A stretch of 64,000 bases of DNA, taken from assembly GCA_947628795.1 (NCBI GenBank), contig CANRBF010000024.1, positions 1-64,000 of the forward strand, read 5' to 3'. This DNA comes from an uncultured Monoglobus sp. GTDB taxonomy: Bacteria > Bacillota > Clostridia > Monoglobales > Monoglobaceae. Positions 1 through 64,000 of the stretch are shown piece by piece. A model generated the notes under the pieces. The model had not been told where the DNA came from. It saw only the letters and a program-made list of their open reading frames with translations, and made no database searches. Position 1 is the stretch's first letter. The number at the start of each line of letters is the position of its first letter. Both the position numbers and the translations under genes were made by a program.

Positions 1-124
1 TAAATCAAACATCACATGTCATCATCAGCAACTTTTTAAGTTTACCACATCTTTTTGACCTTGTCAAGAACTTTTTTAAACTTTTTTTAAAAATTTTCTC
101 GCGGCCTTATCCGCTGTGATAAAA

Positions 125-155
125 GGCTGCTCCTTACTTGGAACAGCCTAATCAT
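125..155 (-). terminator. Putative terminator downstream of the zinc-ribbon gene
   Basis: Read on the minus strand, a 9-base stem (arms at 140-148 and 125-133, one G-U pair) around a 6-base loop is followed by TTTT. It lies about 130 bases past the stop of the minus-strand zinc-ribbon gene. The rest of 1-278 is T-rich sequence in which I see no gene. Confidence 0.45.
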
Positions 156-278
156 ATTAACACCTTATTTTTGTTTTGTCAATACGCTTTTTACAACTTT
201 TTTCAACTTTTTCTTTTTTTATTAAAATTGCTGTATTGCGCCTTTCTTTAGGGCCTGCCGCCTTGTTACTTTCTACCA

Positions 279-836
279 TTAATAACGCCCGAGCATGCCG
301 CTCAAAAACGGTATGTTGAAGTTTTCGAGCGCGCCGCCGGCCCATCCGGCAACGTTTATTACCAATATATAAAGCAAGAACCCTATCACAAACCCCAGCA
401 GCGCCTTGAACAAAAGTCCCGCGATCGTACGCCCGATATGCTTCTCTTTGCGGATCGGCTTCGCCTTTTTTTGTTTGTACTGCTGCTTTGCCGCTTTTTT
501 CGCCTTGCGGGCGCGCTTATCCTCCGCTTCCGGATCGTATCTGTAATACTGTCTCTTGGGCTGTGGCGCGTGCTCAACGCGGCGGTTCACCTCGTCTCGG
601 ACCTGTCTGCTGCTCTCAAATCCGCCGGGCGCGCTCCTTCGCGGATAAACGCGCGTCTCGCCCGTATTGCTTTCCTCGGCATATCTCTCTTCCGAGGCCC
701 GCTCCCGCGGCTCGGGTTCCGGGTCGGGGAACAGCCGCGAATCCGGCCTTTTTCTCGGCGGCGTCAAAGCTGTGCCGCAATATTTGCAGATGCGCTCGTT
801 ATCTCCGACTTCTTTGCCGCAAAATTTACAAATCAT
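279..836 (-). CDS. Zinc-ribbon protein with a C-terminal membrane segment
   Basis: A protein of about 185 residues. It opens with a zinc-ribbon, CxxC-x12-CxxC (MICKFCGKEVG then ICKYCG), which binds a structural zinc ion. A long Pro/Arg/Lys/Glu-rich, probably disordered middle follows. Near the C-terminus a hydrophobic stretch (LLFKALLGFVIGFLLYILVI) is a probable membrane anchor. The open frame extends six codons further upstream, but the ATG at 836 is preferred because AGAAGGAG lies just upstream of it. Proteins of this layout are common and uncharacterised in Clostridia. The function is unknown; a membrane-tethered adaptor is only a guess. It is divergent from the vanR-like gene. Confidence 0.75.
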   Translation of the reverse strand: MICKFCGKEVGDNERICKYCGTALTPPRKRPDSRLFPDPEPEPRERASEERYAEESNTGETRVYPRRSAPGGFESSRQVRDEVNRRVEHAPQPKRQYYRYDPEAEDKRARKAKKAAKQQYKQKKAKPIRKEKHIGRTIAGLLFKALLGFVIGFLLYILVINVAGWAGGALENFNIPFLSGMLGRY

Positions 837-918
837 AGCGATTCTCCTTCTCATATAAATCCGCCTATATTATAACATATTTTGCCGTTTAGTCAACCCG
901 CCGACGATAATATTTTAT

Positions 919-947
919 TTGACAACTTTTCGGCGCGCTGATATAAT
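919..947 (+). promoter_or_regulatory. Promoter of the vanRS-like operon
   Basis: Perfect TTGACA at 919-924, a 17-base spacer, and TATAAT at 942-947. An AAAGGAG ribosome binding site follows at 966-972, seven bases before the ATG at 980. The consensus strength suggests the regulator pair is expressed constitutively at some level. Confidence 0.85.
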
Positions 948-979
948 CATTTGTATAAAACCCGGAAAGGAGCGCCGAA

Positions 980-1684
980 ATGTCCGACAAGATACTTATT
1001 GTGGACGACGAATCCGAGATCGCCGACCTGATAGAACTCTACCTTAAAAACGAAGGCTTTGCGGTATACAAGTTCTGCACCGCGAAAGAGGCGCTCGACT
1101 GTGCCGAAAACACGGACATCGATCTCGCTGTTCTGGACATTATGCTGCCCGATATCAGCGGGTATACTCTATGCCGCAAAATACGCGAGCACAGCTCGTG
1201 CCCCATAATCATGCTGACCGCGAAAGACGGTGAGACGGACAAGATCACGGGCCTGACCCTCGGGGCCGACGATTACGTGACCAAGCCTTTTCGCCCGCTT
1301 GAGCTGGTGGCGCGCGTGAAAGCCCAGCTTCGGCGTTACAAAAAATACAACTCGCAGCTGACGGAAGCCGATCCCGGCGATATCCTCTCGCATCTCGATA
1401 TTGAGCTTAACGTCAAAACGCACGAATGCACGCTGGCAGGAACTCCGCTCGCCCTGACGCCGACCGAGTTTTCGATATTGGAAATTTTGCTGCGCCAAAA
1501 GGGCAGCGTTGTCAGCGCAGAGGATTTGTTCCGCGAAATTTGGAAGGACGAATATTACACCAAAAACAACACTGTCACCGTGCATGTTCGGCACCTGCGC
1601 GAAAAGCTGAACGACAGCGTTGAAAACCCGAAATATATAAAAACCGTATGGGGAGTGGGATATAAAATTGAAAAACAAAAATAG
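980..1684 (+). CDS. vanR: VanR-like OmpR-family response regulator
   Basis: A 234-residue two-component response regulator. The receiver domain (about 1-115) has the acidic pocket DDE near residues 9-11, the phosphoacceptor Asp in LAVLDIMLPD, and the conserved Lys in VTKPF. The C-terminal winged-helix DNA-binding domain (about 135-232) ends in VWGVGYKIEK. Length and long stretches closely match the VanR proteins of vancomycin-resistance clusters as I remember them, especially the N-terminus (MSDKILIVDDE), PFRPLELVARVKAQLRRYKK and the C-terminal wing. It overlaps the kinase gene by 17 bases, which indicates coupled translation. The natural target promoter is probably that of the vanY-like gene downstream. 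Binding of a particular glycopeptide signal cannot be read from the sequence. Confidence 0.9.
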   Translation: MSDKILIVDDESEIADLIELYLKNEGFAVYKFCTAKEALDCAENTDIDLAVLDIMLPDISGYTLCRKIREHSSCPIIMLTAKDGETDKITGLTLGADDYVTKPFRPLELVARVKAQLRRYKKYNSQLTEADPGDILSHLDIELNVKTHECTLAGTPLALTPTEFSILEILLRQKGSVVSAEDLFREIWKDEYYTKNNTVTVHVRHLREKLNDSVENPKYIKTVWGVGYKIEKQK

Positions 1685-2807
1685 CAGCTATGAATATCTG
1701 CGGCTCAAGAAAAAGCTGTATCTGCGGCTTATCGGCATAACGGCGGTCTCGTTCATGATCATTTTCGCCCTATACATTTTAATATGGCGCGGACGAGGCG
1801 GCGATTTGGTCGTGACCGCGCTGCAAAACATTTTGGATATGCCGTACGACAAGGCCTATTATATCTATCAATACGGGTTCAGGAATTTTTCGGAAATGAT
1901 CTGGCTGGCGGCCGTGCTGGTCGTGTTTATCATTCTGATGCGCGTGATCCTGCGCTGGTTCTCAAAATACTTCGATATGACAAACCGCGGCATAGACGCG
2001 CTGCTTTCGGATAACGAAAAAATTGAGCTGCCGCCCGAAATGTCCGAGACCGAACGCAAGCTGAGCGCCGTTAAATCCGAGCTCAAACAGCGGGCTCTTG
2101 CCGCCGAGCTCGCGAACCGCCGCAAAAACGAGCTTGTCATGTATCTGGCGCACGATATACGCACACCGCTCACCTCGGTTATCGGGTATCTCAGTCTTAT
2201 GTCCGAAGTGCCTGACATGCCCGCCGAGCAAAGAGCGAAATATGTCAACATCTCCCTCGAAAAAGCGAATCGTTTGGACAAAATGCTCGACGAATTCTTC
2301 GAGATCACGCGTTATAATCTTCAAAATATAGATATCGAAAAGAAACAAATTGACCTGTATTACATGTTGATGCAGATCTGCGACGAGCTCTCGCCCGTTC
2401 TGTCGGTAAACGGCAACACCGTCGCGGTCGAGGCCGACGAAAACATAACGATCTGCGGCGACCCCGACAAGCTGGCGCGGGTGTTTAACAATATTTTAAA
2501 AAACGCGGCGGCCTATAGCTTTCCCAATACCGAGATACTTGTTTCGGCCGTTCAAAACGACCGCGAAACTATTATTTCTTTTAAAAACAAGGGAAAAACC
2601 ATACCGAAAGACAAATTGCCGCTGCTTTTTGAAAAATTTTACCGCTCGGACGACTCGCGCGCCTCAAACACGGGCGGCGCCGGGCTGGGACTGGCGATCG
2701 CCAAGGAGATAATCGCGCTGCACGGCGGAACGATCGACGCCGAGAGTGAGGACGAAACGACGGCTTTCACTGTCCGCATACCGACGCGGATCCCCGAAAA
2801 CTTATGA
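1668..2807 (+). CDS. vanS: VanS-like sensor histidine kinase
   Basis: A 379-residue membrane sensor kinase. Two transmembrane helices lie near residues 20-40 and 76-96 and flank a short external loop, the compact topology of VanA-type VanS. A HAMP-like linker follows, then the H-box VMYLAHDIRTPLTSVIGYLSL with the autophosphorylated His, the N-box NNILKNAAAYS, and G-boxes ending GGAGLGLAIAKEII. Translation appears to start at TTG 1668, preceded by GGGAGTGGGA and overlapping the end of vanR. No in-frame ATG is better placed. It phosphorylates and probably also dephosphorylates the VanR-like partner. The sensing loop differs from typed VanS proteins, so the ligand is unknown. Confidence 0.9.
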   Translation: MKNKNSSYEYLRLKKKLYLRLIGITAVSFMIIFALYILIWRGRGGDLVVTALQNILDMPYDKAYYIYQYGFRNFSEMIWLAAVLVVFIILMRVILRWFSKYFDMTNRGIDALLSDNEKIELPPEMSETERKLSAVKSELKQRALAAELANRRKNELVMYLAHDIRTPLTSVIGYLSLMSEVPDMPAEQRAKYVNISLEKANRLDKMLDEFFEITRYNLQNIDIEKKQIDLYYMLMQICDELSPVLSVNGNTVAVEADENITICGDPDKLARVFNNILKNAAAYSFPNTEILVSAVQNDRETIISFKNKGKTIPKDKLPLLFEKFYRSDDSRASNTGGAGLGLAIAKEIIALHGGTIDAESEDETTAFTVRIPTRIPENL

Positions 2808-2857
2808 TCTTAATAATTTCTTATGAAAACCTCAATTAAATATTAAAGTTTGCGCCT

Positions 2858-2901
2858 CCTTTGCCCGCTATAATTAAAAGCGAGCAAAGGCCTTTTATTT
2901 T
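2858..2901 (+). terminator. Terminator after vanS, with a TATAAT inside its loop region
   Basis: Arms CCTTTGC (2858-2864) and GCAAAGG (2884-2890) continue past one mismatch into CGCT/AGCG, and are followed by CCTTTTATTTT. A TATAAT at 2869-2874 lies in the loop region with no clear -35 box, so the element could overlap the vanY promoter. Such an arrangement would suit activator-dependent initiation by the VanR-like protein. Confidence 0.65.
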
Positions 2902-2930
2902 CGGGCTATTAAAACATAAGAGGTGCGATC

Positions 2931-3659
2931 ATGAGAAACAATTTCGGAATTAAATTTTTAGTCACGGTTATTTGTATCTGCGGCGCGGCGGCATTGCCGC
3001 TGTCTCTGCCGCGCTTGACGGACAGCGATGCGCTTGGGGAGATAAAAGCAATTTTATCATCCCGTTTCGAGCCCTCGGAAACGGACAAAAACCCTAAGGA
3101 CGACGCGTGGCAGCTCATTCTTGTAAACGCGGACAACCCTCTTCCCGAGGACTTTCAGCCCGAGCTGACCGAGCTCTCGGGCGGACACAGGATAGACAGG
3201 CGCGTCTATCCGCAGCTGCAAAAAATGTTCGACGACGCGAGACAAAAGGGCATACGCCCCGCGATATCCTCATCGTACAGGACAGCCGAGCAGCAGCAAG
3301 CCGAGCTTGACCAAAAAACCGAGGAATACGTAAGGCAGGGCTATTCCCGCGAAAAAGCTCTTGAGACCGCGAAAAAGTGGGCCGCGGTCCCAGGAACAAG
3401 CGAGCACCAAACCGGCCTCGCTGTCGATATCACCACCGCCGACGCGTCAGTCCAAGCGGCGGACGTCGTGTGGAAATGGCTTGAGAAAAACTCGTATAAA
3501 TACGGATTTATAAAACGCTATCCCGAAAACAAAACTGACATAACCGGCATCAGCAATGAGCCCTGGCACTTCCGCTACGTCGGCCCCAAGGCCGCAAAAG
3601 AGATCAAAAAACGCGGTATCTGCCTCGAGGAATACCTGAAAAAATTACATAAAAAATAA
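2931..3659 (+). CDS. vanY: VanY-like D-alanyl-D-alanine carboxypeptidase
   Basis: A 242-residue M15B metallopeptidase. An N-terminal hydrophobic helix (about 8-26) anchors or exports it. The catalytic domain shows the zinc and substrate motifs: SSSYRT, SEHQTGLAVDI (His and Asp ligands) and EPWHFRYVG (catalytic Glu and the third His). It would remove the terminal D-Ala from peptidoglycan stem peptides on the outer face of the membrane. In vancomycin-resistance clusters VanY lowers the number of D-Ala-D-Ala targets. It has its own GAGGTG ribosome binding site and sits 120 bases after vanS. The absence of vanH, vanA and vanX next to it argues for a wall-remodelling role or low-level tolerance, not full resistance. 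Confidence 0.88.
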   Translation: MRNNFGIKFLVTVICICGAAALPLSLPRLTDSDALGEIKAILSSRFEPSETDKNPKDDAWQLILVNADNPLPEDFQPELTELSGGHRIDRRVYPQLQKMFDDARQKGIRPAISSSYRTAEQQQAELDQKTEEYVRQGYSREKALETAKKWAAVPGTSEHQTGLAVDITTADASVQAADVVWKWLEKNSYKYGFIKRYPENKTDITGISNEPWHFRYVGPKAAKEIKKRGICLEEYLKKLHKK

Positions 3660-3743
3660 AAACCTCGCCAAGCCCCGCAAACAGCCCCGCACCATGTTTT
3701 TCAGCGCGCCGAAAAATTTTTCGAAAATTTTTTCAAAAAAGTC

Positions 3744-3772
3744 TTGATTTTTTATTCTACATGTGCTATAAT
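3744..3772 (+). promoter_or_regulatory. Promoter reading toward tRNA-Pro(GGG)
   Basis: TTGATT at 3744-3749, a 17-base spacer, TATAAT at 3767-3772. It lies about 136 bases upstream of the tRNA, an unusually long gap that is filled by hairpins. Confidence 0.65.
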
Positions 3773-3778
3773 CTAAAA

Positions 3779-3907
3779 CTGTCGTAAGAAAACGACGCAA
3801 GGCCTCCCGAAAACGCTTACGTTTTCGGGAATAAGGAGCAATCGCGGAACGGGTGAGACTTTCCTGCTTGCAGGAAAGCGAACAAGCGCAGCGAATTGCG
3901 ACGCCGC
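3779..3907 (+). repeat. Multi-hairpin segment between the promoter and tRNA-Pro
   Basis: Three perfect short stem-loops occur in a row: GTCGT/ACGAC near 3779-3794, a 10-base stem CCCGAAAACG/CGTTTTCGGG with loop CTTA, and a 9-base stem CTTTCCTGC/GCAGGAAAG with a 2-base loop. A wider pairing of GCAATCGC with GCGAATTGC encloses the last hairpin. It could be a palindromic insertion or a structured tRNA leader removed by processing. No reading frame is evident. Confidence 0.6.
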
Positions 3908-3984
3908 CGGGGTGTGGCTCAGTTTGGTAGAGTACCTGAATGGGGTTCAGGTGGCCGCTGGTTCGAATCCAGTCACTCCGACCA
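3908..3984 (+). tRNA. tRNA-Pro(GGG)
   Basis: A 77-base cloverleaf. The acceptor stem CGGGGTG/CACTCCG has one G-U pair and the CCA end is encoded. The anticodon stem CCTGA/TCAGG holds the loop ATGGGGT with anticodon GGG. The T loop TTCGAAT is present. Confidence 0.95.
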
Positions 3985-3986
3985 TC

Positions 3987-4027
3987 AAAAATACCGTGAG
4001 ACCGTTGGTTTTGCGGTATTTTTATTT
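3987..4027 (+). terminator. Terminator after tRNA-Pro(GGG)
   Basis: AAAAATACCG (3987-3996) pairs with CGGTATTTTT and is followed by a T-rich run. The remainder of 4028-4298 holds no gene that I recognise, only the promoter listed next. Confidence 0.75.
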
Positions 4028-4159
4028 TTGCCCTCAAGACCGACACCCTATCTCCAACATTCTTTCCAACAAATTTCAGACTTTTTATTTTAGCGTTCCT
4101 GTAAGGCTTTCTGCTAACCATGTTTTAAATCGTGCCTCTGTAATAGCGGCAGCGGTCTG

Positions 4160-4189
4160 TTGAAAAAATGTTTATAATATAGCTATAAT
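4160..4189 (+). promoter_or_regulatory. Probable promoter of the secreted cysteine protease
   Basis: TTGAAA at 4160-4165, an 18-base spacer, TATAAT at 4184-4189. It would give a leader of about 100 bases before the start codon at 4299. Confidence 0.5.
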
Positions 4190-4298
4190 AAAACCGCGAA
4201 CTAAATGGATCGACATAAAACGTCGCCTCGCTATTGCGTTTGTGCCCAAAATATGATAATATATCCATAACATCAATTCATAGGGGAAGGCGATCAAC

Positions 4299-7196
4299 GT
4301 GAATATTCGCATCAGATTAAGGCGTTTCGCGACGCTTGTTTTATGCGCGGCTTTATTGGTATGCCCTATCTCCCCCGTTCACGCTGCAATCGACGTTAAG
4401 TGGAGCGACACAAAGCTTCGCGACGGCTCGCTGTCCGTGTCCGTATCGGGCGCGGAGGACGGACAATCGCTCATTTTGGCCGTATATTCCGGCAACATGC
4501 TCCTCAACATAAGTATTGTTGAAGCGCAAAACGGCTCGGCTTCCGCTCAAACGACAATCGAAGCTGCGGCGGACACGGCAAAGCTGTTCCTTTGGGATAT
4601 GGAAACCATAACGCCCGCCTGTGATGTGCTGTCAACGCTCACTCGCGAGGACACGCCCGCACCGACACCGACAGCTGTGCTGACACCTACGCCAACGCCG
4701 ACGTCAACACCCACGGCTACACCAGCTCCAACGCCTTTAACAACACCCACGCCCACGGCTTCATCGACACCAACGCCCACGGCTGTTCCTACACCTACAC
4801 CAATGACCGTACCTACTCCTACACCCACGGTTGCACCGACACTTACACCTACGGCTTCACCGACACCCACAGCTTCGTCAACCTTGACACCCACAGCTGT
4901 ACCGACGCCAACGCCTACGGCTGTACCTACACCTACACCAACGACCGTACCTACTCCTACACCCACGGTTACACCGACACTTACACCTACAGCTTCACCA
5001 ACTCCTACGCCTACAGCTTCACCAACCATTACACCCACGACTATGCCGACGCCAACGCCTACAGCTGCGTCACCTACTACACCTACGGCTGCGCCTACTC
5101 CTACGCCAACGGCTTTACCGACACCAACACCAACCGCTGTGCCTACGGCCGCACCAACTCCTACGCCAACGGCTTTGCCGACACCTACACCAACTGCTGC
5201 GCCTACTCCTACACCAACTGCTGTGCCAACTCCTACACCAACGACTTTACCGACACCAACACCAACTGCTGTGCCAACTCCTACACCAACGGTTGCGACG
5301 ACATCAACACCCTCGACTGCGCCTACATTTGCGCCTACACCAACGCCTACTCCCACGCCCACGGCTGCGCCTACTCCTACACCAACGCCGAACATTAACA
5401 CATCGCGCGAACCCGAAAACTTAGATGAGCTTCGTTCCGCCAATGACGCGGCTGTTGACGAGCTTGCGAAGCTTCAAAAATTCGACAGCCGCGAGTACGA
5501 TATTGTAACGCCGGTAAGAAATCAAGGCGGAAAAAATATCTGCTGGGCATACGCTGTTGCGGGGGCGGCGGAAACAAGCGTTCTGCGCGAGGGAATCGAC
5601 CCGAAAACGTCAGCCGAGTTGCTCCACTTTAACGAACAGCATCTTGCCAACGCCTGCTTAAATCCCGCCCTCGACCCTTTGGGAAATAACATGCCCGACT
5701 ATAACGACTTCTTCAGCGACTGGTACTCGGGCGGTGAAACGCACGAGGCGGTCTACGCGATGCTCCGCTGGAACGCGCCCGCGCAGTCCGTTGCGGACAA
5801 TATGCGGATAACCAAGCCCGATTACCTGGTTGAAAACGCGATCAGACTTCCCAACAGTGACAGTGAAGGCAACATAAACGCTCTGAAACGCGCGATCGTC
5901 AAATACGGCGGCGTGGCGGTAAGCTGGTACTGCGGCAACGGCGGGACCCGCTACTACTATAACAACAAAGGCTACGTCGGCAACGGACACGCAAGCGTTA
6001 TCGTCGGCTGGGACGACAATGTGAATAAAGACCGGTTTTACTTTGACAATATATACAATCCCGCTACGCGCAACGGCGCGTGGATCTTGAAAAACAGCTG
6101 GGGCAAGTCCGCCGGCGCGCTAGGGTACTACTACGTCTCCTATGACGTTCTGCTGTCCAAATGCTACGCGCTCGATATGTGCTCCTCCGATACGTACGAT
6201 AACAACTACTACTATGATTCATCTGTAATGACAAGTTCGAGTTCGTCGCTGAATTGCGAGCGCGCCGCGGCAATGTTTGAAACAAGGACGGCATTTGCCG
6301 ACCGAGAGGAGTTTATCACCGGCGTCAACGTGGCTGTAAACGAAGGCAGCAATTACAAAATCAAGGTGAAGATTTACACGGACCCGACCGCCGACTTTAT
6401 CGACATATACAGTTCGAAAAACGATCCCGCATCCGGCACGCTTGCTGCCGTGGCGGAATCGGATACATTGATGTACCCCGGAGCGTATACGGTGAAGCTC
6501 AAGAAACCGGTGAAATTGGAGCAAAACCAAGCGTTCAGCGCGGTTGTGGAATTAACTAACGGAGCAAAAGTACGCTTTGTGAGCGATTATGAAAAAACTG
6601 ACGCCGTTTATCCGGCTAACGATATGACCTTCTGCTGTTCCGACGGCGAATGGAAGAATGTAAGCTATGGCGTGAACTCGAACCAGAAACCGGTCGCGCA
6701 GATTAAGGTATTCACAAAAAACGAAATCATTCCCGAGGATCAGCATAAGGGCAACGCGCTTCAATACGCGGATATTCGATTTGATCGGCGCAGCGTGCCA
6801 TATAACAAATCGGCGCAGCATCCCGACCTCACCGTATTTTTTGACGGCGAGCCGCTTGTCGAGGGACGGGATTATACCGTTGACTATCCCGACTCCGTGC
6901 GCGTAGGACGGTATCGGGCAACCGTTACGGGCATAGGCGGTTACAGCGGAAGCCGCGATATAGACTACTCCGTGAAGCAAGCACCGGCGCCGCTTAATAA
7001 ACCGCCGCGAATAATGGAGGTCACGGGCAATTACGTAACCTACAAAGAGGTGCCGCTGCCCGACGGCTGGGTCTGGGGCGATCCTGATATGCTCGTCGCT
7101 TCGGAATGGTCCAATTACGCCATATACAAAGGCGACGACGCGGACTGCTATACAAACACTATGGCAGATGTCCGCGCCGTACTCAAAAACGAATAA
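4299..7196 (+). CDS. Secreted papain-like (C1A) protease with a Thr-Pro repeat stalk
   Basis: A 965-residue exported protein. A signal peptide ends near residue 29 (SPVHA). Residues about 30-118 form a beta-rich domain with the local motif [13 protein letters not shown], which resembles the C-termini of other secreted proteins in this window. Residues about 119-367 are an extreme Thr/Pro-rich stalk. The peptidase domain follows: oxyanion Gln and catalytic Cys in [14 protein letters not shown], His in [12 protein letters not shown], Asn in WILKNSWG. A region after it resembles the lectin-like domain often appended to clostridial C1A proteases. A small beta domain near 820-890 and an unrecognised tail complete it. 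Probably an extracellular or surface-displayed endopeptidase; the substrate is unknown. No sortase motif or SLH domain is visible. Confidence 0.85.
4665..5398 (+). repeat. Thr-Pro codon repeat array inside the protease
   Basis: An in-frame degenerate array of ACN/CCN codons (units such as [14 protein letters not shown]) of about 245 residues. Near-identical blocks recur, for example around 4900-4980 compared with 4790-4860, suggesting expansion by slippage or unequal recombination. The opposite strand stays open as a Val-Gly frame, which is an artefact of the same codons. Confidence 0.85.
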
Positions 7197-7228
7197 AAAT
7201 ATTACAAAAACGACATATAGCTTTGCGC

Positions 7229-7257
7229 TTGCAATCATAAAAAATTTGTGATATAAT
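7229..7257 (+). promoter_or_regulatory. Promoter of the small toxin-like mRNA
   Basis: TTGCAA at 7229-7234, a 17-base spacer, TATAAT at 7252-7257. It would produce an mRNA of about 200 bases ending at the hairpin 7421-7461. Confidence 0.75.
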
Positions 7258-7346
7258 GTCAGCAATGAGTGCAGGCCAACAGGGAATATCGGCGGTTGCT
7301 TTCGCTCCGTGTACGTTGATAAAACGCGCATTAGGGGGTGAGGCTT

Positions 7347-7424
7347 ATGGACTACATAGAGATCTTGATGTTAGTGGTTTTTATAATCGCTTTGTCGGAA
7401 CTCGTAAGGAACATAAAAAAATAA
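7347..7424 (+). CDS. Small hydrophobic toxin-like peptide (type I system)
   Basis: A 25-residue peptide starting MDYIEILMLVVFIIALSEL and ending in a basic tail (VRNIKK), so it is a single transmembrane helix plus a positive end. A strong ribosome binding site AGGGGGTGAGG precedes it. Length, membrane helix, basic tail and a terminator overlapping the stop codon match Firmicutes type I toxins of the TxpA or holin-like-toxin kind. A consensus promoter on the other strand immediately downstream would make an antisense RNA over the 3' end, the arrangement of the txpA/RatA pair. The predicted action, known from the families and not shown here, is membrane disruption when the antisense RNA is lost. 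Confidence 0.75.
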   Translation: MDYIEILMLVVFIIALSELVRNIKK

Positions 7425-7501
7425 CCGCCCGTGTTTGGTAGCCCGTGGCGGTTATTTTTTTATAAACCGATAGCGGAAACAACCAAAGATGTTCCCTCTG
7501 T
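7412..7501 (-). ncRNA. Predicted antisense antitoxin RNA
   Basis: A minus-strand transcript of about 90 bases is predicted from the promoter at 7508-7536. It would end at the same hairpin that terminates the toxin mRNA, because that stem is followed on this strand by a run of T (complement of 7415-7421). It is fully complementary to the last toxin codons and terminator, so it could form a duplex with the 3' end of the mRNA and trigger its degradation. Confidence 0.7.
7421..7461 (+). terminator. Bidirectional terminator at the toxin 3' end
   Basis: ATAACCGCC (7421-7429) pairs with GGCGGTTAT (7447-7455), with TTTTTT after it on the plus strand and, read on the minus strand, TTTTTT after the other arm. 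Its 5' arm overlaps the toxin stop codon. Confidence 0.85.
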
Positions 7502-7507
7502 ACTCAA

Positions 7508-7536
7508 ATTATAACATACTCCGCTTTATATGTCAA
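7508..7536 (-). promoter_or_regulatory. Consensus promoter of the antisense RNA
   Basis: On the minus strand TTGACA (complement of 7531-7536), a 17-base spacer, and TATAAT (complement of 7508-7513). Both hexamers are perfect. No reading frame follows it, which supports a noncoding transcript. Confidence 0.85.
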
Positions 7537-7646
7537 GATTTTTAAATAATATTTCAAACTTTAATCATTTCATCTATTCCTGTACAATTATTTGCACATG
7601 CGCCGTGATATAATGAGTATATAAAATTTGACAGGAGGTTCAAAAA

Positions 7647-7877
7647 ATGTTAATACTCATAGCGATCATTTATTTCGGTTATCAGCTGATCAAAGAGACC
7701 AACGAGGACATAGAATTAAGACAGTGGGCGATCAATAAAGGCTACGACTCGTATCCGTCAAACACGGGACTTAGAGACGTCAGAACCAACAAACCGTATG
7801 TAAGCAAGCAACAAACAGGGCTGACGCCTCACACCTTCACGACCACGACCGGCAAGAAAATGACGTTCTATAAATGA
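7647..7877 (+). CDS. Small hypothetical protein with an N-terminal membrane helix
   Basis: A 76-residue protein. Residues 1-15 (MLILIAIIYFGYQLI) are hydrophobic, and the remainder is polar and rich in Thr, Lys and Tyr. An AGGAGG site at 7633-7638 lies at ideal spacing, and an extended -10 (TGATATAAT, ending at 7614) precedes it. I do not recognise a family. The strong translation signals make it a credible gene. Confidence 0.65.
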   Translation: MLILIAIIYFGYQLIKETNEDIELRQWAINKGYDSYPSNTGLRDVRTNKPYVSKQQTGLTPHTFTTTTGKKMTFYK

Positions 7878-7939
7878 TCCCGTTCCGCACACGCTCGAAC
7901 TTGCTCGAAAATTGCAGACAGGTTTAGTTAATGATTTTA

Positions 7940-7968
7940 TTGACATTTACGGAGTTTTAATATAAAAT
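7940..7968 (+). promoter_or_regulatory. Promoter of the MreB-family gene
   Basis: TTGACA at 7940-7945, a 17-base spacer, TAAAAT at 7963-7968. The start codon follows about 50 bases later. Confidence 0.7.
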
Positions 7969-8016
7969 AATCATAATGTAACTAAATTGTAATATTCGGA
8001 AAGGGGGCGCCGGGCT

Positions 8017-9018
8017 ATGCTCGGGCAGGATATAGGAATAGATTTGGGAACATCCACCGTTTTGGTGTATGTGAAAGGCAAGGGAATAGTTGACCGCGAG
8101 CCGTCTGTCGTGGCGGTCGAGTCTCCGGGAGGCAAGGTCATCGCGGTCGGCGCCGAGGCCCAAAAAATGCTGGGCAGAACTCCGGGCAGCATAACGGCGG
8201 TGAAGCCTCTCAAAGAAGGCGTTATCTGCGACTATTCCGTGGCCGAAAAAATGATAAGACATTTTATCAACAAAGCGGTCGGCGGCAGCTTTATCGGCGC
8301 GTTTATCAAGCCGAGAATGATAGTCAGCGTGCCCAGCAACATCACCGAGGTCGAGGAACGGGCGGTTATCGACGCCGGTCTCCAGGCGGGCGCCGGAAAG
8401 GTGCAGCTGATAGAGGAACCGTTGGCGGCCGCGCTGGGCGTCGGCATCGACATTGACGAGGCGCACGGCAACGTCATAGTCGACATCGGCGGCGGCACCT
8501 GCGACATCGCGGTAATCTCTCTGGGCGGCATCGTTATAAGCGACTCGATCAAGATCGCGGGCGACAGCTTTGACGACGCGATAATCAGATATATACGCAA
8601 AAAATACAACGTGCTGATCGGCGAGCGCTCGGCGGAGCAGCTGAAGATCAAGATCGGCTGCGTTTACCGCAGAGACAAGCTTCTGGCTATGGAGGCCAGG
8701 GGCCGCAGTCTGGTGACCGGCCTTCCGAAAACGGTGCAGATCTCCAGCGACGAGATACTCGAGGCTCTGAAAGAGCCGGCCGGCTCGGTGGTTGACGCGG
8801 TGCGCACCCTGCTTGAGAAAACGCCGCCCGAGCTTATCGGCGACATATGCAGAAACGGAATAATACTTACGGGAGGCTGCTCGCAGATCTACGGCATGAC
8901 AAATCTGATCCGCCGCGAGCTCGACATGAAGTCGCGGGTCGCCGATACCCCCGAGACCTGCGTGGTGACCGGCCTCGGCAAAGCCATCGGCCACCCCGAA
9001 CTGTTCAAAAGAAAATAA
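8017..9018 (+). CDS. MreB/Mbl-family actin-like protein
   Basis: A 333-residue bacterial actin homologue. The nucleotide-binding motifs are intact: phosphate-1 DIGIDLGTSTVLVY at the N-terminus, EPLAAALGVGIDI, phosphate-2 VDIGGGTCDIAVIS, and the adenosine motif GIILTGGCSQIYG near residue 285. MreB-type filaments lie under the membrane and guide cell-wall elongation enzymes. This copy stands alone with its own promoter and terminator and without mreC or mreD, as do the Mbl and MreBH paralogues of Bacillus. I therefore call it MreB/Mbl family without choosing a symbol. The AAGGGGG site lies 11 bases before the ATG. Confidence 0.88.
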   Translation: MLGQDIGIDLGTSTVLVYVKGKGIVDREPSVVAVESPGGKVIAVGAEAQKMLGRTPGSITAVKPLKEGVICDYSVAEKMIRHFINKAVGGSFIGAFIKPRMIVSVPSNITEVEERAVIDAGLQAGAGKVQLIEEPLAAALGVGIDIDEAHGNVIVDIGGGTCDIAVISLGGIVISDSIKIAGDSFDDAIIRYIRKKYNVLIGERSAEQLKIKIGCVYRRDKLLAMEARGRSLVTGLPKTVQISSDEILEALKEPAGSVVDAVRTLLEKTPPELIGDICRNGIILTGGCSQIYGMTNLIRRELDMKSRVADTPETCVVTGLGKAIGHPELFKRK

Positions 9019-9020
9019 CT

Positions 9021-9048
9021 AACGGGCGGATAACCTCCGCCCGTTCGT
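9021..9048 (+). terminator. Inverted repeat after the MreB-family gene
   Basis: AACGGGCGGA and TCCGCCCGTT are perfect 10-base arms around TAACC. There is no T-run, so it may be a repeat palindrome (compare the GGCGGATATTATCCGCC modules elsewhere) and not a strong terminator. Confidence 0.5.
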
Positions 9049-9049
9049 C

Positions 9050-9425
9050 TGCCTCGCCCCTTGGGGAGAGGTGTCAGGCGAAGCCTGACGGAGAGGGGTC
9101 AACGTAGGTACTAGAGAATAGGATCTAGGGATTAGAAACCCCTCTCAGTCTGCGGACAAGCCGCAGCCAGCTCTCCCCAAGGGGCGAGCCTAATATAAAC
9201 CGTGAGATATTCCTAGTCTCTAGTCCCTATTTCCTAGTCCCTACGTTGGCAGCTCCCCCCGAGGGGGCGCCTTATTATTGCCTTCCCCTCAGTCAGCTGC
9301 GCTGACAGCATCAAGGAAGCTCTTGGTCAAAAATGCAAGCAATTTTGAAAGATAGCTTTGAACCCGCAAGCAAGCTTGCTGATTATCCCCGAGGGGGCGC
9401 CTTATTATTGCCGTCCTCTTATATT
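9050..9425. repeat. Mosaic of dispersed intergenic repeat modules
   Basis: No gene is visible. In order: a CTCGCCCCTTGGGGAGAG-type module with central stem GTCAGGC/GCCTGAC (about 9052-9098), heptamer-like repeats (9100-9137), the same GAGAGGGG module inverted with a different stem CTGCGG/CCGCAG (9138-9189), a heptamer array anchored by ACGTTG (9206-9247), two CCCCGAGGGGGCGCC modules (9253-9272, 9388-9407), and between them an inverted copy of the module also seen at 18843-18917 and 45386-45460. Confidence 0.75.
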
Positions 9426-9439
9426 ATCAAAACCTTTAT

Positions 9440-11029
9440 TTAATAATCATAATCAAAACTTCCGATCTTCTTTTCCGCGAACGGTATCATGCCGTCCGCG
9501 CTGTTCCAAACATATACTTCGACCGAGTTGACCAAGTTTCCGCCCAAATCAATGATCTTGTTGCTCACCGAACTTTCGGCGTTAAGCGTCTGTTTGGCCG
9601 GGACTGTCACGGTCTGAACGTCGGTTTTCGCAATACTTCCGTCAGCGTATTTATATACAAATATAACATCACAGCCTATATCCCGCGCGGCGAGATTTTC
9701 AAGCTCCGCATAAACCGTATGAACCAGCGACAAATTCTCGGTCGCGGTTTTGGTAATAACCCGTGTTTTTATAGGTATCTCCGGCTCCTTAGGCGTTGGC
9801 GTGGGCGGAGCAGGCGGTTCGGGAACAGTAAAACCTACCACATTGCTCATTTTACATTCAAACTCATTCGCCGCATCAACATATGCCTCATAATAACCCG
9901 GCGGAAGATTAATACTGTAATTATGTCCGGCTCCCCATTCTATGTGATAAGCATCGCCCTGATACACTTTATCTTTCCATATCTTAACATCATACCTGCT
10001 CTCACCGTACACTTCATTCCAATCAAAAGTAACCGTCGAATCGCTTTCATTTACATTTGCCGACAATGTAGCGGGCTTTAACTGAACGTCGTCTCCTTTA
10101 TATATTGCAAATATTTGCGCTCTTGAGTTATTTCTTTCAAATGTCGTCACAGGTGTCCCATCCGCGGTGTTATTGCTCGGCATATCCAATACTCTGTTTA
10201 AATCGGTGTAATGTTTTGACTTTATTACATAGCCGTTATCATATTGATAAATATACCACCTTTGATAATAACCTCCCCAATCTTCACTCGCTGCCGCTGT
10301 AGGATTTCCATTATCTGTAACTCCACAAAATACCTCTAATAACTTTTTATTGAGCACCGATGCGATTGTGTAACAACCGTCGGATTCACGCTTAAATTTC
10401 CATACTTGATTTGCGTATCCGTTCTCTTTTCCCAATTTTACAAAATTATCATCACAAACCTCTATTGGTTTCCAAGAATCTCTATGTAATATTACCGCAT
10501 AAAAGCTATCACCCAAATCAACCGGTGTTTCGCCGCCAAAATCCCCAATATAAATATATCCTTGAAAATGCAAACTTCCATAAACGCCGTTTTTAGGTAT
10601 TGTTACCATGCGCCAATATACGCCTCCGTAATTCGACTCGGAAATAGTAATATCGTTTCCGTTTATCGCCTCAACAACAGCAACGTGTCCCGTGTTATTA
10701 TCATAATGGTCCCAACACGCTATGGCTCCCAACTTAGGTTCCGAACCGTACGAATAATAACCGTTGTTAATATTATAATTCCACCATTTACCCGCGTTAC
10801 CGGTAGACAAACGCGGTTTGCTGCCCAAGAGTTCATAAGCTCTTCCCCAAGCATACGCTGTACAGTTTGGCATTCCAATACCGCTTTTATAAAAAATATT
10901 GTCCGAAAAATAATGGTAATCATTTGAACTCGGCGCAGAAGTTCTCGGAGTGAAATTTGCCGCTTGTACATTTGATCCAATACCAAACATTATAATAAAT
11001 GCAACACAAATACCTACCAACCTTTTCAT
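9440..11029 (-). CDS. Secreted CHAP-domain protein with a ricin-type lectin-like region
   Basis: About 529 residues from the ATG at 11029, chosen because GGAGG precedes it and a clean signal peptide begins there (MKRLVGICVAFIIMF, cleaved after VQA). The frame is open 29 codons further upstream without signals. The CHAP amidase/peptidase domain has the catalytic Cys in GMPNCTAYAWG and His in TGHVAVVEA. A ricin-B-type carbohydrate-binding region (about 180-310; YANQVWKF, YYQRWYI) follows, then a fibronectin-like segment, a Pro-rich linker, and a C-terminal domain with the motif VEVYVWNSADGMIPF. Likely a wall hydrolase or host/biofilm glycan-targeted enzyme outside the cell. A structured leader precedes it. 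Confidence 0.85.
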   Translation of the reverse strand: MKRLVGICVAFIIMFGIGSNVQAANFTPRTSAPSSNDYHYFSDNIFYKSGIGMPNCTAYAWGRAYELLGSKPRLSTGNAGKWWNYNINNGYYSYGSEPKLGAIACWDHYDNNTGHVAVVEAINGNDITISESNYGGVYWRMVTIPKNGVYGSLHFQGYIYIGDFGGETPVDLGDSFYAVILHRDSWKPIEVCDDNFVKLGKENGYANQVWKFKRESDGCYTIASVLNKKLLEVFCGVTDNGNPTAAASEDWGGYYQRWYIYQYDNGYVIKSKHYTDLNRVLDMPSNNTADGTPVTTFERNNSRAQIFAIYKGDDVQLKPATLSANVNESDSTVTFDWNEVYGESRYDVKIWKDKVYQGDAYHIEWGAGHNYSINLPPGYYEAYVDAANEFECKMSNVVGFTVPEPPAPPTPTPKEPEIPIKTRVITKTATENLSLVHTVYAELENLAARDIGCDVIFVYKYADGSIAKTDVQTVTVPAKQTLNAESSVSNKIIDLGGNLVNSVEVYVWNSADGMIPFAEKKIGSFDYDY

Positions 11030-11251
11030 ATATAAATACCTCCAAAATAAAAAATGTGCAGCTTGAAGTCCAAGCCACACATAAAAACGCAGCTGAGACT
11101 TTAAATGCTGCCACACATTTTAATTTTACAAGATCAAGACAATCGCCGTCTCCATTCAAGCAAGTCAAAGCATACGTTTTTTACAAAAATCGTATAGCTT
11201 AAATGGAGACAACAAAAAAGCAGTCATCTCGATCTTATTAAAATATGTGGC
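11030..11251 (-). promoter_or_regulatory. Attenuator-like structured leader of the CHAP gene
   Basis: A predicted 5' leader of about 220 bases. A long hairpin has 14-base arms at 11197-11210 and 11148-11161 (one G-U pair), with an inner ATACG/CGTAT stem. Just before the ribosome binding site is a terminator: GTGTGGCTTG pairs with CAAGCTGCAC (11071-11080 and 11056-11065, two G-U pairs), loop GACTT, then TTTTTTATTTT. Upstream GTGTGGCAGC could instead pair with GCTGCAC of the terminator, which offers an antiterminator. It matches no riboswitch class that I recognise. Confidence 0.6.
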
Positions 11252-11257
11252 ATAATC

Positions 11258-11286
11258 AGTATATCATATTATACAAAAAAGGTCAA
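11258..11286 (-). promoter_or_regulatory. Promoter of the CHAP gene
   Basis: Minus strand TTGACC (complement of 11281-11286), a 17-base spacer, TATACT (complement of 11258-11263). The predicted start is near 11251. Confidence 0.75.
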
Positions 11287-11339
11287 TGCAAAATTGAAAA
11301 ATATGGATTTATTTGAAATAGATTTTGGGGAACAAAAAT

Positions 11340-11595
11340 AGGATTCTCGACCGCCCAACAACTGCCTCCTCCCGGGAGGAGGTGGATTTCCGCCAAAGGC
11401 GGAAAGACGGAGGTGGGAACGTAGGGACTAGAAACCCCTCTCAGTCACCTACGGTGACAGCTCTCCCCAAGGGGCGAGCCCGACGGGACGGCGCCCTCGA
11501 CGTCCCACCGGGCGGATATTATCCGCCCGGTTGCCTCGCCCTCCGGGGAGGGAGAGGTGGCGCCGAAGGCGACGGAGAGGGAGGCAAACATCCCG
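11340..11595. repeat. Second mosaic of intergenic repeat modules
   Basis: No gene is visible. It contains an inverted CCTCCCGGGAGGAGG plus TTTCCGCC/GGCGGAAA module (about 11369-11415), a short heptamer piece (11418-11434), an inverted GAGAGGGG module with central stem GTCACC/GGTGAC (11434-11479), the palindrome CCGGGCGGATATTATCCGCC (near 11510-11532), and a CTCCGGGGAGGGAGAGGTGG variant (11536-11584). Confidence 0.75.
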
Positions 11596-11596
11596 T

Positions 11597-12658
11597 TTAT
11601 TTTTTGGATTTTTTTAATTCTCTGATTTTGTCGGTCACGTGGCGCTCCATGTAGCTTTTGGTGTTTTTGAGGCGGCCGTGGCGGGCCGAAATCACAAAGC
11701 GCCGCTTGTATTTCAAAAACTCCTCAAGGTCCATTAGTATGTGATAAAGCAACGCCCGATCCTCGAACTCCTTTCGGGTTTTGGGCAGCTCTTCCTCTTT
11801 CATGGCGGCAAGCAGTCTGTCGAGCTGCTCCAGCTGCGCGGCGGGGTCGTTCATCTCGGTGACGTAATTTTTCAGATACATTATGTAGTCAGCCACGATC
11901 TCGGCCTGTTTGGGCGTGCCGCGCATCCGCTCCATCTCGTGGTGCAGGCTGTGGAGCACGCCGCACTGCTTTCCGCGCATCTCGAAATAGTCGATATAAT
12001 ATCCGGGCTGCGCGCTGAATGTGTTGTCCTGGTACTCGTGCGCCAGGTCTATATAATCCTCAATATCCGCCTCAAGCGCTTTTATGTCCTCCCAAACGCC
12101 GCCGGTTTCGTCGTCGCTTATTAAATACTCGGCCAGTTTGCCGAGAGTCGATGTGAGCCCCGTCTCGACCGCCGCCACGCCGGCAAGCACCCGCTTTTTC
12201 CGGTGCGCGTTGTTGTTGTAAAGATTCAGCAGCACAGCAATTGAAACGCCCAGCAGCACCAGATAGAACTCGTTTAAAATAAACTCGGGCGAAAAGTTGT
12301 CGGTCGCGAGGAAGTGGGTGCAGATGACCGCGTTGACCGACAGCGCGGCGCGCCAGCCGAAGCCCTCAAGCAGCGCGGTCATGACGAACAGAAACAGACC
12401 GTAGGCTATCCAGCCACTCGGAATATGCTCGAAAAATATAAAAGACAGCGCCACCGTGACCGCGAAACTCAGCAGCCGCACCAGCGACAGCCTAAGCGTC
12501 TCCCACTTGGTGGTGAGCAGCGTGAGCAGCGTGATCGAGCCCGCAGACACGGCGAACTCGAGGTTGAGCGCCTCGGCGATATACATGGCGGCGCAGCTGC
12601 CAACCGAGATTTTGAGCGCCGTTATAAGCGTTTTTTTGATGCGTGATTCTCTGTCCAT
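11597..12658 (-). CDS. Aromatic acid exporter (ArAE/DUF939) family membrane protein
   Basis: A 353-residue protein. The N-terminal half (about 1-150) has several transmembrane helices typical of the DUF939/aromatic acid exporter family, beginning KKTLITALKISVGSCAAMYIA. The C-terminal half is soluble and helical and matches the companion C-terminal domain of the family (DEFEDRALLYHILMDLEEFLKYKRRFV-type helices). In Firmicutes these proteins are poorly characterised; export of aromatic acids is inferred from the family. It is transcribed alone, between a repeat cluster and the ferredoxin. Confidence 0.75.
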   Translation of the reverse strand: MDRESRIKKTLITALKISVGSCAAMYIAEALNLEFAVSAGSITLLTLLTTKWETLRLSLVRLLSFAVTVALSFIFFEHIPSGWIAYGLFLFVMTALLEGFGWRAALSVNAVICTHFLATDNFSPEFILNEFYLVLLGVSIAVLLNLYNNNAHRKKRVLAGVAAVETGLTSTLGKLAEYLISDDETGGVWEDIKALEADIEDYIDLAHEYQDNTFSAQPGYYIDYFEMRGKQCGVLHSLHHEMERMRGTPKQAEIVADYIMYLKNYVTEMNDPAAQLEQLDRLLAAMKEEELPKTRKEFEDRALLYHILMDLEEFLKYKRRFVISARHGRLKNTKSYMERHVTDKIRELKKSKK

Positions 12659-12800
12659 AAGATCTCCCGTCCGAAAAATTCTGATTATATAATACCACAG
12701 AATCGCCGCGGCTTAAAGAGCTGTCTTGAATTAAATAATTTTTGTGAGATACGCACTAAAGCCGCCCGTTAATTTTATGGATTCTGACGATTAAATATGC

Positions 12801-12826
12801 AAAAAAGAACCGCCGCGGCGGTTCTT
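12801..12826 (-). terminator. Terminator after the ferredoxin gene
   Basis: AAGAACCGCC and GGCGGTTCTT are perfect arms around GC, followed on the minus strand by a T-run (complement of 12801-12806). Confidence 0.85.
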
Positions 12827-12845
12827 TGGTTGCTAAGTACAAAAA

Positions 12846-13013
12846 CTATGCAGACGGAGCGTCAACGGGACATACGTTCGCGCAGTTGCCGCAATCGATG
12901 CACTCGTCAGCGTTTATCTGATACTTCGCATCGCCCTCCGAAATGCAGGATACGGGACATTCGCTCGCGCAAACACCGCACTTGATGCAATCGTCACTGA
13001 TCTGATAAGCCAT
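12846..13013 (-). CDS. 2[4Fe-4S] ferredoxin
   Basis: A 55-residue protein beginning MAYQISDDCIKCGVCASECP. Two CxxCxxCxxxCP motifs (CIKCGVCASECP and CIDCGNCANVCP) bind two [4Fe-4S] clusters, the classic clostridial ferredoxin of usual size. A GAGAGGTG site precedes the ATG. It sits beside the [FeFe] hydrogenase gene with its own perfect promoter and terminator, and is the natural candidate for a soluble electron carrier of that enzyme and of pyruvate:ferredoxin oxidoreductase. Confidence 0.95.
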   Translation of the reverse strand: MAYQISDDCIKCGVCASECPVSCISEGDAKYQINADECIDCGNCANVCPVDAPSA

Positions 13014-13057
13014 TGTATTCACCTCTCTTAATTAAATTCGATCAAAACTACAAAAGC

Positions 13058-13086
13058 ATTATAAAGCATTTATGCGGTTTTGTCAA
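13058..13086 (-). promoter_or_regulatory. Promoter of the ferredoxin gene
   Basis: Minus strand TTGACA (complement of 13081-13086), a 17-base spacer, TATAAT (complement of 13058-13063). It lies between the hydrogenase stop and the ferredoxin, giving the ferredoxin separate, probably high expression. Confidence 0.85.
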
Positions 13087-13123
13087 GTTCATTTTCTTGA
13101 TTTGGCGTAAATTTATGTCATTT

Positions 13124-14587
13124 CTACAAATTACTGATGGCGTCTTCTATAGATATGCCCGATTCTTTGCTGAATTTGTCAACTTCGATCTTGTTTCTCG
13201 GGCCGTGGGTCAGACATCCGGCGCCGCCGATGCAGCCGCCGACGCAGGCCATTCCCTCGATAAAGTTAACTCCGCCTATCCCGCGGGAGGCCTTGAGCAG
13301 CGCGGTCCTGCACTCCTCGATGCCGTCGCACGACACGGCGTTCAGCACAAAATCGCCCTCGCCCTGCTCTTTAAGCGCCTCGGCGACAGCCTCGGCCAAT
13401 CCGCCGCAGCGGGCGAATATTCTGCCGAAGGGCGACGCGCCTCCGAACGACGCGGAATCCACATCGCTTTCCTCAAGGCTTTCGAGGTCTATCTCGCGCG
13501 CGTCGAACAGAGCCTGAAGCTCCTCAAAGGTCAACGCGCTGTCGACATAATCCTTGTTTTCCTCGAGGCGTATCTCCGCCTTTTTGGCGGTGCAGGGACC
13601 GATAAACACCACTTTTCCCTCGGGGTCGCGCTCTTTTATCAGCATCGAGATCGCCACCATCGGCGAGGGGTTGTGGGAAATGTTGTCCTTGAGGCTCGGG
13701 AAATTTTTCTTCACGAAATCCACGAACGCGGGGCAGCACGAGCTTGTCAAAAATCCGGTCTCGGCCAGCTCCTTGGCCTCGTAGTACGCCACAATGTCGG
13801 CGCCCAGAGCGGCCTCGACCACCTCGTCAAAGCCCAGCTCCTTGATACCGGACACCACCTGTCCGAGGCTTATGTCGGTGTATGAAAACTGGCCCGATAT
13901 CGAAGGCGCGATAACCGCGTACAGTTTGCCGCTTTCCCGCTTTTCGGAACCGCGCTCCTTTATCATGTTCACGACCTCGATTATGTAGGACTTGTCGGTG
14001 ATAGCTCCCCACGGGCACTGATAAACGCAGGCGCCGCAGTTGATGCACTTGCTTATGTCGATCTGGGCCGCGTGCTCCTCGTTCATGCTGATGGCCTTGA
14101 CCTTGCAGGCTTTCACGCAGGGACGCTCCACATTCATGATCGCGCTGTAGGGGCAGACCTTGGCGCACATGCCGCAGTTGACGCATTTTTCCTTGTCTAT
14201 ATGCGCTTTCTGGTTCTCATCAAACGTGATGGCTCCACGCTTGCACACGCTCTCGCAGCGGTGGGCGAGACAGCCGCGGCACATATGGGTGACCTCGTAA
14301 CCGTCCATTGGGCACTCGTCGCAGGCGATGTCAAGGACCTCGATCACATTGTCGATATCCTTGTGTCCGCCGCTGGCGAGGCCTATGCGCTCGTTGACGA
14401 TAGCCCTCTCTTTGTATATGCAGCAGCGCATCGTCGCCTTGTTCTGAACTATCTGCTTGGCTATGTCGTTAAAACTGCCTCTCAATGTGTCGTCGTAGGC
14501 GTGGCGCGCCACCTCGCGCAGGACCTTGTATTTAAGGTGCTGCACCTTTGTGTCGAATTTCTTTTGGGTATTGATATCCTTGTTCAT
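13124..14587 (-). CDS. Monomeric [FeFe] hydrogenase (group B type)
   Basis: About 487 residues from the ATG at 14587, which has GGGAGG upstream; an in-frame TTG six codons earlier is less likely. N-terminal Cys-rich motifs (CDECPMDGYEVTHMCRGC, CVNCGMCAKVCP, CINCGACVYQCP) carry Fe-S clusters. The H-cluster domain has the three signatures TSCCPAF, GPCTAKKAE and EGMACVGGCIGGAG, with the four Cys that hold the [4Fe-4S]-[2Fe] site. It interconverts protons and H2 with ferredoxin in the cytoplasm. Size and motif set match the clostridial B1 monomeric enzymes. The maturases HydE, HydF and HydG are not in this window and must be encoded elsewhere. Confidence 0.9.
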   Translation of the reverse strand: MNKDINTQKKFDTKVQHLKYKVLREVARHAYDDTLRGSFNDIAKQIVQNKATMRCCIYKERAIVNERIGLASGGHKDIDNVIEVLDIACDECPMDGYEVTHMCRGCLAHRCESVCKRGAITFDENQKAHIDKEKCVNCGMCAKVCPYSAIMNVERPCVKACKVKAISMNEEHAAQIDISKCINCGACVYQCPWGAITDKSYIIEVVNMIKERGSEKRESGKLYAVIAPSISGQFSYTDISLGQVVSGIKELGFDEVVEAALGADIVAYYEAKELAETGFLTSSCCPAFVDFVKKNFPSLKDNISHNPSPMVAISMLIKERDPEGKVVFIGPCTAKKAEIRLEENKDYVDSALTFEELQALFDAREIDLESLEESDVDSASFGGASPFGRIFARCGGLAEAVAEALKEQGEGDFVLNAVSCDGIEECRTALLKASRGIGGVNFIEGMACVGGCIGGAGCLTHGPRNKIEVDKFSKESGISIEDAISNL

Positions 14588-14679
14588 AACCTTATCCTCC
14601 CACAATCATAACAATCTTTTTTACATAAACAATTATATCTGAAAACGCCCGAATTGTCAACGCAATTATTAAATTCGGC

Positions 14680-15561
14680 CTAATATTTATCGCCCTTTAT
14701 AAGGGTTCCGATTCCCGATTTTGTGAATATCTCAAGCAGCAGACAATGGGGGATCCTGCCGTCTATGATATGCACGCCGCTGACGCCCGCGTCGATCGCG
14801 TCGCAGCAGCCCAGGACCTTGGGTATCATGCCGCCCTTTATAACTCCGGTGCCTATCATCTGGTCGATCTCCTTGGTGTGCGCCTCGTATATAATGTTTC
14901 CGTCGTCGTCCTTCAGTCCCTCAACGTCGGTCAGCAGCACCAGCTTTTCGGCCTGGACCGCCTTGGCCACCGCGGAGGCCACCGTGTCGGCGTTTATGTT
15001 GTAGCTGTTGCCGTGCTCGTCGGTGCCGATCGGCGCGATGACCGGGATATACTGGTCGGACGAGAGCAGGTCGAGAATACAGTTCTTGACATGCACGATG
15101 TCGCCCACGTATCCCAGCTCCTTAACCTCTCCGTTTTCGACCGTGGTTTGCCTCTTGCACTCGATAAAGCTCGCGTCGATGCCGCTTATTCCCACAGCTC
15201 TGCCGCCCTTAGTGTTAAGCAGCGACACGATCTCCTTGTTGGTCTTGCCGATAAGCACCTGCTGGGCTATGTCCATGGTCGCTTTGTCGGTGTATCTGAG
15301 GCCGTTAATAAATTTGCTCTCAATGCCCGACTTTGTGAGCGCCGCCGAGATGTCGGGGCCTCCGCCATGGACCACGATGGGCTTTAAGCCTATGTACTTG
15401 AGCAGTATGATGTCGTCCATGACCGAGTTTTTGAGGTCTTCGTTTATCATGGCGTTTCCGCCGTATTTTACCACGATCTTGGCGCCCTCGAATTTCTGCA
15501 TATACGGCAGAGCCTCGATTAAAATTTCCGCTCTGCTTATCAAATCATCCATTTTTGCCAT
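14680..15561 (-). CDS. argB: Acetylglutamate kinase
   Basis: A 293-residue amino acid kinase, full length. The nucleotide-binding N-terminal strand is [15 protein letters not shown], the glycine-rich GGGPDI follows, and [15 protein letters not shown] plus [11 protein letters not shown] form the ADP pocket. It phosphorylates N-acetylglutamate in the cyclic arginine pathway in the cytoplasm. It lies 39 bases after argC and so is the second gene of an argC-argB operon. argJ and argD are not in the window. The N-terminal extension typical of arginine-sensitive hexameric enzymes is short, but feedback sensitivity cannot be decided from this reading. Confidence 0.95.
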
Positions 15562-15600
15562 TTTGCTTTCCCTTTCCTTCCGTATAAATACGCGCGGCTC

Positions 15601-16641
15601 TTATAAATACATGCCCGCGGCGCGCAGGCCCTCGCCCTCGTCGAAGCCGCAGATCAGGTTCATGTTCTGAACCGCCTGTCCCGCGGCGCCCTTTATCAGA
15701 TTGTCGATGCAGGACACGACAACGGCGCGGCCCAGTCTTTCGTCGATAACTATTCCGATGCCCGCGTAGTTGGAGCCCGACACATGCTTTATCTCGGGCA
15801 GGGTCCCGGCCTCGTACACGCGGATAAACTCCTCGCCCTCATAATATTTTTTGTAAAGCTCGACCGCCTCGGCCGTCGTCATCGGCTTTTTGAGGTCGGC
15901 GTAGCAGGTCGCGAATATGCCGCGCTGCATGGGCACAAGATGCGGAGTGAACGACAGCTTTATATTTTCTCCGGCGATCAGCGACAACTCCTGCTCGATC
16001 TCGGAGGTATGGCGGTGAGTCGCCACCTTGTAAGCCTTGAGCGACTCGTTGACCTCGCAGTATATGTTGGGCAGAGCCGCGCCGCGGCCCGCACCGGTGA
16101 CGCCCGACTTGGCGTCGATTATCAGGCTTTTTAGCTCGGCCGCGCCCGCGTCAACAAGAGGCGCCAGCGCCAATATCGAGCACGTGGTGTAGCAGCCCGG
16201 ATTTCCGATAAGACGGCTCTTTTTTATCTCGTCCCGGTGCAGCTCGCACAGACCGTAGACCGACTCGCGCAAAAGTTCGGGTGCCGAGTGTGGCTCGCCG
16301 TACCACTTTTCATACACCTTGGGGTCGTTGTATCTGAAATCGCCGCTCAGATCGATAACTTTAAGCCCCCTCTTATACAGGTCGGGAATGACCGTCTTTG
16401 ACGCGCCGTGGGGCAGAGCCGCGAACACAACATCGCAGCTTTTTGCTATGTCGTCCGCGTCAAGGCCGCAAAGCTCGATATCGCATATACCCTTGAGGCT
16501 CGGGTATACGTCCGAAATTTTTTGCCCCGCGAAGCTGTGTGATACCGCGCGCTCAAGCTTAGCGTCCGGATGTGACAGCAAAAGGCGCACTGTCTCGATG
16601 CCCGCATAGCCCGTGGCGCCCAAAACTCCAACTTTTATCAT
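15601..16641 (-). CDS. argC: N-acetyl-gamma-glutamyl-phosphate reductase
   Basis: A 346-residue protein of normal family length. The NADPH-binding GATGYAGIE is at the N-terminus and the catalytic Cys is in GNPGCYTTCS near residue 149. SGVTGAGRG and the His-containing THRHTSEIEQEL belong to the substrate domain. It reduces N-acetylglutamyl phosphate to the semialdehyde, the step after ArgB. It is the first gene of the operon, with a promoter at 16694-16722. A TGCA-n7-TGCA dyad at 16667-16681 between promoter and start could be an arginine-repressor site. Confidence 0.95.
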   Translation of the reverse strand: MIKVGVLGATGYAGIETVRLLLSHPDAKLERAVSHSFAGQKISDVYPSLKGICDIELCGLDADDIAKSCDVVFAALPHGASKTVIPDLYKRGLKVIDLSGDFRYNDPKVYEKWYGEPHSAPELLRESVYGLCELHRDEIKKSRLIGNPGCYTTCSILALAPLVDAGAAELKSLIIDAKSGVTGAGRGAALPNIYCEVNESLKAYKVATHRHTSEIEQELSLIAGENIKLSFTPHLVPMQRGIFATCYADLKKPMTTAEAVELYKKYYEGEEFIRVYEAGTLPEIKHVSGSNYAGIGIVIDERLGRAVVVSCIDNLIKGAAGQAVQNMNLICGFDEGEGLRAAGMYL

Positions 16642-16693
16642 TATATATCAACTCCGTATCAAAATTTGCATAAATTCTGCATTTTACAAGGCT

Positions 16694-16722
16694 ATTATAC
16701 TATCAAAGGCAAAATATATCAA
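16694..16722 (-). promoter_or_regulatory. Promoter of argCB
   Basis: Minus strand TTGATA (complement of 16717-16722), a 17-base spacer, TATAAT (complement of 16694-16699). Confidence 0.75.
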
Positions 16723-16918
16723 GACCGCGTCAAAAATTTGTGCAGTATTACCTAATTTTTAAAAACAGCCAAATTTTGCTATGCAAGTTGCCTAAAATAT
16801 TTTTTTCAATTTTGGTTAATTAATCTCTTTTTTTCTTGATTCAAGTATGCTAAAATAGATAATGTAAAGAATTCGTTAACTTTATAGTTTAAAAAATATA
16901 TTAGGAGGTCATTTAGTT

Positions 16919-18028
16919 ATGGCAAGTTTAAGTTTAAGAGGTATCTACAAAACATACCAGGGCGGTTTCACCGCGGTTAAGGATTTCAATCTTGAAATCG
17001 AAGACAAAGAGTTCGTTATCTTCGTTGGACCTTCTGGTTGCGGTAAGTCAACAACTCTGAGAATGATCGCCGGTCTCGAAGAGATCTCCGAGGGCGAACT
17101 GTACATCGGCGACAAGCTGATGAACGACGTTGTTCCCAAGGACAGAGATATCGCGATGGTTTTCCAGAACTACGCTCTGTATCCCCATATGTCGGTATTT
17201 GAGAACATGGCATTCGGCCTGAAGCTCAGAAAAGTTCCCAAGGATGAGATAAAGAAGAAGGTTATCGAGGCTGCTCAGATCCTGGGCATCGAGCATCTGC
17301 TCGACAGAAAGCCGAAGGCTCTGTCAGGCGGTCAGAGACAGCGTGTTGCGCTGGGCCGCGCTATCGTTCGTACTCCTAAGGTATTCCTTATGGATGAGCC
17401 TCTCTCCAACCTGGACGCTAAGCTGAGAGTTCAGATGAGAACCGAGATCGGCAAGCTGCACAAGAAGCTGATGACCACGTTCATCTACGTTACGCATGAC
17501 CAGACCGAGGCTATGACGATGGGTACCAGAATCGTTGTTATGAAGGACGGTATCATTCAGCAGGTTGACTCCCCGACAAACCTCTACAACTATCCCTGCA
17601 ACATGTTTGTTGCCGGATTCATCGGCTCACCGCAGATGAACTTCCTGAACGTAACTGTTGACAGCGCGAGCGACGGTACATACTTAAAGAGCGGCCAGTT
17701 CAAGATCAAGCTGCCCGACGGCAAAGTTAACGCCGACCTCAAGAAGTACAACGGCAAGGAAGTTGTTATGGGTATCAGACCCGAGGATATGTATGACGAT
17801 CAGGCTTCCATCCAGAACTATCCCGGATGCAGCGTAGACGTTAACATCGACCTGGTTGAGATGATGGGCGCCGAGACATATCTGTACTTCAAGGTAGCCG
17901 GCACAGACTTCACAGCGAGAGTTAACCCCCGCTCGACAACCAAGCACGGCGATCACATCCCCGTTACGATGGACCCCAACAAGATCCACATCTTCGACAA
18001 GGACACCGAGAACATCATCACTCACTAA
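16919..18028 (+). CDS. MsmX/UgpC-type ABC transporter ATPase for sugars
   Basis: A 369-residue ATP-binding subunit of the CUT1 sugar-import class. Walker A is GPSGCGKST, the Q-loop lies in MVFQNYALYPHM, the signature is LSGGQRQRVALGRA, Walker B is VFLMDEPLSNLD, and the switch His is in VTHDQTEAMT. A C-terminal OB-type regulatory domain (about 235-369) follows. It is monocistronic, with no permease or binding protein beside it, as for MsmX, which energises several sugar importers. AGGAGG lies 10 bases upstream, and an extended -10 (TATGCTAAAAT) is near 16846-16856. Its codons (many CTG, GTT, AAG, AGA) differ from GC-rich neighbours, suggesting adaptation to high expression. Confidence 0.9.
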   Translation: MASLSLRGIYKTYQGGFTAVKDFNLEIEDKEFVIFVGPSGCGKSTTLRMIAGLEEISEGELYIGDKLMNDVVPKDRDIAMVFQNYALYPHMSVFENMAFGLKLRKVPKDEIKKKVIEAAQILGIEHLLDRKPKALSGGQRQRVALGRAIVRTPKVFLMDEPLSNLDAKLRVQMRTEIGKLHKKLMTTFIYVTHDQTEAMTMGTRIVVMKDGIIQQVDSPTNLYNYPCNMFVAGFIGSPQMNFLNVTVDSASDGTYLKSGQFKIKLPDGKVNADLKKYNGKEVVMGIRPEDMYDDQASIQNYPGCSVDVNIDLVEMMGAETYLYFKVAGTDFTARVNPRSTTKHGDHIPVTMDPNKIHIFDKDTENIITH

Positions 18029-18039
18029 AAACAAAAACC

Positions 18040-18071
18040 GCCGGACGGGATTTTCCCGCCCGGCTTTTTTT
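18040..18071. terminator. Terminator between convergent msmX-type gene and fabZ
   Basis: GCCGG-A-CGGG pairs with CCCG-C-CCGGC around a short AT-rich loop and is followed by TTTTTTT. The T-run serves the plus-strand gene. Confidence 0.85.
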
Positions 18072-18074
18072 AGT

Positions 18075-18512
18075 TCATTTTTCGATCAAGGCAAATGAGA
18101 TCTCGCCTTTGGCAGCGACGGCGTCGCCCACATAGGCGCACACGTCGGCCTTGCCCATAACCGAGCGGAATTTTGTCAGCTCGACCTCAAGGCGCAAGGT
18201 TTCGCCCGGCACAACCTGGTGCTTGAACTTGAAGTTATTTATACCGGTGAACACCGCCAACTTGTCCTTAAACTCGGGCTTGCTGAGAATTACAACAGCC
18301 CCGACCTGCGCCAAAGCCTCACAGATAAGCACGCCGGGCATTATCGGATTGCCGGGGAAGTGCCCCTGAAAAAACGGCTCATTCATGGTGACATTCTTTA
18401 TGCCGACCGCGCGCTTGCCTTCCTCAAACTCGACGATCTTGTCGATCAGCAAAAACGGGTACCGATGCGGGATCGTGTCCATGATCTGTTTTATGTCCAT
18501 CTGATTGCTCAT
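18075..18512 (-). CDS. fabZ: 3-hydroxyacyl-ACP dehydratase
   Basis: A 145-residue hotdog-fold enzyme of normal length. [11 protein letters not shown] is at the N-terminus, and the catalytic His and Glu are in [20 protein letters not shown]. It removes water from 3-hydroxyacyl-ACP in type II fatty acid synthesis. It stands alone here, away from other fab genes, with GGAGG before the ATG. A TATAAT (complement of ATTATA near 18543-18548) lies upstream, but a -35 box is not well placed. Confidence 0.95.
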
Positions 18513-18594
18513 AATGCTTCCTCCAAAATATATTTATTTTATGATTATACTATCATATCACGAGCGTTTTTGCAAGTGATTTTTTGAATTCGCC

Positions 18595-18623
18595 TTGACA
18601 ATCAAATAAAAAGGCGTTATAAT
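18595..18623 (+). promoter_or_regulatory. Promoter of tRNA-Pro(TGG)
   Basis: Perfect TTGACA at 18595-18600, a 17-base spacer, TATAAT at 18618-18623. The tRNA starts 14 bases later. Confidence 0.9.
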
Positions 18624-18636
18624 AATTAAGCGGTTT

Positions 18637-18713
18637 CGGGGTTTGGCGCAGTTTGGTAGCGCACTTGGTTTGGGACCAAGGGGCCGCAGGTTCAAATCCT
18701 GTAACCCCGACCA
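18637..18713 (+). tRNA. tRNA-Pro(TGG)
   Basis: A 77-base cloverleaf. The acceptor stem CGGGGTT/AACCCCG is perfect and CCA is encoded. The anticodon stem CTTGG/CCAAG holds anticodon TGG. Together with tRNA-Pro(GGG) at 3908 it decodes proline. Confidence 0.95.
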
Positions 18714-18786
18714 GCGGAAAAATGACCGCTCGTTTACGAAAGTCATGCAAAGCATGACTTTCTTTTTTTAGCGGTCATTTTTCCGC
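18714..18786 (+). terminator. Nested hairpin/cruciform terminating tRNA-Pro(TGG)
   Basis: An 11-base stem GAAAGTCATGC/GCATGACTTTC (18738-18748, 18752-18762) with a T-run forms a terminator. It is enclosed by 17-base perfect outer arms at 18714-18730 and 18770-18786, the left arm starting directly after the tRNA CCA. Confidence 0.75.
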
Positions 18787-18945
18787 TTTTCCCACGAAGT
18801 CCTTCGGACTCCGCGGGAGCCCTTCTTGACCGCTTTTCCCTAATCAGCGAGCTTGCTTGCGGGTTCAAAGCTGCCTTTCAAAATCGCTTGCGATTTTGAC
18901 TAAGAGCTTCCTTAATAGAAACGCGCTGCGCCGGCGTTTCGCGGA
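18787..18945. repeat. Dispersed repeat module copy
   Basis: Contains a plus-oriented copy (about 18843-18917) of the module also at 9310-9380 and 45386-45460: GCGAGCTTGCTTGCGGGTTC, then stem CAAAATCGC/GCGATTTTG, then GACTAAGAGCTTCCTTAAT. The stem here is C-G where the 45 kb copy has T-A, a compensatory change. A short palindrome lies near 18793-18812. No gene is visible. Confidence 0.7.
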
Positions 18946-18956
18946 AACCTTTTTTT

Positions 18957-18998
18957 AAAAGTCAAAGAGCACCGCGTTTGCGATGCTCTTTGACTTTT
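18957..18998 (-). terminator. Bidirectional terminator-like hairpin downstream of the DHHW gene
   Basis: Fifteen-base arms, AAAAGTCAAAGAGCA (18957-18971) and TGCTCTTTGACTTTT (18984-18998), around a GC-rich loop. It lies 57 bases past the stop of the minus-strand gene at 19055. Confidence 0.7.
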
Positions 18999-19054
18999 TG
19001 CAAATAATATTGCAGATTTAAATTGGGAAGAAATTAATTGTTTTCTGATTTAAG

Positions 19055-20485
19055 TTAGTCCCAAGTTACCATCTTGCAGATCTTGCCGGGTAAATCGGGT
19101 GAGTTGATCGTTGTCGGATAACTGATTATTATAAGGTCATCAAACTTCACATAATCATAGAAATCCTTTATTTTGAATGTGTATCTGCCGCTTCCGAACC
19201 CGCCGTATGAACCGCCGTTAAACATTCTGAAATCAACAACATACACTTCTTCGTAATTGTTAAGCACCCATACCGAAAACGGGTCTCCGAACGACTCTTT
19301 GATTATACACACCTTGCGTCCGTTATTGACATCGGTTTTGTACACCTCAAGCGGATAATCTCCTCCGATAAAGCAATGGTACGAGCTGTAACCTGAATTG
19401 ATCGCGCGAACGCTTGATATATATGATTTCATATAAGGATCGCCGTATATGGCTCCCTGATAATTCGGCTTTGGATAGAACAGCTGGAGCATATCCGCGC
19501 TGCGTGATATATACGAGCTGCCGCCGGAAAAATTATACATGGAACCCACAAAACCGTATTTATTCACGGTATAATAGGAATCCAAAGGATCAAGCTCGAC
19601 TATGTTGGGATTCACGCGCGAATACTCCGCATAAGCGTAATAGGCGCCTTTCTGTGTCCAGTGATGGTCGGTGTTGAAATATATCTTTTCCGCCGCGTGA
19701 TCGGACAGTGTCTGCACCACATTCACGGGATACAGATTTGGAATGTCTCGTCTCATATAATCGTCGTATATGGCGGCAATTCCGCTTGTCTGATCCGCGC
19801 GTCTGTCATTTGAGGCGTAAAACTCCTGCGCCGTCGGCACAATTATATTATACACATCCGCCTCGGGCACGTCAAGCGCGAGATTTGCGATCCCGCTTGC
19901 ATAAACTCCGTCTGTTTTAACGCCCATTATTTCCATTCCGAAATACGCGCTGCCGTTCGAAAATATATTCGCCGTTCCAAACCTGCCGATATAATTATTA
20001 TAGCGGCAGTCGTCGGTCACCACCGTGCCGTCCATGGGATTCACATTCAAATCGACGGCCTCGCCAAGGAACATCGCGCGATTTCTCTCATCCCACTCAA
20101 CGGGATAGCCGAAAGCGTTGGCGACCGCGTCCGCGGGAACCATTGTGAACTCCCCGCTGTAGCACGCCGCCGCGTTCATTAAAACCGGCTCGCCATACTT
20201 TATCATCTCGCTGCTGCCTATTTTGAAGTGAACTGTCACGCTTTCCAAGGTCACCGAAATTCTCTCGTTTTCCTCGTCCCACTCGCAAACCGCGCCGAAA
20301 GCGTCCGAAACGGGCCGAAGCGGAATCATAAGCGTGTCGTTCTCAAAATACGCCGCCGTCGGAAGAATTACCTCCTCGCCTTTGGCAAACAAGCGTATTT
20401 CTCTATCCGTTCCCTCCGCGCTGACAAGTGCGCAGGAACAAAGGATCAGCGCCATCGTCAGCAATATGTAAAAGTGTTTTTTCAT
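19055..20485 (-). CDS. Secreted DHHW-type protein with a copper-amine-oxidase-like stalk domain
   Basis: A 476-residue exported protein with signal peptide MKKHFYILLTMALILCSC; the CSC around the cleavage region may make it a lipoprotein. Residues about 28-140 form a stalk domain of the copper amine oxidase N-terminal kind (IPLRPVSDAFGA, MVPADAVANAFGY). The C-terminal region has FNTDHHWTQKGAYYAY, the DHHW motif, and IIKESFGDPF, a possible nucleophile Ser, as in AlgX/SGNH-like polysaccharide O-acyltransferases. No MBOAT partner is nearby. It may modify extracellular glycan. It lies 62 bases after the subtilase gene and is probably co-transcribed. Confidence 0.75.
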   Translation of the reverse strand: MKKHFYILLTMALILCSCALVSAEGTDREIRLFAKGEEVILPTAAYFENDTLMIPLRPVSDAFGAVCEWDEENERISVTLESVTVHFKIGSSEMIKYGEPVLMNAAACYSGEFTMVPADAVANAFGYPVEWDERNRAMFLGEAVDLNVNPMDGTVVTDDCRYNNYIGRFGTANIFSNGSAYFGMEIMGVKTDGVYASGIANLALDVPEADVYNIIVPTAQEFYASNDRRADQTSGIAAIYDDYMRRDIPNLYPVNVVQTLSDHAAEKIYFNTDHHWTQKGAYYAYAEYSRVNPNIVELDPLDSYYTVNKYGFVGSMYNFSGGSSYISRSADMLQLFYPKPNYQGAIYGDPYMKSYISSVRAINSGYSSYHCFIGGDYPLEVYKTDVNNGRKVCIIKESFGDPFSVWVLNNYEEVYVVDFRMFNGGSYGGFGSGRYTFKIKDFYDYVKFDDLIIISYPTTINSPDLPGKICKMVTWD

Positions 20486-20547
20486 TTATCGGTTTCCTTG
20501 ATTTGTTTCTGTTTTAATATTCGCCGCCCGCGCGTTATGTGAAAATT

Positions 20548-21924
20548 TTAAGCCTCTTCTGCGAGCAGCGGATATGTCAGCGGCAGCATATTTTCAAAAT
20601 TATTCCAGATAAAGAACTTATACTTTCTGAAAGGAGCTCTTTTTAATCTGAAAATATAAATATTATCCGCTAAAACATATTTATCGGTGCTGATTTGTTT
20701 TAATTCCTCACTATCGTAGCCGCATAAAACGCACGACGGCAATTCATAATTTTTGCCGACCCAAAATCTCACTTCATAGGAATCATCCTCCGGGCACAAA
20801 TCTATCCCCGAAGTATAAAATTCCTTTTCGCTTAACATGCGGTCGACAATTCTGTCGGCGCGTATAAGTCCGTACCCGAACAAATCGTCATACCCTTCGG
20901 TTCCCAGATCCTCCGCAGTCTCGGAAATAATACTCATTATTTCCTCCGGGCTGAGCTTGGGGTCCATCTCGAGCATATCGGCAACAATGCCGCTTACGTA
21001 AGGCGCCGAATACGACGTGCCGGTGCCGCTTCCGTATTGACCCGTGTTGTAAATTATTTCAACGCTCTCTCCGGGCGCCGATACAAACACGCTGTCATTA
21101 GTATTGGAAAAGCTCGAATGTTCTTTGTTTCTGCCCACCGAGCCGACGCCCAACACATTCTCATACGATGCGGGATAATTCTTTTTTTCGTTTCCGCTGT
21201 TGCCCACGGCCGCAACCATCACAACGCCTTTTGACTCTGCGTAATCTATTGCCAGCTCAAGCGTCTTAGAATCGAGCGTGCCGCAGCTCATGTTAATTAC
21301 GCCGCAGTTATAATCATCCACGGCCGAAATTATCGCCTCCACAAGACGTGAGGTGGTGCCTCCGACAACGCTGCCGTTTTTGTCTTGGTCGATAAATTTC
21401 AGCGGAATAATTTCGGATTTATGAGCGGTGCCCAAAACATCAAAGCCGTACTCCGCCGCTATCATTCCGCAGACAGATGTGCCGTGGCCGATGTTGTCGG
21501 TCGTGGAACCGTCGCCGCCGGAAAAATCCTTGCCTTCGCGCAAATTTGTTTTAAGCGCCTCGACCGGGCTGCAGCCCGAGTCTATAACGCCGACTCGGAC
21601 GCCGCTGCCGTACACGCCGAGGTCCCACATTCTCCGCATTTTTGTCAGAGAATGAGCCGACTGGTTTTCAGCGTAATTAAAATCATACGTGTCAAATAGA
21701 TCCACCGGTCGGTCATTCTCTATAAACTCAAACTTATCGGGGTCTATCCCGCTTATATCGTCAACGGTATACAGCCCCAATTTGGGAATGAGCGGAGTCA
21801 GGTCGGTTTCTGCGCAATCGGACGCTTCAATATCATATTTTGTTTTTACGATATAATCGGCGCAAACCGTTGTTTGAAGCATTGCGATCAAAACGGTAAG
21901 TAAAACAAATATTACTTTTTTCAC
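20548..21924 (-). CDS. Secreted subtilisin-like serine protease (S8)
   Basis: A 458-residue protein with a signal peptide (MKKVIFVLLTVLIAML) and a propeptide-like region to about residue 90. The catalytic triad is complete: Asp in VGVIDSGC, His in DNIGHGTSVCGMIAAE, Ser in GTGTSYSAPYVSG; the oxyanion Asn is in AAVGNSGN. The C-terminal about 85 residues after the protease domain end with KYKFFIWNNFENMLPLTYPL, which resembles the ends of neighbouring secreted proteins. It lies 30 bases after the large LRR gene on the same strand. It could process those surface proteins, but this is inferred only from position. Confidence 0.9.
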   Translation of the reverse strand: MKKVIFVLLTVLIAMLQTTVCADYIVKTKYDIEASDCAETDLTPLIPKLGLYTVDDISGIDPDKFEFIENDRPVDLFDTYDFNYAENQSAHSLTKMRRMWDLGVYGSGVRVGVIDSGCSPVEALKTNLREGKDFSGGDGSTTDNIGHGTSVCGMIAAEYGFDVLGTAHKSEIIPLKFIDQDKNGSVVGGTTSRLVEAIISAVDDYNCGVINMSCGTLDSKTLELAIDYAESKGVVMVAAVGNSGNEKKNYPASYENVLGVGSVGRNKEHSSFSNTNDSVFVSAPGESVEIIYNTGQYGSGTGTSYSAPYVSGIVADMLEMDPKLSPEEIMSIISETAEDLGTEGYDDLFGYGLIRADRIVDRMLSEKEFYTSGIDLCPEDDSYEVRFWVGKNYELPSCVLCGYDSEELKQISTDKYVLADNIYIFRLKRAPFRKYKFFIWNNFENMLPLTYPLLAEEA

Positions 21925-21953
21925 TTTATCACTCCGCTCAAATCACTTAAACG

Positions 21954-24900
21954 CTATTTTTCAATATATTCAGCCAAAGGCGTGATATATTGGAAATCGT
22001 CCCACAGCATTAACTTCATGCTTCCCGGCTCAAAATCGGTATCAATTTCGATCGGGTCGTTTAAGTTTGTAACGTTGTAGCGCTCCATTCTGTCCAAAGC
22101 GCCGTCTTTGTAGATTGCCTGTATTAATACCAGAGCGCTGTTTAAATACGTGCTGCCGGTAAATGTCACCACGCCGTTGTTGTAATTAATAGCAATATTG
22201 ACATCCGGCAATGCGGGAATTTCGCCTTTTTCCGCCGTGAGGATCTCATCCTCCGAGGTAACTCGTTTTCCTTCACTGTCAGTCACATATACCTTCGCGT
22301 ATGAAACATTTTTCATTTCTCTGCTCGCGAAGCTGATGCGATATTCGACGTCATTTGCTTCTTGCGTCTTTTTGTTAATTAATTGCGAGTTTTCGTTATA
22401 GAGCTCCACATTAAGAGTTCCCGCCAGGGTGTTTGTGTCTGTTATGTCAAACAAATATGAGTTGTCGGAAAGCAGATTCACCGTTGTGGATGTTTTCTTA
22501 ATGTTAAGCTTTTCCTCGTCAACAAGGTTCGTTGCTATTTTGTGTTCATTCGCGTATTCGTGCGCGTAGGAACCGTCCGAGCAGGTGATAACTCCGGCGT
22601 AGAACAGATCAACGCTGTCGTCATACAAATTTGTGCCGTTAAACACGTCGTCCGCAATATTATCGATCGATCTCGGCATGCTAACGTTTTTGAGGTTCCT
22701 GGCGTCATAGAACACCTGCGAACCAATGGTCTTCGCCTTTATGGGAATATTTACGATCTCAAGACTCTCACATTCCGCGAAAGCCTGTTCTCCTATATTC
22801 TGCAAATCATTCGGCAGCGAAACTTCCTTAAGCTCCGAGCAGTTATAAAACGCGTTTTCTCCCATATTTGCGCCCGTAACGATCGATACCTTTTCAAGAA
22901 AATCACAGTTCATAAACGCACCCACGGGTATATCGGTTTGATTGAGTATCGTAACGCTCTTGAGTGTTTTCGGAATTTTATAATAATGCTTTTCGGTGTT
23001 GTTGTTATAATATTGCAGTGTACTGTGAGCTATGTCATTATCATATCCGAAGAAAGCTCCCAGAAGGGATGTCTCGCTGTTGTTGTCCCTTCGATTATCT
23101 CCGATAAACGGAACCGTGAGCGTGTTCAGCTGCGTGCAGCCCGCGAGTATCTCTTTTCCCATATTATTGACGCTCCTGGGAATATACAAGTGCTTCAGCA
23201 ACTTACAATTGACAAACGCGTTGTCAAGAATGCTTCTTCCGCCGTCTATTATAATATCCTCGATATTTCCGCAATCCTTAAACGCCTGCGGCGGTATATA
23301 GTTGCTCCTATCCGTGCCTGTGACCTCGACCCTTGTTACCGATGCCGGGATAGCATTGTTTTCGGTGCCGAATAAATATCCGAACTTTGTTTCCATTGTT
23401 TCGGATGAAATTCCGGGGTTCGCGTTCGCACCCACGAAGGGAACATTAATCACACGCAGGCTGACGCATCCGCTCAAAATACCGCTGTCTATAACCGTCA
23501 CACTGTTCGGTATGGTGATCTCGGCCAATGACGAGCAGTTTCTGAACGTATCTTTATTTATCGCGCTGATACCGTTCGGAACGTTTATTGCCAAAACTTT
23601 CGCGCAGCCGTCAAACAACGCCTCTCCGAACGATTGCACCGTGTCGGGTATATCGATCACCGCGGCGCTTGAGCAGCCTCTGAAAGTATTGTCTCCCAGC
23701 TCGGTTATTCCGTTGGGCACGATAAATTCTTTGAGCGCGGCGCATCCGTCAAACGCGCCGTTGCCGATGGTCCTTACTCCGCTGTTTACAGAGATATATT
23801 GCAGGTTCGCTAAGTTTGCGAACGCGTTTTCGGGCACGTCGGTCTCCTTCGTGACCGTTACTTTGATCAAAGACGACGGAACGCTGCCGCTGAATATGTA
23901 GTCAAACGTATCGGTGTTATTTGCGCTGCCGACCTGCGAGCCGATAAACGGCACCGTGATCTCTCTCAGCGCTTCGCAGCCTTTGAAGGCTCCTTTTCCT
24001 ATCGTTGACACGCCGGCGGGAACAACAACGGGATTCAGTTTAACGCAATCCTTAAACGCGTTTTCGCCTATACCGCCTGTCATATTGACCGGCAGATCAA
24101 TTTTTTCCAATGATACGCAGCCTTCAAAAGCGCTGCCGTTGATCTGGATAACCGTGTCGGGAAGAGTTACTTCCGCTAATCTTTCCAAACCGTAGAAAGC
24201 GTTTTTGCCTATAGTGGTTATTGATTTTTCGACCTTGACTTTGACGATCTCATCACACAAGGGATACCACGGCGCTTCTTCTTTGTCAAAATCCGGGATC
24301 GCGCCGCTTCCGGTTATGACAAGCTCACCGTTATCGAAGTTCCATACGACTCCGCCGATCGTTCCGTTTCTTTCTATATTTGTGGTGTAGCTGTATTCAA
24401 CCTTTCGGCTGTTTAAATAACCGATAGATCTTGAATATATGATTATCTTTGTATCGCCGTCAATAACGATTGGTGAGATATACGGTTGATCTTCGCCGTT
24501 ATTTATGCTGTAGAACAATTCGCCCTCACCGGAAAGCGTTACTTCCGTTCCCGGTTTTAAGTTTCCGCTCATTACTGACGCAATGGGAGTTCTGAGCCTT
24601 TTAAGCTCAACGCTGCGTTCGGATACGCCGCTGTTGTTGTAACCCTCGGCTACTGCGATCGCCTTAAAGGTGATAACGCCTTCGATCATCACATCTATCG
24701 GTTTCACATATACTCTTCCGTTTGTCGCGGGGTCGCTGCCGTCGATCGTATAATATATCGTAGCGTTCTGGGTCGCCGAGGACATTATTACCGTCTTTTT
24801 GTTATAGCCGTCTTCGACATTTATGACCGGTGTTCCGGCATAAGCGTTCTCAAGCCAAATCGCGTACAAAGTGCAGTCCTGATTCATATAGAATAAGCTT

Positions 24901-26492
24901 CCGGGCGCGTATTCGGGCGAAAGCGCATCGGGCGAAGACGCCCAGCCCAAAAAGGTATTGCCGCTCTTGGTCGGGATATCCACAGGCAAAGTGATCGCCT
25001 CGCCGTAAGACTTTTTCATAGGCGACGGCGCGCCGTTGCCGGTGTTGGCGTCAAACGTGATCGTATACGTCGGCATATCCCATATCGCGTACAGTGTTAA
25101 GTCGGCGTTTAAGGTACATGATGCTCCGGGATAGTATTCCGGCTCGGAAGCGCCGGGTGTTGTTGCCCATCCCAAAAAACTGCCGCCCTCTCTCGTGGGT
25201 TCGCCCGTTGACAGTGTTATCGACTCGCCGTAGCGCGCGCTTTGGGGCAACGGAGCGCCGACTCCGCCGTTGGGGTCATAGAATATGCTGTACTGTCTGT
25301 TCATTTCAACCGACAGCGTACCCGTCATAGAAGTGCTGTAAAATTTAGCGCCGAAATAATATGTGGTACCTTCTGTCAATTCATGTGTTATCCTAAAATT
25401 ATTGCCTACGCCTCCGTCATCGTTGAAAGCCAGCTCATTACCGTTTGAATCATATAAATAACCCATTGTGTCTGTTTCTGTCGTAGATTCAAACGCGTAT
25501 GTGGCGGTTTTCGGCGGAACAAACCTGAAATACGCCGTCGCGCCCTTTGAACCGATATAAGTTGACGAAGTCGAATGTTCACCTGCGCTCAATTCGATCG
25601 GATTATCCCAGATCGCGTACAGATATGTGCTTGAACCGGCGGAATTATACATAGTCTCACCGGGGTACCAATTGGTCTGCGATCCGGTTGGGCTTGTATT
25701 CCAACACCTGAACATATACGGGAAATATACGGGGATCGTTGACGACACCGTTATCGGATATCCCGACTGCGAATAGGGCTCGCCGCTGCCGCCGTTTGCT
25801 CTGTAATAAACATAGGGCGGATAGCACGTTGTGCAATCATAACTTTTCGTTGTTGACGAAGTCGAGCGCGAGCACATGGAACAGGTATAATAGTGCGGAT
25901 GTTCGGTAGCGTAGGAATAACTGTGCGTGTGGAAATATACCGAATCCCACCAATATTTTCTGAAATGGCCGTCTGATGACCATGCCGTTATGGTAATCGT
26001 ATATGTTCCTCCGGGAATATCATCCAGCCATAAACCGCCGGATGTGTAATAATATGTATACGTGGATTGGTGCACATATGCTCCGGTGGCGTTATTTTGC
26101 ACAGTCACCTCATAGTAGGCCGCGTTTGTGGAATCACCCCACGTGATCATAAGATCATTGTTGGATTTCTTGGTATAATCCACAGAGAACTCTCCGGGAA
26201 CGGCGAACAGCTCAACATCCGGATAGTATACGCAATTCTCTGCCGCGCCCTCGGAATAACTGTTGACATCGCTGTAATATCCGGAGACATGCGGCTCATC
26301 GGGCTCAAAGCCCTCATCCGAGTTGGGACCGCTTTTCTGCTCGTCTTCCGTGTCCGAAACAACAACCTGCTCGGAAAAACTCTGCTCGGAAACAGTCTGC
26401 TCGTTATCGTTGTCGGCGAACACAAAATTTGTATTGATTGTCGGAATGATAAAAAACGCGATCATGAATAATGCTGCTATTCTCTTTTTCAT
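21954..26492 (-). CDS. Giant secreted LRR_5/BspA-type protein with InlB-like repeats
   Basis: About 1512 residues from the ATG at 26492, chosen for the preceding GAAGGAGGTGG and the signal peptide MKKRIAALFMIAFFIIP. In order: a polar spacer, a fibronectin-like domain, a His/Cys-rich segment (HPHYYTCSMCSRS, CTTCYP), InlB/Flg_new-type repeats (YAIWD endings), a PPC-like beta domain, two more InlB-type repeats, a chitobiase-like domain (YYTIDGSDPAT), then about 500 residues of BspA-type leucine-rich repeats (IGKNAFYGLERLAEVTLPDT type), and a C-terminal beta region ending KLMLWDDFQYITPLAEYIEK. Probably a surface adhesin or ligand-binding protein. It is first in a row with the subtilase and DHHW genes. 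Confidence 0.85.
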   Translation of the reverse strand: MKKRIAALFMIAFFIIPTINTNFVFADNDNEQTVSEQSFSEQVVVSDTEDEQKSGPNSDEGFEPDEPHVSGYYSDVNSYSEGAAENCVYYPDVELFAVPGEFSVDYTKKSNNDLMITWGDSTNAAYYEVTVQNNATGAYVHQSTYTYYYTSGGLWLDDIPGGTYTITITAWSSDGHFRKYWWDSVYFHTHSYSYATEHPHYYTCSMCSRSTSSTTKSYDCTTCYPPYVYYRANGGSGEPYSQSGYPITVSSTIPVYFPYMFRCWNTSPTGSQTNWYPGETMYNSAGSSTYLYAIWDNPIELSAGEHSTSSTYIGSKGATAYFRFVPPKTATYAFESTTETDTMGYLYDSNGNELAFNDDGGVGNNFRITHELTEGTTYYFGAKFYSTSMTGTLSVEMNRQYSIFYDPNGGVGAPLPQSARYGESITLSTGEPTREGGSFLGWATTPGASEPEYYPGASCTLNADLTLYAIWDMPTYTITFDANTGNGAPSPMKKSYGEAITLPVDIPTKSGNTFLGWASSPDALSPEYAPGSLFYMNQDCTLYAIWLENAYAGTPVINVEDGYNKKTVIMSSATQNATIYYTIDGSDPATNGRVYVKPIDVMIEGVITFKAIAVAEGYNNSGVSERSVELKRLRTPIASVMSGNLKPGTEVTLSGEGELFYSINNGEDQPYISPIVIDGDTKIIIYSRSIGYLNSRKVEYSYTTNIERNGTIGGVVWNFDNGELVITGSGAIPDFDKEEAPWYPLCDEIVKVKVEKSITTIGKNAFYGLERLAEVTLPDTVIQINGSAFEGCVSLEKIDLPVNMTGGIGENAFKDCVKLNPVVVPAGVSTIGKGAFKGCEALREITVPFIGSQVGSANNTDTFDYIFSGSVPSSLIKVTVTKETDVPENAFANLANLQYISVNSGVRTIGNGAFDGCAALKEFIVPNGITELGDNTFRGCSSAAVIDIPDTVQSFGEALFDGCAKVLAINVPNGISAINKDTFRNCSSLAEITIPNSVTVIDSGILSGCVSLRVINVPFVGANANPGISSETMETKFGYLFGTENNAIPASVTRVEVTGTDRSNYIPPQAFKDCGNIEDIIIDGGRSILDNAFVNCKLLKHLYIPRSVNNMGKEILAGCTQLNTLTVPFIGDNRRDNNSETSLLGAFFGYDNDIAHSTLQYYNNNTEKHYYKIPKTLKSVTILNQTDIPVGAFMNCDFLEKVSIVTGANMGENAFYNCSELKEVSLPNDLQNIGEQAFAECESLEIVNIPIKAKTIGSQVFYDARNLKNVSMPRSIDNIADDVFNGTNLYDDSVDLFYAGVITCSDGSYAHEYANEHKIATNLVDEEKLNIKKTSTTVNLLSDNSYLFDITDTNTLAGTLNVELYNENSQLINKKTQEANDVEYRISFASREMKNVSYAKVYVTDSEGKRVTSEDEILTAEKGEIPALPDVNIAINYNNGVVTFTGSTYLNSALVLIQAIYKDGALDRMERYNVTNLNDPIEIDTDFEPGSMKLMLWDDFQYITPLAEYIEK

Positions 26493-26523
26493 TTCCGAGC
26501 CACCTCCTTCTTTATTCGTTAAT

Positions 26524-26553
26524 ATTATAAACATTATATAATTTAAAGTCCAA
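26524..26553 (-). promoter_or_regulatory. Probable promoter of the 1.5-kresidue LRR gene
   Basis: Minus strand TTGGAC (complement of 26548-26553), an 18-base spacer, TATAAT (complement of 26524-26529). Confidence 0.5.
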
Positions 26554-26586
26554 AACAGCGTGCGGAGGAGTCTCCGCTCGCTGTTT
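26552..26586 (-). terminator. Hairpin between the two LRR genes
   Basis: AAAACAGCG-GCGGAG pairs with CTCCGC-CGCTGTTTT around one mismatch and a GAGT loop. It ends the transcript of the 942-residue LRR gene. Confidence 0.65.
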
Positions 26587-26607
26587 TATTAACTTGCTTT
26601 GCTCGGA

Positions 26608-29436
26608 TTACTTTACGGTATAATCTCCCACATTGCCGTTTACGCCGTCAGCCAACGGTCTTTGATTGTCGTCCCAAACAAATACCTTCGCGTAACTGTA
26701 GCCTACGGATTCTTCTTTTGTAAAGTCAAATCTGTATTCGACCTGATCGGCTTCTGTCTTTTTCGCACATTGTGCAGCGATCATATTATTGTCCTTGTCA
26801 TACAGCGCCGCGTATACAGTGCCGTTAAAATTGTTCGTATCGGATACGTCAACCAAATAACCGCCTGCCGATTCTGCGTGTGCCGATATATTCGCACCCA
26901 CGCACTTTATGTCAAGCTCGCTGGAGGGCACGATAATCGTTGCGATATCATGCTCATCTGCAAACTTTTTAGCCGCGGAATTTGCCGAGCAAGTTATGGT
27001 CATATCTTTTGCCATAAGCTGCACATCGTTTCCATACAGATCTGTGCCGACAAACACATCCTCAGCGATCTCTGTAACGGAATCGGGCATTGTTACGTTT
27101 TTGAGCGCTCTATCATTATAAAATACCAGAGAACCGATATTTTTCACTTTTGTGGGAATGTTTATCGTCTCCAGTTCATCACATCCCGCAAAAGCCTCGT
27201 CGCCTATATTTATCAAATCATTGGGCAGCGAAACCGTTTTAAGGCTGCGGCAGTCATAGAACGCCTTTTCACCCATACTTCCGCCGGTTACGACAGATAC
27301 GTTCTCTATAAAATCACATTCGCTGAACGCTCCCACGGGTATCGTGGTTTGATTGAGGATCGTGACATTTTTAAGGGTTGTCGGTATTTTGTAGAAAAGG
27401 AAATTACCTTCATCGTCGTAATACTGCAGAGTTCCGTGAGCTTGATCTGTCTGATCATATCCGAAAAATCCTCCCAATACGGAAGTGGGTTTGTTTCTAT
27501 CCGATCTGTTCGTTCCTATGAAAGGAATCGTAAGCGTTTCGAGTCGCGTGCAGCCTTCGAGAATACTCTCTCCGATTGTGCTTATGCTCTTGGGTATGTA
27601 CAAATTTCTAAGGTTCAGACAGTTCACAAACGCCCGGTCAAGAATGCTTCTTCCGCCGTCAATGATTATATCTTCAATATAACCGCAAGATTTAAACGCC
27701 TCTTTGGGTATATACAAACTTCTGTCCGTTCCGGTTAACTCGACTTTGGTTACCGAAGGGGGTATCGCGTTGTTTTCCTTCACGCCGAATAAATATCCGA
27801 AAATACTTTCATCCGTAACGGCGGTCGCGCTCGGATCGGTATTCGCTCCCACAAACGGGACCTTGATATCCACAAGTTTTGTGCAGTTTGCCAAAACGCC
27901 CAGACCGATATTTGTAACCGAGTTCGGGATCTCGATCTTGGTCAGCGACGAGCAGCCCGAAAAAGTATAATCCTCGACCACGGGTATCGGCGGAATATAG
28001 ATCGACTGCAGACTTGAGCAGCCGTTGAACGCGCTGATTCCGATGGATTCGATATTATCGGTAATGTCAACAGATCTCATCGAAGAGCAGTTTCTGAACG
28101 TTCCATCCGCGATCTCGGTGACGCCCTGCGGGATAGTAAACGCTTTTAAGGAAGTGCAGTCTTTGAACGCCTTCGCTCCGATAGTTGTTACCTCGTCGTT
28201 TATATTAATGGTTTCAATGCTGCCGCAGCCTTCAAAAGCGCTTTCGGGCACGTTTGTCTCGTTGGTGATAGAAACGACCTTTAACGCCGAGGGAACAGAG
28301 CCGTCAAAAATATACGAGAACGTGTCTTTGGTGTTGCCGCTTCCTTTTTGAGAGCCGATAAAAGGCAGCGTTGCAGATGCAGCGCCGGTGCAGCCGGCAA
28401 AAGCGCCGAGGCCTATTACTCTTACTCCGTCGGGCACATCAATGCTTTTGAGGGACGAGCAGCCCTTGAACGCGTAATCTCCGATGCCTACGCCGGAATC
28501 CGGCGGTATCTCAATAGTTGTGAGAGCCGTGCAGCCTTCAAACGCGCTGGCGCCTATAGATCTGATATCAGACGATAATGTCACGGTGCGCACGTTTTTC
28601 AGTCCGTAGAACGCGTTTTTGCCGATATTATCCAAACGATCCTCGGTAAACACAATGCTCTTGATCCTGTCGGCATAAGCATACCAAGGAGCCGATCCGG
28701 GCTCATATTCTTTCATTGTTCCGTTTCCGTGAAGTGTAAGCACCTCGTTGGCATAACGCCAATTCACGGCTCCGTCTACGTCGCCGTCACCGACATCATT
28801 AATATTTCTGGGGATCTCCAAAGAAGCGGGGAGCATTCCTCCGTTTGACAAGTATTGCTTGATTCCGGTAGAATCACCAACATACGAGTCGCCGGTCAAT
28901 GATATCGTAAACGGATCCAAAATATTCTGCTTCAGCGTGAGCTTCATTGTAAACAGCAGTCCGTCAGACGGGATTTTATCTGTAGCGCCGTCAACATTTT
29001 CGGTTGCGCAGGTATATACGCTTCCGATATACGAGTCCGCTATGTTAAAATTTGAAGGAAGCTTTGTCGTGAAAGACACGCTTTCAACAATACTGTCCGG
29101 TATGTTGATCACAGCTTTGAACGAGTTAATGCCTTTTGTAAAGTATGATCTGTCATATTTTACTTTAACGATCCTCTCAAGCTCGGTGCTTTTGGCATAA
29201 TCATATTCAAATGTGATTCCTTGAACTCCTGCCAACAAATCAACATCGGCATCGCCCTCGAAAGCGGTAGGCTCCTCAACGTATGCCGCGTCATCGACGT
29301 TATCCGCTTCAACAGCGTAAACATCCGGCTCCTCAACATATGCCAATTGATCGATGTTGTCTGTTTCGGCCGCGAAAGCTCCGACGTTCATTAACAATAC
29401 GCCGGCCGATAAAATGATACTTAGTAATTTCTTCAT
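26608..29436 (-). CDS. Secreted LRR_5/BspA-type protein, paralogue of its neighbour
   Basis: A 942-residue protein. Signal peptide MKKLLSIILSAGVLLMNVG. Residues about 25-65 hold near-repeats of the form Y(V/A)EEPxxxxxxAD. A beta-rich domain (about 70-230) resembles cohesin-like or bacterial Ig domains. BspA-type LRR units follow from about 250 to 800, and a C-terminal domain ends near VFVWDDNQRPLADG. The LRR block shares long near-identical segments with the next gene (GRSILDRAFVNC, LNQTTIPVGAF, VSLPNDLINIG), so one arose by duplication of the other. A surface-exposed binding function is probable; the ligand is unknown. Confidence 0.85.
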   Translation of the reverse strand: MKKLLSIILSAGVLLMNVGAFAAETDNIDQLAYVEEPDVYAVEADNVDDAAYVEEPTAFEGDADVDLLAGVQGITFEYDYAKSTELERIVKVKYDRSYFTKGINSFKAVINIPDSIVESVSFTTKLPSNFNIADSYIGSVYTCATENVDGATDKIPSDGLLFTMKLTLKQNILDPFTISLTGDSYVGDSTGIKQYLSNGGMLPASLEIPRNINDVGDGDVDGAVNWRYANEVLTLHGNGTMKEYEPGSAPWYAYADRIKSIVFTEDRLDNIGKNAFYGLKNVRTVTLSSDIRSIGASAFEGCTALTTIEIPPDSGVGIGDYAFKGCSSLKSIDVPDGVRVIGLGAFAGCTGAASATLPFIGSQKGSGNTKDTFSYIFDGSVPSALKVVSITNETNVPESAFEGCGSIETININDEVTTIGAKAFKDCTSLKAFTIPQGVTEIADGTFRNCSSMRSVDITDNIESIGISAFNGCSSLQSIYIPPIPVVEDYTFSGCSSLTKIEIPNSVTNIGLGVLANCTKLVDIKVPFVGANTDPSATAVTDESIFGYLFGVKENNAIPPSVTKVELTGTDRSLYIPKEAFKSCGYIEDIIIDGGRSILDRAFVNCLNLRNLYIPKSISTIGESILEGCTRLETLTIPFIGTNRSDRNKPTSVLGGFFGYDQTDQAHGTLQYYDDEGNFLFYKIPTTLKNVTILNQTTIPVGAFSECDFIENVSVVTGGSMGEKAFYDCRSLKTVSLPNDLINIGDEAFAGCDELETINIPTKVKNIGSLVFYNDRALKNVTMPDSVTEIAEDVFVGTDLYGNDVQLMAKDMTITCSANSAAKKFADEHDIATIIVPSSELDIKCVGANISAHAESAGGYLVDVSDTNNFNGTVYAALYDKDNNMIAAQCAKKTEADQVEYRFDFTKEESVGYSYAKVFVWDDNQRPLADGVNGNVGDYTVK

Positions 29437-29636
29437 CTTAATTCCTCCATTTTATTTTTATTTAATATTTATACGATAATAATTTATACGGTTTTATGTA
29501 ATACCTTTCGTTTATAAAATGATAAAATTGTAAAGCGGTATCAATGCCTCAAAGCCGAAACTTATAAATATGACAGCTGCGCGAATACAGCAAATTTAAA
29601 TTGCGTATCCCACATATTTACATTTTTATCAGGTTT

Positions 29637-29665
29637 ATTTTATCATACATAATATATAAAGTCAA
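29637..29665 (-). promoter_or_regulatory. Promoter of the 942-residue LRR gene
   Basis: Minus strand TTGACT (complement of 29660-29665), a 17-base spacer, TAAAAT (complement of 29637-29642). The leader of about 195 bases (29437-29630) is AT-rich, with no terminator that I can see. Confidence 0.7.
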
Positions 29666-29796
29666 GTATAAATATGCATTTTAATGTGTAAAATTTTTAA
29701 TTTATGTATTAAATTGTGCGGTAAATTATTGACACAACGCGCAACAACTATAAATAATATCATATTTGATAAACAGAATGCGCGCCGCGCCCGAAA

Positions 29797-29842
29797 CAAA
29801 AATCCGAACCCGCCGCCGATAGGCGAAAAGTTCGGATTAGCT
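29797..29842 (-). terminator. Terminator of tRNA-Glu
   Basis: AATCCGAAC (29801-29809) pairs with GTTCGGATT (29830-29838); on the minus strand a run of T follows. Confidence 0.8.
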
Positions 29843-29846
29843 TTTA

Positions 29847-29921
29847 TGGTGATCCGTAGGGGAATTGAACCCCTGTTACCGCCGTGAAAGGGCGGTGTCT
29901 TAACCTCTTGACCAACGGACC
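29847..29921 (-). tRNA. tRNA-Glu(TTC)
   Basis: A 75-base cloverleaf on the minus strand. Acceptor GGTCCGT/ACGGATC with one G-U pair, encoded CCA, and anticodon stem CCGCC/GGCGG with loop CTTTCAC and anticodon TTC. Confidence 0.95.
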
Positions 29922-29939
29922 GAATCAATAACGGACTGT

Positions 29940-29968
29940 ATTATAACATAATAAATATTTTCTGTCAA
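29940..29968 (-). promoter_or_regulatory. Promoter of tRNA-Glu
   Basis: Minus strand TTGACA (complement of 29963-29968), a 17-base spacer, TATAAT (complement of 29940-29945). Both hexamers are perfect. Confidence 0.9.
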
Positions 29969-30039
29969 GCTATTTTTTGAGATTTATTATCTTTGATGCT
30001 CCTCAATTTATAAATTAACGCGCGCGGGATATTCCGAAC

Positions 30040-30205
30040 AACTTTCTTCTAATCGCTAATCACTGCGTTCCCACCTCCGTCTTTTCGCCTTTGGCGAAAA
30101 TCCACCTCCTCCCGGGAGGAGGCAAAGCGGGCGGATATTATCTGCCCCTACGACGTTTTGTATACTATTATTCTAATCACTATTCTCTAATCGCTAATCA
30201 CTGCG
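30040..30205. repeat. Third mosaic of intergenic repeat modules
   Basis: A heptamer-type array (30048-30067), a CACCTCCGTC module with stem TTTTCGCC/GGCGAAAA and CCTCCCGGGAGGAGG (30070-30122), a GGGCGGATATTATCTGCC palindrome (30128-30147), and a longer heptamer array of about five units (30164-30204) ending at the gene promoter. No gene is visible. Confidence 0.75.
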
Positions 30206-30234
30206 TTGACTTTTCTTTATATTTGTGTTATAAT
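30206..30234 (+). promoter_or_regulatory. Promoter of the methyltransferase gene
   Basis: TTGACT at 30206-30211, a 17-base spacer, TATAAT at 30229-30234. The -35 box abuts the end of the heptamer repeat array. Confidence 0.75.
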
Positions 30235-30313
30235 TATCTTGTGTTATTGTGCGGCGGAATAATTCCGCCCGATATATTAAATTTGATGATATTTAACTGC
30301 CCGGAGGTTTTTT

Positions 30314-31198
30314 ATGTTTTTATCCCGTGATTGGAAAGACTATGAGCTGATCGACGCGTCTCGCGGCGAAAAGCTGGAGCGCTGGGGCGGAATTATACTC
30401 AGACGCCCCGACCCTCAGATCGTGTGGTCCGTGCCCGATAGGGAGAAATCCGAATTATGGCGCAAGGCGGACGCCGGATATATACGCAGCTCAAAGGGCG
30501 GAGGAAGCTGGAAAACATTCAAAAAAATTCCCGAATACTGGACGATAGGCTACAAAAATCTCAGATTCAAGATCACGCCTATGGGCTTTAAACATACCGG
30601 ACTTTTTCCGGAGCAGGCGTCGAATTGGGACTGGTTTTCCGATATCATCAAAAACAGCGGCCGAAGCCGCGATAATATAAACGTTTTGAATTTGTTCGCA
30701 TACACCGGCGGAGCGTCGGTTGCGGCTCTTGAGGCCGGAGCGTCGGTCTGCCATGTGGACGCCGCGAAGGGAATGGTGGCCCGCGCCAAGGAAAACGCGG
30801 CGTTGTCGGGCCTTTCGAAACTTCCGATACGCTATATCGTGGACGATGTGAAAAAATTCGCGGAGCGCGAGATAAGGCGCGGACACAAATATGACGGGAT
30901 AATCATGGACCCGCCCTCATACGGCAGAGGGCCGAGCGGCGAGGTCTGGAAGATCGAGGACGAGCTTTTTCCGTTGATCGAGATTTGCGTGAACCTGTTG
31001 AGCGACGATCCTCTGTTCTTTCTGGTAAACACTTACACAACAGGCCTTTCGGGCAGCGTGATGGACAACATATACAGACTGACTGTACGCAAAAAATTCG
31101 GCGGCGTGTCACAAATCGACGAGATCGGACTGCCGATAACGAACGGAAAACTGACTTTGCCCTGCGGCTGCGCGGCGCGCTGGCAACGTAGGGATTAG
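30314..31198 (+). CDS. Class I SAM-dependent methyltransferase (RlmI/COG1092-like)
   Basis: A 294-residue protein. The SAM-binding motif is NLFAYTGGASVAALEAG and the catalytic-type motif is IMDPPSYGRGPSGEVW, characteristic of the RlmI/RlmK-like rRNA methyltransferases. A substrate-facing N-terminal region of about 120 residues contains GFKHTGLFPEQA. No PUA domain is seen. Modification of rRNA is inferred from the family. CCCGGAGG lies before the ATG. The last codons and the TAG stop fall inside a heptamer repeat (CAACGTAGGGATTAG), so the repeat appears to have set the C-terminus (WQRRD). Confidence 0.85.
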   Translation: MFLSRDWKDYELIDASRGEKLERWGGIILRRPDPQIVWSVPDREKSELWRKADAGYIRSSKGGGSWKTFKKIPEYWTIGYKNLRFKITPMGFKHTGLFPEQASNWDWFSDIIKNSGRSRDNINVLNLFAYTGGASVAALEAGASVCHVDAAKGMVARAKENAALSGLSKLPIRYIVDDVKKFAEREIRRGHKYDGIIMDPPSYGRGPSGEVWKIEDELFPLIEICVNLLSDDPLFFLVNTYTTGLSGSVMDNIYRLTVRKKFGGVSQIDEIGLPITNGKLTLPCGCAARWQRRD

Positions 31199-31400
31199 GG
31201 ATTAGTGAATAGAAAATACGCGGAAATACTTTGAGCGTAAATTGTTGATTTATTCCCGCGTACGTTAATTATTAATAAGCAAACATTGTATGGTGATAAA
31301 AAACTTTGCGGAAAAATGAAATTAATTTCTGTGCTCATATATCTATTCGCTAATCACTACGTTTGGTGGCGGATATTATCCGCCCGACTAAACACATACA
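31183..31400. repeat. Heptamer and palindrome repeats after the methyltransferase gene
   Basis: CAACGTAGGGATTAGGGATT and following units (31186-31215), an inverted heptamer piece ending ACTACG (31338-31361), and a GGCGGATATTATCCGCC palindrome (31367-31383). The first array overlaps the gene end. Confidence 0.7.
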
Positions 31401-31427
31401 CGGCACGGAATTTCAAAAATTAAAATT

Positions 31428-32294
31428 ATGGATAATATTGTGGAAATTAAAGATTTGGTATTTGAATATAAAGACGAGGACACGGGCAAAAGCCTGCGGG
31501 TCCTGGACGGCGTCAGCCTTCATATAAAGCGCGGCGAATTTCTGGCGGTGCTGGGCCGCAACGGCTCCGGCAAATCAACTCTCGCAAAACATATGAACGC
31601 GATACTGACGCCCACAAGCGGGACCGTTTTGATCGACGGGATCGACACATCGGACGAGAACCGCCTGTTTGGCGTGCGGCGCAGGGTCGGCATGGTTTTT
31701 CAAAACCCCGACAATCAGATGGTCGCCACGATCGTTGAGGAGGATGTGGCATTCGCGCCCGAAAATTTGGGCGTGCCCCGCGGCGAGATACGCAAACGGG
31801 TCGATGAAGCCCTCGACATCGTGGGCATGAGCGCGTTTAAGCAGCACGCGCCGCACATGCTGAGCGGCGGACAGAAACAGCGCGTCGCGATCGCGGGCGC
31901 TTTGGCGATGCGCCCCGAGCTTTTGGTTATGGACGAGCCGACCGCGATGCTGGATCCGGGCGGACGCGCCGAGGTTATCGAGACCGTTAAAAAACTGAAC
32001 CGCGAAGGCGGCATGACGGTTGCGCTCATCACTCACTACATGGACGAGGCGGTCCGCGCCGACCGCGTCATCGTTATCGACAACGGAAAGATCGCGCTTG
32101 AGGGCAGGCCGCGGGAGGTTTTTCCGCAGGTAGAAAGGCTGACATCCCTGGGGCTTGACGTGCCGCAGTCGACATATTTGATACACATGCTGAGCGAGAA
32201 GATACCGGGTCTTGACAAAACAGTGCTTAACGACAAGGAGTGCGCGGCCGAGCTGCTGCGCGCGATGGGGATAAAAAAGGAGGCGCGGCCGTGA
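31428..32294 (+). CDS. ecfA1: Energy-coupling factor transporter ATPase EcfA1
   Basis: A 288-residue ABC ATPase. Walker A GRNGSGKSTLAKH, Q-loop MVFQNPDNQMVATIVEEDVAF (the NPDNQ/EEDVAF pattern is diagnostic of Ecf ATPases), signature LSGGQKQRVAIAGALA, Walker B LLVMDEPTAMLD. It pairs with EcfA2 to power the vitamin and metal importers of the ECF family in the membrane. First of ecfA1-ecfA2-ecfT-truA, overlapping ecfA2 by four bases. The Firmicutes order is usually preceded by ribosomal genes (rplQ), which are absent here. Confidence 0.93.
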   Translation: MDNIVEIKDLVFEYKDEDTGKSLRVLDGVSLHIKRGEFLAVLGRNGSGKSTLAKHMNAILTPTSGTVLIDGIDTSDENRLFGVRRRVGMVFQNPDNQMVATIVEEDVAFAPENLGVPRGEIRKRVDEALDIVGMSAFKQHAPHMLSGGQKQRVAIAGALAMRPELLVMDEPTAMLDPGGRAEVIETVKKLNREGGMTVALITHYMDEAVRADRVIVIDNGKIALEGRPREVFPQVERLTSLGLDVPQSTYLIHMLSEKIPGLDKTVLNDKECAAELLRAMGIKKEARP

Positions 32295-33151
32295 TAAAGC
32301 TTGAAAATGTGAGCTACACATACATGAGCGGCGGACCTTTTGAAAAAAAGGCTCTGGACGGCGTGAGCCTCCGGATCGATCCTGGCGAATTTGTGGGAAT
32401 AATAGGACACACAGGCTCGGGAAAATCAACGATGATACAGCTGCTGAACGGACTTTTAAAACCCGACGGCGGAAGGGTCATAATAGACGGCGAGGATCTG
32501 TCTGACAAAAAGACCGATCTCCGCGGCATAAGATTCAAAGTCGGGCTCTGCATGCAGTATCCCGAATATCAATTGTTTGAAGAAACAGTGCTCAAAGACA
32601 TATGCTTCGGGCCGCTCAACATGGGTCTTTCCAAAAGTGAAGCCGAGGAGCGCGCGAGATTTGCGGCAAACATGACGGGACTTCCCGAAAGCCTGCTTGA
32701 CAAATCGCCTTTTGACTTGTCGGGCGGACAGAAGCGCAGAGCCGCTATCGCGGGAATACTTGCGATGGAGCCTAAAGTCCTGATACTCGACGAGCCCACG
32801 GCCGGGCTTGACCCCGCCGGCAGAGACGAGATACTTTTCAAGATACGCGACATGCACAAGCGCATGGACCTGACGGTGCTGCTGGTGTCACACAGTATGG
32901 AGGACGTGGCTAAGCTGGCCGACCGGATATTTGTTTTAAATTCGGGAAAAATCGAAATGAGCGGCAGCCCTTCCGAGGTGTTCGCCAAAAGCGCGCGTCT
33001 GCGCGAGATCGGTCTGAATGTGCCGCAGATCACAAGGGTGGCCGACAGACTGCGGGAGGCGGGAGTTGATATACCGGCCGGGATCTACACGGTCGGCGAC
33101 GCATACAGGATACTGCTGCCGCTTATAAACAAACGATTAGAAAATAATTAA
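32291..33151 (+). CDS. ecfA2: Energy-coupling factor transporter ATPase EcfA2
   Basis: About 286 residues from GTG at 32291, overlapping the ecfA1 stop as GTGA; this start aligns with the family (IKLENVSYTYMSGGPFEKKAL). Walker A GHTGSGKSTMIQLLNG, Q-loop LCMQYPEYQLFEETVLKDICFGP, signature LSGGQKRRAAIAG, Walker B LILDEPTAGLDP, switch His VSHSMEDVAKLA. It is the second ATPase of the ECF module, and its tight translational coupling to ecfA1 suits heterodimer assembly. No substrate-binding S component is encoded alongside, as expected for a shared group II module. Confidence 0.93.
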   Translation: MIKLENVSYTYMSGGPFEKKALDGVSLRIDPGEFVGIIGHTGSGKSTMIQLLNGLLKPDGGRVIIDGEDLSDKKTDLRGIRFKVGLCMQYPEYQLFEETVLKDICFGPLNMGLSKSEAEERARFAANMTGLPESLLDKSPFDLSGGQKRRAAIAGILAMEPKVLILDEPTAGLDPAGRDEILFKIRDMHKRMDLTVLLVSHSMEDVAKLADRIFVLNSGKIEMSGSPSEVFAKSARLREIGLNVPQITRVADRLREAGVDIPAGIYTVGDAYRILLPLINKRLENN

Positions 33152-33166
33152 CCGAAAGGCTGTTTT

Positions 33167-33976
33167 ATGCTTAAAGATATAACATTGGGTCAATACTTTC
33201 CGGGTAACTCATTTATCCATCGTCTTGATCCGCGGACAAAAATACTGATAATAATCGCGTATGTGGTGATGGTGTTTCTGGTGCAAAATTTTATCGGATA
33301 CGCCGCGCTGGCTCTGTTTCTCGCGGTCTGCACCGCGGTTTCGAAGATATCGCCGAAATATCTGATACGCGGTCTAAAGCCGATCTTGGTTTTTATCGTG
33401 TTTACCGGAATATTTAATTTGTTCCTGACAAGCGGTGAAGTCATCTGGAGCATGGGATTTCTGAAAATCACCCGCGAAGGCGTGCGGTTCGCGGCGTTTA
33501 TGGTGCTGAGACTGATATTTCTGATACTCGGGACCTCGCTGCTGACGCTGACAACGTCGCCCATCGCGCTGACCGACGGCATGGAACGGCTGCTGTCGCC
33601 GTTTAAAAAAATACATCTGCCGGCGCACGAGATAGCGATGATGATGACTATAGCTCTCCGATTTATACCCACCCTGCTGGACGAAACCGATAAGATAATG
33701 AAAGCTCAATCCGCGAGGGGCGCGTCGATCGACAGCGGAAACATATTCGCCCGCGCTAAAGCTATGGTGCCGATATTGATACCGCTGTTTATAAGCGCGT
33801 TCCGCAGAGCCGACGAACTGGCGACCGCCATGGAATGCCGCTGCTACAGAGGCGGCGAGGGCAGGACGCGGCTCTATGAGCTGAAATACGGCAGAGTTGA
33901 TTTTTTGGGCTGGGTATACACCGCGGCGCTTCTCGCGGTAATAATATTATTAAATATGACGTTTGGAAGATTTTGA
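33167..33976 (+). CDS. ecfT: Energy-coupling factor transmembrane protein EcfT
   Basis: A 269-residue integral membrane protein with about five or six transmembrane helices. It starts LGQYFPGNSFIHRLDPRTKI, typical of the family. The two coupling motifs that contact the ATPases are present: AQSARGAS near residue 185 and AMECRCYRGG near 223. It scaffolds EcfA1/A2 and exchangeable S components. It is placed 15 bases after ecfA2 and is followed by truA with only one base between. Confidence 0.93.
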   Translation: MLKDITLGQYFPGNSFIHRLDPRTKILIIIAYVVMVFLVQNFIGYAALALFLAVCTAVSKISPKYLIRGLKPILVFIVFTGIFNLFLTSGEVIWSMGFLKITREGVRFAAFMVLRLIFLILGTSLLTLTTSPIALTDGMERLLSPFKKIHLPAHEIAMMMTIALRFIPTLLDETDKIMKAQSARGASIDSGNIFARAKAMVPILIPLFISAFRRADELATAMECRCYRGGEGRTRLYELKYGRVDFLGWVYTAALLAVIILLNMTFGRF

Positions 33977-33977
33977 T

Positions 33978-34721
33978 ATGAGAAACATAGCGATGCGCCT
34001 GCGGTTTGACGGCGGCGCGTACCACGGCTGGCAGTATCAGCTTAACGCTGTCACCGTGCAGGAAACAATTGAAAAAGCCCTATCCGAGACCTGCGGTGAA
34101 AACATCCGCGTTATCGGCTGCAGCAGAACAGACGCGGGAGTTCACGCTCTTGATTATGTGATGAACTTTAAGTCAAACACGGGTATCCCCGCGGAAAAGC
34201 TGCCATACGCGCTGAACTACCGCTTGGACGGCGACATATCGGCGCTTGAGGCATGGAACGCTCCCGAGGATTTCAACGCCCGCTTTTCGGCAAAAGGGAA
34301 ACGCTACATATATTTGATACACAACGCGCCGCTCAGCGATCCGTTTTTGCGGCGGTACAGCTGGCATTATCCTTACGAATTGAATTTTGAAAACATGAGA
34401 GAGGCGGCGGAACATTTTGTCGGAACACATGACTTTAAGGGGTTTATGGCGTGCGGCGGACAGCAAAAAACCACGGTCCGAACGATCAGAGCGTGCGAAG
34501 CGGAGATAGAATCCGGCTTTAAAGATGTTATCAAAGTGACGGTCGAGGCCGACGCGTTCTTATACAACATGGTGAGAATAATAACCGGAACGCTGGTATA
34601 CGTCGGCTGCGGAAAAATCGATAAAAACGAGATACCGGAAATAATCAAAAGCGGCGACAGAAAAAGAGGCGGCGTGACCGCCCCTCCTCAGGGATTATTT
34701 TTAAAAAAAGTTTATTTATAG
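33978..34721 (+). CDS. truA: tRNA pseudouridine(38-40) synthase
   Basis: About 247 residues from the ATG at 33978, one base after the ecfT stop; an open extension five codons upstream overlaps ecfT and lacks its own signals. The catalytic Asp is in SRTDAGVHALDYV; AYHGWQYQ and FLYNMVRIITGTL are family motifs. It isomerises uridine in the anticodon stem-loop of tRNAs. The ecfT-truA linkage is conserved in Firmicutes and supports both calls. Confidence 0.95.
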   Translation: MRNIAMRLRFDGGAYHGWQYQLNAVTVQETIEKALSETCGENIRVIGCSRTDAGVHALDYVMNFKSNTGIPAEKLPYALNYRLDGDISALEAWNAPEDFNARFSAKGKRYIYLIHNAPLSDPFLRRYSWHYPYELNFENMREAAEHFVGTHDFKGFMACGGQQKTTVRTIRACEAEIESGFKDVIKVTVEADAFLYNMVRIITGTLVYVGCGKIDKNEIPEIIKSGDRKRGGVTAPPQGLFLKKVYL

Positions 34722-34791
34722 CGAGTAAAGATCAATATATTTAAAAGCTTGCTTTTAAAATAATTACTATATATTTAAGGAAGCGTTAAAC

Positions 34792-36015
34792 ATGAAATTT
34801 GACATAAACAAAGAATTCAGCCTGTCTCAGATCTTTGATTTTTTCAAAGAAAAAATCAAAAAAGCAAAGTCTTTGATTTTACAAATTGACAAAGGCAGCA
34901 TTAAAACAATTAATATAAACGGCAGAAGCGTGCGTATAAACGCGCTGCGGCTGGGCTTTGCCGCCGCTGTCTTGGCTGTGCTGCTGGCACTTTTTATAAA
35001 TTTGGTGATCCTGCCCGGAACGGCGTACCGCCAATACTCCGGTATAGAATTTGATACCGGAGGCGACTATGAACAGCACGCCTGCGGCGACGATATTCTG
35101 CTGCTTAATCACAGCGGGATAAAGCTTATCAACAATCGCGGCGAGTATAAGTGGGAGGTGCCTTTAACGCTGACAAGCCCGTCGGTCGACATAAACGGAA
35201 AATACATTCTGCTTTCCGATCTTGACGGAAACTGCAGCCTTAATCTCTATAACTTAAAAGGCGAGAATATAGTCTCTTATCCTATAAATACCGAACTGCT
35301 GTCGGCGAAAATCAATAAAAAAGGTATCGCCGCGGCCGCGGTAAGCGAGGAGGGCTACAAAGGCTCGGTCGTGGTCTATGACCGAAAGGGCGAAGAAATA
35401 TTCAAATGGAACAGCGGCGAGGGATATATCACAGATCTGGATATATCAAACGACGGCAGATCCATAGCGGTTGCTCAAATGATGAGCGACGGAGACGAGA
35501 CCTATTCAAAAATACATATTATAAGCATATCGAGCGGAAAAGAAACCGGAAGCTATGTCTGCGAAAAATCTTTGGCCGCAAGCGTGAGCTTTGATGAGAG
35601 AGACAGAATTATCGCCGCGGCTCAAAACAAAATATACGGACTCAACAAAAACGGGGACGAAAGATTTGTGATAGACCTGGTGGGAAAATCCGCCGAAAAA
35701 TATGACATAACCGACGGAAATCGTTTGATATTTTTATGCCGCGACAACAGAGGCGGTTCGGTGCTTGAAATATACAATAAATCGGGCAAGCTGACCGGCG
35801 CATACAACACGGACGATCAGATAAAAAAGATGTCCTGCCATGGCGACACGATCGCCGTTTCAACATCCAGAAACGTTATGTGCATCAGTCTGAGAGGAAA
35901 ACTCAGAAAAAAGAAAGAAATAGACCACGACATTATGAGCATCGGTGTTTACGGCAACGACAGAAACGTGTTGGTCCTCGGCGGAAACCGCGCGGATATT
36001 GTGAGAATTAAGTAA
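34792..36015 (+). CDS. DUF5711-like membrane-anchored beta-propeller protein
   Basis: A 407-residue protein. A cytoplasmic Lys-rich N-terminus precedes one transmembrane helix (about 58-80, LGFAAAVLAVLLALFINLVIL). The large outer region has repeating short beta motifs (DGNCSLNLYNLKG, KGSVVVYDRKG, GSVLEIYNKSG), consistent with a WD40-like propeller. It matches my memory of DUF5711 proteins of Clostridia. It lies just before cvpA on the same strand, a possible envelope pair. The molecular function is unknown. Confidence 0.7.
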   Translation: MKFDINKEFSLSQIFDFFKEKIKKAKSLILQIDKGSIKTININGRSVRINALRLGFAAAVLAVLLALFINLVILPGTAYRQYSGIEFDTGGDYEQHACGDDILLLNHSGIKLINNRGEYKWEVPLTLTSPSVDINGKYILLSDLDGNCSLNLYNLKGENIVSYPINTELLSAKINKKGIAAAAVSEEGYKGSVVVYDRKGEEIFKWNSGEGYITDLDISNDGRSIAVAQMMSDGDETYSKIHIISISSGKETGSYVCEKSLAASVSFDERDRIIAAAQNKIYGLNKNGDERFVIDLVGKSAEKYDITDGNRLIFLCRDNRGGSVLEIYNKSGKLTGAYNTDDQIKKMSCHGDTIAVSTSRNVMCISLRGKLRKKKEIDHDIMSIGVYGNDRNVLVLGGNRADIVRIK

Positions 36016-36052
36016 AATATAAAATTAAAAATAATAAAAAGAAGATGATAAA

Positions 36053-36697
36053 TTGATTGATATTCTGACTGCCGCCATAATATTCCTGTTCATATTTATA
36101 GGATATAAAAACGGCTTTATAAAATCAGTGTATCGTGTGGCCGCGTTTATTGTCGGCATATTTCTGGCATACATTCTCTATGAGCCGCTCAAAAATATAT
36201 TGACAGACCTCGGATTTATGGATAAAATCGGCGGAATAATAAAAGATTTGAATAATTCTTATGCCGAGGAACACAAGATCGAGCTCGGAGAGGAAATTTT
36301 GCCGGGATATATGAAAAGTATGGTCGCAAACGGCCAAGTATCTTTAAACGATGCTCTGAACGGATTTTTAACGACAATGGTTATTAATATTTTGACTTTT
36401 TTGTTCATATTTATATTTGTCAGAATATTGATCGCCATAGTCGGAAAATTACTTCATATAGTGTCAAAGTTGCCGATCATCAGTTTTTTTGACCACGGAT
36501 TCGGAGTAATTTTCGGAATAGCGGAGAGCGTAATGCTTATATATTTGGTTCTTGCTCTGATATACGCGATCACGCCTATGAGACAAAATCCGACTGTCAT
36601 CGAATACATATCGGAATCAACGCTGACGAAAACAATGTACGAAAATAACCCAATCATCGATCTAATTTCACCGACCGATTACGAGGTTTTAATTTAA
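36053..36697 (+). CDS. CvpA-family membrane protein
   Basis: A 214-residue protein with four predicted transmembrane helices (about 2-18, 26-45, 105-128, 145-175). It begins with the family pattern IDILTAAIIFLFIFIGYKNGFIKSVYRV. The start is TTG at 36053 after AAGAAGATGA; no better ATG fits. CvpA proteins are linked to colicin V production in E. coli and to envelope robustness elsewhere, but the biochemical role is not settled. It lies 12 bases before rho, so it is probably in one transcription unit with it. Confidence 0.8.
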   Translation: MIDILTAAIIFLFIFIGYKNGFIKSVYRVAAFIVGIFLAYILYEPLKNILTDLGFMDKIGGIIKDLNNSYAEEHKIELGEEILPGYMKSMVANGQVSLNDALNGFLTTMVINILTFLFIFIFVRILIAIVGKLLHIVSKLPIISFFDHGFGVIFGIAESVMLIYLVLALIYAITPMRQNPTVIEYISESTLTKTMYENNPIIDLISPTDYEVLI

Positions 36698-36709
36698 AGG
36701 AGAGTATAT

Positions 36710-38332
36710 ATGAATAACATTTCGCAAAAAATAGAAGGTATGAAGATCCTTGAACTCAGAGATTATGCCAAAGGGCTGGGTATAAAAAGCGCTTATAAAT
36801 ATAAAAAGAATGAGCTTAAGGATTTGGTTTATGATTTTCTGAACAAAAACAAAACCGAAGATAAAAATCAGACTTCCGATACAAAATCCACGGAAAAATC
36901 GGAAAGCAAAATAAAAAAATCAGAAAACGGGTCCGAGCCCGCTCTGATCGATTATGCTCCGAAAAGTCAGGCCGGAGAGTATAAGCAGCATATAGAAAAA
37001 GAGAAAGAGAAAGAGAAAGAAAAAGAGAAAGAAAAAAAGCAGGAAAGTTTAAAACCGCAGGCGGAGAAAAAAGAAGAAATTCCCGCACCGCAGCCCGAAA
37101 AAAGAGATAAAACTTTCCAAACCGAGAGCCGTGACAAAAAAGACGGTGAATACAAAAAATTCGAACGGCCATATTATCAGAAAAAAGTTCAGGAAATCGA
37201 ATACAGCGATCCTGTGCACAGAACAAATCTTATGGAAGGCGTGCTTGAGATAATGGAGGAAGGCTACGGATTTCTTCGCTCCAACAATTATCAGAGCGGT
37301 CCTAACGACGTTTACGTTCCCATGGCCCAGATAAAGCGCTTCAGACTCAAAACCGGCGATTATATAGTCGGAAACACCAGAATGCAGCATGAGGGCGAAA
37401 AATTTCAGGCGCTGCTTTATGTTCAATATGTGAACGGAGACCGAGTAGACGCCGCGCTGCGCAGAAAATCATTCGAGGATCTGACCCCTATATATCCGAC
37501 CGAGAGAATAAGGCTTGAAACTCAAAGAACGGATTATTCAATGCGATTGATAGATTTGGTCGCGCCTATCGGCAAAGGTCAAAGGGGAATAATCGTGGCG
37601 CCTCCGAAAGCAGGAAAAACCACAATTCTCAAAAATATAGCCAACAGCATAACAAAAAACAATCCCGAAGTTCAGCTTATTGTGCTGCTGATTGATGAGA
37701 GACCCGAGGAAGTCACCGATATGCAGCGCAGCATCAAGGGCGACGTTATATTTTCGACCTTTGACGAGGAGCCCGAAAATCACACAAAGGTAGCGGAAAT
37801 CGTGCTCGAGCGCGCCAAGCGTTTGGTCGAGCATAAAAAAGACGTGGTCATCCTGCTCGACAGCATAACCCGTCTCGCGAGAGCTTATAATTTGACTATC
37901 GCACCGACAGGCAGAACTCTTTCCGGCGGACTTGATCCCGGCTCGCTGTATAAACCTAAAAGATTTTTCGGCGCCGCCCGAAACATAGAGGAAGGCGGAA
38001 GTCTGACTATACTCGCCACAGCTTTGATCGAGACCGGCAGCCGCATGGACGACGTTATATTTGAGGAATTCAAGGGCACCGGAAATATGGAAGTACATCT
38101 TGACAGAAAACTCCAGGAGCGCAGAATATTCCCCGCGATCGACCTGCAAAAATCCGGGACCCGAAAAGAGGAACTGCTGCTCACTCAGCGCGAAAAAGAA
38201 GCGATATACAGAGTACGCCGCGCGCTTATGGGACAAAATTCACCGGACGTTATCGAAAGCCTTTTGAGATATGTTATCGGCTCCAAAAACAACGACGAGC
38301 TGATAGCGGTAATAGAAAAAATGTTCAGATAA
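36710..38332 (+). CDS. rho: Transcription termination factor Rho
   Basis: A 540-residue protein. Residues 5-45 are the Rho N-terminal helical domain ([24 protein letters not shown]). An inserted, highly charged region (about 50-155) includes a run of alternating Lys-Glu near residues 97-112. The cold-shock-like RNA-binding domain ([19 protein letters not shown]) and hexameric ATPase follow, with Walker [16 protein letters not shown], Walker [17 protein letters not shown] and the R-loop region. It terminates untranslated transcripts. The AGGAGAG site is close to the ATG. The insert varies among Clostridia and could phase-separate or bind RNA, which is an inference. Confidence 0.95.
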
Positions 38333-38361
38333 ACAACAGATACATTATAGGAGAATATATT

Positions 38362-39453
38362 ATGAAAAAACTTTCTTTAATAATAGCCTTGATTATCTCT
38401 GTTTCCGTTTTCGCGGGCTTCGCGCCTAAAAACAACGGCAATCCGACACCAAAACCGAATGATCAAGGCGCGCCCGCATGGCTGAATGAAGCCAACGCGA
38501 CTCCGACGCCAGCGCCTACCGCGAAACCCACTCAAACTCCGCGGCCTACCGCGAGACCCGCGGGAGCGACATTCGAGCCGACGACCGATCCGAATTTTTC
38601 ACAAACGCCGGAACCGGAGAATTCATCGTCGGAACAGCCGTCAGCTACGCCGGAGCCGACTCAGACTCCCAAACCCGAATTTGTAAAAGCCGGAACGCCC
38701 GAAGCGGAAACGATAAAAGTGCCGATACTTTTATATCATCATATATCCGATGATTTTAATTTGACAAACGCAATATCTATCATATCTCCCAGAGACTTTA
38801 ATCTTCATATGACCGCAATAAAAACGCAGTACACGCCGATAAGTCTCAGAGAATATGTTGAATTTGTAAATTGCAAAGACGGTTCAAAAACGCTTCCGAC
38901 CAACCCTATAATAGTCACATTTGACGACGGATATCTTTCAAATTATGAAGTCGCTTATCCGATCCTCAAAAAACTCGAGATCCCGGCCACTATATTTATT
39001 GTGACCGATACTGTCGGAGAAAAAAGCGGAGACGGCAAAGTTAATTATACGCATTTTAATTGGGAACAGGCAAAGGAAATGCAGGACAGCGGTCTTATTG
39101 ATATCGAATCGCACACAAACGACCACGTTAAACTGGGACAGCTTGATGCCGATACCGTTAATTATGAACTGAGAAAATCAAAATATTTGATTGAAAAAAA
39201 TTTGGGAAAAACCTGTGATATGATAGCTTATCCTTACGGTTCTTATTCCGACACGGCAATACAAGCCTCAAAAAAAGCGGGATTCATAGCCCAATGTCTG
39301 GTGGGAGACGACGCCACCGACATAGACTATGAAGTAAATATACCGCGCGACGGCGTTATGAATCTGACAAGGATCACGGTCAGCGGCACCATGGGCAACG
39401 TCAATATAATAGAACTCGTAAGAAAATCAATTGCCAATAAAAAAACAGATTAA
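38362..39453 (+). CDS. Secreted polysaccharide deacetylase
   Basis: A 363-residue protein. An N-terminal signal (MKKLSLIIALIISVSVFAGF) is followed by a Pro/Thr-rich linker (about 30-115), again of TPTPAPT type. The NodB homology domain has VTFDDGY (metal-binding Asp and catalytic Asp), the zinc motif SHTNDHVKL, and YPYGSYSDTA. It probably removes acetyl groups from peptidoglycan or another wall glycan outside the cell. It lies 29 bases after rho, with its own AGGAG, and ends at a strong hairpin. Confidence 0.88.
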   Translation: MKKLSLIIALIISVSVFAGFAPKNNGNPTPKPNDQGAPAWLNEANATPTPAPTAKPTQTPRPTARPAGATFEPTTDPNFSQTPEPENSSSEQPSATPEPTQTPKPEFVKAGTPEAETIKVPILLYHHISDDFNLTNAISIISPRDFNLHMTAIKTQYTPISLREYVEFVNCKDGSKTLPTNPIIVTFDDGYLSNYEVAYPILKKLEIPATIFIVTDTVGEKSGDGKVNYTHFNWEQAKEMQDSGLIDIESHTNDHVKLGQLDADTVNYELRKSKYLIEKNLGKTCDMIAYPYGSYSDTAIQASKKAGFIAQCLVGDDATDIDYEVNIPRDGVMNLTRITVSGTMGNVNIIELVRKSIANKKTD

Positions 39454-39459
39454 TATATA

Positions 39460-39496
39460 ATATCTCATCAGTTTACAAAGAAAACTGATGAGATAT
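39460..39496. terminator. Bidirectional terminator between convergent genes
   Basis: Perfect 15-base arms ATATCTCATCAGTTT and AAACTGATGAGATAT around a 7-base loop lie between the deacetylase stop and the dtd stop. Confidence 0.8.
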
Positions 39497-39500
39497 CTAT

Positions 39501-39950
39501 TTATATTCCGTTTCCATCCTCCAAAATAACTGTAAACGGCCCGTCATTAATTAAACTCACTTTCATGTCGGCGCCGAATATCCCATGCTCAACTTTATTA
39601 AAAAATTTTTTTGAATATTCTATAAAATAGTTATAAAGTTCTTCCGCGTGATTCGGCGACCCGGCGTTTATAAAACTCGGACGGTTGCCCTTTCGACAGT
39701 CGGCATAAAGAGTGAATTGAGATACAACCAAAATTTCTCCTCCTATATCGGTTATCGAAAGATTTGTTTTACCGTTTTCATCCGAAAAAATTCTGAGTTT
39801 TGAAATTTTTTGAACTGCTTTTTCTATTTTTTCTTTTGTATCATCGTTTGAAATGCCGAGCAATATCAAAAATCCTTTTCCTATTTTTCCAATGATATTA
39901 TCATCGACTTCGACCGACGAATTCAAGACTCGCTGTATAACAATTTTCAT
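39501..39950 (-). CDS. dtd: D-aminoacyl-tRNA deacylase
   Basis: About 149 residues from the ATG at 39950, which has GGAGG upstream; the frame is open eight codons more. The family motifs SQFTLYAD and NDGPFTV (the Gly-cisPro motif that reads chirality) are intact. It hydrolyses D-amino acids mischarged on tRNA. Its usual partner relA is not adjacent. Confidence 0.93.
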
Positions 39951-40095
39951 AATATCCTCCAAAATAACAATCAAAAACTCACTTTTAATTACTTATTGCC
40001 ATATTCATATTCGTAGGGACGGACGACCTCGGCCGCCCGCTCTGTTTTCTAATTATAAATCATTGATAACCACGTTCATATTAACTAAAATAATT

Positions 40096-40125
40096 AAAAA
40101 GGGGCTGTATAGAACAGCCCCCCGC
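40096..40125 (-). terminator. Terminator of the ribosomal operon after rplL
   Basis: GGGGCTGT pairs with ACAGCCCC; on the minus strand the stem is followed by TTTTT. The stretch 39996-40095 to its left holds a degraded palindromic repeat (GACGGACGACCTCGGCCGCC). Confidence 0.85.
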
Positions 40126-40140
40126 TTTTTAAAATCAAAC

Positions 40141-40512
40141 TTATTTGAGTTCAACCTGAGCGCCAACCTCTTCGAGCTTGGTCTTGATCTCCTCGGCCTC
40201 TTCCTTGGAAACGCCTTCCTTAACGGGATTGGGAGCGCCGTCAACCAGCTTCTTGGCGTCTGCCAGACCAAGACTTGTGATCTCGCGAACTACCTTGATA
40301 ACCTTGATCTTCTGAGCGCCCGCGCCTGCCAGAATTACGTCGAATTCTGTCTGCTCGGCCTCAGCCGCGCCGCCTTCACCGCCGCCGCCTGCCATCATAA
40401 CGGGAGCCGCAGCGCTTACGCCAAACTCTTCTTCCAGAGCCTTTACCAGATCATTAACTTCAACCAGAGTTAACTCTTTGATTTCATCAAGAATTTTTGT
40501 TATATCTGCCAT
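40141..40512 (-). CDS. rplL: Ribosomal protein L7/L12
   Basis: A 123-residue protein starting [18 protein letters not shown], with the start chosen for the GGAGG spacing. The N-terminal dimerisation helices, an Ala/Gly-rich hinge (about 35-52), and the C-terminal factor-binding domain ending [13 protein letters not shown] are all present. It forms the ribosomal stalk with L10. Confidence 0.97.
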
Positions 40513-40591
40513 TTTTTTATCCTCCATTTTTTAAATTTTAAGATTACTTTTCAAAAATTCATTTTGCCGATCATATCGGCTTATTTGCCGC

Positions 40592-41230
40592 TTATTCCGC
40601 GGCAGGTGCTTCTTCCGCCGCGGGAGTCTCATCGGCCGCGGGTGCTTCCTCTGCGGGCGCTTCTTCAGCCGCTGCTTCTTCAGCGGGAGCCGCTTCGGCG
40701 GGAACAACGATATCCGTCATTTTCTCAACGCCGGCTTCGGACGCCTTGTCGGCCATAGCCTGCAGAGCGCGGGCAAGAGCGCCGATAGGCGAGAGCATAG
40801 AGCCCATCATCTTAGAAATAAGAACATCCTTTGAGGGGATCGAAGCGTATTTCTTTACCTCGTCGATTGAGATAACCGCGCCTTCCACAAATCCGCCCTT
40901 AATTTCAAGCTGCTCGTTCTTCTTCGCAAAATCGCAGAGAACCTTCGCGGGCGACACAACATCGTCGCTGCATGTGGCGAGAGCCGTGGGACCTTCCAAA
41001 ATGCTGTCAAGTCCCTCAAGTCCCGCTTCTTTTACCGCAAAATGTATAATACTGTTTTTGATTACCGTATATTCAACATTCGCTTCGCGAAGTTTGCGTC
41101 TGAGTTCGGTATCCTGATCGACCGTGAGACCTCTGTAATCCGCGAGCACGCCCGCCTGAGAATTATTCAGTCTCTCAACCAGCTTTTGAACCATTGCTTT
41201 TTTGCTTTCCAATATTTTTGCGCTTGGCAT
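40592..41230 (-). CDS. rplJ: Ribosomal protein L10 with an acidic Ala/Glu/Pro tail
   Basis: About 212 residues from MPSAKILESKKA at 41230, after GGAGG. The core (about 1-175) is a normal L10. It is followed by about 35 residues of Ala-Glu-Glu-Ala-Pro repeats that most L10 proteins lack. L10 anchors L7/L12 and also binds its own leader RNA (41250-41375) to repress synthesis. The upstream open extension codes through the leader and is not translated from a sensible start. Confidence 0.95.
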   Translation of the reverse strand: MPSAKILESKKAMVQKLVERLNNSQAGVLADYRGLTVDQDTELRRKLREANVEYTVIKNSIIHFAVKEAGLEGLDSILEGPTALATCSDDVVSPAKVLCDFAKKNEQLEIKGGFVEGAVISIDEVKKYASIPSKDVLISKMMGSMLSPIGALARALQAMADKASEAGVEKMTDIVVPAEAAPAEEAAAEEAPAEEAPAADETPAAEEAPAAE

Positions 41231-41249
41231 TAATCTGTATCCTCCTTCC

Positions 41250-41375
41250 GTAAAAAATCCCTCGCAAACAAAACGAGGGATAATATTACGCATATAACAA
41301 TAATATATATCATCCTCGGCAGGACTTATGGCTCGCGTCGCTTTTGCGGCTTTGCCGCCTGCTGTCTGCGGAAAA
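41250..41375 (-). promoter_or_regulatory. L10 ribosomal protein leader with attenuator
   Basis: On the minus strand the hallmark CCGCAGACAGCAGGCGGC and the downstream CCTGCCGAGG form the conserved L10 leader fold (kink-turn type). They are followed by ATCCCTCG/CGAGGGAT and TTTTTT, a terminator 20 bases before rplJ. Known from Firmicutes: L10(L12)4 binding here controls rplJL expression. Confidence 0.88.
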
Positions 41376-41393
41376 ATATCTCAACAAATAATT

Positions 41394-41422
41394 ATTTTAA
41401 CACAAAAATTATTATTTGTCAA
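41394..41422 (-). promoter_or_regulatory. Internal promoter for rplJ-rplL
   Basis: Minus strand TTGACA (complement of 41417-41422), a 17-base spacer, TAAAAT (complement of 41394-41399). The -35 box begins a few bases after the rplA stop. Confidence 0.8.
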
Positions 41423-41424
41423 TA

Positions 41425-42120
41425 CTAAGCTTCTAATCTGTTCGCGGCAATTTTAACGCCGGGACCCATCGTTGACGCGATAGTCACGGACCTCAAATAA
41501 ATACCTTTCGCTGCCGCGGGCTTCGCTTTTATGATAGCACTCATCAGAACCTTGAAGTTCTCCTTGAGTTTATCGGGGCCGAATGAAGCCTTGCCTATGG
41601 GACAGTGGATAATATTCGCCTTATCCAGTCTGTACTCGATTTTACCGGCCTTAGCCTCCTGAACGGCTTTTGCCACATCGGGAGTAACGGTGCCGGCCTT
41701 GGGGTTAGGCATAAGTCCCTTAGGACCGAGTATTCTACCGATCCTGCCGACAACGCCCATCATATCGGGGCTTGCGATGGCAACATCGAAATCAAACCAG
41801 TTTTCTGTCTGGATCTTTTGAGCCATATCCTCGGCTCCAACATAATCGGCGCCCGCCGCTTTCGCGGCCTCCGCCTTATCATCGCGGGCGAACACGAGGA
41901 CCTTAACGTCCTTACCCGTTCCGTTGGGGAGAACAACGGCTCCTCTTACCTGCTGATCTGCGTGTCTTGAGTCAACGCCCAGCTTCGCGTGAAGCTCGAT
42001 CGTCTCGTCAAACTTAGCGGTAGCCGTCTTGCAAACCAGCTTAAGCGCCTCATCGGGATCGTACAGCTTGCCCTTTTCAATGAGCTTCACCGCGTCCTGA
42101 TATTTTTTACCTTTCTTCAT
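41425..42120 (-). CDS. rplA: Ribosomal protein L1
   Basis: A 231-residue protein of normal length ([29 protein letters not shown]-type motif as [14 protein letters not shown]). AAGGAGG precedes it. It forms the mobile L1 stalk and in other bacteria also represses its own operon. Confidence 0.97.
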
Positions 42121-42182
42121 AAAATAAATCCTCCTTCGTGGTTACGCAGAATTAAAAATTCCTCCCACTTTACTAATAAGCT

Positions 42183-42608
42183 TTACTCCGCTACCGTTAT
42201 ACCCATCGAGCGGGCAGTTCCGGCTATCATGGACATTGCCGCCTCAACAGACGCCGCGTTCAGATCGGGCATCTTCTTCTCGGCTATCTCCTTAAGAGCT
42301 TCTTTCGATATCTGAGCCACTTTGGTCTTGTTGGGAACTCCCGAACCCTTGTCAATGCCGCAGGCCTTCTTTATAAGAACCGGAGCCGGCGGGGTCTTGG
42401 TGATGAAAGAGAACGATCTGTCCTGATATACCGTGATAACTACCGGTATAATAGTACCCATATCGGCTCTTGTTTTTTCATTAAACTGCTTTGTGAACTC
42501 CATAATATTCACGCCGTGCTGACCGAGAGCCGGACCTACGGGAGGAGCCGGCGTAGCCTGTCCCGCGGGGATCTGCAGCTTAATATAACCTGTGATTTTC
42601 TGTGCCAT
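42183..42608 (-). CDS. rplK: Ribosomal protein L11
   Basis: A 141-residue protein from [20 protein letters not shown] at 42608, the family start, after [22 protein letters not shown] is the thiostrepton-region N-terminal domain. It binds the GTPase-associated centre of 23S rRNA. Confidence 0.97.
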
Positions 42609-42758
42609 GTGAATACACCTCCTTGTACACTTTTGCAAGCTCTAATCATTATATTTAATTAGAGGTTACATTTGTGGTATTATCGGGCGTGAGCCCTCCC
42701 ACAGGCCTGATAATATCAGGCGTATATAAACGGAAAAATATCCGTGTGGGTAACAAAT
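42609..42758 (-). promoter_or_regulatory. Structured nusG-rplK intergenic leader
   Basis: On the minus strand GCCTGATATTATCAGGC forms a perfect hairpin. It is followed by CCTGTGGGAGGGCTCACGCC and TACCACAAA, where GTGGGA and the later ACCAC could pair. A similar GTGGGAGG...CCACAAA pattern before rplK occurs in many Firmicutes as I recall, so an L11- or L1-responsive leader is likely but not proven. Confidence 0.5.
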
Positions 42759-43283
42759 TTATGCAATTGATTCGATCTGATTAAACTCAAGCTCAACGTC
42801 GGTATCTCTGCCAAACATCGAGACCTTGACCTTAACCTTTTTCTTTTCAAGGTTTATTTCATTGATAACTCCCAAAAATCCTTCGAGAGCTCCGTATTTT
42901 ACCCTGATGCTGTCTCCCACCTCAAAGTCGATCTTAACGGTCTTGTGTTCAAGACCCATTTTTTCGATCTCCTCGTCGGTGAGCGCCACGGGCTTTGAAC
43001 CGGGACCGACAAATCCCGTCACACCGCGGCAGTTGCGAACCACGTACCAGCTCTGATCATTCATTATCATTTTCACCATAACATAGCTGGGAAATATCTT
43101 GCGCTCGGTAACCTTTTTTTTGTTATCCTTGATCTCAATTACCTCTTCCATTGGCACCTTGACATCCTGGATAACATCTTCCATACCGCGATTCTCAACG
43201 GTTTTTAAAATATCGTCCATAACCTTGTTCTCATATCCCGAATAAGTGTGGGCGACATACCATTTAGCTTTATTGTCTGCCAT
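42759..43283 (-). CDS. nusG: Transcription antitermination factor NusG
   Basis: A 174-residue protein. NGN domain KWYVAHTYSGYENKV at the N-terminus; KOW domain EVGDSIRVKYGALEGFLGVINEIN at the C-terminus. It links RNA polymerase to the ribosome or Rho. It lies between secE and rplK as in most bacteria. Confidence 0.97.
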   Translation of the reverse strand: MADNKAKWYVAHTYSGYENKVMDDILKTVENRGMEDVIQDVKVPMEEVIEIKDNKKKVTERKIFPSYVMVKMIMNDQSWYVVRNCRGVTGFVGPGSKPVALTDEEIEKMGLEHKTVKIDFEVGDSIRVKYGALEGFLGVINEINLEKKKVKVKVSMFGRDTDVELEFNQIESIA

Positions 43284-43300
43284 AAAACATCACCTTACTT

Positions 43301-43510
43301 TTATCTGTTGATTATAAACGATATTCCCCATGTGAACAAAGCGTCCAAAACCCAGATAACTATGCCGACAATAAGAACGTAGAGCATAACAACAAGAGTA
43401 TTCTGCCGAATCTTTTTGAAAGTGGGCCAAACGACCTTTTTCATCTCGGCTTTAACTTCCCTTACATACTTTGCTATTCTCTGAAAAAAGCTCATTTTTG
43501 TTTTTTCCAT
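43301..43510 (-). CDS. secE: Preprotein translocase subunit SecE
   Basis: A 69-residue protein with one transmembrane helix (about 38-62) preceded by the conserved amphipathic VREVKAEMKKVVWPT. It is part of the SecYEG channel. The short single-helix form is typical of Firmicutes. Confidence 0.95.
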   Translation of the reverse strand: MEKTKMSFFQRIAKYVREVKAEMKKVVWPTFKKIRQNTLVVMLYVLIVGIVIWVLDALFTWGISFIINR

Positions 43511-43527
43511 TTTCTACACCTCAATAA

Positions 43528-43677
43528 TTACTTCGTTTCTCTGTGAACAGTGTGCTTTCTGCAGAATCTGCAATATTTTTTCATCTCGATCCTGTCGGGG
43601 CAGTTCTGTTTGTTTTTCGTCGTGTCGTAATTTCTCTGTTTGCACTCGGTGCAAGCCAGCGTAATCTTTGTTTGCAT
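43528..43677 (-). CDS. rpmG: Ribosomal protein L33 (zinc type)
   Basis: A 49-residue protein, [20 protein letters not shown]..., with two CxxC pairs (CTEC and CRFC) that bind zinc. It is the first gene of the rpmG-secE-nusG-rplKAJL operon. Confidence 0.95.
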
Positions 43678-43730
43678 AATTTCACCTCAAATTCTAAAAC
43701 ACAAATAAAGCCTCCAAAGAGGCAATATCT

Positions 43731-43759
43731 ATACTAACACATTTTTTTCAAGTTGTCAA
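43731..43759 (-). promoter_or_regulatory. Promoter of the rpmG-secE-nusG-rplKAJL operon
   Basis: Minus strand TTGACA (complement of 43754-43759), a 17-base spacer, TAGTAT (complement of 43731-43736). Confidence 0.8.
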
Positions 43760-43861
43760 CAATTTTTTTAGAAAAATTTTGAATAAAATTAACATAAAAA
43801 ACTTGTCCTCAATATATAGTAACATATAAATCAAAATATACAATATAATGAGGTAAATTTG

Positions 43862-44902
43862 ATGGACAGCTTAAAAATCATTTTTGTATATATAGGATTA
43901 ATAGTAGGTGCCGGCTTCGCTTCGGGACGGGAAATATGCGAATATTTTAATTTCTGCTCAAATTCCGACTACGGCGGAATTATTCTGGCGTCGCTGCTTT
44001 TCGCTTTTATCTGCTATATTATACTCAAAAAATCGGCCGAATATAATTTATATAATATTAAAGACTATGTATATCATACCTTTTCATATTCAAAAATACT
44101 TCAAAAGCTGTTTTTGGCTCTCATTTTCGCCGATCTGGCGGTGGGACTTATCGTGATGCTCTCATCCTTCGGAGAAATAATAAGCGCGAGATTTGAAATA
44201 TCAAAGTTTTCGGGCTCTGTAATATTGGCTCTTTTATGCGTCGCCGTATTCATATTTGATATAAGAGGCATTGCCGCAATAAACATAATACTTGTTCCCG
44301 TAATAATTATTACAATAACCGTAATATGCCTTTTTTCCATACTCACAAAAATATACAGCCCTGCCTTTAATCCGAGAGATTTTTTCATGGGTTTTGATAG
44401 AAACATATTTCTTATGTCAATATTTTATGTAAGCTACAACACTTTGACCGCCGCCTCTGTGCTGTCTCCCCTTTCAAAAACAATAAAATCAAAAAAGAAT
44501 ATATTGATAGGCTCTGCAGCCGCCGGATTTATTATAGGCCTGCTGATTTTTATTGTGTGGATGGCCGTTAGATTAAATTTCAAAACTCTATGGTACGAAA
44601 GTTTCCCATTAAAAAAGCTGGCCGGAGCGATAAACAACAATTTTGAGGACATCTATTCCCTCTGTCTCATGTTCTCAATATTTACCACCGCCGTATCCGA
44701 AGGCTACGGAATACTTTCATATTTTAAGCCTGATTCCGCTATAAAGCGCGGAATATATTCCTTTATAATTTTTGCCGCTCTTCTGCCCCTGTCGCGCCTC
44801 GGCTTTTCTTATTTGGTAAAAAATCTGTATTTTATAATGGGAGCCCTCGGTACGGTTTGGACTGTTTTTATAATCACAGACTTTTTAAGAAACAAATATT
44901 AA
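43862..44902 (+). CDS. YkvI-like multi-pass membrane transporter
   Basis: About 346 residues from the ATG at 43862 with GAGG upstream; a TTG one codon earlier is less likely. Ten or so transmembrane segments. The opening IIFVYIGLIVGAGFASGREI is the signature of the YkvI family, which has a transporter (APC-like) fold. The substrate is unknown. It stands alone, divergent from the ribosomal operon. A probable promoter is TTGTCC (43803-43808), a 16-base spacer, TATAAA (43825-43830). Confidence 0.8.
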   Translation: MDSLKIIFVYIGLIVGAGFASGREICEYFNFCSNSDYGGIILASLLFAFICYIILKKSAEYNLYNIKDYVYHTFSYSKILQKLFLALIFADLAVGLIVMLSSFGEIISARFEISKFSGSVILALLCVAVFIFDIRGIAAINIILVPVIIITITVICLFSILTKIYSPAFNPRDFFMGFDRNIFLMSIFYVSYNTLTAASVLSPLSKTIKSKKNILIGSAAAGFIIGLLIFIVWMAVRLNFKTLWYESFPLKKLAGAINNNFEDIYSLCLMFSIFTTAVSEGYGILSYFKPDSAIKRGIYSFIIFAALLPLSRLGFSYLVKNLYFIMGALGTVWTVFIITDFLRNKY

Positions 44903-45115
44903 CACTTTGACCGTTAATAAACTGTTTATAAATTGTGGGAAATTTTTCAATTATTCAAAAACGGTATAAAATGTTAATATTAAAATTAATTTACAAACCC
45001 GTTATAAACCCGTTAAATTTAAGTTAAAATAAGCCCAAACCGAGTTTTATACATTTCCCACCGCCCCAACAACAACTTCTGCAACAAAAATAAATAAAAT
45101 ATATTATATATAAAT
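44903..45115. other. AT-rich intergenic stretch without a visible gene
   Basis: Only a short tandem repeat of AAACCCGTTA (44995-45004 and 45006-45015) stands out. No convincing reading frame or terminator. Confidence 0.5.
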
Positions 45116-45522
45116 ATAAAAGGCTCCCCTTCTTTTAGGAGGGAGAGCTGCCAACGTAGTGATTAGTAATTAGAGAATAGTGACTACGCGAAGATAGTTT
45201 GAAAAAAATCGTTCGTATTTCCCCGCGAACGTAGGAGTCAGGCTCGCCCCTTGGAGAGAGCTGTCAGCAAAGCTGACTGAGAGGGGTGGTCTAGTCCCTA
45301 TGTTCTCACCTCCGTCTTTTCGCCAAAGGCGAAAATCCACTTCCTCCCGAGAGGAGGCAAAATATAGGCGCCCCCTCGGGGATAATTAGCAAGCTTGCTT
45401 GCGGGTTCAAAGCTATCTTTCAAAATTGCTTGCAATTTTGACTAAGAGCTTCCTTAATGCTGTCGGGCAAAGCCCGGCTGAGGGGGATCCTATGTTCCTA
45501 GTTACTATTCCCTAGTCCCTAT
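45116..45522. repeat. Largest mosaic of intergenic repeat modules
   Basis: In order: a partial GGAGGGAGAGCTG piece, a heptamer array after CAACGTAG (45152-45186), a GAGAGGGG module with stem GTCAGC/GCTGAC (45240-45288), a short heptamer piece, a CACCTCCGTC module with stem TTTTCGCC/GGCGAAAA (45306-45358), a GGCGCCCCCTCGGGG module (45365-45380), the module with stem CAAAATTGC/GCAATTTTG (45386-45460), and a final heptamer array (45490-45522) that touches the 3' end of the next gene. Confidence 0.8.
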
Positions 45523-45758
45523 TTTATCGCATACTTCAAAATCTTCCTGCAATTTTCACACAGCGATATATTATCAAATTTTTCAAGACCTTTTTCTTTT
45601 CCGCAGTTGGCGCATCTCGGCGTAAGCCTGAACAGTGACACTCCGATCCCGTCGGGCAGAGGCAGCATGTTGGCCTCGGAATCAGTCTTTAGGTTAAACT
45701 CTTCCCTATATTTTTTGGGAATGGTTATTCTTTCTATAGAATCAATTTTGACGATCAT
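45519..45758 (-). CDS. AbrB/SpoVT-like regulator with a C-terminal zinc ribbon
   Basis: A 79-residue protein. Residues 1-45 match the swapped-hairpin AbrB/MazE DNA-binding domain (DSIERITIPKKYREEFNL). Residues about 49-75 have CANCGKE and CENCRK, a four-Cys zinc ribbon. GGAGG lies 8 bases before the ATG. It is a probable dimeric transition-state-type transcription factor with targets unknown. The mRNA has a structured 190-base leader with a terminator, so the gene is probably controlled by attenuation. The last codons abut a repeat array. Confidence 0.8.
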   Translation of the reverse strand: MIVKIDSIERITIPKKYREEFNLKTDSEANMLPLPDGIGVSLFRLTPRCANCGKEKGLEKFDNISLCENCRKILKYAIK

Positions 45759-45952
45759 AATAATACCTCCGTAAATTTAAGTAAAATAAAAAGGCGCGAA
45801 GCATAGCGCCGCGCCCAAAAACGCTATGCTCATGATGGCCAAATCATTTATTTTACACATACCATTCTACATGCTAAAATTGAGCACGCATTTTTGACAA
45901 TGCAAAAATGCACATAGAATGATATTAATAATAATTTTAAAATGATTTGGCA
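45759..45952 (-). promoter_or_regulatory. Structured leader RNA with mutually exclusive hairpins
   Basis: From the predicted start near 45952 the RNA opens with GCCAAATCATTT, which pairs with AAATGATTTGGC (45940-45951 with 45838-45849). Inside are UAUCAUUCUA/UAGAAUGGUA (one G-U pair) and GCATTTTTG/CAAAAATGC. After this closed domain comes hairpin A (AGCATAGCG/CGCTATGCT, 45822-45830 with 45800-45808). Overlapping it is hairpin B (GGCGCG/CGCGCC, 45810-45815 with 45793-45798), followed by TTTTTATTTT. Hairpin A occupies the loop of B and the reverse, so they exclude each other: a terminator switch. No known riboswitch class is recognised. Confidence 0.65.
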
Positions 45953-45958
45953 ATTTTT

Positions 45959-45987
45959 ATTATATCACAGCCCGCAACATAAGTAAA
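45959..45987 (-). promoter_or_regulatory. Extended -10 promoter of the AbrB-like leader
   Basis: Minus strand TGATATAAT (complement of 45959-45967) with a weak -35 TTTACT (complement of 45982-45987) at a 17-base spacer. The predicted first base falls at the start of the outer stem. Confidence 0.65.
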
Positions 45988-46075
45988 TAAAAAATTTAAT
46001 ACAAATTTCGACAAAATATTTAAATAATAAATAAATATAAATCTTAATATAAATAAAAATCCCCTTTGACAAAAA

Positions 46076-46105
46076 GGGGGATAGAATGTTATAATTAACC
46101 TAACA
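46076..46105 (+). promoter_or_regulatory. Promoter with no gene behind it
   Basis: TTGACA at 46076-46081, an 18-base spacer, TATAAT at 46100-46105. No reading frame follows within 300 bases. Confidence 0.6.
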
Positions 46106-46111
46106 AAACGG

Positions 46112-46248
46112 CACCGCAAACGCGGTATAGCCCCAAATTTGGTTATAATATAACCGCTTTTAATGACCATGTGAAGCAGTTATATTACTTTGTTCGGAAA
46201 AATTGCGAACAGAATAAGTATGATAAACATTATAAGTAGTATTTTGAA
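46112..46248 (+). ncRNA. Candidate small noncoding transcript
   Basis: The sequence after the orphan promoter can fold: ACCGC/GCGGT, then GCGG-TATA pairing with TATAACCGC followed by TTTT, then GTTCG/CGAAC. I do not recognise 6S, tmRNA, RNase P or SRP RNA. The end is uncertain; a GGCGGATATTATCCGCC palindrome at about 46262-46278 could stop it. Confidence 0.35.
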
Positions 46249-46370
46249 ACGGGCGGATATTATCCGCCACTACATTATTATGTAAATCATAGTCGTAGGG
46301 GACGACGGCCCCGGCGTCTCGGCTCGCCCCTTGGGGAGAGCTGTCAGCGAAGCTGACTGAGAGGGGTTTT
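46249..46370. repeat. Intergenic repeat modules before the tRNA array
   Basis: Palindrome GGCGGATATTATCCGCC (46262-46278), a GTAGGGGACGACGGCCCCGG piece (46303-46318), and a GAGAGGGG module with stem GTCAGC/GCTGAC (46320-46367). Confidence 0.75.
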
Positions 46371-46421
46371 TATTTTAAAAATTCATTATTCAAAATTTTA
46401 TAAATAAATTCAAAAAATCCC

Positions 46422-46450
46422 TTGACAATGGTCTTTTTGAGTGTTATAAT
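46422..46450 (+). promoter_or_regulatory. Promoter of the tRNA-Leu/fMet/Ala array
   Basis: Perfect TTGACA at 46422-46427, a 17-base spacer, TATAAT at 46445-46450. Confidence 0.9.
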
Positions 46451-46474
46451 ATCTAAGCTGTGTTGGTAACATGC

Positions 46475-46563
46475 GCCGGAGTGGCGGAACTGGCAGACGC
46501 CCGGGACTTAAAATCCCGTGGGATTAATTTCCCGTACCGGTTCGATTCCGGTCTCCGGCACCA
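46475..46563 (+). tRNA. tRNA-Leu(TAA)
   Basis: An 89-base class II tRNA with a long variable arm (GTGGGATTAATTTCCC). Acceptor GCCGGAG/CTCCGGC, encoded CCA, and anticodon stem CGGGA/TCCCG with anticodon TAA. Confidence 0.95.
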
Positions 46564-46570
46564 GATATAT

Positions 46571-46647
<77 letters not shown>

Positions 46648-46661
46648 CATTATTTATATAC

Positions 46662-46737
46662 GGGGCATTAGCGCAGCTGGGAGCGCACAACACTGGCAGT
46701 GTTGGGGTCAGGGGTTCGAATCCCCTATGCTCCACCA
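46662..46737 (+). tRNA. tRNA-Ala(GGC)
   Basis: A 76-base cloverleaf. Anticodon stem CAACA/TGTTG with anticodon GGC. Acceptor GGGGCAT/ATGCTCC carries the G3-U70 alanine identity pair, and CCA is encoded. Its 3' half is a plausible attachment site for the integrase encoded next to it. Confidence 0.94.
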
Positions 46738-46770
46738 AACCCCGCAAGCCGCGAGCTTACGGGGTTTTCT
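46738..46770 (+). terminator. Terminator of the tRNA array
   Basis: AACCCCGCAAGC pairs with GCTTACGGGGTT (one mismatch), followed by TTTT. Confidence 0.8.
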
Positions 46771-46826
46771 AATGTATTTATTAATCTTTAAAATCTAAAA
46801 TTATCGGTTTTATTATTATAAGTATA

Positions 46827-46932
46827 TTATAAGGAATTTCAAAAATTTAAGACTTTATTTCTTTAAATTTATCATCAAAAATTCATCTGAATTTTATTTT
46901 TTCCTTATAATTTTCCTTATAACGACGATAAA
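46827..46932. repeat. TTCCTTATAA repeats near the integrase end
   Basis: Direct copies at 46911-46920 and 46923-46932 and an inverted copy (TTATAAGGAA) at 46827-46836 lie between the tRNA-Ala gene and the integrase. The layout resembles arm-type binding sites of tyrosine integrases or excisionases. The surrounding sequence is otherwise AT-rich and without a gene. Confidence 0.5.
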
Positions 46933-46993
46933 ACGAAGTAATATAAAAAGGGATAAAATAAAGCTGAAAAGATGTTTTTTTATTCTTTTAAAT

Positions 46994-48196
46994 TTACATA
47001 CTCATATATTCCGCTATCCTGTTCATTTCTTCATTTTGAAGTTCGGGCAGAACGTGCATATATGTGTCCATAGTGATTTGAACGCTTGCGTGACCTAAAA
47101 TCTTGCTCACAACTTTAACAGGCACGCCTGCTTCCAATGCTCGGGTAGCGAAAGTATGTCGAAGAGCATGAAAGGTATGACGGGATATTCCAGCTTTTTC
47201 TAATAATCTTTGATATCGCTCTCTAAAATAAACGGGATCAATATAATATCCGTCTTCACGAGCAAATACCATATCTAAATTCTGATAAGCAGAACCCCAC
47301 TTTTTTATATTTTTATCTTGTTCTTCTTTATATTGAATCAGCCGTTCCAACAAATTATCACTAATGCTTATTACTCTTGTTGATGTTCTTGTTTTTGTAT
47401 CTTCTTGAATACCTAATCTTGTTTTGGCTGTTGCGTTAGGACTATAATCATGCAGCCTGTTTACTTGTCTTGAAATATTGATTGTTTTCTTATTAAAATC
47501 AACGTCTTTCCACATAATGCCGAGTAATTCGCCTAATCTTACTCCTGTATGTAAAGCTGTAAAAATTCCCATACCGTAGGGAGAGTTATCACATACTTTC
47601 ATCAAAGCCTTTTGTTCTTCTTTGGACAATATCTCAATTTCTTTCTTTTCGGTGTTTGTGCTTTTTAATGTAGGCACTTTAGCTATTGAAGCGGGATTCT
47701 GTAATATATATTCATTTTCTAAAGCTGTTTGTAATGCCTTATGCAAGCAAACTCTTATATTGTTTATTGTCTTAACACTCAAACCGCCTTTTCCGTCTGC
47801 TCTGCCGCTTATCAGTAAAGTATTATACATCTGCTCTATATCTGTCTTTTTTAATTTCGTCAATTTTATGCGCCCGATGTAAGGAATTAATTGATTTTTA
47901 ACTATTCCTTCATAAGCTATTCTTGTAGAAGTCTTGACATTTTGAACCACGTATGTATCTAACCACTTATTGAGCCATTGTTCAACTGTATATTTACATA
48001 CAATTTCGGGTGTTAAAGCCTTTTTATTTGCTTTATAATCATTCAATTTTCTTGTTACTTCATTGCGAGTTTTTGAACTGAATGTCTTATATTTGGGTTT
48101 GCCTTTTTCGTTGTAACCTATCATAATGCGAGCTTCCCAGTAGCCTTCTTTGGTTTGAAGAATGCAGCCCTCTCCGTTTCCGCGTTTTTTTGACAT
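46994..48196 (-). CDS. int: Tyrosine integrase
   Basis: A 400-residue site-specific recombinase. An AP2-like arm-binding N-terminus (GNGEGCILQTKEGYWEARI) is followed by a SAM-like core-binding domain and the catalytic domain with Arg in TGVRLGELLGIMWKD, His-x-x-Arg in FHALRHTFATRALEAG, His in ILGHASVQ and nucleophile Tyr in DTYMHVLPEL. It is intact and of normal length for integrases of integrative conjugative elements and phages. It lies 256 bases from tRNA-Ala with its 3' end toward it, consistent with a left attachment end. The matching right end is not in the window. Confidence 0.93.
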   Translation of the reverse strand: MSKKRGNGEGCILQTKEGYWEARIMIGYNEKGKPKYKTFSSKTRNEVTRKLNDYKANKKALTPEIVCKYTVEQWLNKWLDTYVVQNVKTSTRIAYEGIVKNQLIPYIGRIKLTKLKKTDIEQMYNTLLISGRADGKGGLSVKTINNIRVCLHKALQTALENEYILQNPASIAKVPTLKSTNTEKKEIEILSKEEQKALMKVCDNSPYGMGIFTALHTGVRLGELLGIMWKDVDFNKKTINISRQVNRLHDYSPNATAKTRLGIQEDTKTRTSTRVISISDNLLERLIQYKEEQDKNIKKWGSAYQNLDMVFAREDGYYIDPVYFRERYQRLLEKAGISRHTFHALRHTFATRALEAGVPVKVVSKILGHASVQITMDTYMHVLPELQNEEMNRIAEYMSM

Positions 48197-48258
48197 AATG
48201 TTACCTCTTATTTGATAATAGAATTGTAATCAATGTTGTATAAATTATGTGTAATATA

Positions 48259-48852
48259 TTATTTTTCTACCAAATCCAAATATTTATATATTGTCGGGTA
48301 GCTTAATCCGCATACTCTGGCAAATGCGGCTTTATTCAGCTTGCCTTCTTTATATTGCGGATAATATTTATAAAATATCTTCGGGATATCATCTTTGCTT
48401 GTTCTCGGTCTGCCTAACACAGAGCCTTTTGCTTTCGCGTTCTCAAGTCCGCTCTTTACTCTTGCGCTGATCAGATTTCTTTCAAGCTCGGCGAAAACTC
48501 CAGCCATTTGCAAAAATGATTTTGTCATCGGGTCTATATCGCCTTCCGAGCAGTCGATAGTGACAGAGCCTTTTATAACTAATTTCAAGCCCTTGTCTTT
48601 TATTAACTGTATTATATCACACAACTGCTTTGTTGAGCGTGTCAATCTCGATACTTCGGTTGTCACTATAGTGTCTCCACGATGTACTGTGTTCAGCAGC
48701 TTATTAAATTCGGGTCTATCTGTCTTTGTTCCGCTCTCGTACTCAAAATAAATCGTTTCATCGGCTGCTCCCAATTCTTTAAGCTCACGCTTCTGACGAT
48801 TAATATCCTGCAATTCTTCATTAGTTGAACATCTTGCATATCCGTAAATCAT
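48259..48852 (-). CDS. Serine recombinase (resolvase/invertase family)
   Basis: A 197-residue protein. The catalytic domain has the nucleophile Ser in YGYARCSTNEELQ, and Arg residues in VSRLTRSTKQL. The helix E region AELERNLISARVKSGLENAKAKG leads to a helix-turn-helix (FARVCGLSYPTIYKYL). It cuts and rejoins DNA at short res or inversion sites. It is adjacent to the integrase on the same strand, probably serving element resolution or an invertible segment. No inverted repeat pair was found beside it. Confidence 0.9.
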   Translation of the reverse strand: MIYGYARCSTNEELQDINRQKRELKELGAADETIYFEYESGTKTDRPEFNKLLNTVHRGDTIVTTEVSRLTRSTKQLCDIIQLIKDKGLKLVIKGSVTIDCSEGDIDPMTKSFLQMAGVFAELERNLISARVKSGLENAKAKGSVLGRPRTSKDDIPKIFYKYYPQYKEGKLNKAAFARVCGLSYPTIYKYLDLVEK

Positions 48853-49020
48853 TTGAAACCCTCCAAAATTTACTGTGTGATTATATTATAAGATATAAAT
48901 GAAATCATGTCAACCGGTTTCTTTAATATTTTATTAAAAAAATCCATATTTTTTTATTGCATATGATACCGAATCATAAGAAAGATTATTATAAACGAAA
49001 ACAACTGTTTAATTTTATAA

Positions 49021-49194
49021 TTATATAAATCTGTTTTTCATGTCTTTTAAGCGTTGATTGTATGAGCCTCTGGGTTCCGATAAAAATAATATCATCAGTA
49101 TAACCTTTACATCTTCTATTGTCTTACAGTCCTCTATCATATCAGCTACTTTATCATCTGTCAAAAATTCTATTTCTTCATCTAAAATTTTCAT
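49021..49194 (-). CDS. Small hypothetical acidic protein
   Basis: A 57-residue protein, MKILDEEIEFLTDDKVADMI at the start, helical and acidic, ending QRLKDMKNRFI. AAGGAG lies about 10 bases upstream of the ATG. It is part of the mobile region; no family is recognised. Confidence 0.5.
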   Translation of the reverse strand: MKILDEEIEFLTDDKVADMIEDCKTIEDVKVILMILFLSEPRGSYNQRLKDMKNRFI

Positions 49195-49234
49195 AAGTTA
49201 TATTCTCCTTACTAAAATACTTTATTATCTCATA

Positions 49235-49432
49235 TTAATAATTTTTTCTTAAATCGTCTATTAATGAATTTAATATAATTCGAGCCAAAATTAATTTTTT
49301 ACATTGTTCTTTATTACCGACTATAGATTTTATTTCATACAATAAATGTATTATTCTGTCAATTTCATCATTTATAGTCCTAACTTTATTTTTTGAATAT
49401 AGTAATTTCTTATCCTCTATTAATATCTTCAT
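49235..49432 (-). CDS. Small hypothetical helical protein
   Basis: A 65-residue protein from the ATG at 49432, chosen because GGAG lies 8 bases upstream; a GTG three codons earlier overlaps that site. Predominantly helical and Lys/Ile-rich. No family is recognised. Confidence 0.5.
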   Translation of the reverse strand: MKILIEDKKLLYSKNKVRTINDEIDRIIHLLYEIKSIVGNKEQCKKLILARIILNSLIDDLRKNY

Positions 49433-49458
49433 TGATATCACTCCGATCTTGATGAGAT

Positions 49459-49491
49459 AAAAGGTATCCCTATTATAAGAGATACCTTTTT
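49459..49491 (-). terminator. Terminator after the SLH-domain gene
   Basis: AAAAGGTATC and GATACCTTTT form the arms of a hairpin with T-runs on both sides; the minus-strand orientation ends the SLH gene. Confidence 0.75.
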
Positions 49492-49521
49492 CTTTATTAT
49501 TGTATTGAATAAAAATCTATC

Positions 49522-51198
49522 TTAATTATTTTTGCTTATTATTCTGAACGCTTTAGCCGATGTATCATAGAAAATAATGTCATCGTTAGATGTGATTATC
49601 AGCTTAAACGATAATCTGGAAAAATCAACTGTTTTTCTGTCTGATACTTCATAATCTTTGCTTGTTATTTTATTCAATTCTTTACCGCTGAAGTTTAATG
49701 TTTTTATCACTTCGAGGTCATCGATTATTGTAATTTTATCGTTTATTATTCCGCTTGCTATTTGACAAGTATTCCATAAAACTTTATCCTCAACATAATT
49801 ATATTCGGTGAACCAACCGGTAGTGTAATGAGAAATATAATAATGTGTGTTATCTATGAAGTAAATGTTGTTTCCCGATTCATAAAATCCATAATCAATC
49901 CAGCCACCAAATTGATTTGCTCTAAGTGTATCATGGTCAACTATATAATCTTTGAATACATAATCTCCGTTACTGAGTACTCCTACTATAGAACGTGAAA
50001 TACCCATATCGTCGGTAATAAGATTTGCCGTTCCGTCCTTGATTTCATACAAATAATAGCTATCACTCTTATTAGCTGCATTAATATTCTTATATTTTCC
50101 GTATATGAGTACTCTGTTTTCATAATCATCATAGCATATACTATTTATTTCAAAATCGGATAATGTCATTTCATCATTATCAATTATCAAATTTGAAGTA
50201 TCGAAAATTTCTTCTTTACTTCTTGAGACTGTGTCTACAAAATAAATTTTACCGCTCTCCGCATAATAGATATTTCCGTTTCTGTCTTGAGTGTAGTTGT
50301 CACTGTTTTTAACATCGGCATTAATTACCGTGTCAATTATATACGGTTTTTTGGTCGGTTCCGCTGTAGGTTCGGGAGTCGGCTCCGCTGTGGGTTTAGC
50401 TGTCGGATTTGGGTCGGGCTGTGATTGATTTGTTGCGGGCTTGGGCGTATTTTTAGGTTTTGAGGCGGTGTCGGGTTTTGAAGGTATCGCTGTCGGCGAT
50501 AAGGTATTATCGCTTGAAGCAGGCGGTATATTTTGTGTTTGCGAAGGAGATGCAACCTTATTATCATTGCCGTATTGGAATGCTCTCCATAATATAGTGG
50601 CCGCTTCCGCTCTTGTGAGCGTCGCCTGTCCTCTGAACGTGTTATCTTCAAATCCGTTTATCAAGCCCTTTTCAACAGCGACGGCAATATATTTTTTGAG
50701 GTCGCTCGATACCGAATCAGGATCGGTAAATTGACTTAAATATGAATAGTCAACATTAGTTACATCATAGCCTTTCAACTTGACCATGCTTACGGTAACA
50801 TCTTCTCTGACCGCAGCCTGATCGGGCTTGAATGTGCCGTCCGTGTAAGCGGCAAGATAGTCTTTTGCCGTGTTGACATATATATTCGCCCAATGGTCTG
50901 CCATATCTTTATAATAAACATTGTTGTCATTCGGGTTAAGACCCGCGGCAAGCACCATGATTTTAGCCCACTCCGCTCTTGTGACGGTATTATCGGGTCT
51001 GAAAGAGCCGTCCTCATTGCCGTTTATTGCGCCTCTGTCTGTAAGCTCGGCTATGTAAGGAAACGCCCAATAGTCTTTAGGCACATCCAAAAAGTTCTGA
51101 GGATAATTCTTTTGAGGAGCCTGAGGCACGTCGGCAAAAGCCGCCGTCATGCTTAAACACATAGTTAATGTCAGAAGTAAAGATACTATTTTTTTCAT
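49522..51198 (-). CDS. SLH-domain surface protein
   Basis: About 558 residues from the ATG at 51198. Signal peptide MKKIVSLLLTLTMCLSMTAAFA. Three S-layer homology domains (about 35-205; DVPKDYWAFPYIAELTDRGA, TFKPDQAAVREDV, FRGQATLTRAEAATILWRA) would attach it to pyruvylated wall polymer. A Pro/Thr-rich linker (about 225-280) and a C-terminal beta-rich region (about 285-555) of repeated short strands follow. A ligand cannot be named. Together with the next gene it forms secreted cargo inside the mobile region. Confidence 0.85.
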   Translation of the reverse strand: MKKIVSLLLTLTMCLSMTAAFADVPQAPQKNYPQNFLDVPKDYWAFPYIAELTDRGAINGNEDGSFRPDNTVTRAEWAKIMVLAAGLNPNDNNVYYKDMADHWANIYVNTAKDYLAAYTDGTFKPDQAAVREDVTVSMVKLKGYDVTNVDYSYLSQFTDPDSVSSDLKKYIAVAVEKGLINGFEDNTFRGQATLTRAEAATILWRAFQYGNDNKVASPSQTQNIPPASSDNTLSPTAIPSKPDTASKPKNTPKPATNQSQPDPNPTAKPTAEPTPEPTAEPTKKPYIIDTVINADVKNSDNYTQDRNGNIYYAESGKIYFVDTVSRSKEEIFDTSNLIIDNDEMTLSDFEINSICYDDYENRVLIYGKYKNINAANKSDSYYLYEIKDGTANLITDDMGISRSIVGVLSNGDYVFKDYIVDHDTLRANQFGGWIDYGFYESGNNIYFIDNTHYYISHYTTGWFTEYNYVEDKVLWNTCQIASGIINDKITIIDDLEVIKTLNFSGKELNKITSKDYEVSDRKTVDFSRLSFKLIITSNDDIIFYDTSAKAFRIISKNN

Positions 51199-51233
51199 AA
51201 TCAAAATCCTTTCTATTTTTTTAGTATAAATAA

Positions 51234-52460
51234 TTATTTTTTATAATATATTTGATTTGGCATATCTTTGGGCGGACAAAAATCTTGTCCGCTGTACAGC
51301 CTTACTTTTGATGTATCTGTATTTATAATTGTGCCGTAAACCGAAACATCAACTCCAACGGGATAAAGCCATACTGCATGAGAACCGTTGTCTTCATCAT
51401 AATAATCAAAATTTACGTTCCATTGATACGAACCGTCATCATTTTTATTAAAACCGTCAGATACCTGATCAAATACTTTATTGTCCTTTTCTATTGTTTC
51501 TCCCTCTGTTCCGTCAGCTTGTAAATTAATCACATAGCCTTCGGCGTTTTCATATACTCCGATAAAATCCGATAGATCACCGTAAAGTATTTTGTTGTAA
51601 GGATCTACAGCGGCGGTATCGCCGTTTGTATTTATAAACACGGTATTTGTGCTTCCGTCCCAACCGACGACCGCTCCTAATGCTTCGCTTACAAATCTGA
51701 CTGAAATTAATGTGCGTCCGTTTATAATCATTGGCGGCGTGCCTATAATATTATTTTCATCTTTTTTTACACCGTTCTCATATATTTTATATTGCCAATT
51801 TCCTTTCCATGTCGAGTTTAATATTAATTCCACTGTATCTGTTTTAGCGCTGACAGTGACCAACTCTGCGTTATTGTGACCTTTTTTATTATCTATAGAG
51901 CTTTTATAATCGACCGTCGCTCCGAGTTCTTCGAATATCTTTCTGAGCGGAACCAGAATCTTGTCGCCGCACATTACGGGCGGCTGGTCGAATTCCAATT
52001 TGGCGCCGTTTAATATGACCGAATAGTTCCCCGTTTCTGTTTTTCGGGGAATTATATTAGATGTAAACCAACGCTCATAATTTCTGTTGCCTTGTTCGGA
52101 ATAATAAATACTGTCATCATTAAAAACAAGCGTATGTGTAAGATTATATCCCGCAAATTTTTCTGTCCATTGAACTCGATTATTAATTATGGGATATGTT
52201 CCTTTCATGCAAACCGTGCCTTCGGCAGTTTCAATAAAATTAAAAGTTACACTGTCGTAAGAAGCCGAAGTAATCTGAATTTCGTCAAGCAATCCGTGAG
52301 TCGAGCCTGACGACATATTACGATTATACCAACTGCCTATAAAACTGCTGTAATCATACGGCGGCATTTCCTCCGCGTTCGCTGTGGGCATTATAACCAT
52401 CGCACCGACAATCAGTGTGATTATAATGAAAATACCTATTAATTTCCCGATGTTCTTCAT
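51234..52460 (-). CDS. Secreted protein with a copper-amine-oxidase-type stalk domain
   Basis: A 408-residue protein. Signal peptide MKNIGKLIGIFIIITLIVGAMV. A lipocalin-like beta domain (about 35-130; FIGSWYNRNM) is followed by the copper amine oxidase N-terminal-like stalk domain (about 140-275; ILVPLRKIFEELGATVDY, LISVRFVSEALGAVVGWDG), then a second domain of the first kind (FIGVYENAEGYVINL). The stalk domain is widespread in Clostridia as a protein-binding or scaffold module. It lies just upstream of the SLH protein on the same strand (35 bases), probably as one operon. Confidence 0.8.
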   Translation of the reverse strand: MKNIGKLIGIFIIITLIVGAMVIMPTANAEEMPPYDYSSFIGSWYNRNMSSGSTHGLLDEIQITSASYDSVTFNFIETAEGTVCMKGTYPIINNRVQWTEKFAGYNLTHTLVFNDDSIYYSEQGNRNYERWFTSNIIPRKTETGNYSVILNGAKLEFDQPPVMCGDKILVPLRKIFEELGATVDYKSSIDNKKGHNNAELVTVSAKTDTVELILNSTWKGNWQYKIYENGVKKDENNIIGTPPMIINGRTLISVRFVSEALGAVVGWDGSTNTVFINTNGDTAAVDPYNKILYGDLSDFIGVYENAEGYVINLQADGTEGETIEKDNKVFDQVSDGFNKNDDGSYQWNVNFDYYDEDNGSHAVWLYPVGVDVSVYGTIINTDTSKVRLYSGQDFCPPKDMPNQIYYKK

Positions 52461-52484
52461 AACTTTCTCTCTCCTTTATATGTA

Positions 52485-52697
52485 TTAATTAATTTTTTCA
52501 CATCTGTATTCTATAAATTCTTCGGGGCTTACCTCCAAGGCATAGCATATAGCCCTTAGATCCTCGGCGTACATCTTTCTGCGTCCGTTCATGATCGCGT
52601 TAAATGTTGTCACGGATATCCCGCACTTCTGAGCGACGAACGCCTGACGTATGCCGTGTTCGTCAATATATCGTCTCACCTTTTCATATATAAGCAA
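52485..52697 (-). CDS. Small Cro/CI-type helix-turn-helix regulator
   Basis: About 70 residues from TTG at 52697, which has GAGGTGG at good spacing; a codon further upstream (52718) is also open. The HTH motif is RQAFVAQKCGISVTTFNAIMNGRR. It is divergent from the HTH gene at 52847 across a shared control region. Probably a phage-like or element regulator. Confidence 0.75.
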   Translation of the reverse strand: MLIYEKVRRYIDEHGIRQAFVAQKCGISVTTFNAIMNGRRKMYAEDLRAICYALEVSPEEFIEYRCEKIN

Positions 52698-52721
52698 TAT
52701 TACCACCTCGAAAATCAAGTA

Positions 52722-52825
52722 TTTCTGAATATTTATAATTATATAGCAGTATTACTTAATTGTCAATAATTAAATATAGATTTTCTGGATATTTTATTGA
52801 CTTTTTATGATTTTCATTGTATAAT
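52722..52825. promoter_or_regulatory. Divergent promoters with a shared operator-like repeat
   Basis: Minus strand TTGACA (complement of 52761-52766), a 17-base spacer, TATAAT (complement of 52738-52743). Plus strand TTGACT (52797-52802), a 17-base spacer, TATAAT (52820-52825). A repeated TTTCTG(A/G)ATATTT occurs at 52722-52734, just past the minus -10, and at 52782-52794, touching the plus -35. One regulator could therefore bind both promoters. Confidence 0.7.
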
Positions 52826-52846
52826 TTATACAGAGGTGATAGGTAA

Positions 52847-53158
52847 GTGGCTTATGAAATCGGTTCACGCATACGAAAATACCGTAAAGACAAAAAATTG
52901 TCGCAAAAAGATTTTGCGGCTCTGCTGGGCGTGAGCGCAAGCCGTGTGAATAACTGGGAAAACGGTGTCAACCGTCCCGACGTTGACATACTTGCCGATA
53001 TTTGCAAAACACTTAATGTCTCGCCGTCCGAGCTTCTTGATGTCAGGATCGACCCCGAAGAAATATCCTCCGCGGAGCGCAAGGTCATCATGGCGTACCG
53101 CAGCAAATCTCATTTGCAGCAAGCCGTAAATATTCTGCTCGGAATAGATGATGAATAA
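52847..53158 (+). CDS. Cro/CI-type repressor (XRE family)
   Basis: A 103-residue protein starting at GTG 52847 after AGAGGTGAT. The HTH domain (about 6-60; LSQKDFAALLGVSASRVNNWENG) is followed by a short helical C-terminal region, as in ImmR-type repressors of conjugative elements. It faces the other HTH gene and may keep the element silent. It is followed 28 bases later by a small unknown gene. Confidence 0.85.
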   Translation: MAYEIGSRIRKYRKDKKLSQKDFAALLGVSASRVNNWENGVNRPDVDILADICKTLNVSPSELLDVRIDPEEISSAERKVIMAYRSKSHLQQAVNILLGIDDE

Positions 53159-53186
53159 ATAATTTTAAAATTCGGGAGGCACAATT

Positions 53187-53504
53187 ATGTCAAATTCTTT
53201 TGATGAAGAACTTAAAGATGAATTTCGTGACGAATTATATAAGCTGTATAAAAAGACCGCCAAGGAGCTTTATTATTCCGCTACCTTCTGGGTGGCTCTC
53301 GGACAGGAAAATTGGTTTGGCTATATTAAAAATTTTATAAGCAATCCTCACTCGGACGGTATAGAAAAACTAATTAAAGCAAATCGACCCGATCTGTCAA
53401 TCGAATATATAATCATAAACAACAAAAAATACCATCCTTTGTTTACTGATGAAGAACTCGAAATATGCAAAGAAACTTTAAATTATCTTATGTCAAGCAA
53501 GTAA
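53187..53504 (+). CDS. Hypothetical protein of the mobile region
   Basis: A 105-residue protein with a strong GGGAGG site. Acidic N-terminus (SFDEELKDEFRDELYKLYKK) and a mixed helical remainder with FWVALGQENWFGYIKNFI. No family is recognised. It is co-directional with the repressor and closed by a terminator. Confidence 0.6.
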   Translation: MSNSFDEELKDEFRDELYKLYKKTAKELYYSATFWVALGQENWFGYIKNFISNPHSDGIEKLIKANRPDLSIEYIIINNKKYHPLFTDEELEICKETLNYLMSSK

Positions 53505-53507
53505 AAC

Positions 53508-53552
53508 AAAGTGCTGCCTACTGTTTAATAGAATAGTGCGCAGCACTTTATG
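53508..53552 (+). terminator. Terminator after the hypothetical gene
   Basis: AAAGTGCTG and CAGCACTTT form the arms of a hairpin. The following 53553-53854 is AT-rich and shows no gene. Confidence 0.7.
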
Positions 53553-53854
53553 CTTAACCTGCTTTTGATACAGTATTATCCTTCTTAACTTTAGTATTAT
53601 AATTCGATAATTCTTGTATATCTGAGCAAATAAATATTAAATATTTTTTCAAAATATTTATATACTCCGTTTTAGCTTTTTATTAATTCCCCTTTCAATC
53701 CGTCAAATCTTTTCATCTCACGGTGTTGTTAACTTATCATTATCAGCTATACCATATATTGTTTAAATTTCATATAACCAAATAATTATATGTATAATAA
53801 GGTTAAATTATTTTTAAAAAAGTTGTTTTAAAAATACATACTTTACATACTATA

Positions 53855-54537
53855 CTAAAATATATCATTACGACCGTTAAAATAATCTTCTTCTGATTCA
53901 TTAATTCTTGACGGTCTCGATGAATTATTATACTCTTTATTTTGATATTCTTGTTTTAAGGAATAACCTATGATAACATTTTTAATGGTATTACCTCTAA
54001 CAGTACCTTTATCTGAAAGTATTCCCTTTTTCTCTAAAGCGCTTTTAAATTTTAATTTACCTTCATACGCATAGCCGTTGTCAGATACCCATATTTTATA
54101 AGCATCATATACTTCTTTCATAGTAATATTTTCTTTTGACCGTTCTAAACATTCATTGATAAAACAACCTATTTTATCACATTCCTCACGAAAACGATTC
54201 GTAGACTCAATTACAGACATCGGAGGATTCATACCTTCCTCGTTTGCCTTTTCCACCCTAATAAAAACCAATTTAAAATACCGCTTAAATTATCGGGTTC
54301 TCTTAATTTGCTTTTTAAGGTTTTATCTTGTTCTTCCTCAGAAAAATGTTTATTAAATTCTATAACATTTATTCTGTTGCTTGCAAATATTGTATCGTCA
54401 ATAATGCGTGGCAGATAATTCGTATTGATATATAGTTTGAATTGAGGTACAAACTCAAATTCTTTACCATATAGCATACGTGCGGTTATTTTATCTCTGC
54501 CTGTTAAGCTCTTAATGAGTTCCGTGTTTATTAACAT
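53855..54537 (-). pseudogene. P4/D5-type phage primase-helicase, truncated and frameshifted
   Basis: The 5' part (54537 to about 54250) encodes LIKSLTGRDKITARMLYGKEFEF and YINTNYLPRI, the C-terminal helicase region of P4-type primases. The frame then breaks in an AAAA tract near 54255-54258. In the next frame the protein continues (KANEEGMNPPMSVIESTNRFREE) to the stop at 53855. Adding one A restores continuity. The Walker A half is missing, replaced by the IS256 fragment. It is the relic of the replication module of a phage or satellite. Confidence 0.8.
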
Positions 54538-54575
54538 AAACCCATGATTTTCGCCATGTCGATGTCTGTCGTTTA

Positions 54576-55057
54576 CTACCTACACATCTTTTCCGCAGAG
54601 CCCATACCGCGAGAATATAGGGATAATATCTTATTTTCCAAGCTGTCAGCGTTGCGCTGATACTTATCTATGATCTTAGGCTCATACTCGCCGTTTCTGT
54701 CGCGTGGAACGGAAATCTCGACCTCTCCGAGCTGAGTTTTCATTCTGCGCTTGGTAGAGCCGTTTCTGTAGTTTTTCTTTTCGCTGCCCGGATCTGTGCG
54801 CTCATGTTTTTCATAGCCGAGCTGTTCGTCAAGCTCGCACTGAAGCACCTCGTTCAGAACATCAGCAAACATAGATTTAATGCTTTCCATGATGTCGGCA
54901 GTGTTTGTAAATTTCTCGCTTTTTACATATTCCTTGATAACTTCTTTTGGTATTTTCATGTCGAAAAACCTCCTTGATAAAAATTATTTTTACCATAATT
55001 TTCACCAAAGAGGCCTTCTTTTATACCTTTTTACACATCTTTTCCCGCGGTGTCTAT
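54576..55057 (-). mobile_element. IS256-family element remnant (N-terminal transposase fragment)
   Basis: The reading frame 54959-54576 encodes the first about 120 residues of an IS256/mutator transposase (SMFADVLNEVLQCELDEQLGYEKHE, KRRMKTQLGEVEISVPRDRNGEYEP, ILSLYSRGM), then breaks off into an unrelated tail. GGAGG precedes the ATG. The terminal sequence TTTTTACACATCTTTTCC...GTGTCTATG (55028-55057) is its end, and a partial direct copy (TACACATCTTTTCCGCAGAG) is at 54581-54600. The element is internally deleted and immobile. Confidence 0.8.
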
Positions 55058-55365
55058 GGCGGTCTGATATTTCATACCGACAGAGGCTCTCAATTTCCTC
55101 TGTGGCTTTCAGGCAGTATCTTGATACAATGAATATTGTGCAGTCATTTTCCGCAAAAGGACACCCTTATGACAATGCTGTTATGGAGTGTTTCTTCAAA
55201 TACTTGAAGAAAGAGGAAACCGATAGAAGAACATATCGTAGCATTACTGAACTTAAACAAAGCTTGTTCACTTACATAAATGGATTCTACAATTCTGTCA
55301 GACCGCACTCTTACAATGACGGTCTGACACCAAATCAGAAAGAGACGATGTTTATGCGTGTATAA
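55058..55365 (+). pseudogene. IS3-family transposase (OrfB) 3' remnant
   Basis: The sequence begins directly at the IS256 end with GGLIFHTDRGSQF, shifts frame near 55100, and continues FRQYLDTMNIVQSFSAKGHP through NAVMECFFKYLKKEE to RPHSYNDGLTPNQKE. These are the last catalytic Asp and Glu regions of an rve-type integrase domain. It suggests the IS256 element inserted into an older IS3 copy. Confidence 0.8.
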
Positions 55366-55446
55366 TTCTTCGCTTTTTTCTGTCTACTTTATTGACATTA
55401 ATCCATTTTTCCCTTCACTCATTATTTCTCTTTTTTTCTTGCCGTA

Positions 55447-55490
55447 AAAAATTCCTCTTATGATTTATTTTATTCTATCATAGAAGGAAT
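55447..55490 (-). terminator. Terminator after the SIR2-domain gene
   Basis: On the minus strand AATTCCTTCTATGAT pairs with ATCATAAGAGGAATT, followed by TTTT. Confidence 0.7.
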
Positions 55491-55524
55491 TATTTACAGA
55501 CTTTTTTCGCACGCTCTAGAATGT

Positions 55525-58494
55525 TTAAACTGCATATTCAATAAGTATTTTAATCAACTGTTGTTTATCATTTTCTTCTAAATCTGTATTTTTTAAAACT
55601 TGTTTTATAGATTGCCTTATCTGCACTTTTGAACTTTCATTTTTAAATATTGTTTCATATGTTTGAGGATAGAGATTCATTAACCATGAAACATCAAATT
55701 TCTTATAATCAAATTCATCTGGATTAAAATAAAAATCAAATTTATCCGCTATTCCATAAAATTGATCAAAATCTTTATGTTTTAAATAACCTAATGCACA
55801 CCAATAACCCACATTGATTAAGTCTTCATACGGATCATGGTAAGGAAAAGAATATATACCCTCATTATTATTGGCATTATTAATCACAGAGTTTAGATGA
55901 TTTATAAGTTTATTAATTATATTTTGTTTAAAATTAACACCATTTGTTAACAAATCGGCAAATACATCAAAACTAAATGATTCTTCCAAACTTTTAGACA
56001 TATGGTTCATCAACTTTGTTTTTGTTTTTTTATATATAATATTACTACACTTAAATAGAGAACTCAATGAGAATTTAAGATTATTTTCAATTATATAGGT
56101 TATTCTATCCGAAATATACTTTGAAATATATTTTGTATTGTTAAAACATAGAATATTTGCTAAATCCCAATATTCAATACTAGAATTTGTGCAAAGCATT
56201 TCAAACTTTTCTCCATTTTTAATACATTTTATATTTTCATCAATATATTTCAAAAAAGTCGTATGTACATATTTTGAAATTCTTTTTACTTCAACCTTAC
56301 CTTTACTTATTTGACTATAAATAAATGTTATTTTATCATTAATATAAATTTCTCTAAATTCATATTTTAATAAAACACCACAAATAAACTCTACAACTTT
56401 GGGAGAAATTGTTATATATTTTAATAGTTTTAGACAATTTTTCAATTTTAGTTGGTAAGATATTTTTTCTAATGGATTTTCTACTTTTGACAATACAGCA
56501 TCATAGTATTTAAATAAATTATATATTGACATATTAACCATTTCAATATTCTCTAAAGGCAAATCTTCTATGTTGTTTTTAATCATAAGATTTGTGATTT
56601 CCTTTTCTTTAAAAAACTCTATAAAACAATATATATCAATTTCATCAAAGTAAATTGGTTTATTGCCAGATCCCATAGAAAATTCGGCACTTATTGTTTT
56701 CTGTTTATTTACTGCATACTTGGCAATTATTAATTCCATAGTTTTCTTTATAGTGATTTTAAATTCAATAAACTCATCAATAAATAGGCCATTGCCTAGA
56801 ATAAAATGTAAATTATTATTTATTCTACTAATAGCCCTATCTGTTGAAGTAATTCCCGCTTCAATTATATTTTTATTAATAGTTCCACTCAGCTTGTCAT
56901 TTTCAATAAACGTGTCATAAACATTTTTATATAAAAAATTTACTGTATATAGATTTGAAAATGTATCATATTGTTCTTTAAATTCAATTGGTAAATTTTC
57001 GAAAATATTTGCATGTACAATTTGGTCATGCTCTAATTTTTGCTGTTTATCAAACTTGAATGTGTTGTAATAAAACAAAGAACGATTTACACTTTCCATA
57101 GCAAACGCAAGACTACGCATATTTATTTGTGACAAATAACATAAAACATAATTCTTATCTTTAAATGCCTCGGTAGCAACCTCAGTAAAAAGATTTAGAG
57201 ATTCTTCATACCTTTTTAATTTTGCCAAATAAAAAGCCTTAGTGTACCTACGGTATATATTCTTAGGATTACTGTTTATTATTTTTTCCATTTTTAGATA
57301 ATTAAATGTAATGCAATTTAAGTCAGCAAAATCACTATCATCAAATGCCAATAAAATTTTATTATCATTATTTATTATGGCTCTAATTCTTGCTTTTAAA
57401 AATACACAATCTATAACCCTAAATTTTTCTTGGATAGGCTTTTCAGTGGTGATAAATTCTTTGTTTTTTAACCCAATATAATATGTCATTATTTCATAAC
57501 TATTTTTGCGTAATTTAACCACTCCATCTTCGTTTATAAATATGTAATTGCCCAATATCTTTTTAATATCTATGATGCGCAATGTTTTAAATGAGTTTAA
57601 TGGTTTCACCAATTCATACAATAAATCAAAAGCAGCATATTTATCTTTGCTTGCAAAAGAAACTTTGCCATATGAAATGATTTTGTCCAATACGTTTTTA
57701 TATCTTTCTTCATACCCTGTTTCCAAATAATTATCACACTTTGAACAAAGTCTAAAATCAACAACTTCTAGTCCACGAGATTGTTGATATAATAAATCAT
57801 TATTATCAAGTTCTGCATCATCAGTATATATAAAAATAGGTTTATTAAAGCTATCTTTTAATAAAGATTTAGTCCAATTTAATATTAATTTTACATTGTA
57901 ATCGTTAAGACCATATCCAATAAAAACTACAGTATTTGTTGAAAAAATTGATTTAAGCATTGTTTCAATCAATTTGAAATTTTCGCTATAATTCAGATAA
58001 TCTTCCTCTTTTAAAACTATATTTTTATGTTCTAAATCTCCATGTAACTTTAAAATATATCTATCACCATTAATATTTGAGACTTCTGAATCTTGAGCAA
58101 CAGACTTAAAAGACAAACAAAATTGAATGACTGCTTTCTCTAATAAATCATCAAAATTTGTTGTGATAAAACTTTTAGGATTTAAATGACACATTAGTTT
58201 ATGTATCAAATTAGGCTTTAAGGATGCACAATCAAAACAATTATTTATAAATTCATAGTATTTTTTTTCATCTTGATTTATTGAATAATAGTATTTTTGA
58301 GGAATAGATAATAAATCGTCATTAGAATAGTAATCTTTTTTCGGTATTTTTAGTTCATCACAAAAGGAATCAACTAACTCTGACCATTTTGGTGCATGTG
58401 ATAATTTGGATATACCTGCACCCACAAAGAATGATAAAGTATTATTTTTAGATGCGTTCATAATTCTTCTAAGCGTATTATCTATATTATTCAT
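55525..58494 (-). CDS. SIR2-domain anti-phage-type protein (DSR-like architecture)
   Basis: A 989-residue protein. The N-terminal SIR2-like NADase domain (about 1-270) has the NAD pocket motif FFVGAGISKL, TTNFDDLLE, and the His in LKLHGDLEHK. The C-terminal about 700 residues are AT-codon-rich, helical, and match no enzyme I recognise. This length and layout match defence-associated sirtuins (DSR1/DSR2), whose C-terminal part senses a phage protein and whose SIR2 part then depletes NAD. GGAGG precedes the ATG, and hairpins isolate it from neighbours. It stands with FRG and ATPase genes in a defence-like cluster. NADase activity and phage trigger are inferred. Confidence 0.8.
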   Translation of the reverse strand: MNNIDNTLRRIMNASKNNTLSFFVGAGISKLSHAPKWSELVDSFCDELKIPKKDYYSNDDLLSIPQKYYYSINQDEKKYYEFINNCFDCASLKPNLIHKLMCHLNPKSFITTNFDDLLEKAVIQFCLSFKSVAQDSEVSNINGDRYILKLHGDLEHKNIVLKEEDYLNYSENFKLIETMLKSIFSTNTVVFIGYGLNDYNVKLILNWTKSLLKDSFNKPIFIYTDDAELDNNDLLYQQSRGLEVVDFRLCSKCDNYLETGYEERYKNVLDKIISYGKVSFASKDKYAAFDLLYELVKPLNSFKTLRIIDIKKILGNYIFINEDGVVKLRKNSYEIMTYYIGLKNKEFITTEKPIQEKFRVIDCVFLKARIRAIINNDNKILLAFDDSDFADLNCITFNYLKMEKIINSNPKNIYRRYTKAFYLAKLKRYEESLNLFTEVATEAFKDKNYVLCYLSQINMRSLAFAMESVNRSLFYYNTFKFDKQQKLEHDQIVHANIFENLPIEFKEQYDTFSNLYTVNFLYKNVYDTFIENDKLSGTINKNIIEAGITSTDRAISRINNNLHFILGNGLFIDEFIEFKITIKKTMELIIAKYAVNKQKTISAEFSMGSGNKPIYFDEIDIYCFIEFFKEKEITNLMIKNNIEDLPLENIEMVNMSIYNLFKYYDAVLSKVENPLEKISYQLKLKNCLKLLKYITISPKVVEFICGVLLKYEFREIYINDKITFIYSQISKGKVEVKRISKYVHTTFLKYIDENIKCIKNGEKFEMLCTNSSIEYWDLANILCFNNTKYISKYISDRITYIIENNLKFSLSSLFKCSNIIYKKTKTKLMNHMSKSLEESFSFDVFADLLTNGVNFKQNIINKLINHLNSVINNANNNEGIYSFPYHDPYEDLINVGYWCALGYLKHKDFDQFYGIADKFDFYFNPDEFDYKKFDVSWLMNLYPQTYETIFKNESSKVQIRQSIKQVLKNTDLEENDKQQLIKILIEYAV

Positions 58495-58647
58495 AAAATA
58501 TAACCTCCAAATATGAGAACACTTTACATAATTATATTATAATTCTATTTTATATCAATAAATTCACATAAGTTTATATTATTAAAAATCATAAGCTTTA
58601 TCATAAGACACGGCTTGTCAAGGATGAATTTATTTTTTTGTATGAGA

Positions 58648-58678
58648 AAAAGCGATTAATCGTTCACGAATCACTTTT
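58648..58678 (-). terminator. Terminator after the FRG-domain gene
   Basis: AAAAGTGATT pairs with AATCGCTTTT (one G-U pair) on the minus strand, 14 bases past the FRG stop. It separates it from the SIR2 gene. Confidence 0.65.
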
Positions 58679-58691
58679 GGTATTTTTTCTT

Positions 58692-59438
58692 TTAGCTTAA
58701 TTTGTATTTTATAAATTCTTTTAACAGCGCCGTTTCAGCACATCCCTGAAGCCCCGGAAATAGCCGCATGTGATTTATTCCCATCATATCCAAATCATTT
58801 AAAGCAATATTTTGCTCTGCATGTGGAATTATTATTTGCGTTAAAGCTCCATCTATATCGCATCTTGAAGAACATGCTTGTACAAAACCTTCTATTCCTA
58901 TGTGAGGGCTCTGATTAAATGTAAATATACCTTCTTGATATTTTTGATGTTCATTCTCATTTAATCTGGTAGTAACGATTTTCACGCCATAATCTTCTTT
59001 CCATATTTCATTTTCAGTATCAATCGCCCAAATAGAGATATAGTCACTATCAGCATTTCGACTTTGAATAAAAGCAAAGAACGCTGCAACATATACACTA
59101 TAAGACCAATCTAATAACCTTGTTGGTAATCCATAATGTTGTCCTAATGATAGAATTTGAATATCACTATATTCCGAAAATTTATCACTACCCAAAAAAT
59201 CTCTGCATCTATTTCTAAATTCCTGCACCAATGATTTTTCAATCGCCTTTCTATTTCCGAATTCTAAATTGCCAAACATTCTATCAAAGCTAGTTAATAA
59301 TGACCATTCATGGCTACCTTGTCCTCTAAAAAGATATTGCTTTTCGCCAAAAAATAGTTGTCCACACAAATCATTTGTTATTTTACTTTTAAACTCATTC
59401 CACGAATCATACGTCAATGTACTATACCCTTTTGTCAT
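58692..59438 (-). CDS. FRG-domain protein
   Basis: A 248-residue protein. The FRG domain is clear: YLFRGQGSHEWSLLTSFDR near residue 35, and SLGQHYGLPTRLLDWSYSVYVAAFFAF near 105-130, the two hallmark blocks. FRG domains occur in defence islands and host-interaction proteins; the biochemical activity is not established to my knowledge. It lies 215 bases downstream of the P-loop ATPase gene on the same strand and is followed by its own terminator. A functional pair with that ATPase is proposed below. Confidence 0.85.
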   Translation of the reverse strand: MTKGYSTLTYDSWNEFKSKITNDLCGQLFFGEKQYLFRGQGSHEWSLLTSFDRMFGNLEFGNRKAIEKSLVQEFRNRCRDFLGSDKFSEYSDIQILSLGQHYGLPTRLLDWSYSVYVAAFFAFIQSRNADSDYISIWAIDTENEIWKEDYGVKIVTTRLNENEHQKYQEGIFTFNQSPHIGIEGFVQACSSRCDIDGALTQIIIPHAEQNIALNDLDMMGINHMRLFPGLQGCAETALLKEFIKYKLS

Positions 59439-59653
59439 ATTTCCTTATGCAATATAATCCTTCCCCCAAATGAGGATAAAATACTGCTCTCCTTTCTCAA
59501 AAATGTATTTGTATTTAAAAATGATTAGGTTTTAGGTGAAATTAATATACTGATTTATAAGTATCATTTATACTCAAATATTTTTACTTTCTATATTGAA
59601 CTCGTATTACTCAAAATCTTTTGTGGTAGGGGATTATCAATTAGCTTATATAC

Positions 59654-61225
59654 TCATTTTACCCCACCTATAACAGGTTTTTTATCCCACATTCTTCCAG
59701 CCATTCCTAATGCGTCAATTATGCAGGACCGTAGTACATATTGATACTTATTTTTTGGTAGCAAAAACTCCAAATATTCACTATCGGCAAAGAATATCTC
59801 TTCTTGCCCATTTGCTCCATCTTCTATATAGCCTAGTCCTCCGTTTTGCCACATAATGTCAAACATTTTATTGTCTCTGCCTAATAAAGCGTCTGACTCC
59901 TTTTCTAATTGTTGCAACTCTTGAAATGAAAATTTATCGTTTTGTAATTTCAACAACAGTTCTTTCATCTTTTCAACAATTGTAGTATTATATTCTTTAA
60001 TACTTGTGTATACTTCTGAAAATCCTTTTTGAGCTGCTCCTTTTGGCATTTCATTATTTATAATTTGATTTGCACATATCTGCAAAAGTTCATTTCCGAA
60101 TCCTTTTGCCGCCGTTGAAACCTTTTTTCGTATGGTTTTTTCTACATCAAAGTCAGAAGAAGATGTTTCTTTAATATTGCGAATTTCTGACAAGGAATTA
60201 CCAATTATTATAATATCCCTAGGCAAAAGTCGTGTATGTCTTAAAATATATTGTTCTATTGGTTCCTCAATACCTCTCTGAATGTTTGTTATGTTAGATA
60301 TTCCTAACCAACTTTCAATATTTTTCTGCCCATCATTATTGAGAAAATAACATTTCTTCAGTACAGATATCTTGGCTTCAAAAAAATATTTTATTGTTGA
60401 ATAATTCCAGTCTAATAATTTAATATGTTCTTCATTAATATATCTAGTTTGATGCTCGCTCCTATATATAGATGCCAATACATTATCCCTAATGCTTATA
60501 ACAACGTGTAATTTATTACCGTATGTATCGTTTCTAAACAACCGCATGACTCTATAAAATAATCCTTTTTGACATCTTAGCCAATACATTGGTGCATGGG
60601 CATACTCCTCATCAACCGAATCAACAAAAAAGTATATTGGAGACAAATCTTTTAATGCTTTATTTAACAGTATATCCAGCTCATCCCATTCAGGTTTTTC
60701 GATATATTTATTAAACAGATTATTAGTATTAAATTCTGTTAAAATATGTCGTGCCTCTGCATAAATTCCCATTGCTACAGTATACTTTGGAAATAATTTT
60801 TTTTCATAGTTTTTTATTTGCTCTTTTAATTCATCCGGAACCCCTTCATTCCACTCATCATTACAAAGTATATGAGAAACTAATGCGCGCATAATTGCTA
60901 CTTTCCATAGATACATCCATTTTTCAGTAACTTGATTTTCGGGAAAATTTTGCCCAAACTTTATAATTAAATCAGTTGATGGTAACTCTTGTTCCATTTC
61001 ACAAATATAAACTGACTTATTTAATTTCAAGTTCGCTCTCATTCTTCTCAAGTATACTGTTTTTCCAGAACCTTTTGCACCAACAATGACTCTAGTTTTC
61101 ATATCATCCGGAGAAGCGACTCCAGACGAAAAATATCTCTCATCAAAAGCGACAAATTGCGCCATCATATCGTCTATATCTGTTCTAGAACCATCAGGAT
61201 TGCCGAATGCGTTTTTTTTATACAT
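59654..61225 (-). CDS. P-loop ATPase of a defence-type family (Sll1717-like)
   Basis: A 523-residue protein. Walker A GAKGSGKTVYLRRM near residues 49-62; Walker B-like SPIYFFVDSVDEEYAH near 194-209; a sensor-like VVISIRDNVLAS near 240. The N-terminal FGNPDGSRTDID and position of the P-loop recall the Sll1717-family of P-loop ATPases often found in defence loci. The C-terminal half is helical, with ILRHTRLLPRDIIIIGNSL typical of such NTPases. The last part carries a winged-helix-like region. Probably a sensor or regulatory ATPase. The family name is from memory, without a search. Confidence 0.7.
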   Translation of the reverse strand: MYKKNAFGNPDGSRTDIDDMMAQFVAFDERYFSSGVASPDDMKTRVIVGAKGSGKTVYLRRMRANLKLNKSVYICEMEQELPSTDLIIKFGQNFPENQVTEKWMYLWKVAIMRALVSHILCNDEWNEGVPDELKEQIKNYEKKLFPKYTVAMGIYAEARHILTEFNTNNLFNKYIEKPEWDELDILLNKALKDLSPIYFFVDSVDEEYAHAPMYWLRCQKGLFYRVMRLFRNDTYGNKLHVVISIRDNVLASIYRSEHQTRYINEEHIKLLDWNYSTIKYFFEAKISVLKKCYFLNNDGQKNIESWLGISNITNIQRGIEEPIEQYILRHTRLLPRDIIIIGNSLSEIRNIKETSSSDFDVEKTIRKKVSTAAKGFGNELLQICANQIINNEMPKGAAQKGFSEVYTSIKEYNTTIVEKMKELLLKLQNDKFSFQELQQLEKESDALLGRDNKMFDIMWQNGGLGYIEDGANGQEEIFFADSEYLEFLLPKNKYQYVLRSCIIDALGMAGRMWDKKPVIGGVK

Positions 61226-61373
61226 AAAATCACTTACTTTTCTTCATAGTGTAATAAATATTATTTTAAATAATTTTAGCTGTTAATATCTGTATCAACC
61301 ATATATTTTATAATATAATATCATATTTTGTCTTAAATGTCAAGTGCGATTTGTTTAATATTTTTATGCCACA

Positions 61374-61540
61374 TAAAATAATCCACTTAAATTTTCAAAA
61401 TATCTAATAGTATCATATGTACGCATTTTGGGGATAAATATCTCTTTTAAAAGCATATAAATCTTATGTTTTGCTATTTCAAAATCTTGAAAACCAGCGT
61501 ATGCAATATAATTAACATTCGAAAATGAGTTTTTAAATGT
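61374..61540 (-). pseudogene. 3' fragment of an unrecognised gene
   Basis: A frame of about 55 codons without start ends at the TAA 61374-61376 and reads AGFQDFEIAKHKIYMLLKEI then FIPKMRTYDTIRYFENLSGL. It is coherent protein-like sequence cut off upstream by the next relic. No family is recognised. Confidence 0.4.
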
Positions 61541-61925
61541 CCACTATTGCTCCAATTCATGCTGCTTAAGTTTGTTTCTTGATTGCGCGTCGGCTTGCTG
61601 ACGCTTTCGCTCTAAATTCTTACGAACAGATTTTTCCGTTGTGGTATTGTTTCACAAAGAACTTTGTCAATATCACTCTCTGCTGATTGCATTAACTCAT
61701 ATTTATACTTGCGACCATATCTTTCTTGAAGCCGTTTCCATAGTGATTTCTCGTTGCTGTTACGAATATTACGGCATTCCTCACGAACAGCGGTAATATC
61801 TTCAGGTGCAATACTATTGGAAATTTCCTTGTGCTTGGCTATATCCGTTTCATTTTGCTCGGCAAGTTGAGCGTTGAGCGCTTCAATATTTTTAAGTAAA
61901 ATATTATTATTTTTATTCTACTGTT
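61541..61925 (-). pseudogene. Degenerate coding relic, Glu/Lys-rich helical protein
   Basis: On the minus strand one frame reads about 90 codons (IEALNAQLAEQNETDIAKHK; SLWKRLQERYGRKYKYELMQ) to a TAG at 61612-61614. A second frame then continues KRQQADAQSRNKLKQHELEQ, so a frameshift lies between. It could be the C-terminal coiled-coil part of a mobilisation-type protein, but this is a guess. Confidence 0.4.
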
Positions 61926-62017
61926 TCACTTTCGGTATATCGTCCTCAGAGTTACAGTGCATATCACCAAGAAGTATACGCTTACAAGAGACGCCGTATA
62001 CATAGTTATAGGTATAC

Positions 62018-62621
62018 GTATGGACGGGTTAAAATAGGTACTTGGTATATGGGCAGGCGAGAATGAGAGCGCAAAGTTTTGGTTATCGGTAATGAACGGA
62101 CTGAAGAACCGAGGAGTTGAGGATATCTTAATTGTCTGCGTAGATGGCTTAACAGGCTTTCTGGCAGCAATAAAATCGGTATATCCGAAAACAGAGATAC
62201 AGCAAATGCATTATCCATCAAATCAGGAATACCACAAAATATGTATCCTACAAGGATATTAAGGAGCTAATGGCGTATCTGAAGTGAGTATATGCGATGG
62301 TGGACAGGCCTACAGCGCTTGATGGTTTTGATGAAAATGGAGTGTGAAATATCCGAAAATAGCTATATTTTGGCGAAAGAATTGGGCAAATTTATCGACA
62401 TATTTCAAATATCCGCAAGCGGTGAGAACGCTGATTTACACAACGAATACCAAGGGTTTACGCGGCAAGCCGCTCCAATGAACGTCCTGCGAGTGTCCTT
62501 GACAAGCCCGGCCGTTTATGCTACAGTATATTTAAGGCAGAAATTGAGCAAGTCAATTTCTGCCTCGGTAAAACAGATTATATTACTGTTTTGGAGTTTA
62601 CACAAAATTTGGGATAGTGCC
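62018..62621 (+). pseudogene. IS256-family transposase remnant (middle and C-terminal part)
   Basis: The plus strand carries GENESAKFWLSV-like, LKNRGVEDILIVCVDGLTGF and PKTEIQQ in one frame. Further downstream in other frames come NWANLSTYFKYPQ and LIYTTN, all in order of an IS256 transposase. Several frameshifts and stop codons interrupt it. A terminal-type sequence beginning GTTTACACAAAATTT lies at 62596-62621. It is a dead copy, opposite in orientation to the fragment at 54.6 kb. Confidence 0.8.
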
Positions 62622-62646
62622 GTGGATTGATATGTAAAAAGGACTT

Positions 62647-62677
62647 ATTTTACACATCTTTCTTCGTAGTGTCTATG
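62647..62677. repeat. Solitary IS256-type terminal sequence
   Basis: TTTTACACATCTTTCTTCG...GTGTCTATG closely resembles the end at 55028-55057 in the same orientation. It directly precedes the 3' end of the HEAT-like gene, a scar of a lost element. Confidence 0.6.
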
Positions 62678-62683
62678 CTTGAC

Positions 62684-64000
62684 TCAAATATCTATTATTT
62701 TATTTGTCAGTTTTATTGCTTCCTTAACTTGATATTTATACATAAGATCCCAAATATCGAGACAACGATTAGCCAGTTGCTTATTATCATCAATATCTGA
62801 TCCTGTTAGTTCATCATATAACGCAATGATCAGTTTAGCGATTTCTCTTGAAATATATCTAACGAAATCACCATCTCTTCTATTAGAGCCAATCAGCTTC
62901 TCACTTATATGCAGTATAATATTACTGCAAGAAATTAAAGAAACATTGTGATCATTTAAGTATTGTATGAATGAGTAGATAACTCGCCTACTTACATTTG
63001 AAACAAGCATTTTTTCAAGAAATTGCTGATCGCGCCTTAAATCAATTCTCTCATCTTCAAATAAGGATATCCAAGGCCCATCTATATCATACTTGTTATC
63101 AAAAAAATTACATAAAAAGTCTTTAGCTTTTTTATTATACTTGGGTATTCCTACATAGTATGCAGCTGCGGTAATTAATGCTTCGGTTTGCAAAGAATTG
63201 ATTTTGTCAAATTCGTCAATTACATTTGAAAAATCCCCTCTTTCCATATATAATTTGAAAATAGAATATGCACCGACTTCGACAAGTGTTTTATCGTTTG
63301 AAAAATAGCATTTCAATAATATATCACTTATGACATTTATATAGTTAGAAATCATTTCAATAATCATATCTTTACCATAGCGAATACCTGCAACACGGTA
63401 ATCATTTTTCAGTAATGAAACAAATTGCTTTTTCGACCAGTTTATGTTAAAGTCGTGAGTTACGACTAATATTAATGCGCTCATATACCTAACAGACGGA
63501 TGTTTGTCATGAATGAGCGTTTCTATTGATTCTCGAAAAAAATCAAATAATGTGCTATTCTTTAATAATACATTAGCTATTGTATGTGCTGCTGCACCTC
63601 GTACACAGTTAATAGCATCGGTTTCCAAATCCAAAACTGTTTTAGATGTGATAGCATTTGATGCAGCTGCTGTATCAGGTTGCGGATCAATATGATTCTG
63701 AGCAAGATTTTTAAGCGTCTCCAGAGTAACCATGCTCCAAGACGCATTTTTCTTTTTGAGAATTATCTCACAAAACTCTAATGCTCTTGACGAATTGTTA
63801 TTGTCGCAGGGATATTTTTTAAATACCTTTTCTATTAAATCTGTATCTATATCATCCAAAGTATTACTATATGATATACCTTTATAAAGAGCATCTATAT
63901 ACAACTCATCAACGTCAAAATCCAGTTCTAACATAAATTTAATCATTTTGATTGTATTTTTTGAAACGGTTTCATAAAAGACATTAGAAAAACTTCTAAT
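62684..64000 (-). CDS. C-terminal part of a HEAT-like, probably STAND-type defence protein (runs off the window)
   Basis: At least 438 codons; the frame stays open to the window edge at 64000, so the ATG at 63946 is unlikely to be the true start. Helical repeats dominate: NCVRGAAAHTIANVLL, IETLIHDKHPSVRYMSALIL, KSLLKNDYRVAG-like units. The NCVRG...HPSVRY pattern resembles the C-terminal sensor regions of large STAND NTPases such as Avs-type antiphage proteins. The NTPase domain, if present, lies outside. No catalytic motif is visible in this part. Confidence 0.6.
   Translation of the reverse strand: MRSFSNVFYETVSKNTIKMIKFMLELDFDVDELYIDALYKGISYSNTLDDIDTDLIEKVFKKYPCDNNNSSRALEFCEIILKKKNASWSMVTLETLKNLAQNHIDPQPDTAAASNAITSKTVLDLETDAINCVRGAAAHTIANVLLKNSTLFDFFRESIETLIHDKHPSVRYMSALILVVTHDFNINWSKKQFVSLLKNDYRVAGIRYGKDMIIEMISNYINVISDILLKCYFSNDKTLVEVGAYSIFKLYMERGDFSNVIDEFDKINSLQTEALITAAAYYVGIPKYNKKAKDFLCNFFDNKYDIDGPWISLFEDERIDLRRDQQFLEKMLVSNVSRRVIYSFIQYLNDHNVSLISCSNIILHISEKLIGSNRRDGDFVRYISREIAKLIIALYDELTGSDIDDNKQLANRCLDIWDLMYKYQVKEAIKLTNKIIDI

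Follow-up and report, generated by a model that had tools for sequence, protein, structure and literature searches.

The minus-strand leader (202 nt) of a gene for a 79-amino-acid protein in the window, that is, the whole 64,000-nucleotide stretch of Monoglobus sp. DNA that was analysed, is probably one copy of an undescribed family of riboswitch-like, cis-acting transcription attenuators, a reading drawn from sequence comparison. The initial annotation had described an extended -10 promoter, a 12-base outer stem enclosing inner stems, a 9-base hairpin competing with a 6-base GC terminator and its T-run, and a ribosome binding site and AbrB/zinc-ribbon gene after the T-run; all of these elements are present on the minus strand, the two hairpins to the base (Table 1). 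The predicted folding energy of the leader is -59.2 kcal/mol, far below that of shuffled sequences (z = -4.4; 0 of 200 as good), and its terminator and antiterminator hairpins are nearly equal in energy, with ensemble probabilities of 0.58 and 0.40, respectively. The cysteines of the CxxC-x14-CxxC ribbon were read from the protein sequence, and the match of the protein to the AbrB domain model TIGR01439 is weak (E 1e-4, below the model cut-off), its paralogues matching the same model above the cut-off. Three features were absent from the initial annotation: a long-range pairing between motif M and switch strand S, the wide spread of the RNA outside AbrB genes, and another copy elsewhere in the window.

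Table 1. Coordinates of the two leader copies in the window, their parts and the genes behind them.
Feature	Position	Strand	Details
Leader of the 79-aa gene, whole		-	202 nt
Extended -10 promoter	45959..45987	-	TTTACT, 17 nt, TGnTATAAT
-35-like TTTACT	45987-45982	-	17 nt before the extended -10 TGATATAAT, which ends at 45959
Putative sensor domain, closed by P1	45838..45951	-	From folding and covariation
P1, outer stem	45951-45940 : 45849-45838	-	12 bp
P2 with apical hairpin P3, region	45863..45921	-	
P2	45921-45910 : 45874-45863	-	
P3, apical hairpin	45909-45903 : 45896-45890	-	
Motif M	45881..45895	-	AAAAATGCGTGCTCA; forms the 3' strand of P3 and an unpaired tail; pairs with S
Switch strand S	45817..45832	-	TGAGCATAGCGTTTTT; partner is M or the antiterminator segment
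Antiterminator hairpin, region	45800..45830	-	
Antiterminator stem	45830-45822 : 45808-45800	-	9 bp; AGCATAGCG : CGCTATGCT
Intrinsic terminator with T-run, region	45783..45815	-	
Terminator stem	45815-45810 : 45798-45793	-	GGCGCG : CGCGCC
T-run	45792-45783	-	TTTTTATTTT; directly after the terminator stem
Ribosome binding site	45770-45766	-	GGAGG; ATG at 45758
Gene for the 79-aa protein	45519..45758	-	AbrB-type N-terminal domain and CxxC-x14-CxxC zinc ribbon
Second RNA copy	11050..11253	-	M AAAAACGTATGCTTTGAC, S GTCTCAGCTGCGTTTTT
Gene behind the second copy	9440..11029	-	529-aa secreted protein, CHAP and ricin-B lectin domains

Five strands are predicted to make a relay of exclusive pairings, P3-5' : M : S : T5' : T3'. 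M, which provides the 3' strand of P3, is complementary to S just before the terminator, and S can instead pair with the 5' segment of the terminator. Across the leaders of AbrB genes M is the most constant stretch (AAAAAYGCRYGCUY) and S, between the closing stem and the terminator, is the second (NNRAGC-n-GCGUUUUU); the two are complementary, with matching changes, in every leader where both could be located. The M:S duplex of the window leader amounts to -15.8 kcal/mol. When the constant A5/U5 was excluded, M:S reached -11.7 kcal/mol with own partners and -8.1 kcal/mol with swapped partners (26 distinct pairs), and 0 of 20000 permutations were as good. The comparison of own with swapped partners was also made with 5000 permutations in 57 leaders less than 75% identical to each other, and all four pairings of the relay were better than swaps in every permutation (0/5000), with z values of -7 for P3, -11.6 for M:S, -8.5 for S:T5' with its loop and -17.8 for T5':T3'; these permutations take no account of shared ancestry, which did not, however, lift the within-family controls. 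For the control pairings M:T5' (z -1.1) and M:T3' (z 0.4), own partners were not better than swapped ones in the same 57 leaders, and the difference for S:T3' was weak (z -2.9).

Collecting homologous leaders and building a covariance model, the check that the initial annotation had proposed, disclosed strong covariation, the absence of which the annotation had named as speaking against its reading. The first model (R1) was made from 24 AbrB leaders and contains only P1, P2, P3 and the terminator; M:S was left out and never fitted, so its appearance among the hits constitutes a blind test. Both motifs were present and pairing in 99 of 101 R1 hits, M not being found by the motif search in the other 2. 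M:S was paired in 92-98% of cells, with changes on both sides; pair counting on 98 distinct sequences gave 93.4% of cells paired, with 690 cells altered in both partners. None of 500 shuffles was as good, and sliding the pairing lowered the value to 35-53%. P1 was 98% paired with compensatory changes at all 11 modelled pairs, and P2 was 88% paired with compensatory changes in 7 of 7 pairs (98 distinct sequences each), counts that lean on the covariance model since it fitted both stems; P1 is also visible in a structure-free MAFFT alignment. Plain MAFFT failed to align P2, though it did align P1, M, S and the terminator, and the covariance-model alignment was therefore used. The S:T5' hairpin, with U5 as its loop, has an energy of -6 kcal/mol or lower in 57/57 representatives (mean -13.3 kcal/mol) and is aligned by position only in part (54.7 and 86.7% of cells) because its register varies. 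Masking M and S as if paired brought the terminator probability of the window leader to 1.0 and raised the mean number of terminator pairs in the 57 representatives from 5.4 to 9.7. The pairing tests and the ensemble both back the earlier description of terminator and antiterminator as mutually exclusive in a riboswitch-like layout. Like riboswitches, the leaders have a conserved, structured 5' UTR sensor with covariation and mutually exclusive structures in the expression platform.

Comparative analysis brings out the alternative pairings, their conservation and their layout: from the promoter the RNA begins at P1, the P1-P2-P3 domain displays M, and S, the terminator and the gene follow. What we infer is a race between the pairings as the RNA is transcribed, its outcome chosen by an effector, and the direction of that choice. 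An M strand left unpaired at the moment S is made would capture S, leaving T5' free to form the terminator, and transcription would stop; if M is held in P3, S would pair with T5' once this is made, the terminator would not form, and the gene would be read. An effector favouring one form of the P1-P3 domain would decide the outcome, with the conserved unpaired AAUA/AA and CAA near P1 as candidate contact sites. The leader appears to work like a riboswitch-type attenuator, for which the name riboswitch awaits a ligand. The effector is most likely a small molecule, and the conserved unpaired nucleotides are few for a small-molecule pocket. This scarcity, the near-equal energies of the 3' states and the fact that on/off heterogeneity commonly affects surface proteins would also suit a ligand-free attenuator, in which temperature, transcription speed or NTP level sets the folding or surface genes are turned on and off at random. 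That alternative is nevertheless rather improbable, given an AAUA/AA loop and a CAA linker that are conserved outside the relay strands and a sequence-conserved core across 55 genera, which suggests recognition.

Searches with R1 found 18 copies in the window genome, and a second covariance model (R2) gave the same 18. The second copy in the window was found with E values of 1.5e-6 (R1) and 2.9e-9 (R2), and its M:S duplex amounts to -17.9 kcal/mol. Four further genes for the 79-aa protein, with 94, 82, 77 and 37% amino-acid identity, are present in the window genome, each behind a leader of the same layout with different stem sequences, and homologues of the protein occur in 31 of 60 related genomes, many of them, across genera, with such a leader. 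Within the family, R1 detected the RNA in 35 of 38 genomes, with up to 34 copies per genome. In samples of the class Clostridia the RNA was detected in 81 of 341 genomes by R1 and in 95 of 381 genomes (about one quarter) by R2, the latter from 55 of 217 genera, and in a covariance search of a phylum-wide sample of 299 genomes only the window's own genome was positive (0/298 others). The named carriers, almost all metagenome-assembled genomes, include Monoglobus sp., Oscillospiraceae and other Clostridia MAGs, and Candidatus Avimonoglobus; one carrier record labelled Bacteroides is probably mis-binned. The only genome of the window's genus that was sampled as one complete contig (G008) had no match, which together with the predominance of MAGs among the carriers may explain why the RNA was overlooked.

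In agreement with the initial annotation, which had recognised no known class, a scan of 29 sources with Rfam 15 placed no family at the RNA above the gathering cut-off and none of weight at a relaxed E-value. The same scan did find an L10 leader in the window at 41389-41243 on the minus strand, just downstream of a ribosomal protein gene (41425-42120). No description of the RNA was found in the literature or in the surveys PMC8040213, PMC8632094 and PMC11109978, supplementary tables aside; the first of these reports 3161 structured-RNA candidates, and an unnamed entry for this RNA is possible among them.

The promoter (TTG, about 17 nt, TGnTATAnT) belongs to the module: it precedes P1 at a constant spacing in 129 of 131 first copies, and in 16 of 18 inner copies of tandem arrays. 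Such arrays consist of two or three units, and triple ones were seen at L085, L141, L019 and L171; because most inner units keep a promoter of their own, they differ from plain aptamer arrays that share a single transcript. Promoter and terminator at nearly every copy, inner ones included, could indicate that the unit is an independent small RNA gene acting in trans or as a decoy, its downstream genes often being read by leakage only, and some copies with no gene behind them still keep M:S. Three results make such a gene improbable: an SD-led ORF follows on the same strand within 110 nt in 90 of the 117 copies with room for one; the antiterminator S:T5', needless for a plain small RNA, occurs in all 57 representatives; and changes in M track the S strand within each copy rather than some constant target elsewhere. 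Eight loci (L086, L088, L094, L114, L121, L131, L132 and L133) have no recognisable ORF in the next 260 nt, and M:S pairing is kept in those checked. Copies of this kind (e.g., L088, L132, L133) are not accounted for by cis-attenuation alone and are possibly small RNAs, decoys or relics.

The initial annotation had named copies away from the AbrB gene, in a MITE or a known repeat family, as an observation that would speak against a riboswitch-like leader. Copies away from that gene do exist, whereas their kept pairing, promoter and orientation to genes are not those of a MITE. The many copies per genome and a pair of identical copies separated by about 930 bp (C6:116935 and 117865) are what a promoter-carrying repeat landing before genes by chance might leave behind. 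Such an element is, however, highly improbable: ORFs lie in the downstream direction at 90 copies and in the mirror direction at 7, all helices show compensatory evolution, and copies occur across 55 genera. We likewise rejected a phage or plasmid origin, since the exact 23-base core pattern was absent from IMG/VR viral contigs and BLAST matched the leader to none of the phage or plasmid records.

Assigned to classes by simple rules, the 93 distinct downstream ORFs comprise 22 AbrB/zinc-ribbon genes, 37 with a signal-peptide or lipoprotein-like start and 34 others. The tie to AbrB/zinc-ribbon genes that the initial annotation had assumed therefore does not hold for the family, and an AbrB-only autoregulatory leader was rejected because most copies precede other genes, mainly for secreted proteins. 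Among 69 downstream proteins, Pfam identified BspA LRR_5 repeats in 14, MazE/AbrB in 8 and a copper amine oxidase N-terminal domain in 4, and also found SLH, CHAP, dockerin and fn3 domains and single trypsin-like and CAP proteins; NCBIfam added LRR adhesins and an HtrA-type protease. Small families also recur behind the RNA in distant genomes, namely NIKVELLKNYISDF, the Cys-rich IIDITGIELVPGNHGKDCPGN and an FGH-type family. The Cys-rich family (IIDITGIELVPGNHGKDCPGN...CCCDECNY) was seen at L111, L127, L170 and L197, and its member at L127 had no Pfam match. No biosynthesis or transport theme pointing to a ligand emerged from the downstream genes. Zinc, the first metal proposed in the initial annotation, found no support in the form of metal transport genes: a zinc or metal riboswitch is not favoured because genes for metal transport or homeostasis are not among the listed downstream proteins, which offer in this respect only the AbrB zinc ribbon and the small Cys-rich proteins. 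The target set, mainly secreted and surface proteins and AbrB-type regulators, suggests a global physiological signal, not a metabolite of one pathway.

The share of AbrB/zinc-ribbon genes among the targets (22/93) and the presence of up to six paralogues per genome in the window's genus, several with their own leader, raise the alternative that the same relay attenuator is governed by an RNA-binding protein, for example the AbrB/zinc-ribbon protein controlling its own mRNA and regulon, or another protein that binds the leader. Protein-sensing leaders are a known kind. The leader stem sequences vary freely, however, and four high-copy genomes, G014 (20 RNA copies), G028 (11), G031 (9) and G019 (9), have no AbrB/zinc-ribbon match at E 1e-3, so a protein effector is unlikely overall, and the AbrB/zinc-ribbon protein as universal effector was rejected on the latter ground. 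Only this subfamily is thereby excluded, given that AbrB-domain proteins overall (TIGR01439) occur in 31 of 32 genomes; TIGR01439 cannot discriminate here because other AbrB-domain proteins match almost everywhere.

The preferred attenuator reading invites comparison with known regulatory RNAs. Terminating tandem riboswitches (glycine, c-di-GMP-I) are alike in having a sensor, an exclusive terminator and antiterminator, a gene directly downstream and tandem copies, but they have no sequence or covariance match to this RNA, in which nearly every copy, inner ones too, starts from a promoter of its own at constant spacing, an uncommon trait in riboswitches generally, and in which M, a strand of the sensor, is the direct pairing partner of switch strand S. 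Surface proteins are frequent targets of c-di-GMP riboswitches in Clostridia. The c-di-GMP-I class (RF01051) is also present in the window genome, and also in tandem, yet its matches fall on separate loci in L002 only and never on the leader RNA; three tandem copies were seen there (1-444, minus strand), near the C6 paralogue. We rejected c-di-GMP as the ligand because 11 of 32 high-copy genomes, near-complete ones included, have no GGDEF match at E 1e-3, some of the assemblies being incomplete. T-box leaders likewise combine terminator and antiterminator in Clostridia, sometimes in tandem, but no Rfam T-box model matches this RNA, and its downstream genes are not amino-acid or tRNA genes. The preQ1 and SAM-II pseudoknot switches likewise pair a sensor loop with downstream sequence; here the pseudoknot strand S is the antiterminator strand too, size and sequence differ, and there is no Rfam match. 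Ribosomal protein leaders (L10_leader, RF00557) are also structured leaders before a gene for a small nucleic-acid-binding protein, whereas this RNA precedes many unrelated genes and has no Rfam match.

If the attenuator reading is right, about one in four of the Clostridia genomes sampled carries a member of a large RNA family that Rfam lacks and that is abundant in gut MAGs. Adhesins, cell-wall enzymes and AbrB regulators would then belong to one regulon, and this would point to a new signal. The relay is explicit base by base and is thus directly testable by compensatory mutants. A bolder proposal, which we put forward tentatively and with some doubt, is that the RNA is a new riboswitch class for an unnamed, possibly new signalling ligand, serving mostly uncultured Clostridia as a global cell-surface switch through self-contained promoter-switch-terminator cassettes; genomes carry as many as 34 of these, and those standing alone would act in trans, as sensors or decoys.

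Two further features of the window stand apart from this RNA. A dispersed repeat (GCCCCTTGGRGAGAGCTGTCAGC...) that flanks this locus has five copies in the window (45246-45268, 46326-46348, 9056-9078, 9163-9185 and 11453-11475), with none expected by chance. Finally, at 46475-48852 three tRNA genes lie beside a tyrosine integrase (46994-48196) and a serine recombinase (48259-48852), and this region is likely a tRNA-integrated mobile element.
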